Virus record (IMG/VR): IMGVR_UViG_3300043395_000934
Coordinates: 1-33,660 of that record
Length of the DNA: 33,660 nucleotides
Source: a virus
Strand: one strand, 5' to 3'
Part shown: one piece after another, positions 1 through 33,660 of the stretch
Layout: every line of letters begins with the position of its first letter
Numbering within the stretch: position 1 is the first letter of the stretch
The notes under the pieces: model-generated
Databases searched by the model: none
Seen by the model: only the letters and a program-made list of their open reading frames with translations
What the model was told of the DNA's origin: nothing
Program-made: the position numbers and the translations under genes

Positions 1-127
1 TTCGAGATTATCAAAGGTTATGAATAGTGTAAGGTTAGATGCCTGCACTGTTGCGCCATCCTTCCACACGTTGATTGATTGTATTGCTTTCATGTTATGA
101 ACGTTCAATGATTATTGCTACTGATAC
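1..127. repeat. Terminal overlap, left copy (circular genome)
   Basis: Bases 1-127 are identical to 33534-33660. The copy contains the first 31 codons of the small tail gene whose full copy is at 33366-33626 (here 1-93, minus strand) and the last codons of the fibre gene ending at 95. When the ends are joined, the two genes follow each other with one base between stop and start, so the join restores an intact operon. The length of exactly 127 equals a k-mer size commonly used by assemblers. I therefore infer an assembly overlap of a circular or permuted molecule rather than a biological terminal repeat. Confidence 0.95.
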
Positions 128-2359
128 GATTTGTGCTGCTGTTCCTGATGCTGCATTGTTCTGCACTTGTAATGAGAGCTTATCACCTGCTGCAACAGAT
201 ACGGTGTTTGTTGTATCACTAAACGTACCTGCTGCTGCATTGGCTGCAATCGTGGTGGTGACTGATGTGTTAGCTCCGTTCTTACGCACCGTGCACACCT
301 GCGAATTATTTGCAGATTGTGTGCTGCTTGTAAGTACGTACAAACTGCGAATGGTACCGGATATTGGTACAATGATTTGCCGTGATGTTTCTGCGCTGTT
401 CGTAGTGAATGCACAGAACGAAATGTATGATGTAGTGGATGCGCCAATAGTTACAGCTACGTTATTGATCAGTGAAATTGAATCCTGCGCTGCCACAGCT
501 ACGTTGCCACTACCTAATAGTGACGTGCTATTGACTGTCTTGATGTTCGTGCCACTAACTAACTTTTCCTGTGTGCCATTGAGCTGCGTTTGAATCGCTG
601 ATGTAACGCCATCCAAATAACCAAATTCAGTATTGCTCACCGTTCCACTTCCAATCTTTGCAGCATCAATGCCTGATGGTAAATCAGATGCCGTAATATC
701 TGCACCTGCTGTGACTAATCCTTTGCTGTCGTATGTGATTTTGGTTTTTGTTGCACCTGTGATGGCTGCATTAGCTGTGACCTTTGCATCAATAGCTGTC
801 TGCTGTGCTGATGAAACAGGTTTATTTGCATCGCTGGTGTTGTCAACGTTGCTCAATCCTACATCGGATTTAGACAGCTGTTTGTTTTTCCAAAGTGATG
901 TTGCGCCATCGTAATACAACACATCATTAGCTGATGGTGATGGTACTAACACGCCATGCAATTCATTCAGCTCATATCCATTTTGTATTGCTAATACAAC
1001 ACGCCCCAAATTCGGATGCGATCGCGCAACATAACCAATGAACACGCTGTGCGCAGGTTCAGATGGTGGTGTGTTTGCTTGCATTGCACCTGCTGTTTCA
1101 CTTAACCATAACGTATCACCTGCCGTGAATGCACTTGTATCTAAATCATGCAGAGTGCCGTTCACCGCAACGTAACCATCGCTGTTGTTTGTGATGTTAG
1201 CTACCACCATTCCAATTGTTTTGGATGATGTGATTTCATCTGTTGCATCAGCCAATACAGCATTTGGGCGATTGCCTGTTGCGCCTGATAAATATACAAT
1301 TTGTCCTTTCGTTAGTGTACTACCTGTGCTATTGCGCACAATTATTTGCACTGTTTCTGCTGCATCAACTGTACCATCATCATCCGTATCATATACAGAT
1401 TTCAGCATATCCCCCACTGTCGCAGGTAGTGATGGTTTGTTCTTTATATAATCAAGCTGCGTGTTATCTGTTTGTGTCCAATCGGATTGAATCTGTGCAG
1501 CAGGAATAGTTGGTTTATTCAATATCTGCTCAACACCACTTACTGCATTCCAATCACTATTGACCTGTGCAGCAGGTATTGTCGGTGTGTTTAGCAGGTC
1601 ATCATAATCACCGGATGTTGCGACTGCTGCCAATGATGCTGTATCTGCTTTGTCATTCAGTGCATTCTGTAAATCTGTTTGATTCGTTAACGTGCCTACT
1701 ATATCACCCCATGAAACAGAGCCACCACCACCGCCTGTATTGCTGATGGTTACTGATCCATCACCATTGTCTGTGATATTGATACCTGTGCCTTCAACCA
1801 AATCCAACACGTTTTGTATAGCATTATTAACACCATTCACTTTGAATGTAATGCCTAATGCTACACCTGTACCACCACTACCACTACCACCAACAGAGTA
1901 ATCAGCAGGTATATCACACGCTGACCAATCGTACGGAAGTTCAATTGATATGGATAATTGCACACCGGTTAACGTGTGTTTGTATTCCTCAATCAATGGC
2001 TGAATAGTTGGTTGTGTTGCTAATCCTGATTCCACACCAAACAATGTGCGACCAACAGCTATTTCAGTGATTAGGTCTTGCGCTAACCTGATGCAATCAG
2101 ATAATGATTCACGCTGGTATTCTGCTTTGGTTTCTTTATCGCGTGGCAAATCCATGAACAGGACTTCAAATCCAAATTGCATTGCGCCTTGCACAGGTGT
2201 GATGTTACCCGGTGCGACATGCATGTATGGATATTCACCATCCAAATCCAAATCAGCCAAGTCAATTTGACCATGCGTGAATTTGCGTATCAGGTAATGA
2301 CCATCGGCAAATGCTTTGAACCGATCAATCAGTGTATTGTATGAATAATTATATGCCAT
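95..2359 (-). CDS. Tail terminator-like domain fused to a tail fibre
   Basis: This 754-residue protein has three parts. Residues 1 to about 150 look like the tail-terminator-type domain of Bacteroidota siphoviruses, a compact alpha/beta domain usually encoded as a separate protein. Glycine-rich linkers near residues 157-165 and 208-214 lead into a fibre. The fibre carries repeats of the type D-W...I-x-N-K-P-x-I/L-P (roughly residues 240-315), then beta-rich modules. It ends in a 130-residue domain containing R-K-N-G and A-G-D motifs, as seen in receptor-binding fibre heads. The next gene starts one base after its stop, across the circle junction. The role is inferred: capping the tail tube or binding the host surface. 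The fusion could instead be an N-terminal attachment domain. Confidence 0.7.
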   Translation of the reverse strand: MAYNYSYNTLIDRFKAFADGHYLIRKFTHGQIDLADLDLDGEYPYMHVAPGNITPVQGAMQFGFEVLFMDLPRDKETKAEYQRESLSDCIRLAQDLITEIAVGRTLFGVESGLATQPTIQPLIEEYKHTLTGVQLSISIELPYDWSACDIPADYSVGGSGSGGTGVALGITFKVNGVNNAIQNVLDLVEGTGINITDNGDGSVTISNTGGGGGSVSWGDIVGTLTNQTDLQNALNDKADTASLAAVATSGDYDDLLNTPTIPAAQVNSDWNAVSGVEQILNKPTIPAAQIQSDWTQTDNTQLDYIKNKPSLPATVGDMLKSVYDTDDDGTVDAAETVQIIVRNSTGSTLTKGQIVYLSGATGNRPNAVLADATDEITSSKTIGMVVANITNNSDGYVAVNGTLHDLDTSAFTAGDTLWLSETAGAMQANTPPSEPAHSVFIGYVARSHPNLGRVVLAIQNGYELNELHGVLVPSPSANDVLYYDGATSLWKNKQLSKSDVGLSNVDNTSDANKPVSSAQQTAIDAKVTANAAITGATKTKITYDSKGLVTAGADITASDLPSGIDAAKIGSGTVSNTEFGYLDGVTSAIQTQLNGTQEKLVSGTNIKTVNSTSLLGSGNVAVAAQDSISLINNVAVTIGASTTSYISFCAFTTNSAETSRQIIVPISGTIRSLYVLTSSTQSANNSQVCTVRKNGANTSVTTTIAANAAAGTFSDTTNTVSVAAGDKLSLQVQNNAASGTAAQIVSVAIIIERS

Positions 2360-2546
2360 GTCTCATTCTGTCGTATTGTTGTCGTTCCACTGCTGCGTAA
2401 TCCATCATATATGTTAGGTGCGTGAATACTTCATAACACCTGCGATCTAATACCATGTCGAATTTGGTGATATCTCTACCTGCCAAACTTTCGATAATAT
2501 GAAACCAACCCCATCTGCCTAATCCATCAGGTGTGCTGTTGCTCAC
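2349..2546 (-). CDS. Tail assembly chaperone, downstream (frameshift) part
   Basis: This 65-residue ORF has only a GTG start, overlapping the stop of the upstream gene (GTGA). It contains a G-R-W-G-W-F...L-A-G-R-D-I-T-K-F-D motif typical of a small ORF next to tail genes in Bacteroidota phages. It lies in the -1 frame relative to the upstream gene. That frame stays open back to a run of nine T at 2635-2643, with no ATG, GTG or TTG codon in between. Translation as the end of a roughly 261-residue -1 frameshift product, like lambda G/GT, is therefore plausible. Re-initiation at the GTG is the alternative. The function is inferred from this arrangement. Confidence 0.6.
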   Translation of the reverse strand: MSNSTPDGLGRWGWFHIIESLAGRDITKFDMVLDRRCYEVFTHLTYMMDYAAVERQQYDRMRHGI

Positions 2547-3133
2547 TTCATCGTGTTCAATTCCTTCCTCATCGCCTGTTGCTGCACCGCCAAAAATTCG
2601 GGGATAGCTGCTAATAGTTTGCTTTCGATAGCTGAAAAAAAAACAAGCATTCCATATACAGCATCCATATCTATCTGATATAACAGGTGTTCGTATTTGT
2701 GTACACGATCGCTGTTATATGCTTCTAATTCGTAATAGTCACCTGCCTGATATGCTATTGGTCTATACAACACGCCCATCATTTTAATGATGCTTTCGTG
2801 ATTGAGTTCATTGCCTTTGTAACAGTCCTGCGCATAGGTATCCAAATCAATATATTCTGCTAACGTCATGCTGGTCAAATCAGGAATGAATCCCAATTCA
2901 CCATCAGCTAACTTGATGCGCTTTTGCAGCTTGCCTGTGCCTAATGTTAATGCTAATTCAAACACGTTGATTATTTCACGCACCACATCCATTTTGAATG
3001 CTTCAATCACCACACGTGATTTGCCTGTAATCACACGCACCTTTTCCACATCATCTTTGCTCTCGTAATAGTCAACGTATTGACGCAACGTGATTGCACC
3101 TTGTGACTGTGGTATTTCTATGCGAATTGCCAT
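2543..3133 (-). CDS. Probable tail assembly chaperone, upstream part
   Basis: This 196-residue protein is best started at ATG 3133 (M-A-I-R-I-E-I-P). An in-frame extension to 3202 would overlap the previous gene. The middle contains M-T-L-A-E-Y-I-D-L-D and G-V-L-Y-R-P-I-A-Y, a pattern seen in Bacteroidota phage proteins encoded beside tail genes. The C-terminal part includes L-V-F-F at the slippery run. The gene lies between the small terminase and the fibre gene, and its stop overlaps the next ORF. No catalytic residues are visible. The chaperone role rests on the two-ORF frameshift layout. The tape measure gene is not adjacent, which is unusual for G/GT. Confidence 0.6.
   Translation of the reverse strand: MAIRIEIPQSQGAITLRQYVDYYESKDDVEKVRVITGKSRVVIEAFKMDVVREIINVFELALTLGTGKLQKRIKLADGELGFIPDLTSMTLAEYIDLDTYAQDCYKGNELNHESIIKMMGVLYRPIAYQAGDYYELEAYNSDRVHKYEHLLYQIDMDAVYGMLVFFSAIESKLLAAIPEFLAVQQQAMRKELNTMK
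2635..2643 (-). promoter_or_regulatory. Candidate -1 ribosomal frameshift slippery site
   Basis: Read on the minus strand, nine T follow a G inside the upstream chaperone gene, giving codons GTT TTT TTT TCA and thus an in-frame T-TTT-TTT heptamer. Slippage by -1 continues as TTC AGC TAT and reads without a stop into the ORF ending at 2349. The zero frame ends at 2543. Confidence 0.5.
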
Positions 3134-3155
3134 CTGTTGTATTGTAGAATTAGAC

Positions 3156-3440
3156 CTATAAATTTCCGTGCATTTGAATGATGACAGGTTCTTTTGCATC
3201 ACCGCTGTGTGTAATGCGTGCCTGTTTTGGTTTGAAGAATTCCAACATGGTCATGTAATACTTCATGTATTCTTCATCATCCATACGTGCCAATATCTGC
3301 ATTGCACGTTCTGCACCTTGCGTGACAACGTAATTACCTAACTGATCCCACAGCTTTACTTTTTCACTTACTGCGCCTTTGGGTTTTAATCCACCATGAC
3401 CGGGTAATAGATGCCCTTTTTCATTTCGTGTTTTTTCCAT
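3156..3440 (-). CDS. Probable terminase small subunit
   Basis: This 94-residue protein starts at ATG 3440. A TTG at 3449 is possible but would add only three residues. It begins with a basic, glycine-rich stretch (G-H-G-G-L-K-P-K-G-A), followed by W-D-Q-L-G-N-Y and M-L-E-F-F-K-P-K-Q-A-R. This is the pattern of short small-terminase or DUF5681-type DNA-packaging proteins in Bacteroidota phages, although they are usually longer. It would bind phage DNA and present it to the large terminase, which here lies far away on the other strand. The gene follows a terminator and starts a new run of minus-strand genes. The assignment is inferred from motif and position. Confidence 0.5.
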   Translation of the reverse strand: MEKTRNEKGHLLPGHGGLKPKGAVSEKVKLWDQLGNYVVTQGAERAMQILARMDDEEYMKYYMTMLEFFKPKQARITHSGDAKEPVIIQMHGNL

Positions 3441-3462
3441 ATCTACCAATAAGATATTGTTT

Positions 3463-3470
3463 TATATTTG
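3463..3470 (+). promoter_or_regulatory. TAnnTTTG box with no gene downstream
   Basis: TATATTTG matches the Bacteroidota -7 element on the plus strand. No plus-strand gene follows. About 45 bases downstream is a hairpin with a plus-strand T-run, so a short RNA of roughly 60 nt would result. No good -33 TTTG is seen at the expected distance, which lowers confidence. A 6-bp inverted repeat ATATCT/AGATAT (3438-3456) lies just upstream, over the start of the small terminase gene. Confidence 0.3.
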
Positions 3471-3512
3471 CACAGAGCCACTCCCAAAATTCAATTTTTT
3501 GGAAAATAAATT

Positions 3513-3537
3513 ATCCTGCAAACGTGCAGGATTTTTT
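3513..3537 (+). terminator. Intrinsic terminator, possibly bidirectional
   Basis: A perfect 8-bp stem ATCCTGCA/TGCAGGAT has a 4-base loop AACG and is followed on the plus strand by a T-run. On the minus strand it lies directly after the stop of the 44-residue gene and is followed by AATTTATTTT. It probably ends the sigma-factor operon. Confidence 0.7.
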
Positions 3538-3670
3538 ATTTGTATTGCACTTCACATACAGCATAACGCTGTGCTGCTTCCGGATATTCAGCTAACATTT
3601 TTGCATCGCTCATGCATCGCGCTAAAAAATCCGCTTTGCTTTCTTGTTCTGTTGGTTCGGGTAATGGCAT
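3536..3670 (-). CDS. Small conserved phage protein (44 aa)
   Basis: This short ORF starts at ATG 3670 and ends with TAA at 3536, just before the terminator hairpin. The sequence contains F-L-A-R-C-M-S-D, then E-Y-P-E-A-A-Q-R-Y-A-V-C. This R-C-M-S-D...Q-R-x-A-V-C pattern recurs as a small domain in phage proteins, sometimes attached to prohead protease or portal proteins, and its role is unknown. The start is two bases from the stop of the preceding gene, consistent with translational coupling. Its codons fit the neighbouring genes. The pattern and position make it likely to be real despite its size. I cannot assign a function. Confidence 0.65.
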   Translation of the reverse strand: MPLPEPTEQESKADFLARCMSDAKMLAEYPEAAQRYAVCEVQYK

Positions 3671-3671
3671 G

Positions 3672-4190
3672 TTATTTTTTTTGTTGATTGATTAACGTGT
3701 GCATTTGCTGCTCTAATTCATGTCCTTCTGATTTCAGCAGGTTAGGATTGTATATATCGCCTAACTGTTTCTTCAATTCAGCAATTAAATCTTTGATGCA
3801 TGAACCACACTGGCTAACCTGTTCAGGTTTGTTTGTTATACGTGATTTCCAATTAAACAGCGTGCGTAATTGGTCGGCATCCAATTTGGTTTTGCCATCT
3901 ATTGATTTGACAAAATTTGTCAATTGCTCTACTTCATGTGCAGTGAAATTTTCAGCTGACCATTTGTGCGCAGGACATGATGCGAAACGCAATTTCGTTT
4001 TGATGCGCATTACACATCCGCACAATTGTATCTTTTCTTTATAGTGCTTCTTTGTGTTTTCTTCTAATTCCACATACTGACCAATGACAGGTGTGCCACA
4101 TGTGCCGAATGTAGTGTTATAGAATTTGCATGATTGACAAATGGCGAAGCGTTCACTGCGAATCTTCGGAAGGACGTTGAAATTTAGCAT
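3672..4190 (-). CDS. Zinc-binding protein of unknown function
   Basis: This 172-residue protein has an N-terminal cysteine cluster: C-Q-S-C-K-F-Y...F-G-T-C-G-T-P, then L-C-G-C-V-M-R-I-K-T-K, then C-P-A-H-K-W (about residues 18-77). The layout suggests one or two zinc sites. A second C-x-x-C (C-G-S-C) lies near residue 128, in a helical C-terminal half. Proteins with the pattern C-G-C...K-T-K...C-P...K-W are common in Bacteroidota phages, but I know of no established role. The start overlaps the sigma-factor gene by 38 bases, so the two are probably co-translated. A nucleic-acid-binding or transcription partner role for the sigma factor is possible but is inference only. Confidence 0.6.
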   Translation of the reverse strand: MLNFNVLPKIRSERFAICQSCKFYNTTFGTCGTPVIGQYVELEENTKKHYKEKIQLCGCVMRIKTKLRFASCPAHKWSAENFTAHEVEQLTNFVKSIDGKTKLDADQLRTLFNWKSRITNKPEQVSQCGSCIKDLIAELKKQLGDIYNPNLLKSEGHELEQQMHTLINQQKK

Positions 4191-4683
4191 TTTTCCTGAT
4201 GCGATTTAGTGCGTTGTTGACTGCTTTGTATAGATACATAACAGGTATTCCTGTGTGCTTGCTTAATTCGTGATAACTGAAATCCGGCTGTGAGTATAAA
4301 CGCAAAAGTATAGCATCGTGTTCATTCATTCGCAAGATGTAGCTGTACAGATATTCACCATCTATGCGCGGACCATCAAATACATCATCCGATTTTTGAT
4401 CATCCACATCACCAGCATCAATGCGCTGTTGGTATTTGCGAAACAATACGTGATAATCGCTTGTATTGCTATGGTATGACAGCCACATTGCCCTGCACAC
4501 ATATGCATTCAGCTTACCATTGCACGCACGCTGCGTGATTTCATCATCTGCGCGATCTAATAGCCGGGCAATTACCGTGTGCAACAGGTCATCAGCTTTG
4601 TTTTTATCGCGCGTGATACCTACTGCTTTCTTTTTCCATGCATCGTAATACCTTGATATTTCGTGACTTACACAATCTTGCAT
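4153..4683 (-). CDS. RNA polymerase sigma factor, ECF-like
   Basis: This 176-residue protein has the two-domain plan of an ECF sigma factor. A region-2-like helix block with A-D-D-L-L-H-T-V-I-A-R-L-L occupies about residues 12-60. A region-4 helix-turn-helix sits near residues 118-165, with D-A-I-L-L-R-L-Y...S-Y-H-E-L-S-K-H-T-G-I-P. Region 2 is divergent. It is the first gene of the minus-strand run leading into the structural genes and is divergent from the early promoter at 4.73 kb. Host-type TAnnTTTG boxes are largely absent between minus-strand genes. A role in switching host RNA polymerase to late promoters is therefore attractive but inferred. A non-sigma helix-turn-helix regulator is the alternative. 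Confidence 0.7.
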   Translation of the reverse strand: MQDCVSHEISRYYDAWKKKAVGITRDKNKADDLLHTVIARLLDRADDEITQRACNGKLNAYVCRAMWLSYHSNTSDYHVLFRKYQQRIDAGDVDDQKSDDVFDGPRIDGEYLYSYILRMNEHDAILLRLYSQPDFSYHELSKHTGIPVMYLYKAVNNALNRIRKNAKFQRPSEDSQ

Positions 4684-4701
4684 ATTTTTTTATGAAAAAA
4701 C

Positions 4702-4733
4702 TTGCACTATCCAATTGTTTGTTTATACATTTG
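4702..4733 (+). promoter_or_regulatory. Bacteroidota-type early promoter
   Basis: TTG at 4702-4704 is separated by 21 bases from TACATTTG at 4726-4733, close to the Bacteroidota -33/-7 arrangement. It precedes the first plus-strand gene at 4759 and probably drives the early operon to about 7.05 kb. Confidence 0.65.
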
Positions 4734-4758
4734 CCCCATAACAAAAAACCAAAATACA

Positions 4759-4956
4759 ATGTACACAATTACAATTACAAACATGATGGCTGCAACAGTG
4801 CAATCTTTTGAATTTACTAACTACCACATTGCTGAACAAACATACCGCCAGTTATGTGATCAGAAAAATTTGGAAATCACCGAAGAAGCGGATGTGTTAT
4901 ACACCGCAGGTGGCATTGGTCACGATTACCGCATTGAATTGACAGTAAATAATTAA
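4759..4956 (+). CDS. Hypothetical small protein
   Basis: This 65-residue protein starts at ATG 4759, just downstream of the promoter box. An upstream in-frame TTG at 4702 lies inside the promoter and is rejected. The sequence begins M-Y-T-I-T-I-T-N and has an alternating strand-helix-strand look, acidic in the middle (I-T-E-E-A-D). No known domain or membrane segment is recognised. It is the first gene of the early plus-strand operon. That position in phages often encodes small host-interaction proteins, but nothing in the sequence shows this. Confidence 0.6.
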   Translation: MYTITITNMMAATVQSFEFTNYHIAEQTYRQLCDQKNLEITEEADVLYTAGGIGHDYRIELTVNN

Positions 4957-4978
4957 TCACACATAAACACATAAACAA

Positions 4979-5236
4979 ATGGACATTTTGAAAATCGAAA
5001 AGAAGCCACACAGCACCATGATGGAATTCAATGGCACAATTGAATTGGATAAGCTGTACACTTTTGTATTACAACGCACGCAGGCATCTGATGGTGAGAT
5101 CACGTATGAATGTTTTGTGCGTGGTGTTTATGAAGATGGTGAATTACATCAGGCAGCTACCATCAAAGATGATGTGCGATGGATGGTAGAACACACAGTC
5201 GAAGCATACGCAGCGAAAATGGGTATCAATAACTAA
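4979..5236 (+). CDS. Hypothetical protein
   Basis: This 85-residue acidic protein starts at ATG 4979 after an A-rich leader without a Shine-Dalgarno sequence, as is usual in Bacteroidota. It reads as beta strands (M-M-E-F-N-G-T-I-E-L; Y-E-C-F-V-R-G-V-Y) followed by a C-terminal helix (R-W-M-V-E-H-T-V-E-A-Y). No domain is recognised. It is 22 bases downstream of the previous gene in the same orientation, so they are likely co-transcribed. Confidence 0.6.
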   Translation: MDILKIEKKPHSTMMEFNGTIELDKLYTFVLQRTQASDGEITYECFVRGVYEDGELHQAATIKDDVRWMVEHTVEAYAAKMGINN

Positions 5237-5246
5237 TACAATTGCC

Positions 5247-5516
5247 ATGAATGAAATTAACGCAATAGATCAGGTATTCTTTTTACGCATGGTGCATTTC
5301 ATATACGACAATCAGGGTGGCGAAATACATGACGGCACGCATTGGTATCACATCAACGTGTTATTTGATGGTCAATCACTGCGCAAATTGTCCATACATG
5401 TACGCACTGATGCTGGTGATATACCATTCAGCAAATCATTAGTGGCATCAATCGTTTCAAATTACAATCAAAAATATGGCAACAAAACAGAACGCCAAAA
5501 CATTGGTATTTTCTGA
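5247..5516 (+). CDS. Hypothetical protein
   Basis: This 89-residue protein starts at ATG 5247, ten bases after the previous stop. It contains G-G-E-I-H-D-G-T-H-W-Y-H-I-N-V-L-F, a strand-rich stretch, and ends in a basic tail. No family is recognised. Its 3' end overlaps the start of the XRE-like gene by 41 bases in another frame, indicating tight packing and probably coupled translation. Confidence 0.55.
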   Translation: MNEINAIDQVFFLRMVHFIYDNQGGEIHDGTHWYHINVLFDGQSLRKLSIHVRTDAGDIPFSKSLVASIVSNYNQKYGNKTERQNIGIF

Positions 5517-5724
5517 TTTAATCACAGACAAATGTGGAAGCATTGCAGCATTCGTACGTATGATGCATGCACGTGGCTATGCGTGTACGTATAGGAACGT
5601 AATGAACTGGTGTTCCAATCCGGGTGCAATCAAATTATCAAAGTTGAATCAGATATGCACCGTACTAAAATGCGATCCGCGCGAAATCATAAACACAACA
5701 CAACACAATTATGAATTTGAATGA
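5476..5724 (+). CDS. XRE-type helix-turn-helix regulator
   Basis: This 82-residue protein starts at ATG 5476. Helices fit a Cro/CI-like fold: G-S-I-A-A-F-V-R-M-M-H-A-R-G, then the probable recognition region T-Y-R-N-V-M-N-W, then I-K-L-S-K-L-N-Q-I-C-T-V-L-K-C-D-P-R-E-I. The last stretch is the characteristic end of XRE domains. It is a single-domain protein with no protease or oligomerisation part, so it resembles Cro more than a full lysogeny repressor. It is placed in the early operon upstream of the nuclease and replication genes. Its targets are unknown. The palindrome at 8765-8783 is one candidate operator. Confidence 0.65.
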   Translation: MATKQNAKTLVFSDLITDKCGSIAAFVRMMHARGYACTYRNVMNWCSNPGAIKLSKLNQICTVLKCDPREIINTTQHNYEFE

Positions 5725-6223
5725 GCAAAAAGCGTATATCATCAACAATTTCGGAAGTGCATCCATCCAAGACATCGCACGACGAACAGGAAGCACATAC
5801 AATTTTGTGTACAGAACAGCACTTGAATACTATGTCAATAGACGAGATGAATGGCGATCTAATCAGAATGCGCAGAATGGTGGTGTACATGGGCAAATAC
5901 AACAGCAACAATTGGTGGTGGATGAGAAGAATGGAAAAGCTGCACGCGCAGTTAAACCACAGCCAAAAAAATACTATCCAAACCACTACATGATTCATAT
6001 GTGGGCAGGATGTGAACGTTCATTCGTGATCAAGTGCAGCGATGACTATGAACCTGATGAGCTTTACCCGGTGATGGATGAACCTATTGACATGCGCATC
6101 GCACGCATTAGCATGTGGGAAATTGAACAAATGGAATTGGGCGTGTATAGCATGATGAATTCGGTAGATGTGAAACGTGATTTGAAAAACCTATGCAAAA
6201 AAATAATCAATGAAATTCGATGA
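5711..6223 (+). CDS. Putative DNA-binding protein with N-terminal HTH
   Basis: This 170-residue protein starts at ATG 5711. Residues 5-45 form a likely helix-turn-helix (I-Q-D-I-A-R-R-T-G-S-T-Y-N-F-V-Y-R). Residues 50-85 form a Gln/Asn-rich, basic low-complexity linker. The C-terminal half holds Y-M-I-H-M-W-A-G-C-E-R-S-F-V-I-K-C and ends in charged helices. It overlaps the XRE gene by 14 bases and the nuclease gene by 14 bases. No known family is recognised. A DNA-binding role is suggested by the N-terminus only. The linker region is also open in another frame (5721-5993), which may encode a separate small protein. Confidence 0.6.
   Translation: MNLNEQKAYIINNFGSASIQDIARRTGSTYNFVYRTALEYYVNRRDEWRSNQNAQNGGVHGQIQQQQLVVDEKNGKAARAVKPQPKKYYPNHYMIHMWAGCERSFVIKCSDDYEPDELYPVMDEPIDMRIARISMWEIEQMELGVYSMMNSVDVKRDLKNLCKKIINEIR
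5832..5993 (+). CDS. Candidate overprinted small ORF
   Basis: This ORF of 53 residues lies entirely inside the previous gene in another frame. It starts at ATG 5832; a longer version from ATG 5721 would overlap the XRE stop as ATGA. The translation has structured-looking content (M-S-I-D-E-M-N-G-D-L-I-R-M-R-R-M...N-N-W-W-W-M-R-R-M), whereas the host frame here encodes a low-complexity linker. That contrast is the only support. It may be a chance open frame. Confidence 0.2.
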   Translation: MSIDEMNGDLIRMRRMVVYMGKYNSNNWWWMRRMEKLHAQLNHSQKNTIQTTT

Positions 6224-6569
6224 GAGTAAAACGCAGCAGGCGTGCATCAAGTGGTTCAGGTATCACTTTACCAAACATGTGATATGCAGCATTCCAAATG
6301 GTGCAGTATTATCAGGTGACAAAATGCAACGCATCAGGCAGTGGAAACGGCTGCAATCGGAAGGTGCATTACCCGGAATGCCTGATGTATTCATTGCGAT
6401 GGCTAACGACAAATGCAATGGACTATTCATTGAATTCAAAAGCGAAAAAGGCAAGCTAACAGAAACACAAAAAGCAATACACGCACTGCTAATCAACGCT
6501 GGCTACTGCGTGAAAATTTGCAGGACATTAGATGAATTCATTTCTATTATCAAAACGTATAACATATAA
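6210..6569 (+). CDS. VRR-NUC domain nuclease
   Basis: This 119-residue protein is essentially one VRR-NUC domain of the PD-(D/E)XK nuclease superfamily. Visible signatures are E5 with Q9 (E-S-K-T-Q-Q), G-M-P-D at 56-59, E75-x-K77 (F-I-E-F-K-S-E-K-G), and Q87 in T-E-T-Q-K-A-I, followed by G-Y-C-V-K-I. The catalytic D59, E75 and K77 are all present. Stand-alone viral versions are thought to act on branched or flapped DNA, like Holliday-junction resolvases. It lies in the early operon next to replication genes and would suit processing of recombination or replication intermediates before packaging. Confidence 0.85.
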   Translation: MKFDESKTQQACIKWFRYHFTKHVICSIPNGAVLSGDKMQRIRQWKRLQSEGALPGMPDVFIAMANDKCNGLFIEFKSEKGKLTETQKAIHALLINAGYCVKICRTLDEFISIIKTYNI

Positions 6570-6581
6570 AACCAAAAGCAA

Positions 6582-7055
6582 ATGAAACAGTTAAGAACAA
6601 TGCGAGCGCAGACCAAAACAAAGTATTACAAAGTAATTGCTGATTGCTTTAATTCACGCACATTCGACATCCATGCAATGCGTGCAAAGCATCACGTGGG
6701 CACGGTGATATTTCAGGCAATGATTAAATGTAATTGCATCAGCTTGAACAAAGGACAGGCAAAATGGATAGCAGGACCATTAACCGAATCGCTTATCAAT
6801 TCTATTTACCATCATTACGAAGAATTGAAACGCACACATCAGGCAGCTGAATTGCTGCGTAAAAGCAATATCAATCCTAAACAGATCATTGCAAAGCAAT
6901 ATACACCACCTGCACCTGCGCCATCGCCAATTGAAAAGGCACACGTTGATACCAGCATTGCAGAGAATACAATTGATGTTGGTTACAGATATGCGTTCAT
7001 CACCGGCATGTTGATGGGTGTATTGATAAGTTCAATCATCGCATACTTGTGGTAA
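6582..7055 (+). CDS. Hypothetical protein with C-terminal membrane helix
   Basis: This 157-residue protein starts at ATG 6582. The first 80 residues are basic and helical, with a helix-turn-helix-like feel (T-V-I-F-Q-A-M-I-K-C-N-C-I-S). A proline-rich hinge (P-P-A-P-A-P-S-P) lies near residue 110, and a hydrophobic segment at about 137-155 (F-I-T-G-M-L-M-G-V-L-I-S-S-I-I-A-Y-L-W) probably anchors it in the membrane. It is the last gene before the leader and promoter at 7.07 kb. A membrane-tethered cytoplasmic domain is the simplest reading. No family is recognised. Confidence 0.55.
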   Translation: MKQLRTMRAQTKTKYYKVIADCFNSRTFDIHAMRAKHHVGTVIFQAMIKCNCISLNKGQAKWIAGPLTESLINSIYHHYEELKRTHQAAELLRKSNINPKQIIAKQYTPPAPAPSPIEKAHVDTSIAENTIDVGYRYAFITGMLMGVLISSIIAYLW

Positions 7056-7074
7056 CAAATTTTGCGTATATTTG
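7047..7074 (+). promoter_or_regulatory. Bacteroidota-type promoter for the replication genes
   Basis: TTG at 7047-7049 is followed after 17 bases by TATATTTG at 7067-7074. The predicted transcript would start near 7080, at the left arm of the inverted repeat and just before a short leader ORF. The replication gene begins at 7181. Confidence 0.65.
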
Positions 7075-7078
7075 TTCT

Positions 7079-7151
7079 GATCATCCGTTATGAAAAAATT
7101 ACAAATCCCATCACCATCGCATTGCCATAGCACATACGTGCGCGGATGATC
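7079..7151 (+). promoter_or_regulatory. Leader with inverted repeat enclosing a 19-aa ORF
   Basis: GATCATCCG (7079-7087) and CGGATGATC (7143-7151) form a perfect 9-bp stem around a short ORF at 7090-7149. The ORF starts with ATG, encodes 19 residues (M-K-K-L-Q-I-P-S-P-S-H-C-H-S-T-Y-V-R-G), and its stop lies within the right arm. Ribosomes reading it would open the stem, so it could couple or attenuate expression of the initiator gene that starts 30 bases later. This is inference from layout. The ORF may be incidental. Confidence 0.35.
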
Positions 7152-7180
7152 CTTTGCGTGTGGTGGTGGGTATTTTATTT

Positions 7181-7909
7181 ATGAGAGAATCAACAGTGTT
7201 TTATAGATCGTTTTATGAAGCGATTAAAGAATTAGATGCTGCATTACAAGCGCAGGTGTATTCAGCCATCTTTGAATATGCACTGAATTACAATGAAGTG
7301 CAGTTATCAGGTGTAGCGAAAACTGTATTTACGCTTATTAAACCACAGCTGGATGCTAACCATAAGCGATATCAAAGCGGAATACAACCAAAACAAAAGC
7401 GAAACACAAGCGAAAGCGAAGCGAAACAGAAGCGAAGTAAAAGCGAAGTGCAAGCTAATGTAAATGATAATGTAAATGTGAATGATAATGTCAATGTAAA
7501 TCAAAATGAAAATGATAATCTAAATGATAATGTGAATGAGAAAAAAAAACGCGAGCGTTTTGTCGCACCCTCATTTGACATGGTCAAAGATTTTATGATT
7601 GATTTGAATAACAAAGCAGGTAATATCTTCACAGCAGAGAAAATTTTACAGCAGGCAAAAATGTTTTTCGATCACTACGAATCCAATGGGTGGATTGTTG
7701 GGCGCGTGAAAATGAAAAGTTGGGAAGCATCTGCGCGTAAATGGTTGAATAATACACATACATTTGAAAAAGAAAAATCACATACACATGGAAATTCAAA
7801 AGCAACACAACGACAGCAACAGCTTGATCAATTCAGACAACAAGTCTACACACCTGACGATCAGTTACGTGATATCCAACAACACCTTACCATCCCTCGT
7901 AACACTTAA
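7181..7909 (+). CDS. Replication initiator-like protein
   Basis: This 242-residue protein starts at ATG 7181; an upstream TTG at 7154 is less likely. The N-terminal 65 residues (F-Y-E-A-I-K-E-L-D...A-I-F-E-Y-A-L-N...K-P-Q-L-D-A-N) match the DUF6291-type domain of phage replication proteins. A Lys/Ser/Glu then Asn/Asp/Val-rich linker covers about residues 66-125. The C-terminal DnaD-like part contains F-F-D-H-Y-E-S-N-G-W and W-E-A-S-A-R-K-W-L-N-N. Such proteins are thought to bind the phage origin and recruit the host helicase. Six AAGCGAA repeats lie inside the linker-coding DNA, reminiscent of the lambda O gene and its internal origin. Confidence 0.75.
   Translation: MRESTVFYRSFYEAIKELDAALQAQVYSAIFEYALNYNEVQLSGVAKTVFTLIKPQLDANHKRYQSGIQPKQKRNTSESEAKQKRSKSEVQANVNDNVNVNDNVNVNQNENDNLNDNVNEKKKRERFVAPSFDMVKDFMIDLNNKAGNIFTAEKILQQAKMFFDHYESNGWIVGRVKMKSWEASARKWLNNTHTFEKEKSHTHGNSKATQRQQQLDQFRQQVYTPDDQLRDIQQHLTIPRNT
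7364..7545. other. Candidate replication origin inside the initiator gene
   Basis: Six exact AAGCGAA copies lie at 7397-7403, 7408-7414, 7414-7420, 7419-7425, 7430-7436 and 7441-7447. Near-copies are at 7364 (AAGCGAT) and 7376 (AAGCGGA). Immediately downstream, about 7455-7545 is very AT-rich with repeated AATGATAATGT/AATGTAAATG units, a possible unwinding region. Iterons followed by an AT-rich tract inside the initiator gene is the lambda arrangement. The protein linker here is also low-complexity, so coding bias could create some of the repeats. Confidence 0.5.
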
Positions 7910-8495
7910 AAAATTACACGGTGTTGACTACATCAACCGGGCAATGGCTATCCTGATAGATCAGGTGCAATTATTTTTTAATGTCAGCATGCCCATGTCA
8001 CCAGCTCAAATTGGTATTACATGCGATTTGATATTGGAACGTTTTGGTAATTACAAATTACAGGACTTTCAAATCTGCTTTCGTAAAGCAATGGCAGGTG
8101 ATTATGGAAAGTTATACAACAGGATTGATGGCGCGATTATAATTGAATGGCTGAATCAATACGATGCAGAACGCACAGAGGAAATCATAAAGATGCGTGA
8201 ACGTGAACATGTCGAAACAAAGATGACAGCTGCGCAGATATTCGCAACGCCAGCAATGCAGCAGGTATTACAACAGGTTACTGATAAACTCAAAATAACA
8301 GACATGAATACATCGTACAAAGCAAATGATGCACCGCGTAAATTGAATCCATTAGAGCAACGCATTTTGGATGATTGGTCCGCATTGCCCAAATTACCGA
8401 TGTTTCAAATTGCGATGGCTAATGTCGAAGGTACAATAATGGATTTTACTGATTATAGAATTTTTAGAATTAACGAATACCTGAATGCCGAATGA
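7869..8495 (+). CDS. Conserved phage protein downstream of the initiator (DUF6633-like)
   Basis: The frame is open from ATG 7764, but the first 35 codons overlap the initiator gene and look non-native (K-K-K-N-H-I-H). I prefer GTG 7869, giving V-I-S-N-N-T-L-P-S-L and 208 residues; the start remains uncertain. The core holds M-S-P-A-Q-I, F-Q-I-C-F-R-K-A-M-A-G-D-Y-G-K-L-Y-N-R-I-D-G and I-I-I-E-W-L-N-Q-Y. This Y-G-x-L-Y-x-R-x-D-G signature is known from Bacteroidota phage proteins found beside replication genes. A helicase-loading or replication-accessory role is suggested by position only. Confidence 0.6.
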   Translation: MISNNTLPSLVTLKKLHGVDYINRAMAILIDQVQLFFNVSMPMSPAQIGITCDLILERFGNYKLQDFQICFRKAMAGDYGKLYNRIDGAIIIEWLNQYDAERTEEIIKMREREHVETKMTAAQIFATPAMQQVLQQVTDKLKITDMNTSYKANDAPRKLNPLEQRILDDWSALPKLPMFQIAMANVEGTIMDFTDYRIFRINEYLNAE

Positions 8496-8689
8496 TGGAC
8501 ATGACTAACCAACAGCGATTGCATTACGTGTATGATGCAATCAGTGATATAGCTGATCTTAAAGAGCGATTGTTTATACTATCTGCGAAACGCATGATTG
8601 TGCCATCTATTCAGGATAGTGCAGAAATGCGAAAGATATTAGAGCGATTGCATGAATTGACAGGTGATCAAATCTATAAATTCAAATAA
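8492..8689 (+). CDS. Hypothetical protein
   Basis: This 65-residue protein starts at ATG 8492, overlapping the previous stop by four bases (ATGA), so it is translationally coupled. A second ATG follows directly, and either could be used. It is largely helical with leucine-rich stretches (D-L-K-E-R-L-F-I-L; M-R-K-I-L-E-R-L-H-E-L), compatible with a short coiled coil. No family is recognised. It closes the replication gene cluster before the repeat-rich region. Confidence 0.55.
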   Translation: MMDMTNQQRLHYVYDAISDIADLKERLFILSAKRMIVPSIQDSAEMRKILERLHELTGDQIYKFK

Positions 8690-8694
8690 CAAAT

Positions 8695-8755
8695 TTGCAC
8701 CCGATACGGTATGATATATCATTGATTAATTCAAATTGCACCCGATAAGGTATGA
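8695..8755 (+). repeat. Pair of 20-bp direct repeats
   Basis: TTGCACCCGATACGGTATGA at 8695-8714 recurs as TTGCACCCGATAAGGTATGA at 8736-8755, differing at one of 20 positions, with a 41-bp period (about four helical turns). The copies lie between the replication genes and the small-gene block, next to a palindrome. They may be regulator-binding sites or one edge of an inserted block. Confidence 0.6.
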
Positions 8756-8764
8756 CAAACCAAC

Positions 8765-8783
8765 TGTTCGGAATTTCCGAACA
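8765..8783. promoter_or_regulatory. 19-bp perfect palindrome, operator candidate
   Basis: TGTTCGGAATTTCCGAACA has 9-bp perfect arms around a single central T. It lies 18 bases before the ATG at 8802. There is no T-run after it, so an operator for a dimeric repressor (for example the XRE protein at 5476) is more likely than a terminator. Confidence 0.5.
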
Positions 8784-8801
8784 ACTCAAAACAATAACAA
8801 A

Positions 8802-9020
8802 ATGACAAAATCAATTTTCTTAGTAGGATTGCCACAAATGGCATCAAGAGAACAAATCGAAGAACTTCAAAAAAATTTAGAGCAAAAACTTGAACAATAC
8901 TATCCACTTGTTTATGTGACAAATTCAAGTGAAATAGATTTCAAGTGTTTTTTTGAAAAAGATTTCGATGAAGTAAAATTTGAGGAACTAAAACAGATTG
9001 TCCGTGATGCTGTCAAATAG
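8802..9020 (+). CDS. Small cassette-like hypothetical protein
   Basis: This 72-residue protein starts at ATG 8802, after the palindrome; an upstream alternative start would run through the repeats. It begins hydrophobic (I-F-L-V-G-L-P) and continues with a helical, Glu/Gln/Lys-rich stretch (E-E-L-Q-K-N-L-E-Q-K-L-E-Q-Y), then E-I-D-F-K-C-F-F-E. It resembles small orphan proteins of Bacteroidota genomes, but I cannot name a family. Codons favour AAA/GAA and lack the GCA/CGC-rich style of surrounding phage genes, suggesting recent acquisition. It is the first of three small genes in the cassette-like block. Confidence 0.55.
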   Translation: MTKSIFLVGLPQMASREQIEELQKNLEQKLEQYYPLVYVTNSSEIDFKCFFEKDFDEVKFEELKQIVRDAVK

Positions 9021-9053
9021 GCTTGCGGATAACGGAACGCAAATAAACGCAGT

Positions 9054-9260
9054 ATGAAAGCAACAGAAATATATTTGATACTATGCCAGATGGATGCTGG
9101 TGAGATAACACTTCAAGAAGCGCACGAACTCATATTGCGTTTATTTGATGTTATGGAATCGGATTGCGACCATGAATGGTTAGATAATTCGTATGACCAT
9201 TTCGGATTTTTAAAAGACCAAATTTGTGATAAGTGTGGAGCAAAGCAATCTGTTCCATAA
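9054..9260 (+). CDS. Small protein with possible zinc site
   Basis: This 68-residue protein starts at ATG 9054. The N-terminal half is helical (Y-L-I-L-C-Q-M-D-A-G-E-I-T-L-Q-E-A). The C-terminal half has C-D-H-E-W and then C-D-K-C-G-A-K, giving three Cys and two His that could hold one zinc ion. A short hairpin TTGCG/CGCAA with GATAACGGAA as its loop (9023-9042) precedes it, and the long imperfect palindrome begins at its stop. Function is unknown. Gene and flanks together look like a mobile cassette. Confidence 0.5.
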   Translation: MKATEIYLILCQMDAGEITLQEAHELILRLFDVMESDCDHEWLDNSYDHFGFLKDQICDKCGAKQSVP

Positions 9261-9387
9261 CGGCTGACGCTATACGAAGGTGGGGATAAAGATGCGCAAC
9301 CCTTGCTTACCGCACAAAAGCAAATTAGATGCACAACTGTACAGATTTGGCACACAGCCCCACTTTTGTATAGCGTATGTTATAGGC
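9255..9387. repeat. Large imperfect palindrome, attC-like
   Basis: The arms ACGCTATACGAAGGTGGGG (9267-9285) and CCCCACTTTTGTATAGCGT (9358-9376) pair at 17 of 19 positions around a 72-base spacer. Outside them lie CCATAAC (9255-9261) and GTTATAGG (9379-9386), also roughly complementary. An inverse TAAC core, an imperfect palindrome, and a GTTA core between two small same-strand genes is the plan of an integron cassette recombination site. The cores do not match the classical RYYYAAC/GTTRRRY consensus exactly. No integrase gene is present. No ORF is supported in 9261-9405. Confidence 0.45.
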
Positions 9388-9405
9388 TGATAATTTTTAC
9401 GGATT

Positions 9406-9606
9406 ATGGAAGATAAACAACCAGTTCAAGAAAGAAAAATGATTAACACGAAATCGCTAAGTGACCTTGCAATATACTTGTCGGGTGTAAAAGATGGTAA
9501 AGGTAATTTACTACCACTTGGCACAATAGTATTGGATGACCTATGGGATGCAGTAAAGTATTTGCAAGGTGATGTAAGGTTCATTTCGGAGAGGGATAGC
9601 AAGTAA
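9406..9606 (+). CDS. Small cassette-like hypothetical protein
   Basis: This 66-residue protein starts at ATG 9406. It contains S-L-S-D-L-A-I-Y-L-S-G-V-K-D-G-K-G-N-L-L-P and L-D-D-L-W-D-A-V-K-Y-L, so it is mostly helical. No family is recognised. It is bracketed by a perfect 12-bp inverted repeat, TATGTTATAGGC (9376-9387) and GCCTATAACATA (9616-9627), the same GTTATAGG core that ends the large palindrome upstream. This bracket, plus composition unlike adjacent phage genes, suggests a captured gene unit. Confidence 0.5.
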   Translation: MEDKQPVQERKMINTKSLSDLAIYLSGVKDGKGNLLPLGTIVLDDLWDAVKYLQGDVRFISERDSK

Positions 9607-9615
9607 AATTTATTT

Positions 9616-9627
9616 GCCTATAACATA
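9616..9627. repeat. Right inverted copy of the 12-bp core
   Basis: GCCTATAACATA is the exact reverse complement of 9376-9387. It lies ten bases after the stop of the small gene at 9606. No second palindrome arm follows before the next gene, so if this was once an attC-like site it is truncated. Confidence 0.5.
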
Positions 9628-9661
9628 GGAATAAGCGAAATAAATAAAACGAAACATACGG

Positions 9662-9668
9662 AGGTGAC
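9662..9668 (+). promoter_or_regulatory. Strong Shine-Dalgarno sequence
   Basis: GGAGGTG lies just upstream of ATG 9671. Almost no other gene in the window has such a site, as expected for Bacteroidota, whose ribosomes rarely use one. Its presence here fixes the start of the next gene and is atypical for this genome. Confidence 0.55.
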
Positions 9669-9670
9669 AA

Positions 9671-9925
9671 ATGAATAAACGCATACCAATAAATAAAGCA
9701 ACACTGTTAGATTATGGTTTTCGCGCATCAGAAACAGACCGTGTATATTGGTTTGATATAATTGGTTTTGAATTTGGATTTACACCGCGTGCAGTAGTCA
9801 GGCACAAAGAAGAAGGTGGTACATTATTTTCATTGTATAAATATGTGAAATACATGGATGAATTGAACCAATTATATTTTTTTAGAACAGGTAAAAATTT
9901 ACCAAATTATACAGAAACAGAATGA
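9671..9925 (+). CDS. Conserved hypothetical phage protein
   Basis: This 84-residue protein has its start set by a strong ribosome-binding site. It begins N-K-A-T-L-L-D-Y-G-F and ends with Y-V-K-Y-M-D-E-L-N-Q-L-Y-F-F-R-T-G-K-N-L. This recalls a widespread small family in Bacteroidota phages and mobile elements with a terminal H/K-x-L-Q-N-L-Y-x-x-L-T-G motif. The function is unknown. It follows the cassette-like block and overlaps the next gene by four bases (ATGA), joining the early operon that runs to the terminase. Confidence 0.6.
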   Translation: MNKRIPINKATLLDYGFRASETDRVYWFDIIGFEFGFTPRAVVRHKEEGGTLFSLYKYVKYMDELNQLYFFRTGKNLPNYTETE

Positions 9926-10152
9926 AACTACCACAGCTACAGCAGGACAAAGCAAACCATTTTATATATGGTGCAATCATATCATCCATCGTGTGTATAT
10001 TTATGATACCATATGCAGGTTGGTATATCGCAACAGGTGTTGGAATGGTTAAGGAATTTACTGATAAGGAATTCAACGCGCATGATATGCTTGCTACATC
10101 AGCAGGTGGTTTATTTGTATCAATCACAATCCTATTATCACAATTATTATGA
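9922..10152 (+). CDS. Small membrane protein, YfiM/DUF2279-like
   Basis: This 76-residue protein contains Q-D-K-A-N-H-F-I-Y-G-A, a hydrophobic stretch I-I-S-S-I-V-C-I-F-M-I-P-Y-A-G-W-Y-I, then V-K-E-F-T-D-K, D-M-L-A-T-S-A-G-G and a final hydrophobic segment. The D-K-x-x-H-F...K-E...D...A-T-x-G-G order fits YfiM/DUF2279-like proteins that occur in phages. Two to three membrane segments are likely, though the lipoprotein signal of YfiM is missing. Its role is not established; an envelope function is a reasonable guess. It overlaps both neighbouring genes by four bases. Confidence 0.55.
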   Translation: MKLPQLQQDKANHFIYGAIISSIVCIFMIPYAGWYIATGVGMVKEFTDKEFNAHDMLATSAGGLFVSITILLSQLL

Positions 10153-10412
10153 GCGAAGAAACAGAACAGGAAATCGCAATGGATAAACAGCCATCGCCCA
10201 TTGATCTATTGCATGGTATTTACAGGAATAAAATAAACAACAATCCGAAGTCACTTGCATCAAGTATGTATCAACAGGTGATTGATGTGTGCATTCACTT
10301 GAAGCAGTTAGAAGATGAATGGATCAAATACCATTACAGCAAAGGATACGTAGATGGCATCGAAGATTTCAAGGCAGAACTAAATAAAACCAACGAAGAT
10401 GACGCAGCATGA
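10149..10412 (+). CDS. Hypothetical acidic protein
   Basis: This 87-residue protein starts at ATG 10149, overlapping the previous stop (ATGA). It is helical and acidic, with Y-Q-Q-V-I-D-V-C-I-H-L-K-Q-L-E-D-E-W-I and Y-S-K-G-Y-V-D-G-I-E-D-F-K. A G-Y-x-D-G motif near the end recurs in small phage proteins, but I know no function. It overlaps the next gene by 14 bases. Confidence 0.5.
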   Translation: MSEETEQEIAMDKQPSPIDLLHGIYRNKINNNPKSLASSMYQQVIDVCIHLKQLEDEWIKYHYSKGYVDGIEDFKAELNKTNEDDAA

Positions 10413-10737
10413 ACTCAACATCAAAATCCGTGATGCATTCACAGCGCATTATAGTGACCTGAAAATTTACAGGTGGACATATCGCAATTTGCCATACCTG
10501 AAAATGTTTTATATCGGCTTTGCATTCGTTGGTATTGTCGCTGCAATAGCAGGCATTACGCAATGGATATTGGCTGCATGGGCATTTGCATTCATCGCGC
10601 ATATTTGGTTAGCAGGTATTGACCATTTTTACATCGGTTTGCGATTCAAAAAGATATTGAAAGCATTAGAAGCAGATGGAATACACATCGGCTTGCATAC
10701 ACTGCTGGAAATTTGCAGTGATATAACACCGAAATAA
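10399..10737 (+). CDS. Two-helix membrane protein of unknown function
   Basis: This 112-residue protein starts at ATG 10399. Two hydrophobic segments are clear at about residues 36-55 (F-Y-I-G-F-A-F-V-G-I-V-A-A-I-A-G-I) and 57-75 (W-I-L-A-A-W-A-F-A-F-I-A-H-I-W-L). They are separated by a tight turn and flanked by basic residues, giving a hairpin topology with both ends probably cytoplasmic. It could be holin-like by shape, but it lies in the early plus-strand operon away from the lysis genes. Its stop overlaps the next start (TAATG). Confidence 0.5.
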   Translation: MTQHELNIKIRDAFTAHYSDLKIYRWTYRNLPYLKMFYIGFAFVGIVAAIAGITQWILAAWAFAFIAHIWLAGIDHFYIGLRFKKILKALEADGIHIGLHTLLEICSDITPK

Positions 10738-11258
10738 TGGGAACGTATATACATCCAACAGCAATCATAGGCAGCAATGTGCAAATAGGTAATGATGTGT
10801 ACATAGGTGCATACAGTATCATCGGTGATGTACCTGAATATCCGGGTAAAATCACGCACGCTAATTTTCAAAATGAGCATCCAACAATCATTGGTGATGG
10901 CGTGACCATACGTGAACACGTTACGATTCACGCTGGTGTACAATACAGCACGCACATCATGCGCGATGTGTTCATCATGTCGCATTGCCACATAGGGCAC
11001 GATGTAATTGTAATGCCTGATGCTGTATTACATACAGGTGCAATCATTGGTGGCTTTACTTTTATCGGAAGGTACGCACGCATTGGATTGAACGCATCAA
11101 CACATCCACACACCACCATCGCAAAAGGTGTGATGATTGGTGCGCAATCATTTGTCAAAGGCAATACAATTGAATTCAGTACATACGTTGGATGCCCGGC
11201 TAAATACATTGGCGAAAATCACCGTTTATTAGAGCGATTGAATGGCATTGACAATTAA
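10737..11258 (+). CDS. Hexapeptide-repeat acyltransferase, LpxA-like
   Basis: This 173-residue protein is built almost entirely from left-handed beta-helix hexapeptide repeats (I-I-G-S-N-V, Q-I-G-N-D-V, Y-I-G-A-Y-S and so on). The stretch M-S-H-C-H-I-G-H-D-V-I-V corresponds to the LpxA region around the catalytic histidine (N-A-H-I-A-H-D). The helical C-terminal domain of full LpxA (about 260 residues) is largely absent, so the substrate could be a sugar or nucleotide sugar rather than the lipid A precursor. It overlaps the following glycosyltransferase-like gene by 17 bases, implying a joint job. I infer modification of host surface glycan or lipid A. Confidence 0.7.
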   Translation: MGTYIHPTAIIGSNVQIGNDVYIGAYSIIGDVPEYPGKITHANFQNEHPTIIGDGVTIREHVTIHAGVQYSTHIMRDVFIMSHCHIGHDVIVMPDAVLHTGAIIGGFTFIGRYARIGLNASTHPHTTIAKGVMIGAQSFVKGNTIEFSTYVGCPAKYIGENHRLLERLNGIDN

Positions 11259-11955
11259 GATTAGCATACCATTTTACCTGCATGGCGATGCAAACAATGG
11301 CGAATACATCCGTGTGTTCAGACATTACGCGCGATTAGGTTATCACATCAATCTGTGTGGATCAGAAGGTACATTATCAAAGCGTTATTGTAAATCTGTA
11401 TTATCTCATAAAGTGAGATACGTGGAAGTACCACAGCAATCATTCTGCGATTCATCAAAAGGTGATGATGCACTACGCAAAAAATTTAATGATTCACTGA
11501 TCACGCATGGTGGTAATGCTGATTTGTATGTGTTAGTGGGTGCGGATGATATTGTTGATCCTGATGTGTTCAAACACCTGCAACACATCAATCCGAATGA
11601 AATAGTGATGGCAGGTATCAGCAGCGATGAACCGTTATACATCAGTGATTACAATGATGGTGAGCGATATCGTGTTACATTGAAATACAGAATACCTGTA
11701 AAGCTGCTACCGGGTATCAATGTATTCACACGTGCAGCGATGGTGTATAGTAATTGGCAACCGTACAATCAGGCAGGATGTGAAACAGGTGCAGAATTTT
11801 ATTACGATAATGTTGGTCGCATCATTGCATTACCCGGATGGGTGTTAATGCTGAAAAATAAATATGCACTAAATGATTCAGCAAAGATTAAATCACGCCA
11901 TGAAATCAATCAGCTGACAGCTGAACAGCGTAGGTTAGTTAAACGATACGAATGA
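11242..11955 (+). CDS. Glycosyltransferase-like protein (GT-A fold)
   Basis: This 237-residue protein starts at ATG 11242. It opens with a beta strand typical of GT-A enzymes (I-K-I-S-I-P-F-Y). Y-V-L-V-G-A-D-D-I-V-D-P-D-V-F follows, where A-D-D takes the place of the metal-binding DxD. The later N-Q-A-G-C-E-T-G-A-E-F and a C-terminal helix fit the family loosely. The layout (hydrophobic strand, acidic motif, then V/Y-F) is shared with the protein at 24264-25124. It overlaps the acyltransferase and, by four bases, the terminase. I infer transfer of a sugar to a host surface or virion component. The donor and acceptor are unknown. Confidence 0.55.
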   Translation: MALTIKISIPFYLHGDANNGEYIRVFRHYARLGYHINLCGSEGTLSKRYCKSVLSHKVRYVEVPQQSFCDSSKGDDALRKKFNDSLITHGGNADLYVLVGADDIVDPDVFKHLQHINPNEIVMAGISSDEPLYISDYNDGERYRVTLKYRIPVKLLPGINVFTRAAMVYSNWQPYNQAGCETGAEFYYDNVGRIIALPGWVLMLKNKYALNDSAKIKSRHEINQLTAEQRRLVKRYE

Positions 11956-13250
11956 TTCAGTGGACAAAGAAACACGAAGATGCATTGCACTTATTGGCTG
12001 TTGATTCACCTGTTGAATTAGTGCTGTACGGTGGTGCAGCAGGTAGTGGTAAATCCTTTTTGGGATGTGCATGGCAAATTTGGCGCAGGATTAAATATCC
12101 GGGCACACGTGGATTGATTGGTCGAAGCAAATTAGACACGCTAAAAAAAACCACACTGCGCACATTCTTTGAAGTAGCCAGCATGCACAACTTGCGAAGT
12201 GGTGAGCATTACACGTACAATGGTCAAAGCAACATCATCAGCTTTTTCAATGGCAGCGAAATTGTTTTGAAGGATTTGTTTGCCTATCCATCAGATCCAA
12301 ATTTTGATTCGCTTGGATCACTTGAAATCACAGATTGGTTCATTGATGAAGTTTCACAGGTAAGCAAAAAAGCTGTGGATATAGTGCGTTCACGCGTGCG
12401 ATTTAAGCTACGTGAATTCAGCATACCACCGAAAGGTTTAATGACATGCAATCCATCGAAAGGATGGCTATACAATGAGATTTACGCGCCATATAAACAG
12501 GATGCATTACCTGCACACGTTGCATTCATACCTGCATTACCCGGTGATAATCCGCATCTACCTGATACGTATCTTGAAACATTGGCGCGATTGCCTGAAA
12601 TGGATCGCAAACGCCTATTAGAAGGTGATTGGGAATACGATGAGAGCAATGATTGGCTGTTCAAACCTGATGATGTATTGCGTTGCTTCCGTGAATCAAC
12701 GTTATCAGGTGATATGTACATCACTGCCGATGTCGCACGCTTTGGTAAGGATAGATCAGTTATCTGTTTGTGGCAAGGATTGACATTGGTAGGCATCACT
12801 GAATTCAGGAAGCAACCAATCACTACAATTGTGCAGCACATTCGCCAGCTATGCGAATCAAAAGCTGTGAAACTCACAAATGTATTGGTGGATGAAGATG
12901 GTGTTGGTGGTGGTGTAGTTGATGCATTGCAGTGCAGGGGATTTCAGAATGGATCACGTGCCAAACATCCTGAAACATACAGCAACCTCAAAGCGGAATG
13001 CTATTTCAAGTTAGCAGAATTCATGGAATACAATAAGCTGTTCATGCGCACAGCTAATCAACGTGATGTAATCGTAAAAGAATTAGACATGATCAGGCGT
13101 AGAAATCCTGATGCGGATGGTAAATTATCAGTGAGCAGCAAAGATGAAATACAACGCATGCATGGCGTTTCACCTGATTACGCTGATGCCATAATGATGC
13201 GCATGTACTTTGAATTGTTCCCCAATTACGGCAATTATTCGTGGGTTTAA
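11952..13250 (+). CDS. terL: Terminase large subunit
   Basis: This 432-residue DNA-packaging motor starts at ATG 11952, overlapping the previous gene (ATGA). The ATPase domain shows Walker A G-G-A-A-G-S-G-K-S (residues 27-35), Walker B D-W-F-I-D-E-V-S (128-135) and the coupling motif T-C-N-P (165-168). The RNase H-like nuclease domain shows T-A-D-V-A-R-F-G-K-D (D260), V-D-E-D-G-V-G-G-G (about 313-321) and S-P-D-Y-A-D-A near residue 415, so all three acidic sites are present. It would cut concatemers and drive DNA into proheads docked on the portal. It sits on the opposite strand from portal, capsid and small terminase, and ends at a terminator. Confidence 0.95.
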   Translation: MIQWTKKHEDALHLLAVDSPVELVLYGGAAGSGKSFLGCAWQIWRRIKYPGTRGLIGRSKLDTLKKTTLRTFFEVASMHNLRSGEHYTYNGQSNIISFFNGSEIVLKDLFAYPSDPNFDSLGSLEITDWFIDEVSQVSKKAVDIVRSRVRFKLREFSIPPKGLMTCNPSKGWLYNEIYAPYKQDALPAHVAFIPALPGDNPHLPDTYLETLARLPEMDRKRLLEGDWEYDESNDWLFKPDDVLRCFRESTLSGDMYITADVARFGKDRSVICLWQGLTLVGITEFRKQPITTIVQHIRQLCESKAVKLTNVLVDEDGVGGGVVDALQCRGFQNGSRAKHPETYSNLKAECYFKLAEFMEYNKLFMRTANQRDVIVKELDMIRRRNPDADGKLSVSSKDEIQRMHGVSPDYADAIMMRMYFELFPNYGNYSWV

Positions 13251-13283
13251 TCTTTACCGGTAAACATTACGGTAAAGATTTTA
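13249..13283 (+). terminator. Intrinsic terminator after the terminase
   Basis: A perfect 11-bp stem AATCTTTACCG (13249-13259) / CGGTAAAGATT (13270-13280) has a 10-base loop and a short T stretch. The left arm includes the last bases of the terminase stop codon. It ends the early plus-strand operon. Confidence 0.75.
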
Positions 13284-13322
13284 CACGCTAACTGATTCAT
13301 TTTCAGCTGCTATCTACCCAAT

Positions 13323-13338
13323 GTGAAAATAATTTCAC
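13323..13338. promoter_or_regulatory. Inverted repeat upstream of promoter
   Basis: GTGAAAATAATTTCAC has 6-bp arms around ATAA and is followed by TTTTTTC. It lies just upstream of the promoter at 13346-13377. It could be an operator or a weak secondary terminator. Confidence 0.35.
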
Positions 13339-13345
13339 TTTTTTC

Positions 13346-13377
13346 TTGCTTTGTTATTACATATGTATATACATTTG
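13346..13377 (+). promoter_or_regulatory. Bacteroidota-type promoter
   Basis: TACATTTG at 13370-13377 has a TTG 21 bases upstream (13346-13348) and a TTTG at 13350-13353. It drives the small gene at 13415 and probably the following genes of the recombination operon. Confidence 0.65.
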
Positions 13378-13414
13378 CCAAGTCAAACAAACACAAACAC
13401 AAAAAACAAAAGCC

Positions 13415-13597
13415 ATGACAAACACAGTAAACTTTGAAACCATCAACAGCGAAATCGTAGCATTGATCAATGATGAAAATTTTCGTAACACATGCGCACA
13501 AACTGCAAAGCAAATTGGAATCACTGCGCAGGAATGGAATGAAAACAAAGTAAACATCCTTTACATGTGGGCATCACAGGTAGTTTGTAATAAATAA
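13415..13597 (+). CDS. Hypothetical small protein
   Basis: This 60-residue protein starts at ATG 13415, right after an A-rich leader. Extension upstream to 13346 would run through the promoter and is rejected. It is helical, with E-I-V-A-L-I-N-D-E-N-F-R and G-I-T-A-Q-E-W-N-E-N-K, and has no recognised domain. It is the first gene after the terminase terminator, under its own host-type promoter, so it is probably expressed early. It could be a small regulator or a host-takeover protein, without sequence evidence for either. Confidence 0.6.
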   Translation: MTNTVNFETINSEIVALINDENFRNTCAQTAKQIGITAQEWNENKVNILYMWASQVVCNK

Positions 13598-13609
13598 TTT
13601 TAAGCAGGG

Positions 13610-13628
13610 GCGCGACTGCACAACGCGC
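13610..13628 (+). promoter_or_regulatory. GC-rich hairpin before a small gene
   Basis: GCGCG (13610-13614) and CGCGC (13624-13628) form a stem around a 9-base loop in otherwise AT-rich spacer DNA. It lies seven bases before ATG 13636 and could modulate translation. No T-run follows, so it is not a typical terminator. Confidence 0.3.
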
Positions 13629-13635
13629 ATTTCAT

Positions 13636-13896
13636 ATGAGCAAAGAACAAACAGCAGTACAATTTTTAATAGAACAAATTGAATTAGCATTGAAATTGAA
13701 TAAAGTAGATATTGAATTTATGTACCGCATTAAAACAATAAATCCTATTTATTCAATAGCACTTGAAAAGGAAAAAAAACAAATTGTGGAAGCATTTATA
13801 TCAAGCCGAAAAGACAAAATTATTTTACCCGGATGTGAATTAGAATGTGCCAATGAATACTTTGAAGATACATATAACAAAATAAAAAATTTATAG
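13636..13896 (+). CDS. Conserved hypothetical phage protein
   Basis: This 86-residue protein starts at ATG 13636. The pattern K-E-Q-T-A-V-Q-F-L-I-E-Q-I, then A-L-E-K-E-K-K-Q-I-V-E-A-F, then A-N-E-Y-F-E-D-T-Y-N matches a frequent small protein of Bacteroidota phages and their hosts (E-Q-T-A-x-x-W/F-L, E-K-x-Q-I, Y-Y/F-x-x-T-F/Y). No biochemical role is known to me. Its composition is richer in A and T than adjacent genes. It is followed after two bases by a tiny hydrophobic ORF. Confidence 0.6.
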   Translation: MSKEQTAVQFLIEQIELALKLNKVDIEFMYRIKTINPIYSIALEKEKKQIVEAFISSRKDKIILPGCELECANEYFEDTYNKIKNL

Positions 13897-13898
13897 AC

Positions 13899-13973
13899 AT
13901 GAAACAATCAACACCAGACACAACAGACATCATTATCCTAATCATTTTTATCATTATCCTATGTTCAAACTAA
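13899..13973 (+). CDS. Candidate 24-aa membrane microprotein
   Basis: This ORF reads M-K-Q-S-T-P-D-T-T-D and then an almost pure Ile/Leu/Phe helix (I-I-I-L-I-I-F-I-I-I-L) ending C-S-N. It starts two bases after the previous stop and overlaps the next gene by 13 bases, so it fits the tight gene packing. A single membrane span with a short polar N-terminus is clear. The A/T-rich repeats could produce this by chance. Confidence 0.35.
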   Translation: MKQSTPDTTDIIILIIFIIILCSN

Positions 13974-14137
13974 TACCCTGTAAAGAATGCAATGGCGAAG
14001 GCATCGTTTATGAAATGATTGCCTGTGGTCGCAGCATGTCCGATTGCTGTGGTGGCTGCACACGCGATGTAAAATGTGAGCATTGCGATGGCACCGGGCA
14101 AATTGATGATCCGTATGATTACGGTGATGATGAATGA
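13961..14137 (+). CDS. Small zinc-ribbon protein, DnaJ-like motifs
   Basis: This 58-residue protein starts at ATG 13961. It carries C-K-E-C-N-G-E-G near the N-terminus and C-E-H-C-D-G-T-G near residue 39, the C-x-x-C-x-G-x-G repeats of DnaJ-type zinc fingers. A middle cluster C-C-G-G-C lies between them, and the tail is acidic (D-D-P-Y-D-Y-G-D-D-E). Seven of the nine cysteines lie in these clusters, enough for two sites. There is no J domain. Small stand-alone versions are common in phages with unknown roles, possibly binding nucleic acid or a partner protein. It ends three bases before the promoter box of the RecT gene. Confidence 0.65.
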   Translation: MFKLIPCKECNGEGIVYEMIACGRSMSDCCGGCTRDVKCEHCDGTGQIDDPYDYGDDE

Positions 14138-14139
14138 TG

Positions 14140-14147
14140 TATATTTG
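14140..14147 (+). promoter_or_regulatory. Bacteroidota -7 promoter box
   Basis: TATATTTG at 14140-14147 lies 23 bases before the RecT start at 14171. No clear -33 element is seen because upstream DNA is coding. It probably gives extra expression of the recombination genes. Confidence 0.5.
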
Positions 14148-14170
14148 TAATCACAAAACCAAAAAACAAT

Positions 14171-15061
14171 ATGAGTAATTTAACTACAACAGCGCAATTG
14201 CGCACCATGTTTTCACGCGAAGATGTAATGCAACGCCTGCAATCAGTATTAGGTAAACGCGCATCAACGTTCACCACATCCGTACTTCAAATCGTACAAA
14301 GTAATGACCTGTTGTGCAAAGCTGATCCATCATCAGTATTGAATGCAGCAATGGTGGCTGCTACATTAGACCTGCCACTGAATAATCAATTGGGATTTGC
14401 CTACATCGTGCCATTCAACACACGGCAAAAAAATGGTGACTATAAGACATTGGCTCAATTCCAATTAGGATATAAAGGTTTCATTCAATTGGCACAGCGA
14501 TCAGGGCAATTCAAGACCATTGATTCAAAGCCAGTGTACGAAGGTCAGTTAGTATTAGACAATTCATTTGGTGGGATCAGCTTTAATTGGTCAGGTAAAA
14601 CATCCGATTTTGTAGTTGGATATGCTGCATACTTTCAGCTGATCAATGGATTTGAAAAGGTCCTGTACATGACAACAGCAGAACTGCAAATGCACGGCAA
14701 CAAATACAGCCAAACGTACAAACGTGGTGGTGGTTTATGGTCAACAGATTTCGATGCTATGGCTAAAAAGACAGTCATCAAATTGCTGCTGTCTAAATAC
14801 GCACCATTATCAGTGGACATGCAACGCGCAGTAATCACAGATCAGGCAGTTGTGGATGATGCTGGTGATGTCAAATACATTGACAACAGCGCAGACAAAA
14901 TTGATGTGGATGTGGTGTACGTATCTGATTTAATCGCCAATGCTGCTACCATTGATGAACTCGAAACAATAGAGCAATCATGTAGTGATGAAATAAAGCA
15001 ACAGCTACGCAGTGAATTCAACGCAAAGAAAAGTGTATTGACAGGCACGTTTATTTCCTAA
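14171..15061 (+). CDS. recT: RecT-family single-strand annealing protein
   Basis: This 296-residue protein is a recognisable RecT. It has the core S-S-V-L-N-A-A-M-V-A-A-T-L-D-L-P-L, then G-F-A-Y-I-V-P-F, then L-A-Q-F-Q-L-G-Y-K-G-F-I-Q-L-A-Q-R-S-G-Q-F, and later W-S-T-D-F-D-A-M-A-K-K-T-V-I-K-L-L. Length is close to that of E. coli Rac RecT (269). The acidic C-terminal third is variable. RecT proteins coat and anneal complementary single strands in recombination and replication restart. It pairs with the exonuclease encoded 27 bases downstream. It has its own promoter box upstream. Confidence 0.93.
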   Translation: MSNLTTTAQLRTMFSREDVMQRLQSVLGKRASTFTTSVLQIVQSNDLLCKADPSSVLNAAMVAATLDLPLNNQLGFAYIVPFNTRQKNGDYKTLAQFQLGYKGFIQLAQRSGQFKTIDSKPVYEGQLVLDNSFGGISFNWSGKTSDFVVGYAAYFQLINGFEKVLYMTTAELQMHGNKYSQTYKRGGGLWSTDFDAMAKKTVIKLLLSKYAPLSVDMQRAVITDQAVVDDAGDVKYIDNSADKIDVDVVYVSDLIANAATIDELETIEQSCSDEIKQQLRSEFNAKKSVLTGTFIS

Positions 15062-15088
15062 ATTCGCAATACAAAAATCAATACACAC

Positions 15089-15856
15089 ATGGATCAATTA
15101 TTATTTCGCGCGTCATCATTAGGTAAACTGATGACTAAATCACGCAGCAAATCGGAACCAATTAGTGCAACAGCAAAAAATGAATTGCTGAAATTGTATT
15201 TACAGCATGAATACAAACGCACTGATGACATCAACAGCAAGTACATTGATAAAGGCATTGCAGTGGAATCAGAAGCGATTGACATTTGGCGCAGGCACAC
15301 CGGGCACATTGTGTTCAAAAACGAAACACGCTTTCGCAATGCATACATCAGTGGTGTTCCTGATTTGCTTGTAAAAAAAAATGATGCAGTATTGTTTGTA
15401 CCTGATATCAAATCATCATGGTCATTGCATACGTTTTACAATAGCAAAATTGATGACATTGATACCAATTATTATTGGCAAGGGCAAGCATACTGTTGGT
15501 TAGTTGGTGCGCCTTACGCTGTGTTTGTGTTCGTCTTATGCAATGCCACATCAACACTATTGGATGATGAGAAGCACAAAGCTGCATGGCGAATGGGCAG
15601 CATTGATACTGAATCGCCTGAATACATTGAACGCTGTAAGCAAATTGAGCGCAACATGATTTTTGATATGGATAAATTCAAGCGCGATTACCCATACACA
15701 CACATCCATCACGCGCCTGATGAATGGGTATATGATATACCTGTTGAGAAACGCATACACGAAAAGGTAGTGCAGTTTGATCAGGCATCAATTGATGAAT
15801 TGATTGAGCGCGTGCCGATGTGGCGTGAATACGTAAATAAATTAAACACTATATAA
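15089..15856 (+). CDS. YqaJ/RecE-type PD-(D/E)XK exonuclease
   Basis: This 255-residue protein has the lambda-exonuclease/YqaJ-like layout. It shows R-A-S-S-L-G-K-L at the N-terminus, K-G-I-A-V-E-S-E-A (E60), G-V-P-D-L-L-V (D92), V-P-D-I-K-S-S (D106, K108), and Y-W-Q-G-Q-A-Y-C-W near residue 130, so the catalytic acidic residues and lysine are present. It would resect one strand of double-stranded ends to expose single strands for the RecT partner. The gene follows recT by 27 bases and precedes the ribbon-helix-helix gene by three bases, forming one operon. Confidence 0.88.
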   Translation: MDQLLFRASSLGKLMTKSRSKSEPISATAKNELLKLYLQHEYKRTDDINSKYIDKGIAVESEAIDIWRRHTGHIVFKNETRFRNAYISGVPDLLVKKNDAVLFVPDIKSSWSLHTFYNSKIDDIDTNYYWQGQAYCWLVGAPYAVFVFVLCNATSTLLDDEKHKAAWRMGSIDTESPEYIERCKQIERNMIFDMDKFKRDYPYTHIHHAPDEWVYDIPVEKRIHEKVVQFDQASIDELIERVPMWREYVNKLNTI

Positions 15857-15859
15857 CAA

Positions 15860-16024
15860 ATGGAAACATTGCAGACAACCAACAAAAAAAGCCAGTTAAT
15901 CGTGCGCATGACTACTGATGAATTGAATTCAATCAAAGGTGCAGCACAAAGCAAAGGCATGACCGTATCGAAATACGTGCGTGAAATTGTATTAACATCA
16001 GCAGCAAATGCGCAAACTGTTTAA
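15860..16024 (+). CDS. Ribbon-helix-helix protein (Arc/MetJ-like)
   Basis: This 54-residue protein starts at ATG 15860, three bases after the exonuclease. The pattern S-Q-L-I-V-R-M-T (beta strand), T-D-E-L-N-S-I-K-G-A-A-Q-S-K-G (helix) and M-T-V-S-K-Y-V-R-E-I-V-L (second helix) is a standard ribbon-helix-helix fold. Such proteins bind DNA as dimers through the strand. It may repress early genes. A tandem pair of 10-bp repeats lies just downstream (16048-16067), a candidate site, although operators usually lie upstream. A relaxosome-accessory (MobC-like) role is less likely because no relaxase is present. Confidence 0.75.
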   Translation: METLQTTNKKSQLIVRMTTDELNSIKGAAQSKGMTVSKYVREIVLTSAANAQTV

Positions 16025-16047
16025 TGCAATTACAAATTGGTGGATGC

Positions 16048-16067
16048 AGGTGTGCAAAGGTGTGCAT
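16048..16067 (+). repeat. Tandem 10-bp repeat
   Basis: AGGTGTGCAA (16048-16057) is followed directly by AGGTGTGCAT (16058-16067), differing at the last base. A 10-bp period places both on the same face of the helix. TGCAGG and CCTGCA flank the pair as an inverted repeat. Candidate binding site for the ribbon-helix-helix protein encoded just upstream. Confidence 0.45.
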
Positions 16068-16115
16068 GCCTGCAATCGCCATCAACACTTTGGCAAATTT
16101 TAATTTGCTTTTTTA

Positions 16116-16144
16116 TTGATCAGTAGGAATTTATTTTATATTTG
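16116..16144 (+). promoter_or_regulatory. Well-formed orphan plus-strand promoter
   Basis: TTG at 16116-16118, an 18-base spacer, and TATATTTG at 16137-16144 form one of the best Bacteroidota promoter matches in the window. No plus-strand gene follows. Transcription would meet the terminator at 16165-16204 after about 55 nt. Confidence 0.55.
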
Positions 16145-16150
16145 ACATAT

Positions 16151-16205
16151 CATTACGTTATTTTAAAAGGGAGTTATGTCCGGCAAAGACGCTCCCTTTT
16201 TTTTA
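16151..16205 (+). ncRNA. Candidate short RNA ending at the terminator
   Basis: Predicted from the promoter at 16116-16144 and the hairpin with T-run at 16165-16204; the start near 16151 is estimated. The product would consist of a short AU-rich 5' end and the terminator hairpin, with no ORF. It could be an antisense or regulatory RNA, or only abortive transcription. There is no evidence beyond the two signals. Confidence 0.3.
16165..16204. terminator. Bidirectional terminator between converging operons
   Basis: AAAAGGGAG (16165-16173) pairs perfectly with CTCCCTTTT (16192-16200), with a T-run on the plus strand and TTTTAAAATAA on the minus strand. Inside the loop GTC/GAC adds a short inner stem. 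It separates the plus-strand recombination operon from the minus-strand late operon, whose last gene ends at 16203. Confidence 0.8.
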
Positions 16206-17246
16206 TCTAATTTTTCCGTTCACAATACGTTTGTTATACACTTCAAAATCACCATTGCGATCTGTGATGATATGCGCGAATCCGTGATGGTGTTTATTTA
16301 ATGGCATGTAATCAGGATGAAGTTCACACAGGCAAGCCACTGACCAACATGTCACCACTTTGCCATTGATGTTTGGTTCACTATGTTCTGATGCCTGATG
16401 ATGATGCCCACAGATTGCACTGTCCTTTGCACGTAGGAATAATCCGCGTGCTATGTTCACAGGACTGAACACGCTGGTCATCATTTCATGTCCATGTAAC
16501 GCAGTCAATTTACCGATATGCGTTATCTGCAATGATGGTATGTATTGTATGTTGTACTTCGCCAAATGCAGTAGCGATTCCAAATTGAATTCATCCATCC
16601 CTAATAGATCAGGTGCATTGCGCATTATGTACTGCTCATACCGGGCATCGTGATTGCCACACTTGTAATAGATGGCAGCGTTTGGAAATACGTTGCGTAA
16701 TGCTTTCAGGAAATCACGTGTGAGCATTACCTCATGCGCGAAATCACGTTTGCGCGGATCCTTTTCAAATCTGCTGATTGCGTAAAAATCAATGATGTCA
16801 CCGTTCAAATAGATGGTGTTCACGTTATTCGCCACACCATATTTTAACGCCAGTGTGAGTGCAGGTATGTTGTGATATGGTATGTGTATATCATTCAGGA
16901 ATAATATATTGTTGTGGCTAACAGGTAGCTTGTATGCTTTGTAATCCTTTTCGAGTGATGCAGGAATACCAAACGGATTCAATTCCGGATTGATGTCGTT
17001 AGCCATGAATGCGAAATCAGTTACTACATCATCAGCTGATTGCACTGCATCATGTATTCCATCTTTGATTCGCTGTGCAGGTCCATAAGTATCATGCTTC
17101 CATTTTTTATACAACCGATAAAACGCATCCAACGTGATGCTGTAATTGTGTTCGTTCAATATAGCTGCGCACAATTGCCTACGTGGTGTGCGTGATGCAT
17201 CCGCGTAGATAGCATAAAAGTGATGGATGTATTTACTTCTGCTCAT
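16203..17246 (-). CDS. Calcineurin-like metallophosphoesterase with N-terminal HTH
   Basis: This 347-residue protein has all five metallophosphoesterase motifs: D119-x-H121 (L-N-D-I-H), G-D150 (L-N-G-D-I-I-D), G-N-H-D (197-200), a G-H-E near 255, and G-H-H-H near 280. Two metals would be bound. Residues 1-50 look like a small helical DNA-binding or HTH region (S-I-T-L-D-A-F-Y-R-L-Y-K-K-W-K). It is the last gene of the late operon and overlaps the endolysin by four bases (ATGA). The substrate is unknown: nucleic acid ends, nucleotides or a phosphoprotein. Late expression argues against a replication role. Confidence 0.8.
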   Translation of the reverse strand: MSRSKYIHHFYAIYADASRTPRRQLCAAILNEHNYSITLDAFYRLYKKWKHDTYGPAQRIKDGIHDAVQSADDVVTDFAFMANDINPELNPFGIPASLEKDYKAYKLPVSHNNILFLNDIHIPYHNIPALTLALKYGVANNVNTIYLNGDIIDFYAISRFEKDPRKRDFAHEVMLTRDFLKALRNVFPNAAIYYKCGNHDARYEQYIMRNAPDLLGMDEFNLESLLHLAKYNIQYIPSLQITHIGKLTALHGHEMMTSVFSPVNIARGLFLRAKDSAICGHHHQASEHSEPNINGKVVTCWSVACLCELHPDYMPLNKHHHGFAHIITDRNGDFEVYNKRIVNGKIR

Positions 17247-17680
17247 GGATTTACCATTAGCAATTTGTCAAGACCTGTCCACCTGCAATCAATGTGCAGC
17301 CATGATGGTGTTGCTGCTATGTTCTCGTATGTGGTGAGCAATTGCGCATCTATAAATTGCTGCTCTAATTTTTTGACTGCAGCTAACATAGCTGCTGGTC
17401 CTGATTTGCAATGCAGGTCTAATGCTCTGCCATATTTATGCTGTGACCATTTCGCGCCTGTTGTCGTGGTGCAATAACGAAATCCACATTCGTCCAATGA
17501 TCCACCGCCAAACCAATTGTTGATGAATATAGATTCACCTAATTCAGCTCGTATCATGTCTGCTGCTTTGATGATGCGCATGTCCATCACTTGTAATGCA
17601 TTTTCACCGCGACTAATGATTAGTGATCGTGGCACTAATTCATCCAAATGGAAATACTCACTGACCTTGATTCTGCTCAT
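17243..17680 (-). CDS. Endolysin, M15-family peptidase
   Basis: This 145-residue protein is a single M15_3-type peptidase domain. The zinc motif S-Q-H-K-Y-G-R-A-L-D-L gives H81 and D88, and W-L-H-I-D gives H129 and D131. All metal and catalytic residues of the family are present. There is no signal peptide or wall-binding domain, so export would need a holin. It would cleave peptide bonds of peptidoglycan at the end of infection. Overlaps with the holin-like gene (23 bases) and the phosphoesterase gene (4 bases) place it in a lysis cassette. Confidence 0.88.
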   Translation of the reverse strand: MSRIKVSEYFHLDELVPRSLIISRGENALQVMDMRIIKAADMIRAELGESIFINNWFGGGSLDECGFRYCTTTTGAKWSQHKYGRALDLHCKSGPAAMLAAVKKLEQQFIDAQLLTTYENIAATPSWLHIDCRWTGLDKLLMVNP

Positions 17681-18239
17681 GGATAATTGCTTTTATTGTT
17701 TCATCTTTTGCATGGCTGCTTTTGCTGCTGCCTACGTAATACGAAAAGATTGATGCACCAATAGACATCACCGCACCAAAGCACATATCAGCTAATCGCT
17801 GATTTTCCGCAGGTATCTGTACAAACACCAGTGTTGTAATCACACCAATGAGTGCAACCAATCCACTGATCACCACAACAGCCATCAACCAATCACGCTT
17901 TCCCAATGATGCAGTGAATGATGATTCGCGTGTGCGTGCTGAATCGCGATCCTTTACTTCCTCACGATACACTTCTAATTCATGCGACAATAGCAGCTGT
18001 TGTATCTCTAATTCCCACTGCAATTTGTATTGTTCAAATTCAATAGCAGCATCACGTAGTTGTGGTGATTCATCTTTTTTCTTATTCAGGAACTCACCAA
18101 CGCGTTCAATGGTTTCAACACCTGTAATATCACCAACGACTTCTAAAATATCGCCAGCAACAGGTGTTAATTTATTGGATACAAATTGTCCAAATTTTGA
18201 TTCCTTTAATTTTTCAAATAGTGTTTTTTTATCAGGCAT
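17658..18239 (-). CDS. Holin-like protein (3TM holin family)
   Basis: This 193-residue protein begins with a charged, helical cytoplasmic part, including E-V-K-D-R-D-S-A-R-T-R-E near residue 95. Two clear membrane segments follow: W-L-M-A-V-V-V-I-S-G-L-V-A-L-I-G-V-I (about 115-135) and M-C-F-G-A-V-M-S-I-G-A-S-I-F-S-Y-Y-V-G (about 150-170). The R-D-S-A-R-x-R-E motif before paired helices is typical of the 3TM holins of phages and gene transfer agents. It overlaps the endolysin by 23 bases, the expected holin-lysin pairing. Membrane permeabilisation at lysis time is inferred from family and position. Confidence 0.75.
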   Translation of the reverse strand: MPDKKTLFEKLKESKFGQFVSNKLTPVAGDILEVVGDITGVETIERVGEFLNKKKDESPQLRDAAIEFEQYKLQWELEIQQLLLSHELEVYREEVKDRDSARTRESSFTASLGKRDWLMAVVVISGLVALIGVITTLVFVQIPAENQRLADMCFGAVMSIGASIFSYYVGSSKSSHAKDETIKAIIHEQNQGQ

Positions 18240-18245
18240 AACGTA

Positions 18246-18253
18246 TATATTTG
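18246..18253 (+). promoter_or_regulatory. Orphan plus-strand TAnnTTTG box
   Basis: TATATTTG lies just upstream of the holin start but points away from it, on the plus strand. About 75 bases downstream is a strong plus-strand terminator. The -33 position holds only a T-run, so the promoter is less certain than the one at 16137. Confidence 0.35.
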
Positions 18254-18259
18254 GTTCAG

Positions 18260-18352
18260 CAATTCCAAACGTGGAACGCTCTCATATTGAGGTTTTGTTA
18301 TTACATCAAAAGGTTAAGGTAAATTAACGCATCAGCGATGGTGCGTTTTTTT
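18260..18352 (+). ncRNA. Candidate structured short RNA inside the lysis region
   Basis: Between the box at 18246 and the terminator at 18326 there is no ORF on either strand. The plus strand could fold into TTCCA-AACG-TGGAA (18263-18276) and CTCA-TAT-TGAG, then the terminator stem. It would be transcribed against the holin/lysis operon and could act in cis on its mRNA. Inference from sequence layout only. Confidence 0.3.
18326..18352 (+). terminator. Intrinsic terminator with GCGA tetraloop
   Basis: AACGCATCA (18326-18334) pairs with TGGTGCGTT (18339-18347) over nine positions with one G-T wobble, closing a GCGA loop. The plus-strand T-run reaches 18352. On the minus strand it lies right after the stop at 18351, but only weak T follows, so it works best for plus-strand transcripts. 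Confidence 0.65.
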
Positions 18353-18659
18353 ATTTAGCCAATTTCAGTAACCACTTCTTCCAATTATCCATCACGTAAA
18401 TCAGAATGCGTTCACCGGTTAATGTGGCAGCAGGCACAATGAATCCGCTTTGTGCTATCCATTCGTTGTATCTGCAAAACACTGATGCACCATAACCACA
18501 CACAACCGATGCAGTCAATATCCAAATCCATTGCACCAATTTCAAATTGCGACCACTGCGTATCTCATAACTGATTTTTGCAGTAACACCAATCATGATG
18601 CTGGTGATGTATAGTGACCAATCGGATAGCCAATGAATAATGCTGTCAATGAATTTCAT
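18351..18659 (-). CDS. Putative holin or lysis membrane protein
   Basis: This 102-residue protein starts at ATG 18659, one base after the previous stop. Hydrophobic segments lie at about 13-28 (W-S-L-Y-I-T-S-I-M-I-G-V-T), 42-60 (V-Q-W-I-W-I-L-T-A-S-V-V-C-G-Y-G-A) and possibly 70-85 (G-F-I-V-P-A-A-T-L-T-G). The C-terminus is basic. The plan resembles LydA/holin III-type phage holins of about 100 residues. With the 3TM-type protein next door it may form a holin/antiholin pair. The family match is by shape rather than clear motif. Confidence 0.55.
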   Translation of the reverse strand: MKFIDSIIHWLSDWSLYITSIMIGVTAKISYEIRSGRNLKLVQWIWILTASVVCGYGASVFCRYNEWIAQSGFIVPAATLTGERILIYVMDNWKKWLLKLAK

Positions 18660-18660
18660 G

Positions 18661-18939
18661 TCAATTGTTAGATGGTGATTGAATTAAGTAATCAGGTAAA
18701 TCATCGCATACAAGTGCATACAGGTAGTTATGTATATCACGCAAATTGTACGATGGATCAGTAAGTAAATCTTCGCTCTCTGCGCACAGGTACACATCAA
18801 CATTATTTGCTTCCCAAACTTCACCTTCCATGTCAACGAATGGTGCAGTGGGCAACGTATTACCTACGCGCACGTAATGTTCATCTGCCAGTGTTATCAG
18901 TGCTATCTGCATTCCTTTTTTTAGATGAAGAATTTGCAT
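18661..18939 (-). CDS. Hypothetical protein
   Basis: This 92-residue protein starts at ATG 18939, overlapping the 48-residue ORF by 59 bases in another frame. It has beta-rich content (G-M-Q-I-A-L-I-T-L; Y-V-R-V-G-N-T-L-P-T-A-P-F) followed by an acidic helical tail. No family is recognised. It is placed between the connector and the holin-like gene, where small head-tail joining or lysis-accessory genes are common. The sequence gives no functional residues. Confidence 0.5.
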   Translation of the reverse strand: MQILHLKKGMQIALITLADEHYVRVGNTLPTAPFVDMEGEVWEANNVDVYLCAESEDLLTDPSYNLRDIHNYLYALVCDDLPDYLIQSPSNN

Positions 18940-19027
18940 GTGATTTCAGTGCCTGCAACATTGCTCTCTCATAATCTTTTAACCGCTGTGTGTATTCCTT
19001 TTTTAACTGCTTGCGATCAACGCTCAT
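18881..19027 (-). CDS. Small basic protein (48 aa)
   Basis: This short ORF starts at ATG 19027, whose ATG overlaps the stop of the connector gene as ATGA. It ends TGA at 18881 inside the next gene. The translation is basic and helical (D-R-K-Q-L-K-K-E-Y-T-Q-R-L-K-D-Y-E-R-A-M), then Ser/Lys-rich. Without it there would be an 84-base gap in an otherwise gapless operon. The coupling and charge pattern support a real gene. Function is unknown. Confidence 0.5.
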   Translation of the reverse strand: MSVDRKQLKKEYTQRLKDYERAMLQALKSHANSSSKKRNADSTDNTGR

Positions 19028-19596
19028 AGTGGTAGTTTAGGTAATAGATTCGTGTATGTCTGCTGCTTATATGATGTGGCTGTGTTGCCACTTGTAAATA
19101 TGTAATTCTGCATATTCAATACATCAGTGCGTGGTGAACGTTCCGGGTAAACGTTGCTGCTGTATTCAACGAACAAATGGCTATTCGCACATAGGTATTC
19201 AACCAATCGCGTGGTGTAGTATTCAGCATTTGCTTTTGCACGATCAATGAAATCACCCAATGTCGTGTTGCCAATCACCTGCACATCTTCGCTGATTCGC
19301 TGCACCAATGATCCATTATCAATTTTGTATGTTAGATTAGGCAGGACTTCAACCATTGTCCACCACAACACAGCTTTCTGTACGTAATCTTCGAGCAGTA
19401 TGAGATAATTGCCAGTGACAGTGTTATTAGATACATCCGTTTTCAATTTATTCAACAGATCATCACCCAAAAATGGACCAACCCATTTGTCCTGTGACAG
19501 GTAGATTGCCGGGTACAATAGATTAGGATCAACAGCACCGTTGATGGTGGTGTATTTCTTTATGTAGTTTTCGTTGATGAATAATACTTCTGCCAT
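19024..19596 (-). CDS. Head-tail connector-like protein (DUF6712 type)
   Basis: This 190-residue protein starts at ATG 19596. It is a mostly helical protein with N-E-N-Y-I-K-K-Y-T-T-I-N-G, L-L-Y-P-A-I-Y-L-S-Q-D-K, L-G-D-D-L-L-N-K-L and Y-T-T-R-L-V-E-Y-L, a pattern of the DUF6712 family in Bacteroidota phages. Its place just after the portal gene matches that of adaptor (connector) proteins in other siphoviruses, which extend the portal and receive the tail. The function is by position and family. No enzyme motifs are seen. Confidence 0.65.
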   Translation of the reverse strand: MAEVLFINENYIKKYTTINGAVDPNLLYPAIYLSQDKWVGPFLGDDLLNKLKTDVSNNTVTGNYLILLEDYVQKAVLWWTMVEVLPNLTYKIDNGSLVQRISEDVQVIGNTTLGDFIDRAKANAEYYTTRLVEYLCANSHLFVEYSSNVYPERSPRTDVLNMQNYIFTSGNTATSYKQQTYTNLLPKLPL

Positions 19597-19610
19597 TTGT
19601 CTGTGTTTTA

Positions 19611-21611
19611 TTATTTACCGAATCGTGGGTTATCAGGTAGAAAGCCATTGTAAGGCATGTCAATTGGGCGTTGTGCAACCTTTGGATTGTTGCGTGTTTT
19701 ATATCCTGCTTTTTTTACACGCACATCCAATGCTTCTTTCAAATCAGGATTAGACAAATCCAATCCAAATCCTTTCGCACTTGCGAAAGTCATTTTCCGC
19801 CACACATGGCCACATGCACCTCCGCCCTTAAACAACCACACCGAATATGTATCAGCTCCGCGTGGTCCCCATCCTTCATTCACAATCCTATTGCCCATCT
19901 GCATGATATCTTCTTTGCGATACAGCTTATCAGCAGCAATCATTTTGCGACAAAACGCACGTGAATTTGGTTTGATTTCACCGCTGTATTTGTAACGTGT
20001 ATAGAATTTTACCTGATCAATGGTTTTATCCTGCTCTGATTTCGCATTAGGTCGTGCGCTGCCTGTACTTACAAAGTTGTGCGACATGATACGCTCATTG
20101 TCTGCATCATCTGTATCGTAATCCACTTCGTATTCATCAATCAATATCCAATCTTCTTGCGCATCTTCGCCCAATTGAATCAATGCATCAGCCACTGCAT
20201 CATCATCGAATGCTTCATGTACTTTTTTTTTATACAATGACTGCTGAATCTGCGATGGTGCAATGCTTCCGGGCTGTACATCCTTGAAAATTTCATCCAC
20301 CTGTGCAGTAGATAACGTTGGAAATGCTGCACGCACCACCGCTTTTGCTGATGATACAGGCAACATATCAGATGCTGCCTGCATTACGATATCAACCAAT
20401 GATGTAATCTGCGCACCATTCAATGCTGTTGCTGCCACATCAGTTGTGCCACCATCTACTGTTGCTGCTTCTGCCTGTTGTGTTGTTAGTGGTGTGTTTG
20501 GTTTGATATTGAATGCAAGATTAGGCATCTGTTCGCCCAATATGTACACCAATGCATCACTGATTTTGCGTTGTGCAGGTTCAATCACCTGATTGGTCAG
20601 GATTTCTAAACCTGTTGCCATCTCATCTTTGTTGCTTCCGAAGCCAGTGCCGCTTCTCAATCCAACAAGCAATGGTGTGACAATACGATGCGCTGTAATT
20701 ATCTTCTCTTGGGTTTGCGAATTGATCATGTCAAATTGCTTATCAAGATCGCTAATCGGGAACGCTTCAATTTCTGTTTTCTGCGCTTCACGTTCATTGA
20801 AAAAGAACATCACTTTGGCTGCATTGCTTGCACCTGTCAGCTTGTTTTCCCAATCACGCATCAATGCCATCTTCTGTTCAGGTGTTGCCTGTCCATTGTA
20901 GAAATTTACAACAGTGCTTGGAAACATTCCATTGCTCAATAGATTGCATTGGAATACAGAAATTAGTTTATCGGTTTCAATCGCATTCACTGCGGACCAA
21001 TAATCAGGTCGTGGATAGATTTGACTACCTGTATAACTGAAACACCAATACACTTGCACCGGATGCTCCATCTTTGTGAGTGGATTGAATTTAGCAATGA
21101 ACGCTGGTGCATTTTTTTTCTTACGCAGATTAGACCAATCAGGCGAATGATATACACCCACTTCTGATTCGTCATCCTGATCCACCGCAATACGGCATTC
21201 TTCAAATGGAATATGATTGATTTTACTAATCACGCTGCGATCATTTGACCAAATCACTTCTATATAAAATCCACCATGCAATTTGTAATCGTGTGCGCAA
21301 CCGTACACAACCGTATCAACATGCAATGCATCTAATTCATTTTGGTATTGCTCCGATGATACACCTTTGCCTGCAATCATATCACCGATTGCCTTTATCA
21401 ATGCACCATGTGTAGGTGATGTCTGCGATAATTCACGCAGATACATTGGAAATAAATTGTCATCACCAAAAGTCACCCATCCTTTACGATCTACTTTTTC
21501 AGTATCTGCGACAGGTGAGTAAGCTGCCATCTGCAAATGCATTACATCAGATGGCAATGGCTTTGCATCATTGGTAGATAATGTCATCTTCGATGGTGTT
21601 GTCTGCGACAT
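19611..21611 (-). CDS. Portal protein with long C-terminal extension
   Basis: This 666-residue protein starts at ATG 21611. Residues 35-70 hold G-D-D-N-L-F-P-M-Y-L and G-A-L-I-K-A-I-G-D-M-I-A-G-K-G, typical of the portal N-terminus in Bacteroidota phages. The core continues to about 375 with the stem/clip region (A-H-R-I-V-T-P-L-L-V-G-L). A linker follows, and then an extra domain of about 130 residues (535-666) with K-F-Y-T-R-Y-K-Y-S-G, F-C-R-K-M-I, G-G-G-A-C-G-H-V-W-R-K. Similar domains are attached to Bacteroidota phage head proteins; their role is unclear. The portal forms the DNA entry vertex. It overlaps the previous gene by 44 bases. Confidence 0.85.
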   Translation of the reverse strand: MSQTTPSKMTLSTNDAKPLPSDVMHLQMAAYSPVADTEKVDRKGWVTFGDDNLFPMYLRELSQTSPTHGALIKAIGDMIAGKGVSSEQYQNELDALHVDTVVYGCAHDYKLHGGFYIEVIWSNDRSVISKINHIPFEECRIAVDQDDESEVGVYHSPDWSNLRKKKNAPAFIAKFNPLTKMEHPVQVYWCFSYTGSQIYPRPDYWSAVNAIETDKLISVFQCNLLSNGMFPSTVVNFYNGQATPEQKMALMRDWENKLTGASNAAKVMFFFNEREAQKTEIEAFPISDLDKQFDMINSQTQEKIITAHRIVTPLLVGLRSGTGFGSNKDEMATGLEILTNQVIEPAQRKISDALVYILGEQMPNLAFNIKPNTPLTTQQAEAATVDGGTTDVAATALNGAQITSLVDIVMQAASDMLPVSSAKAVVRAAFPTLSTAQVDEIFKDVQPGSIAPSQIQQSLYKKKVHEAFDDDAVADALIQLGEDAQEDWILIDEYEVDYDTDDADNERIMSHNFVSTGSARPNAKSEQDKTIDQVKFYTRYKYSGEIKPNSRAFCRKMIAADKLYRKEDIMQMGNRIVNEGWGPRGADTYSVWLFKGGGACGHVWRKMTFASAKGFGLDLSNPDLKEALDVRVKKAGYKTRNNPKVAQRPIDMPYNGFLPDNPRFGK

Positions 21612-21954
21612 CGTAATATGTAGTATTATTTGTTAGTACAGCTGTTCCGCGTTCAATCAATCCTACTACCGATGCATCTGTTGGATCAGTGTTGACTGCT
21701 GAATTTTGACCATACACTTCATAGCGATAACGCCCGGCAATAGTTAGTGTATCTGTTGTGATGGTGAGCTGCGTGTATCTTCTATTCTCTGCGACAATGG
21801 TGGCAACCTGTGCCAATTCACTACCCACTGTGCTGTTTTCTTCGTGCGTAATTACAATTAGGTAATCAGTAAACGCTGTTGCATAATACTGCCTTCCCTC
21901 ATCCAATGACAATCGCACGGTTTGATTTGCTGTATCTGTGATTAGATAAATCAT
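21568..21954 (-). CDS. Small structural protein, unknown role
   Basis: This 128-residue protein starts at ATG 21954. It is strand-rich with D-Y-L-I-V-I-T-H-E, G-R-Y-R-Y-E-V-Y-G-Q-N-S-A-V-N and V-V-G-L-I-E-R-G-T-A-V-L. The G-x-Y-x-Y-x-V/I-Y-x-Q and G-L-V/I-E-x-G pattern recurs in Bacteroidota phage structural genes near portal and tail-tube genes, with no confirmed function. It follows the terminator at 21974-22000 and overlaps the portal start, so the pair are probably expressed together. A virion decoration or neck role is possible. Confidence 0.55.
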   Translation of the reverse strand: MIYLITDTANQTVRLSLDEGRQYYATAFTDYLIVITHEENSTVGSELAQVATIVAENRRYTQLTITTDTLTIAGRYRYEVYGQNSAVNTDPTDASVVGLIERGTAVLTNNTTYYDVADNTIEDDIIYQ

Positions 21955-21973
21955 TGGTTTACTAAATTAAAAA

Positions 21974-22000
21974 AAAGAGCAGGCGTAATACCTGCCCTTT
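21974..22000 (-). terminator. Terminator after the tail-tube gene
   Basis: The arms AAAGAGCAGG (21974-21983) and CCTGCCCTTT (21991-22000) pair over ten positions with one G-T wobble, with a 7-base loop. The minus strand continues with a T-run, the plus strand with TT. It lies directly after the stop at 22023 and would lower transcription of portal genes relative to capsid and tube. Confidence 0.75.
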
Positions 22001-22022
22001 TTAATGATTATTGAACAAGCTA

Positions 22023-22565
22023 TTAGTAAGCAGGATCAACAGTGATATCACCGAAGTTGTCAAATGGAACGCTGCTGTATGCTTCCAAATGCACAGCTGG
22101 TTCAAGTTCCTCTGCTGTGAATGTGACCATGTAACCCATCAAATCAGCTTTTTGCTGACCTGATTGTACTGATCCTTCTGTCATCCATGCACCGGCACCC
22201 AAACCAACACACAAAATTTGATCATCATATGTGCGAACAAAGATGATGCATTTAGCTTTAGCAAGATTTAGGAATTCGTTACGCTTGTCCTGTGACAGCT
22301 TACCGAATGTCCAACCTACTTTTTGTTCAAAGTACAATGTACCGTTTTCAATGTTCTTCTGTGGTGTTTCGATGTACGAAGCAGATGAACGGAATGGTAC
22401 ATAACGGAAAATTGTTGCTGTCGGCAATGTTTCAATTTCACCTGTGGTGTTATCGAATGCAATGCCTGCTGCGAAATCATCCCAATTTGCGATGAATACT
22501 TCTTTTACACCACCGATACCTTCAAGGCAGTCAAGTGTATATCCTTTTGTTAACGAACAGGGCAT
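22023..22565 (-). CDS. Probable major tail (tube) protein
   Basis: This 180-residue protein starts at ATG 22565 (M-P-C-S-L-T-K-G-Y-T-L-D-C). An extension to 22595 would add ten non-typical residues through the upstream hairpin region. The N-terminal pattern G-Y-x-L-D-C...G-G-V-K-E-V-F-I-A and later F-E-Q-K-V-G-W-T-F and M-G-Y-M-V-T-F-T-A-E-E match an abundant structural protein of Bacteroidota siphoviruses, thought to be the tail tube subunit. It lies between hairpins on both sides directly after the capsid gene, fitting very high expression. A head decoration protein is the alternative. Confidence 0.6.
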   Translation of the reverse strand: MPCSLTKGYTLDCLEGIGGVKEVFIANWDDFAAGIAFDNTTGEIETLPTATIFRYVPFRSSASYIETPQKNIENGTLYFEQKVGWTFGKLSQDKRNEFLNLAKAKCIIFVRTYDDQILCVGLGAGAWMTEGSVQSGQQKADLMGYMVTFTAEELEPAVHLEAYSSVPFDNFGDITVDPAY

Positions 22566-22579
22566 ATTAATTTGTATTA

Positions 22580-22615
22580 AAACCACTGCACACACGTGAA
22601 TGCATGCAGTGGTTT
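22580..22615 (-). terminator. Hairpin between capsid and tail-tube genes
   Basis: AAACCACTGCA (22580-22590) and TGCAGTGGTTT (22605-22615) form a perfect 11-bp stem with a 14-base loop. On the minus strand only TTTTAATAC follows, so it is probably a partial terminator or an RNA-stabilising 3' structure after the capsid message. Confidence 0.6.
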
Positions 22616-22627
22616 GATTATTTATGA

Positions 22628-23539
22628 TTACGATAGACCAGGACCGTATGCTGCAACATCAGCAGTAACAGCAATCTGTGCTCCAAGATAAAAACGTGCG
22701 CCATAACGTACATTCTGTGAACCGTCAATTGGAGTCATGTCAATGATTGATACATCATTCATGTCATTTGTCAACCATGTTCCCAAATGCAAGTTAGATT
22801 TCTGAACCATGTACATGGTGTTAGCAGGCATACCGGGGCATACTGCGATTTCGTACAATCCAACAAACTTCTTGGATACTTCAGGACCTGCAGTTGCATA
22901 CCATCCATTGCCTGCTGCGATTTGCGCCTGCATATAAAGTTCAAACGTTGCATTGTTCATGTAGATCAATGGTTTTTCAGCTGAACCTTTGACTGCTGTT
23001 GGTGATTTAGCTACCAACGCCCAAATCTTTTCGATGATGTTACCTGATGTCAATGCTACAGGTGATGAAACGAAATTGATATCGCCACCTGCGTTAGCAT
23101 CAATCAATGTGTTGAATCCATCGAATTGACCTGCTGTTGCATTTGCACCTGTCCACATTACTGTTTCAAGGTTAGCAGCAATACCATTCACCAAACGCTC
23201 AATGATTGCATCTTGAATTTGGGTATTTACTTTGCCACTTAATACATCCTTTGTAGTCCAATCAGTGAAGAAATCTTTTTTGCAGATTTCACGCTGCACT
23301 TGGAATTCTTCAAGTGTTAGGATACGCTCTGTTAATGTAACAGTGCCTGTTGGTGTGAAATCACATGTGCCAGCAGCGAATGTGACGGTGTCATCAATCT
23401 TACGTGCTACTGATTTGTATGGGATGTTTTCGCGCAGGTTAACGTACTGCATTGATGCGTTCTGCAACAATGCCTTCTTCACAATCTCACCTGCCAATTC
23501 ACCTGCATATGTGGTGGTGAGTGATAATGTAGTTGCCAT
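22628..23539 (-). CDS. Major capsid protein
   Basis: This 303-residue protein starts at ATG 23539. It has the general plan of HK97-fold capsid proteins of Bacteroidota phages: a helical N-terminus (E-L-A-G-E-I-V-K-K-A-L-L), E-N-I-P-Y-K-S-V, an E-R-I-L-T-L-E-E-F-Q-V-Q-R-E-I-C-K-K segment, a spine-like helix (I-I-E-R-L-V-N-G-I-A-A-N-L-E), L-I-Y-M-N-N-A-T-F-E-L-Y, and a final beta strand region with R-F-Y-L-G-A-Q-I-A-V. It follows the probable scaffold by 32 bases and is flanked by a strong hairpin, as expected for the most expressed virion gene. Confidence 0.85.
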   Translation of the reverse strand: MATTLSLTTTYAGELAGEIVKKALLQNASMQYVNLRENIPYKSVARKIDDTVTFAAGTCDFTPTGTVTLTERILTLEEFQVQREICKKDFFTDWTTKDVLSGKVNTQIQDAIIERLVNGIAANLETVMWTGANATAGQFDGFNTLIDANAGGDINFVSSPVALTSGNIIEKIWALVAKSPTAVKGSAEKPLIYMNNATFELYMQAQIAAGNGWYATAGPEVSKKFVGLYEIAVCPGMPANTMYMVQKSNLHLGTWLTNDMNDVSIIDMTPIDGSQNVRYGARFYLGAQIAVTADVAAYGPGLS

Positions 23540-23571
23540 TTTTTAGATAATATATTTAATTGGTGATGAGA

Positions 23572-24177
23572 TTACTTATTACTGCGTAGGCGTTCCATCA
23601 TTTCGCTCACGCTTTCTTTTTTTGCTGCTTCACGAACTGCAACACGGTTAAAATTTTCACGTACTGATGGTGCAGCTGGTGCTTTCTTCAATGCGCTTAA
23701 TTCAGTTTTGGTGTTAGCTAATTCCTTTGTAACAGCTTCATTGCTTTGTGTTGCATCAGCAAGCTGTGCAGACAATTCAGTGCGCTCTGTTTCTAATGCA
23801 GATACGCGATTGGACAAAGAATCAATTACAGCCAATAGATCATCGCTGCTCATTTCTTCTTTCTCTGCTTCCGCAGGCATGATTTCCGCAATCATTCCAT
23901 CAGCACCAACGCTGATAGTGCTGCCATCTTCCAATATGTATTCACCTTCAACCAATGCAACAGGATTGCCATCAGCATCTTTTGTAAATACATCAACACC
24001 AACACCCCATGCATCTGCTGTGCTGTAGATTTCAGTGCCATCTGCTAACTTATCTGATGCAGACAATTTGATTTCTGCAACAGCATCAGCTGAATCATCA
24101 CTGAACTGCACACCATGCAGTTCCGGATTGATGTTGAACTTTTGGAAAATAGCTTTCAAGTTTTCTTTTATGTTCAT
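23572..24177 (-). CDS. Capsid scaffold-like protein
   Basis: This 201-residue acidic protein starts at ATG 24177. The first 100 residues are strand-rich with D-G-x motifs (E-Y-I-L-E-D-G-S-T-I-S-V-G-A-D-G). Residues 105-165 form a heptad coiled coil (L-L-A-V-I-D-S-L-S-N-R-V-S-A-L-E-T-E). The tail is basic (R-E-A-A-K-K-E-S-V-S-E-M-M-E-R-L-R). Coiled coil plus a basic C-terminus immediately before the capsid gene is the profile of a scaffolding protein, removed by the prohead protease during maturation. It is separated from the protease by the oppositely oriented glycosyltransferase gene. Confidence 0.7.
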   Translation of the reverse strand: MNIKENLKAIFQKFNINPELHGVQFSDDSADAVAEIKLSASDKLADGTEIYSTADAWGVGVDVFTKDADGNPVALVEGEYILEDGSTISVGADGMIAEIMPAEAEKEEMSSDDLLAVIDSLSNRVSALETERTELSAQLADATQSNEAVTKELANTKTELSALKKAPAAPSVRENFNRVAVREAAKKESVSEMMERLRSNK

Positions 24178-24263
24178 AGCTATTTATTGTTATGTATTAT
24201 TGTAGTGCATTCGCATGCATTACCCGTGCGTTAACATATCACGCAATTAATTTCATATAAGTT

Positions 24264-25124
24264 ATGGATGTCACCATCATTACCTGCCTGAACAATAGAC
24301 CTGATGTATCACGCATACTATTCAATTGCATTGATCGCTTGCGTAGTAAATCATATCACCGAATTCAGGTAGTTGCTGCTGTGACTGAAAATGAAGATTA
24401 TCAATTAAGCAGTGATTACTGTGAGCATGTTATTACATTGGATAACATAGCAGGTAAAAAATGGAATGCTGCTGTATTGCACGCGCACGTATGGACGGAT
24501 GCTGATTGCTACATGATAATCGGTGATGATGATTGCATCAGTACAACATACTTTGATCAGGCAGTGGAACGTGTAATGTTAGGTGCGCATCACGTTGGAT
24601 TGAAAAGCAATGTGTTTTATGAATTGCACAGTGGAAAAGCAATGCACCACACGTACAAATTTTCAATTGACAAATTGATTGGCGCTGGTCGTATGATTAG
24701 CAATGAAGCATTAGAAGCAACAGCATACACATCATTGGTGGAAATCACACGTGATTACGATGATGGATATATGATGCTAAAGAAAGGTGATAAGAAATGG
24801 TTACAGGTAGATGCTGCACGTTATTTAGTCGGGTATCATTATGCAAAGCTGATAGAAGCAGGTAGATTCGTTGGTCTATTTCCTGATAATGCACAGCGTT
24901 CATTAGACCATACGTGTGAAATGCGATTGGCTTTGTGTGGCTATAAACCACATGCTATTGATAATGCTGACAGGCATGATTTGATTGACTTCAAAAGCGA
25001 ACGCAACATATGGTCCTATTCGATATTGCAGGACAAATGCAATGCAGTAAAAAATGGCATTGATCCATTGTGGTTCTTGTCAGATACTGAACGCAGATAC
25101 GTGGAATCATTCCAAAAGAAATAA
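24264..25124 (+). CDS. Glycosyltransferase-like protein inserted in the head operon
   Basis: This 286-residue protein starts at ATG 24264. It begins with the GT-A strand V-T-I-I-T-C-L-N-N-R-P and has C-Y-M-I-I-G-D-D-D-C-I-S as the metal-binding acidic motif near residue 93. H-T-Y-K-F, G-A-G-R-M-I-S-N-E-A and D-D-G-Y-M-M follow. It shares the order of motifs with the protein at 11242-11955 and may be a distant paralogue. It is the only plus-strand gene among the structural genes, between prohead protease and scaffold, with hairpin or spacer DNA on both sides. That is the mark of a moron-type insertion. Function is inferred: glycan modification of the host surface or virion. Confidence 0.6.
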   Translation: MDVTIITCLNNRPDVSRILFNCIDRLRSKSYHRIQVVAAVTENEDYQLSSDYCEHVITLDNIAGKKWNAAVLHAHVWTDADCYMIIGDDDCISTTYFDQAVERVMLGAHHVGLKSNVFYELHSGKAMHHTYKFSIDKLIGAGRMISNEALEATAYTSLVEITRDYDDGYMMLKKGDKKWLQVDAARYLVGYHYAKLIEAGRFVGLFPDNAQRSLDHTCEMRLALCGYKPHAIDNADRHDLIDFKSERNIWSYSILQDKCNAVKNGIDPLWFLSDTERRYVESFQKK

Positions 25125-25147
25125 GGTGCAGCCATCGCCACACCTTA
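25122..25147 (-). terminator. Weak hairpin between convergent genes
   Basis: TAAGGTG (25122-25128) and CACCTTA (25141-25147) form a 7-bp stem with a 12-base loop, between the glycosyltransferase stop and the protease stop. On the minus strand TTTCTTTT follows. It may terminate either convergent transcript, weakly. Confidence 0.35.
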
Positions 25148-25195
25148 CTACACATAAACCAAAAATCAAAGTTTCCACACAAACGAGCGACAAAG

Positions 25196-25786
25196 CTACA
25201 CAGAAGCAAACAGCTTTTCTATCTCTGCTAAAAATAATTTTTCATTTGTATTGCATTCAGCAAGCGATACATTGACTTCACTGAAATAACCCTCGATACT
25301 AAATCCGCGCACCTTACCTGCTTTGATATCATTCCACACGCTGTCATCTTCAACCTTTGCGCCAATGAACCATGTACCATCAGGTAGTTCATTCATGCCT
25401 AATGCAATGCTTTTATCTGCATCGCCTTCTTTAATCCATGATTCCACAACAGTAACACCGTTCACCGGATATTTGTGATCAATGTTTGCATTGTGGTGCA
25501 GGTTCTTTTGAAAGAATTGATGTGCTACTGATTCAATTGTTGCCTTGCGAAACACAACGTAGTATTCTTCTAACGTGCCTGCATCAACACGCAGTATTTC
25601 CTTATCGGGAATCATCGCAGGACCATAGATCATCCTGCGTTCATCATTGACTGCGGATAATTTAATGTGCTGTAATGCTATCCAATTTTCTTCAATAGCA
25701 GGTACATCAACCAAACCCATTGCGACAATGCCTAATCTGCCTGTTTCGTCAATGGTGCATTCTACTAACTTTCTTTGTGTTTCCAT
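25196..25786 (-). CDS. Prohead protease, XkdF/S78-like
   Basis: This 196-residue protein starts at ATG 25786, seven bases after the tape measure stop. It matches the XkdF-like (peptidase S78_2) family: I-Y-G-P-A-M-I-P-D-K, then S-V-A-H-Q-F-F-Q-K-N, then N-I-D-H-K-Y-P-V-N-G with H104, E-S-W-I, and R-G-F-S-I-E-G-Y-F with S163, the likely catalytic His and Ser. This enzyme processes scaffold and capsid proteins in the prohead. Gene order is unusual because it lies downstream of the tape measure, and the scaffold follows only after the inserted gene. Confidence 0.82.
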   Translation of the reverse strand: METQRKLVECTIDETGRLGIVAMGLVDVPAIEENWIALQHIKLSAVNDERRMIYGPAMIPDKEILRVDAGTLEEYYVVFRKATIESVAHQFFQKNLHHNANIDHKYPVNGVTVVESWIKEGDADKSIALGMNELPDGTWFIGAKVEDDSVWNDIKAGKVRGFSIEGYFSEVNVSLAECNTNEKLFLAEIEKLFASV

Positions 25787-25793
25787 GTTGTAA

Positions 25794-28037
25794 TTATAAT
25801 CGTGCTAAATCCTGTACTTTATTACGTGCTTCCTGTGCACTTGTAACATCACCTGCCAATACGTATGCTGGTGTTGGTCCCATTTGCCCAGGTCTATTGT
25901 TTATGAACGCTGATGCAAGCGGATTAAATTGTGGCGCGCCACCTTCTGCTGCACCGGGTATTGATGGATTAGGTGTGTTATTACCACCACCACCACCGCC
26001 ATCAAATTTAGTAGCTAATATCTTCGCTATGTTGGCTGCTGATGTAACCGATGCAAAGGCAAGTGATGCGATACCTGCAGGATTAGGCAATGCACCAATA
26101 GCTACAGGTGCCTGTGCAAGTGATGCCGTAATTGCTTTGCCTGCATCAATAATTGCACCTGCCAATTGCATTTTCTTATTGAACTTAAACTGCTTCTCTG
26201 CTAATTCCTTTGATGCCTTTTCATCGCCTTTGAGCTTGCTTTTTCTATTCTCAAAATACACATCACCTAATGCAGACAATGCACCAAATCCTTGTGATGC
26301 TAAATCTAATTGCTCCTGTATTCCTTTAATGCGTGCTTGCCTATCTTCTTCATCTTTTTTGCGCTGTTCATCTCTATACTTGTCATCAATGGCTGTGATA
26401 TCCGCAGTGTATTTTTCTTCAATCTTACGCTTCAATTCTGCATTATCGCCAGCAGCTAATAAATCAGCTTCATACTTTAATGTCAATTCAGCTAATTCCT
26501 TTTTAATTCCATCTTGTAAAATTGATACTTCTAATTCCTGCTGTTTGCGCTTTTCTTCCGCTGCTTTATCATCTGCTTCCTTTTTCTGTTGTGCTAATAC
26601 TTCTGCTTGCTTGCGTGCTTCTTCCTGCTCTTTTAGATTGAATTCTGTTTGGCGTTCTGATTGTTTTTCCATCAACAGAAATAACTCATCAAATTCAAGC
26701 TGATCAATTTGATTTAACTTTTCCTGATTGCCCTTTGCCTCTGTGCGCAGATTAGCATATTTAGTTTTGAATTCCTCTAATTCACGATCATCTTGTGACA
26801 ATCGCGCCAATCGGTTTTCTTCACGTTGCTTATCTATTTGCTGCTGTAATTTATCTTCTTCATTTTTGATTGAATGGTTTGTGTCCTTATGAGATTTTAC
26901 ACGTTCATGATTTACTTTGTTCTCTTTATCTAATTTATTTTGCGCTGCTTGTGCAGCATCCTGCGCTGCTTTTAATGCTGTATCACCAACCATTGTTTCT
27001 AATCCTGCAATATCACTTACATTCGATTGCATTTTTTTATTCAGATCATCCACCAATGTTGTTGCTTCCTCCAAATCAGTTGTGATGAATGCAGCAGCAT
27101 TAGACATTTGTAATGCTATTTGCGTTCTATCCATTGACAGTGATGCCTGTTTACTACGTGCATCAGCTAACTGTAGTTCTAAATCTAATTGTTCAGCATA
27201 TTTTTTTTCTAATAATGATCGTGCTGCATTTGCTTTTGCTTCTGCTTTAATGGTTTCAATCAAACTCAATTTAGCAGCAGTCAATGCATTTGTATTATTG
27301 ATATCTAAATTTTGATTGGCTAATACATCCGGATATAATAACTGCAAATCTTTTAATGCCTGTTTGCGATCAGCTTCTGCTAAATTTTGATTGCTTACAG
27401 CATCAAACAAAGCATCTATTTGCACTATTTGCTGCCCAATAGTTTTATTATGGCTTTGCATTTCAGCAGTTAAATCAGCTGCTAATTGTTGCTGTCTCTT
27501 TGTTTCTTCTGATACACTACTAATTGCTTCTGCTAAATCATCCCAATAAACAATCAATGCTGTTATGGCTGCACCAATCCAAAATAACGGATTACTGAGT
27601 AATGCTTTTCCTAATGATATAACAGATGATGCTGCATTATTTACACCTGCTGATAATGTCTTAAAATCTAATCGTCCAATGTTTGCACCTAAACCTTTGG
27701 CTGCACTTGCTACACCTTCAAAATCTAAATTCAACAAACGATCACCTAACAATGATGCGTTATTACTTAAACCCTCAAATGCATTACCAGCATTTGCACG
27801 CACTGCTTCTGATGCATCATTGATACGGTCTTTTACATCACCAGCTCGAACAGATAATTCCAAAAATGCTTCGCTGTTTGGATCCAACATGGACAATTGC
27901 TGTTGCATTTCACGCAGTTCTTTTTTCAGTGATGCAGTGCTATTGGCAGCTGTCTGCATGCCTGCACTCACTTTATCAGTTGCCTGCAATGAATTCCCTG
28001 TATCTACATCGAATGTACCGACTACCTTAAACGCCAT
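25794..28037 (-). CDS. Tape measure protein
   Basis: This 747-residue protein starts at ATG 28037, overlapping the small membrane gene by 11 bases. It has long coiled-coil stretches (residues about 30-90, and 340-580 with many E-E-x-x-K and Q-K-K-E-A repeats) and a hydrophobic hairpin near 150-170 (L-F-W-I-G-A-A-I-T-A-L-I-V-Y-W). A Gly/Ala-rich hydrophobic region lies at 620-670, and a Gly/Pro/Asn-rich tail follows. This is the profile of a tail-length ruler. At about 0.15 nm per residue it predicts a tail near 110 nm. Codons are more A/T-rich than in the capsid genes. Confidence 0.85.
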   Translation of the reverse strand: MAFKVVGTFDVDTGNSLQATDKVSAGMQTAANSTASLKKELREMQQQLSMLDPNSEAFLELSVRAGDVKDRINDASEAVRANAGNAFEGLSNNASLLGDRLLNLDFEGVASAAKGLGANIGRLDFKTLSAGVNNAASSVISLGKALLSNPLFWIGAAITALIVYWDDLAEAISSVSEETKRQQQLAADLTAEMQSHNKTIGQQIVQIDALFDAVSNQNLAEADRKQALKDLQLLYPDVLANQNLDINNTNALTAAKLSLIETIKAEAKANAARSLLEKKYAEQLDLELQLADARSKQASLSMDRTQIALQMSNAAAFITTDLEEATTLVDDLNKKMQSNVSDIAGLETMVGDTALKAAQDAAQAAQNKLDKENKVNHERVKSHKDTNHSIKNEEDKLQQQIDKQREENRLARLSQDDRELEEFKTKYANLRTEAKGNQEKLNQIDQLEFDELFLLMEKQSERQTEFNLKEQEEARKQAEVLAQQKKEADDKAAEEKRKQQELEVSILQDGIKKELAELTLKYEADLLAAGDNAELKRKIEEKYTADITAIDDKYRDEQRKKDEEDRQARIKGIQEQLDLASQGFGALSALGDVYFENRKSKLKGDEKASKELAEKQFKFNKKMQLAGAIIDAGKAITASLAQAPVAIGALPNPAGIASLAFASVTSAANIAKILATKFDGGGGGGNNTPNPSIPGAAEGGAPQFNPLASAFINNRPGQMGPTPAYVLAGDVTSAQEARNKVQDLARL

Positions 28038-28224
28038 GCTGAATAATTTTAATTGTGATGTATAGCAAACACGCTGCGACGATTACACGCCACACCCATA
28101 ATGTAGTAATGTACGCTATTTTTTTCCATTTTGCCCATGACCATTTACCATGTTCAGGCAATGGCATTCCCAAACGCAGCAAATTAACTACGTTGCTGAT
28201 GCTGTTATTTTTTTTATCAATCAT
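28027..28224 (-). CDS. Small single-span membrane protein
   Basis: This 65-residue protein starts at ATG 28224, overlapping the tail-tip stop by four bases (ATGA). A basic, tryptophan-rich stretch (K-W-S-W-A-K-W-K-K) precedes one hydrophobic helix (V-W-R-V-I-V-A-A-C-L-L-Y-I-T-I-K-I-I). Small membrane proteins beside the tape measure are unusual in virions. It may be a membrane-associated accessory for tail assembly or DNA entry. No family is recognised. Confidence 0.55.
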   Translation of the reverse strand: MIDKKNNSISNVVNLLRLGMPLPEHGKWSWAKWKKIAYITTLWVWRVIVAACLLYITIKIIQHGV

Positions 28225-31200
28225 GTGATGAACTGTGTGTAATGCAATGCAGCCACAATGCGGATGTTATTGTGGGGAAATCCTGTGCCTGTTGCTGTAA
28301 TACGTAACCGATGCTGTGCAGTATTCGTTGCTGTATCAATGCTTGCATTCAACGTGAATGTGCTAAACGTGTTTGCTGTATAAACAGTGTTCACTGCACT
28401 TGCACTGGTGGTTGTGGTTTTCTTCAAATAGAATGTGAATACACCATAACCATAATTGCCGATGTTGTCTGTTGCTACGTTGACAATCAGCATGCATGCC
28501 CATCCTGTATTGTTTGGTAAATTCAATCTGTTGGATGCAATACCTTCAATCAGTAGTTCAATCGCGTCACCGCTTGCATTCCATCCATCCTTTGCACTCA
28601 ACATCACCGTACCTGATTGCACCTGTCCATTGCTATTAGTCCTGTCATCTGTCATCCATCCACCACCAATGTGAAATCCGGATGTTTTAGTCAATGCATT
28701 TTTGCCAATGACAGCAGCACCGCGCACATCACCGTTAATGGTTAGCGTATCACCTACTGCTAATGATCTGCTGTTGCCTGAATCAGCTGTGATGAATTGA
28801 CCTGCGAATACTGATTGTGTTACATTGGCTGCTGCATCCAATCCAAACGTGGATATGATGTTGTTGAATCCTTCGCTTGTGGATTGTATTGCCATAGACC
28901 TGCGCACACCACCGGGATCATCAGGTACAATTATATCACCGCCTATGTTAGCAAAGCAATCAGTACCATTCCATGCATAGCCATAACGCACACAACATGC
29001 TTCTGTTGCCGATGCAGGATCACCTTCCTGATTATTGAATACAACAATGCCATCTAAACCAACAGCCACAGGAATCAATGCGCAATCAGGTGCTGGTGTT
29101 ACAAGTTTCATGAGTTTCACCTGTGTTGTTTCAACATCACCAATTTTGTAGTCATTGATTTCGATGATGCGCCAATATGCTTCCTTCACATAGATTTGAT
29201 CACCAAATGAAAAGCTAATGATGTCGGTTAAATCAAGTGCAAAGTATGCTTCCATGATTCGCGCTTCACTGCTATAGATGCCATTCAAATAATCGCGCCA
29301 ATACAGATTGAATAGGTTATTGTAGGGATTCGTTGTGATATTATGTATGGGCGTTTCAGGTGACCAGTTCAAATCGTAATCATCAAACTGCGCATTGATA
29401 TCGCTGTAATGATTCCATGTGCGCACGTTTGTTAATACAGATGATGATGTCCCATCATTGTACATGATGATATCATAACCACCTGCATCGTATAAACATC
29501 GCGGACCCGGTGCAACAAAATCAGTGAATTCAGGATTAAGAAACATTGGTATGGTGATGGTCGTGCCGGGTATGTTTGCACATGGTGTTGGTCGTGTAAC
29601 CAATTGCACTGTCATTTCACCTGTGAGAAAATCAGATGGTACATCCTCTGCACTTATGCGATATCCATTGATTTCATAATTGCCATATACGCGCCCATTG
29701 TCAGCAAACAGCTTATTGAATGCATCATCCGCAGATGCATAGGTGAACGTGGTTTTTTTACGCTGTAAATCCTGCGTGCCGTAGATAGTGATGTCTTTAC
29801 TGATATCAAGTTTGGATGTCCAATCAACGACATTACCACTGCCTATATAATCAAGTGCAGGTATCACGCTAACTTCATTTGGTATTTGGCGATTAGGAAT
29901 GATCATGCAATTGTGCATCGCAATCACATCACGCACGAAATCAATTTGTTTCATATCAGGTGCATTCAATGGCATGTTCATAGTATGACCTGCAATTGGT
30001 GCAACACTGATTATTTGAAAGCCACATCCTTCATTCAATACACCACTATCTAATTCATGTAATAACGTAATATCAATTGGTGTATAATCTTCTATTGGAC
30101 TGGTGATATTGCCAAATACCTGTACATAAAATTCGACTGTATCACCCATTTCCAAATTGATTGCTGCCTGTCCTGATAACAGCAGTACATCATTTGCTGA
30201 TTGCGCGTAATATGTGTTTGATGCTAATACAATTGGAAATACAACATTTCCATTTTTGGCTGCAACCAATTGCATGGTGATGTTTTGGTAATCTGTAACT
30301 GATGTCCCAATGTCAAATTTGATCCATGCTTGAAACGTAACTGAACCTAATATCGGTGATGTATATGTGTATGTGAGTTCATTGTAATCACCTCCATTAT
30401 CATACAATTCTTCATTCGCTTGGATTTGATGCATACCAAATGTTGTGATATTCAAATCACTGTTGATGTATGCACTGAAAAAGAATTGCTGCTGTAAATC
30501 TGTTGCTGTGATATTCTTACTGTTGCACCATACCATCCAATACGATTCAAGGTATGCCATCAGCGTTGATGCATTCAATACAAATCCTGCATCATCAAAT
30601 ATCTGTTGCATGATATATGACCATTTCAATGCTGGTGTCAAATCACCTGCATATACCGGCTGCAATGCATTCAACACAGGGCGTGTCCCTTCTTCACCTA
30701 ATTCGCTCCATCGCTGTCCGCGATCACACAACCCATACATCAAATCAGTGCTAACAGCAGCAGCTTGCACGTTATCGTAATTGACAACGTGATTGAGATT
30801 AACCAAATCAGTGAGTTCAGCTAATTTCTTTTCACCAATTGCTTTGACCAAATCAGGTGTTTCTGCATAGAATGCTACCTCGAAATCGGTGAATTTGTCT
30901 AATTGTTTATACACCTTCATCACACGCAAATAACCTGATGCAATCGGTAATGTATTCACACGAATTTCAGCAGGCAATTTCACGTGGAAGTAACTGTACG
31001 TATTGTATTGCGTATTGTTAAAATTGGCATCATCTAATGCACCAATGATATGCACGTTTGTACCTGTTGCTGGTATCCTAAATTGGCGCGTGAATGCACC
31101 CAATGCGTTGAATGTATTCAGGTCCTGAAATTGCCAATTTTGGCTGATGCTTTCGTTTGGATATAAATCCAACATCACTGATTCAGTCGTGTTGCTTGTA

Positions 31201-31502
31201 ACATCTATTGTCACCTGACATGTTGGTGGTGTTGCACCTGTCCATGTGATTGCATTATCAATGGTAATTGTACATGTGTTTGGATCCCATGTCAACACTG
31301 TACCTTGTGTATTACCATCTGAATTCACTTGGAAAATACTACCAACAGGCACACTGACATGTGGATTGCCACAATCAAATCCAATCAATACAGCAGATAA
31401 ATCTAATGTTGTTTGATTAGCAAGCAAATCCAATCCTGTAAAGATGGTAGGTTCAGTCACTACTGCACCCACATTCGCAATTAAATGTACTTCATTCTTC
31501 AT
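28221..31502 (-). CDS. Large tail-tip protein with fibre-like C-terminus
   Basis: This 1093-residue protein starts at ATG 31502. Residues about 110-240 hold L-D-L-Y-P-N-E-S-I-S-Q-N-W-Q-F-Q-D-L, F-T-R-Q-F-R-I-P-A-T-G-T-N and I-A-S-G-Y-L-R-V, a recognisable module of Bacteroidota phage tail proteins. The middle contains a long beta-rich region with D-F-V-R-D-V-I-A-M-H-N-C and F-G-D-Q-I-Y-V-K-E-A-Y-W-R-I. After residue 865 a fibre-like section begins, with G-G-G-W-M-T-D-D-R and G-W-A-C-M-L-I-V-N-V-A, ending in a beta-rich tip. It probably forms the central tip and receptor-contact part of the tail. Confidence 0.72.
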   Translation of the reverse strand: MKNEVHLIANVGAVVTEPTIFTGLDLLANQTTLDLSAVLIGFDCGNPHVSVPVGSIFQVNSDGNTQGTVLTWDPNTCTITIDNAITWTGATPPTCQVTIDVTSNTTESVMLDLYPNESISQNWQFQDLNTFNALGAFTRQFRIPATGTNVHIIGALDDANFNNTQYNTYSYFHVKLPAEIRVNTLPIASGYLRVMKVYKQLDKFTDFEVAFYAETPDLVKAIGEKKLAELTDLVNLNHVVNYDNVQAAAVSTDLMYGLCDRGQRWSELGEEGTRPVLNALQPVYAGDLTPALKWSYIMQQIFDDAGFVLNASTLMAYLESYWMVWCNSKNITATDLQQQFFFSAYINSDLNITTFGMHQIQANEELYDNGGDYNELTYTYTSPILGSVTFQAWIKFDIGTSVTDYQNITMQLVAAKNGNVVFPIVLASNTYYAQSANDVLLLSGQAAINLEMGDTVEFYVQVFGNITSPIEDYTPIDITLLHELDSGVLNEGCGFQIISVAPIAGHTMNMPLNAPDMKQIDFVRDVIAMHNCMIIPNRQIPNEVSVIPALDYIGSGNVVDWTSKLDISKDITIYGTQDLQRKKTTFTYASADDAFNKLFADNGRVYGNYEINGYRISAEDVPSDFLTGEMTVQLVTRPTPCANIPGTTITIPMFLNPEFTDFVAPGPRCLYDAGGYDIIMYNDGTSSSVLTNVRTWNHYSDINAQFDDYDLNWSPETPIHNITTNPYNNLFNLYWRDYLNGIYSSEARIMEAYFALDLTDIISFSFGDQIYVKEAYWRIIEINDYKIGDVETTQVKLMKLVTPAPDCALIPVAVGLDGIVVFNNQEGDPASATEACCVRYGYAWNGTDCFANIGGDIIVPDDPGGVRRSMAIQSTSEGFNNIISTFGLDAAANVTQSVFAGQFITADSGNSRSLAVGDTLTINGDVRGAAVIGKNALTKTSGFHIGGGWMTDDRTNSNGQVQSGTVMLSAKDGWNASGDAIELLIEGIASNRLNLPNNTGWACMLIVNVATDNIGNYGYGVFTFYLKKTTTTSASAVNTVYTANTFSTFTLNASIDTATNTAQHRLRITATGTGFPHNNIRIVAALHYTQFIT

Positions 31503-32797
31503 CAGGCATTCAATTGATTGGTTAGTGTAATAGTGATTGTCTGATTGTACTGCTTGCCATCACGAATGATGCGCTTTAAGTATGTCGTATCTTCAACATT
31601 TACCGGAATGAATGTACCATCGTCCTGAATCCAATGAACTTCATTCGACATGAACAATGATTTCAGGAATTCAAATTCACCTTCTTGAATCCAATCACTT
31701 GTTGCCTGTATCTGTTTGTTCACTATGTTACCGCGCTCTGTTAATCCGCGTGCATTGGCGTTGAATATATTCGTCGTGCCATCAAATAACACGCGCTGAT
31801 AACGTTTGCGCTCTATGTTTAATGATGTTTCGGACTTCTTATTGAAATTGAAATAATCCCATCCACCGCGTGAATTCACCCAAGCCAAACGGATGTTATT
31901 CCAATGGCAATCATAACTACCATATAACTGCGCGTTGTATAGGATGTAATACACTGACTTCTGCGCCAATGATCCATTCAACACACGCACGTTAATATAT
32001 CGCCAGTTCGGATAGCTTTGTGGCTGTGGCACACCTGCATTTGGATTTGCATTTAGGTTAGCAGGATATACACCCACATTCTCAATCACACCACCATCTA
32101 ACGGCATGTTATATGCAGCAGATAATGAACCATCTGCTTTGCCTATTGATATGCGCACATATGCTGCTTCGTTATTTGTCATATACGATGCATCAACAGG
32201 TAATGTCATTACACCCCAATCAGCTTCACGCACCGGAATGAATACACGAATCACTGATGCGGGTAAATTAAACGTATCGCCATAACGCCACACATGCGTG
32301 TTATGCTTACGATCGCTCATGATGTATGATTGATTATTAGTCAATGCATAGCGTGTGTCATTGTTTCCTGTAAACACATCAGGTTTATAGCCATCAGTTA
32401 TCTGATAATAACCATTCATCACAACACCTGTCCACAATTCTTCACTACCTGCATTGTATGTTAATGCACCGCTGACTATCCATGCCTCACCAATATAGAC
32501 ATCATATACTTCGTATGCTTTGCCCATTGATTCATTTACCGTTTCAACGTGATTGTGTACATTGGATGCTGTTTCATCATTGCGCAGCTTTATCAATGAT
32601 GCTAAATCGTAATACAAATTGTCATCGCTTGGATGCGCAGAAATGAAGAACGTGTATTCATCAGCTGTGCTACCAAATACCACACGCACCCGGTATTTGA
32701 AACCTGTGTTTCCTACGTTTGTTGATGATGCAACGTACATCAATTTTTGTCCTGCTGGTGTCCACTCATATGGACTGTCAATTATAGTGATTGCCAT
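31502..32797 (-). CDS. Distal tail-like structural protein
   Basis: This 431-residue beta-rich protein starts at ATG 32797. Motifs include S-P-Y-E-W-T-P-A-G-Q, W-N-N-I-R-L-A-W-V-N-S-R-G-G-W-D-Y-F-N-F, then K-K-S-E-T-S-L-N-I-E-R-K-R-Y and F-L-K-S-L-F-M-S-N-E-V-H-W. The L-A-W-x-N-S-x-G-G-W-D-Y-F-N-F pattern marks a tail family of Bacteroidota phages that usually precedes the large tail-tip gene, as here. A distal tail (hub) role is inferred from that order. Its stop and the next start overlap by one base. Confidence 0.65.
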   Translation of the reverse strand: MAITIIDSPYEWTPAGQKLMYVASSTNVGNTGFKYRVRVVFGSTADEYTFFISAHPSDDNLYYDLASLIKLRNDETASNVHNHVETVNESMGKAYEVYDVYIGEAWIVSGALTYNAGSEELWTGVVMNGYYQITDGYKPDVFTGNNDTRYALTNNQSYIMSDRKHNTHVWRYGDTFNLPASVIRVFIPVREADWGVMTLPVDASYMTNNEAAYVRISIGKADGSLSAAYNMPLDGGVIENVGVYPANLNANPNAGVPQPQSYPNWRYINVRVLNGSLAQKSVYYILYNAQLYGSYDCHWNNIRLAWVNSRGGWDYFNFNKKSETSLNIERKRYQRVLFDGTTNIFNANARGLTERGNIVNKQIQATSDWIQEGEFEFLKSLFMSNEVHWIQDDGTFIPVNVEDTTYLKRIIRDGKQYNQTITITLTNQLNA

Positions 32798-33366
32798 TTC
32801 AACCCTGCTTGTTTTAAGTATTCTTCTGACTTTAATCGCACATCGAATTCAACATCCTTTGCGTATGCCGATTCCATATCCTGCATGTATTCACCAATGG
32901 TATCATCAAATGCTTCGCGCATGTAGTGGATGCCTTCGATACCTTTCGCACCAATGCTTTTGGCTATCTGCTTTGCAGCATTCAAAATGGATGCATCAGT
33001 TTTTTTGATGAACTGCGACTGCTTCATTTTGTTTTTACTGCTGTAATTACGTGGCGTGATTTTCTTTTTAATGATCCATTGCCTGATTGGTTCAACAGGT
33101 GGTGGTGTACTGCCCGGTCTGCGCCCTTCTTCAATCACATCCGCGTATGCTTCCAATGGACCATTGGGCACACCAAACCACTGCACAATCTTTTGTCCGC
33201 GTTTGATGTAGTTAAACGTTAACCCATTGTATAGATTACCACTTGCATACCTACGTGCTTTTTTACCGCGAACTGTGCGCTGTATTTTCAAATTGGATTT
33301 GGCACGCTCAATAACCTTCGCACCTAATGCATCCAATACTTCACGTAGATTATCCAGCTTTGCCAT
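32782..33366 (-). CDS. HK97 gp10-like tail completion protein
   Basis: This 194-residue basic protein starts at ATG 33366, overlapping the previous stop by one base. It shows L-D-A-L-G-A-K-V-I-E-R-A-K-S-N-L near the N-terminus, a basic stretch G-K-K-A-R-R-Y-A-S-G-N-L, then Y-A-D-V-I-E-E-G-R-R-P-G-S-T-P-P and I-R-Q-W-I. The E-x-G-x-x-x-x-x-x-P-P...I-x-x-W-I arrangement is seen in gp10-type head-tail joining or tail-completion proteins. It would sit at the neck or tail end. Position among tail genes agrees. Confidence 0.7.
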   Translation of the reverse strand: MAKLDNLREVLDALGAKVIERAKSNLKIQRTVRGKKARRYASGNLYNGLTFNYIKRGQKIVQWFGVPNGPLEAYADVIEEGRRPGSTPPPVEPIRQWIIKKKITPRNYSSKNKMKQSQFIKKTDASILNAAKQIAKSIGAKGIEGIHYMREAFDDTIGEYMQDMESAYAKDVEFDVRLKSEEYLKQAGLKWQSL

Positions 33367-33626
33367 CAGATGAATGTGAGATTAAGCAATGCTGCTGCGT
33401 AATTGTATGCATCAGTATTTGCATCTAATGATTGTCCCCACAATTGGTAATCACCATCAGCAATTGTGAATGATCCTTTGACCAATGATGAATTGTCTGC
33501 ATCACTCAAATGATATTCAAACACCGCTTCTGTTTCGAGATTATCAAAGGTTATGAATAGTGTAAGGTTAGATGCCTGCACTGTTGCGCCATCCTTCCAC
33601 ACGTTGATTGATTGTATTGCTTTCAT
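33366..33626 (-). CDS. Small tail-region protein
   Basis: This 86-residue protein starts at ATG 33626; an upstream TTG at 33641 would overlap the fibre gene. It is beta-rich: L-T-L-F-I-T-F-D-N-L, A-V-F-E-Y-H-L, G-S-F-T-I-A-D-G-D-Y-Q-L-W-G. It lies between the fibre fusion (which ends one base upstream once the circle is closed) and the gp10-like gene. No family is recognised. Its first 31 codons are duplicated at 1-93 only because of the terminal overlap. Confidence 0.6.
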   Translation of the reverse strand: MKAIQSINVWKDGATVQASNLTLFITFDNLETEAVFEYHLSDADNSSLVKGSFTIADGDYQLWGQSLDANTDAYNYAAALLNLTFI

Positions 33627-33660
33627 GTTATGAACGTTCAATGATTATTGCTACTGATAC
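33534..33660. repeat. Terminal overlap, right copy
   Basis: Exact copy of bases 1-127. It includes the start of the small tail gene and, at 33628-33660, the last codons and stop of the fibre gene whose complete copy is at 95-2359. Removing one copy gives a circle of 33,533 bp. Confidence 0.95.

Follow-up and report, generated by a model that had tools for sequence, protein, structure and literature searches.

Two small genes in the window, the 33,660-nt stretch of DNA analyzed here that constitutes the complete IMG/VR record IMGVR_UViG_3300043395_000934, probably are integron-like cassettes moved by a XerA-like phage recombinase (estimated probability ~0.8 on comparative sequence data). These two cassettes, which comprise genes 2 and 3 of a cluster of three, belong to a widespread and apparently undescribed integron-like system of phages. 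The window is an orphan array inside a small-gene hotspot. It is devoid of an attI-like site and, as an earlier note had stated, no tyrosine recombinase is encoded anywhere in the 33,660-nt record. Scanning the window for Rfam families and tRNAs gave no hits.

The three small plus-strand genes reported previously are present (Table 1), and their proteins gave no family match. The genes had been described as AT-rich, which is correct, but the bias is modest with GC contents of 30, 36, and 37% for genes 1, 2, and 3, respectively, compared to 40% for the window. The nearest relatives of the phage (L061, L062, and L063) possess terminases that are 98-99% identical at the protein level and ~90% identical at the DNA level. 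The comparison with related phages that had been recommended revealed that these close relatives are without the genes at the hotspot, which instead spans 143-555 nt with other small ORFs. The left end of the hotspot is partly kept in L061.

Table 1. Features of the hotspot and the cassette array in the window.
Feature	Position	Strand	Description
Variable small-gene hotspot	8692..9915	.	Between conserved phage genes 8492-8689 and 9922-10152
Palindrome TGTTCGGAATTTCCGAACA, 19 bp	8768..8786	.	Before a different gene in L061; absent from L062 and L063
Gene 1, 72 aa	8802..9020	+	Without family; stop 10 nt before TAAC core
attC-like element 1	9030..9153	+	TAACGGAACG-stem...stem-ATGTTATGG; 18-bp stem overlapping start of gene 2
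Gene 2, 68 aa	9054..9260	+	Stop TAA is part of next TAAC core (9258)
attC-like element 2 (T type)	9258..9382	+	TAACGGCTGACGCTATACG...TATAGCGTATGTTATAGG
Gene 3, 66 aa	9406..9606	+	Without family
Cassette 3 3′ end box (array end)	9603..9624	+	...TTTGCCTA-TAAC; core at 9621

The palindromes associated with the three genes are dissimilar. The 19-bp palindrome noted before gene 1 exists, but the copy that precedes another gene in L061 shows that it is phage-native and outside any cassette. Beside it is a pair of 30-nt direct repeats (8692-8762; TTGCACCCGATAAGGTATGA) with no other copy in the window. The pair, which L061 retains and L062 and L063 lack, belongs to the phage lineage and perhaps is an operator or regulatory site. 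No hairpin was found upstream of gene 1, the gene has no relatives among the loci collected, and its status as a cassette is unclear. The small hairpin described before gene 2 is real, but makes up the 5′ portion of a longer element (9030-9153), the outer ends of which pair with the 3′ end of gene 2 at 6.5 of 8 positions versus 2 of 8 with the left neighbor. The 133-bp imperfect palindrome recognized before gene 3 (9255-9387) has 19-nt arms that are 89% complementary, and a fold z of ~-2 on either strand. The end box of cassette 3 forms a 25-nt inverted repeat with 9376-9400, and the ends of this cassette pair with each other at 6.5 of 8 positions versus 3.5 of 8 with the neighbor. The TAAC and GTTA ends that had been discerned also are present.

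The search for further copies of the element that the earlier note advocated yielded many; with these copies and with the genes missing from the close relatives, neither condition that the note had named as arguing against a mobile cassette applies. A 17-base signature matched 42 viral stretches, nearly all of which carry either the entire palindrome or the first half of it, located between genes that differ and always in the same orientation relative to those genes. The same signature had four matches in a genome collection, one of which is unrelated. Near-identical copies of element 2 (9258-9382) occur in dozens of viral contigs, and dozens of unrelated IMG/VR contigs contain hairpins of the same grammar. 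The TAAC of many copies is at the upstream stop codon or within ~20 nt of it. By blastn, a 166-nt element produced no match with phage isolates and plasmids. Gene 3 has copies in seven loci, which are 97-100% identical in L049, L051-L053, and L163 and more distant in L054 and L055, and all homologues diverge past the terminal TAAC. Relatives of gene 2 in three loci (L056, L057, and L058) possess common sequence up to the TAAC and different sequence thereafter; the leader from TAAC onward also is common with gene 2 in L056 and L057. Gene 3 heads an array in L163 in which short hairpins follow the genes and a tyrosine recombinase is located at the end. In L040, twelve elements are distributed between small genes, followed by the recombinase. 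Two near-identical elements in L040 (2205-2332 and 2596-2723) have tRNA-like pieces (GGTTCGATTCC, GGGTTCGACTCCC) in the loop and no clear gene.

A recombinase search with six enzymes identified 94 viral contigs, 80 of which were kept; most of these contigs are fragmentary, and the viral assignment of a few may be wrong. Elements were located with a custom detector (TAAC, 3-6 nt, stem, 0-3 nt, GTTA) that accepts gapless stems only and misses bulged stems. In the recombinase loci, 291 elements were detected 5′ of the gene on the recombinase strand, one on the 3′ side, and four on the reverse strand (0.91, 0.002, and 0.005/kb, respectively), compared to two elements in 1.52 Mb of control phage loci with both strands counted (0.0013/kb). 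Of the 56 loci with ≥1.5 kb of sequence 5′ of the recombinase, 54 had an element. The occurrence of two elements within 360 nt in the window is not due to chance because only two were detected in the 1.52-Mb control. With two elements, as found with this detector, and no tyrosine recombinase in the record, the array may be a CALIN (a cluster of at least two attC sites that lacks an integrase). A conserved AT-rich site (consensus TAACTATNATATATA) is located directly 5′ of the recombinase gene in 76 of 77 loci and may function as an attI-like site.

The recombinase possesses the invariant catalytic residues. Its best family is the XerA-like NCBIfam NF040815 (196 bits, under the cut-off of 220), versus 162 bits for integron integrase family TIGR02249 (cut-off 265). 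The integron integrase search matches every control genome because of XerC/D, and was used only in conjunction with the cut-off and alignment. The closest solved structures are XerC/XerA-like. Alignment showed that the IntI-specific insertion is absent in the phage enzymes and host relatives. Identity with classical IntI was rejected as this insertion is missing, and the matching recombinase is XerA-like and carried by other phages. In a tree in which several reference branches are long, 47 distinct phage recombinases formed one group apart from two IntI proteins. A terminase (PHROG 2) was recognized on 19 of 46 recombinase records, and no recombinase with >60% identity was found among phage isolates. 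Known XerA-like recombinases resolve chromosome dimers. Unlike the known NF040815 members, the phage enzymes are one clade tied to cassette arrays.

The extent of the units was established from alignments of otherwise unrelated contigs. Complete TAAC-to-TAAC units in common were found as 13 pairs, nine of which are distinct, including those of window genes 2 and 3 and a 550-nt unit that is 100% identical in L036 and L233. No GTTA-to-GTTA units were found in the same contig alignments. There is no core at either end of 135 of 245 shared stretches; stretches that end elsewhere are expected from divergence, an expectation rather than a proof. The start of the gene is located within the hairpin in 85 of 236 cassettes, and therefore the hairpin must travel with the downstream gene. 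The unit boundaries and the genes starting inside the hairpin refute the possibility that the hairpin is the 3′ site of the upstream gene, and the polarity of a classical cassette, gene then attC, is reversed: the hairpin moves with the gene 3′ of it. The eight bases after the GTTA of a unit and the eight before its own terminal TAAC were complementary at 6.10 of 8 positions (n = 239), compared to 3.62 of 8 with the array neighbor and 3.66 for shuffled sequences (p ~1e-34, with duplicates removed and related sequences treated as partly independent). This complementarity would be expected if a site is built from the unit's own ends in an excised circle, and is hard to explain by RNA or terminator function.

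A set of 215 distinct elements conforms to TAACG...TGTTA with an inner stem, and these elements possess the palindrome, AAC/GTT cores, and inner stem by which a classical attC site is recognized. Stem mismatches on the coding strand comprised 300 G.T and 62 A.C pairs when scoring was alike for both strands. The coding strand of the classical cassette aadA1, which was the control, reads TAACA...CGTTA and has the opposite polarity. Thus, the coding strand of the phage units is the equivalent of the attC bottom strand, the one that is recombinogenic (PMC9892861). The att geometry therefore appears orthodox with the gene reversed. The arrays resemble classical integrons in their tandem short genes, imperfect palindromic sites, AAC/GTT cores, single crossover core, putative attI-like site adjoining a tyrosine recombinase, and unit ends that jointly would form a site. 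Unlike classical integrons, they are phage-borne with a recombinase that lacks the IntI insertion, and the hairpin is first in TAAC-to-TAAC units, whereas in the classical cassette the gene precedes attC and the crossover is at G↓TT. Compared to classical attC sites, the phage elements have R-L spacers of ~5 and 1-3 nt, and no gaps are present in the stems as detected. The IntI insertion is held to be essential for attC binding, though it is not fully conserved (PMC8138268), and its absence from the phage enzyme counts against the cassette reading. Reverse-orientation integrases occur in Spirochaetota (PMC9668308).

The unit proposed on these grounds would be bounded by two successive TAA↓C cores, with the hairpin site followed by a short gene whose stop codon coincides with the second core or slightly precedes it. 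The coding strand, as single-stranded DNA, would fold into an attC-like hairpin, and the small XerA-like tyrosine recombinase would cut at TAA↓C and release the unit as a circle. With the crossover at TAA↓C, the hairpin would move with the downstream gene. In the circle, both ends of the same unit would jointly form a site, and the circle would re-insert at another such site or at the AT-rich attI-like site beside the recombinase gene. When viewed from the attI side, the units would be classical cassettes with the gene reversed, reading toward the recombinase. The window contains two cassettes and no recombinase; therefore, the enzyme would have acted in trans or the cassettes would have arrived with the DNA of a recombinase-bearing phage, with the direction of transfer inferred. 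Capture of cassettes by the phage at a small-gene hotspot, as initially suggested, is consistent with the shared units, exact junctions, and own-end complementarity, but clear cassette status is limited to genes 2 and 3.

Longer relatives of the recombinase are encoded by Bacteroidota chromosomes and one Chryseobacterium plasmid. Eight of 18 host loci include one or two elements with the same grammar, all on the strand opposite to the enzyme and on its 3′ side in seven of the eight. In addition, IntI1 can recombine attC sites of phages, among them one of Polaribacter phage P12002L (PMC9892861). The genome of this phage harbors same-grammar elements that share a strand with its genes and that may or may not be the sites tested with IntI1. 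These observations would fit ordinary attC cassettes from host chromosomal integrons that are moved by host integrases only, with the phage recombinase uninvolved. This scenario is improbable as the phage elements are almost exclusively 5′ of the phage recombinase, the phage genes are oriented oppositely to the host copies, and matches to the strict signature are much more frequent in viral contigs (42) than in genomes (4).

Base pairing is better on the coding strand than on the opposite strand, as anticipated if the palindromes are RNA features such as leaders, terminators, or processing hairpins, and repeats of this type could also support homologous exchange by which the genes are reshuffled. 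Nevertheless, this combination of RNA function and homologous recombination is very unlikely: the pairing of the outer boxes spans the whole gene and not a junction that is usable by RNA, one fixed tetranucleotide ends the units, and the elements are tied to the recombinase gene. Still less credible is the insertion of MITE-like transposons between phage genes. Although near-identical copies with terminal inverted repeats are found in many contigs, 129 elements were counted by the detector on the gene-orientation strand and none on the other in 39 signature loci, the gene is included in complete mobile units, and one grammar is maintained across stems of very different sequence.

The occurrence of attC sites and CALINs in phages already is published (Qi et al., 2023; PMC9892861). 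The present arrays are akin to those integrase-less attC-type sites in virulent phages, whose cassettes include DNA methyltransferases and one example of which is from a Bacteroidota phage. A dedicated phage recombinase at the array end, the reversed unit, and the shared family all were unreported in that study. No description of a phage cassette platform was found in the literature searched, with subscription papers and preprints outside its scope. Capture of the resistance gene aph(3′)-IVb in Riemerella is homology-free and features a 140-bp attC-like stem-loop region for which the recombinase was not identified (PMC13148043); the stem-loop is 3′ of the gene, unlike in the phage units. The Riemerella capture may be linked to the Bacteroidota host recombinases, and a candidate enzyme is offered for the homology-free cassette transfer reported in Bacteroidota.

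Among 100 cassette proteins, ~5 are DNA methyltransferases and others are an RNA ligase, an exonuclease, and an HNH nuclease; most are without any match. Viruses seem to own a gene-shuffling platform. The odds are about even for the broader proposal of a phage-specific, non-classical platform in which one XerA-like clade that lacks the IntI insertion would act on folded single-stranded sites and move unknown genes and those for anti-restriction among phages both small and very large, alongside a sister system that resides on chromosomes and plasmids of Bacteroidota and may account for the homology-free capture there. If the cassette reading is correct, phages would own a gene-capture platform and the origin of their many small accessory genes would become directly testable. 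The question also arises whether the IntI-specific insertion truly is required for recombining folded attC-like sites.

Several minor observations were made. A second variable small-gene site is located at 13400-13900 of the window, where relatives L059-L064 have differing small ORFs. A short GC-rich hairpin (GGGGCGCGACTGCACAACGCGCAT type) is present between the small ORFs, and an attC-like element is absent from this site. A segment of ~106 nt in the window (16104-16209) is missing from L061, L062, and L064. The cassette-recombinase module of L163 is located at a phage gene's 3′ end and is bracketed by a direct repeat (8014-8084 and 10341-10411). This 46-71 nt repeat suggested that the module had been inserted as a single piece, but the suggestion was not relied upon: the flanking repeat is absent in L007, L003, L040, L169, and part of L026. 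Among the host loci, L285, L282, L274, and L288 are Bacteroidota chromosomes and a plasmid that possess a XerA-like recombinase with same-grammar elements on the opposite strand, and possibly represent a class of host integrons whose enzyme is not IntI. A related XerA-like recombinase adjoins the resistance gene on Tet(X3) and Erm(F) plasmids (L259 and L289).
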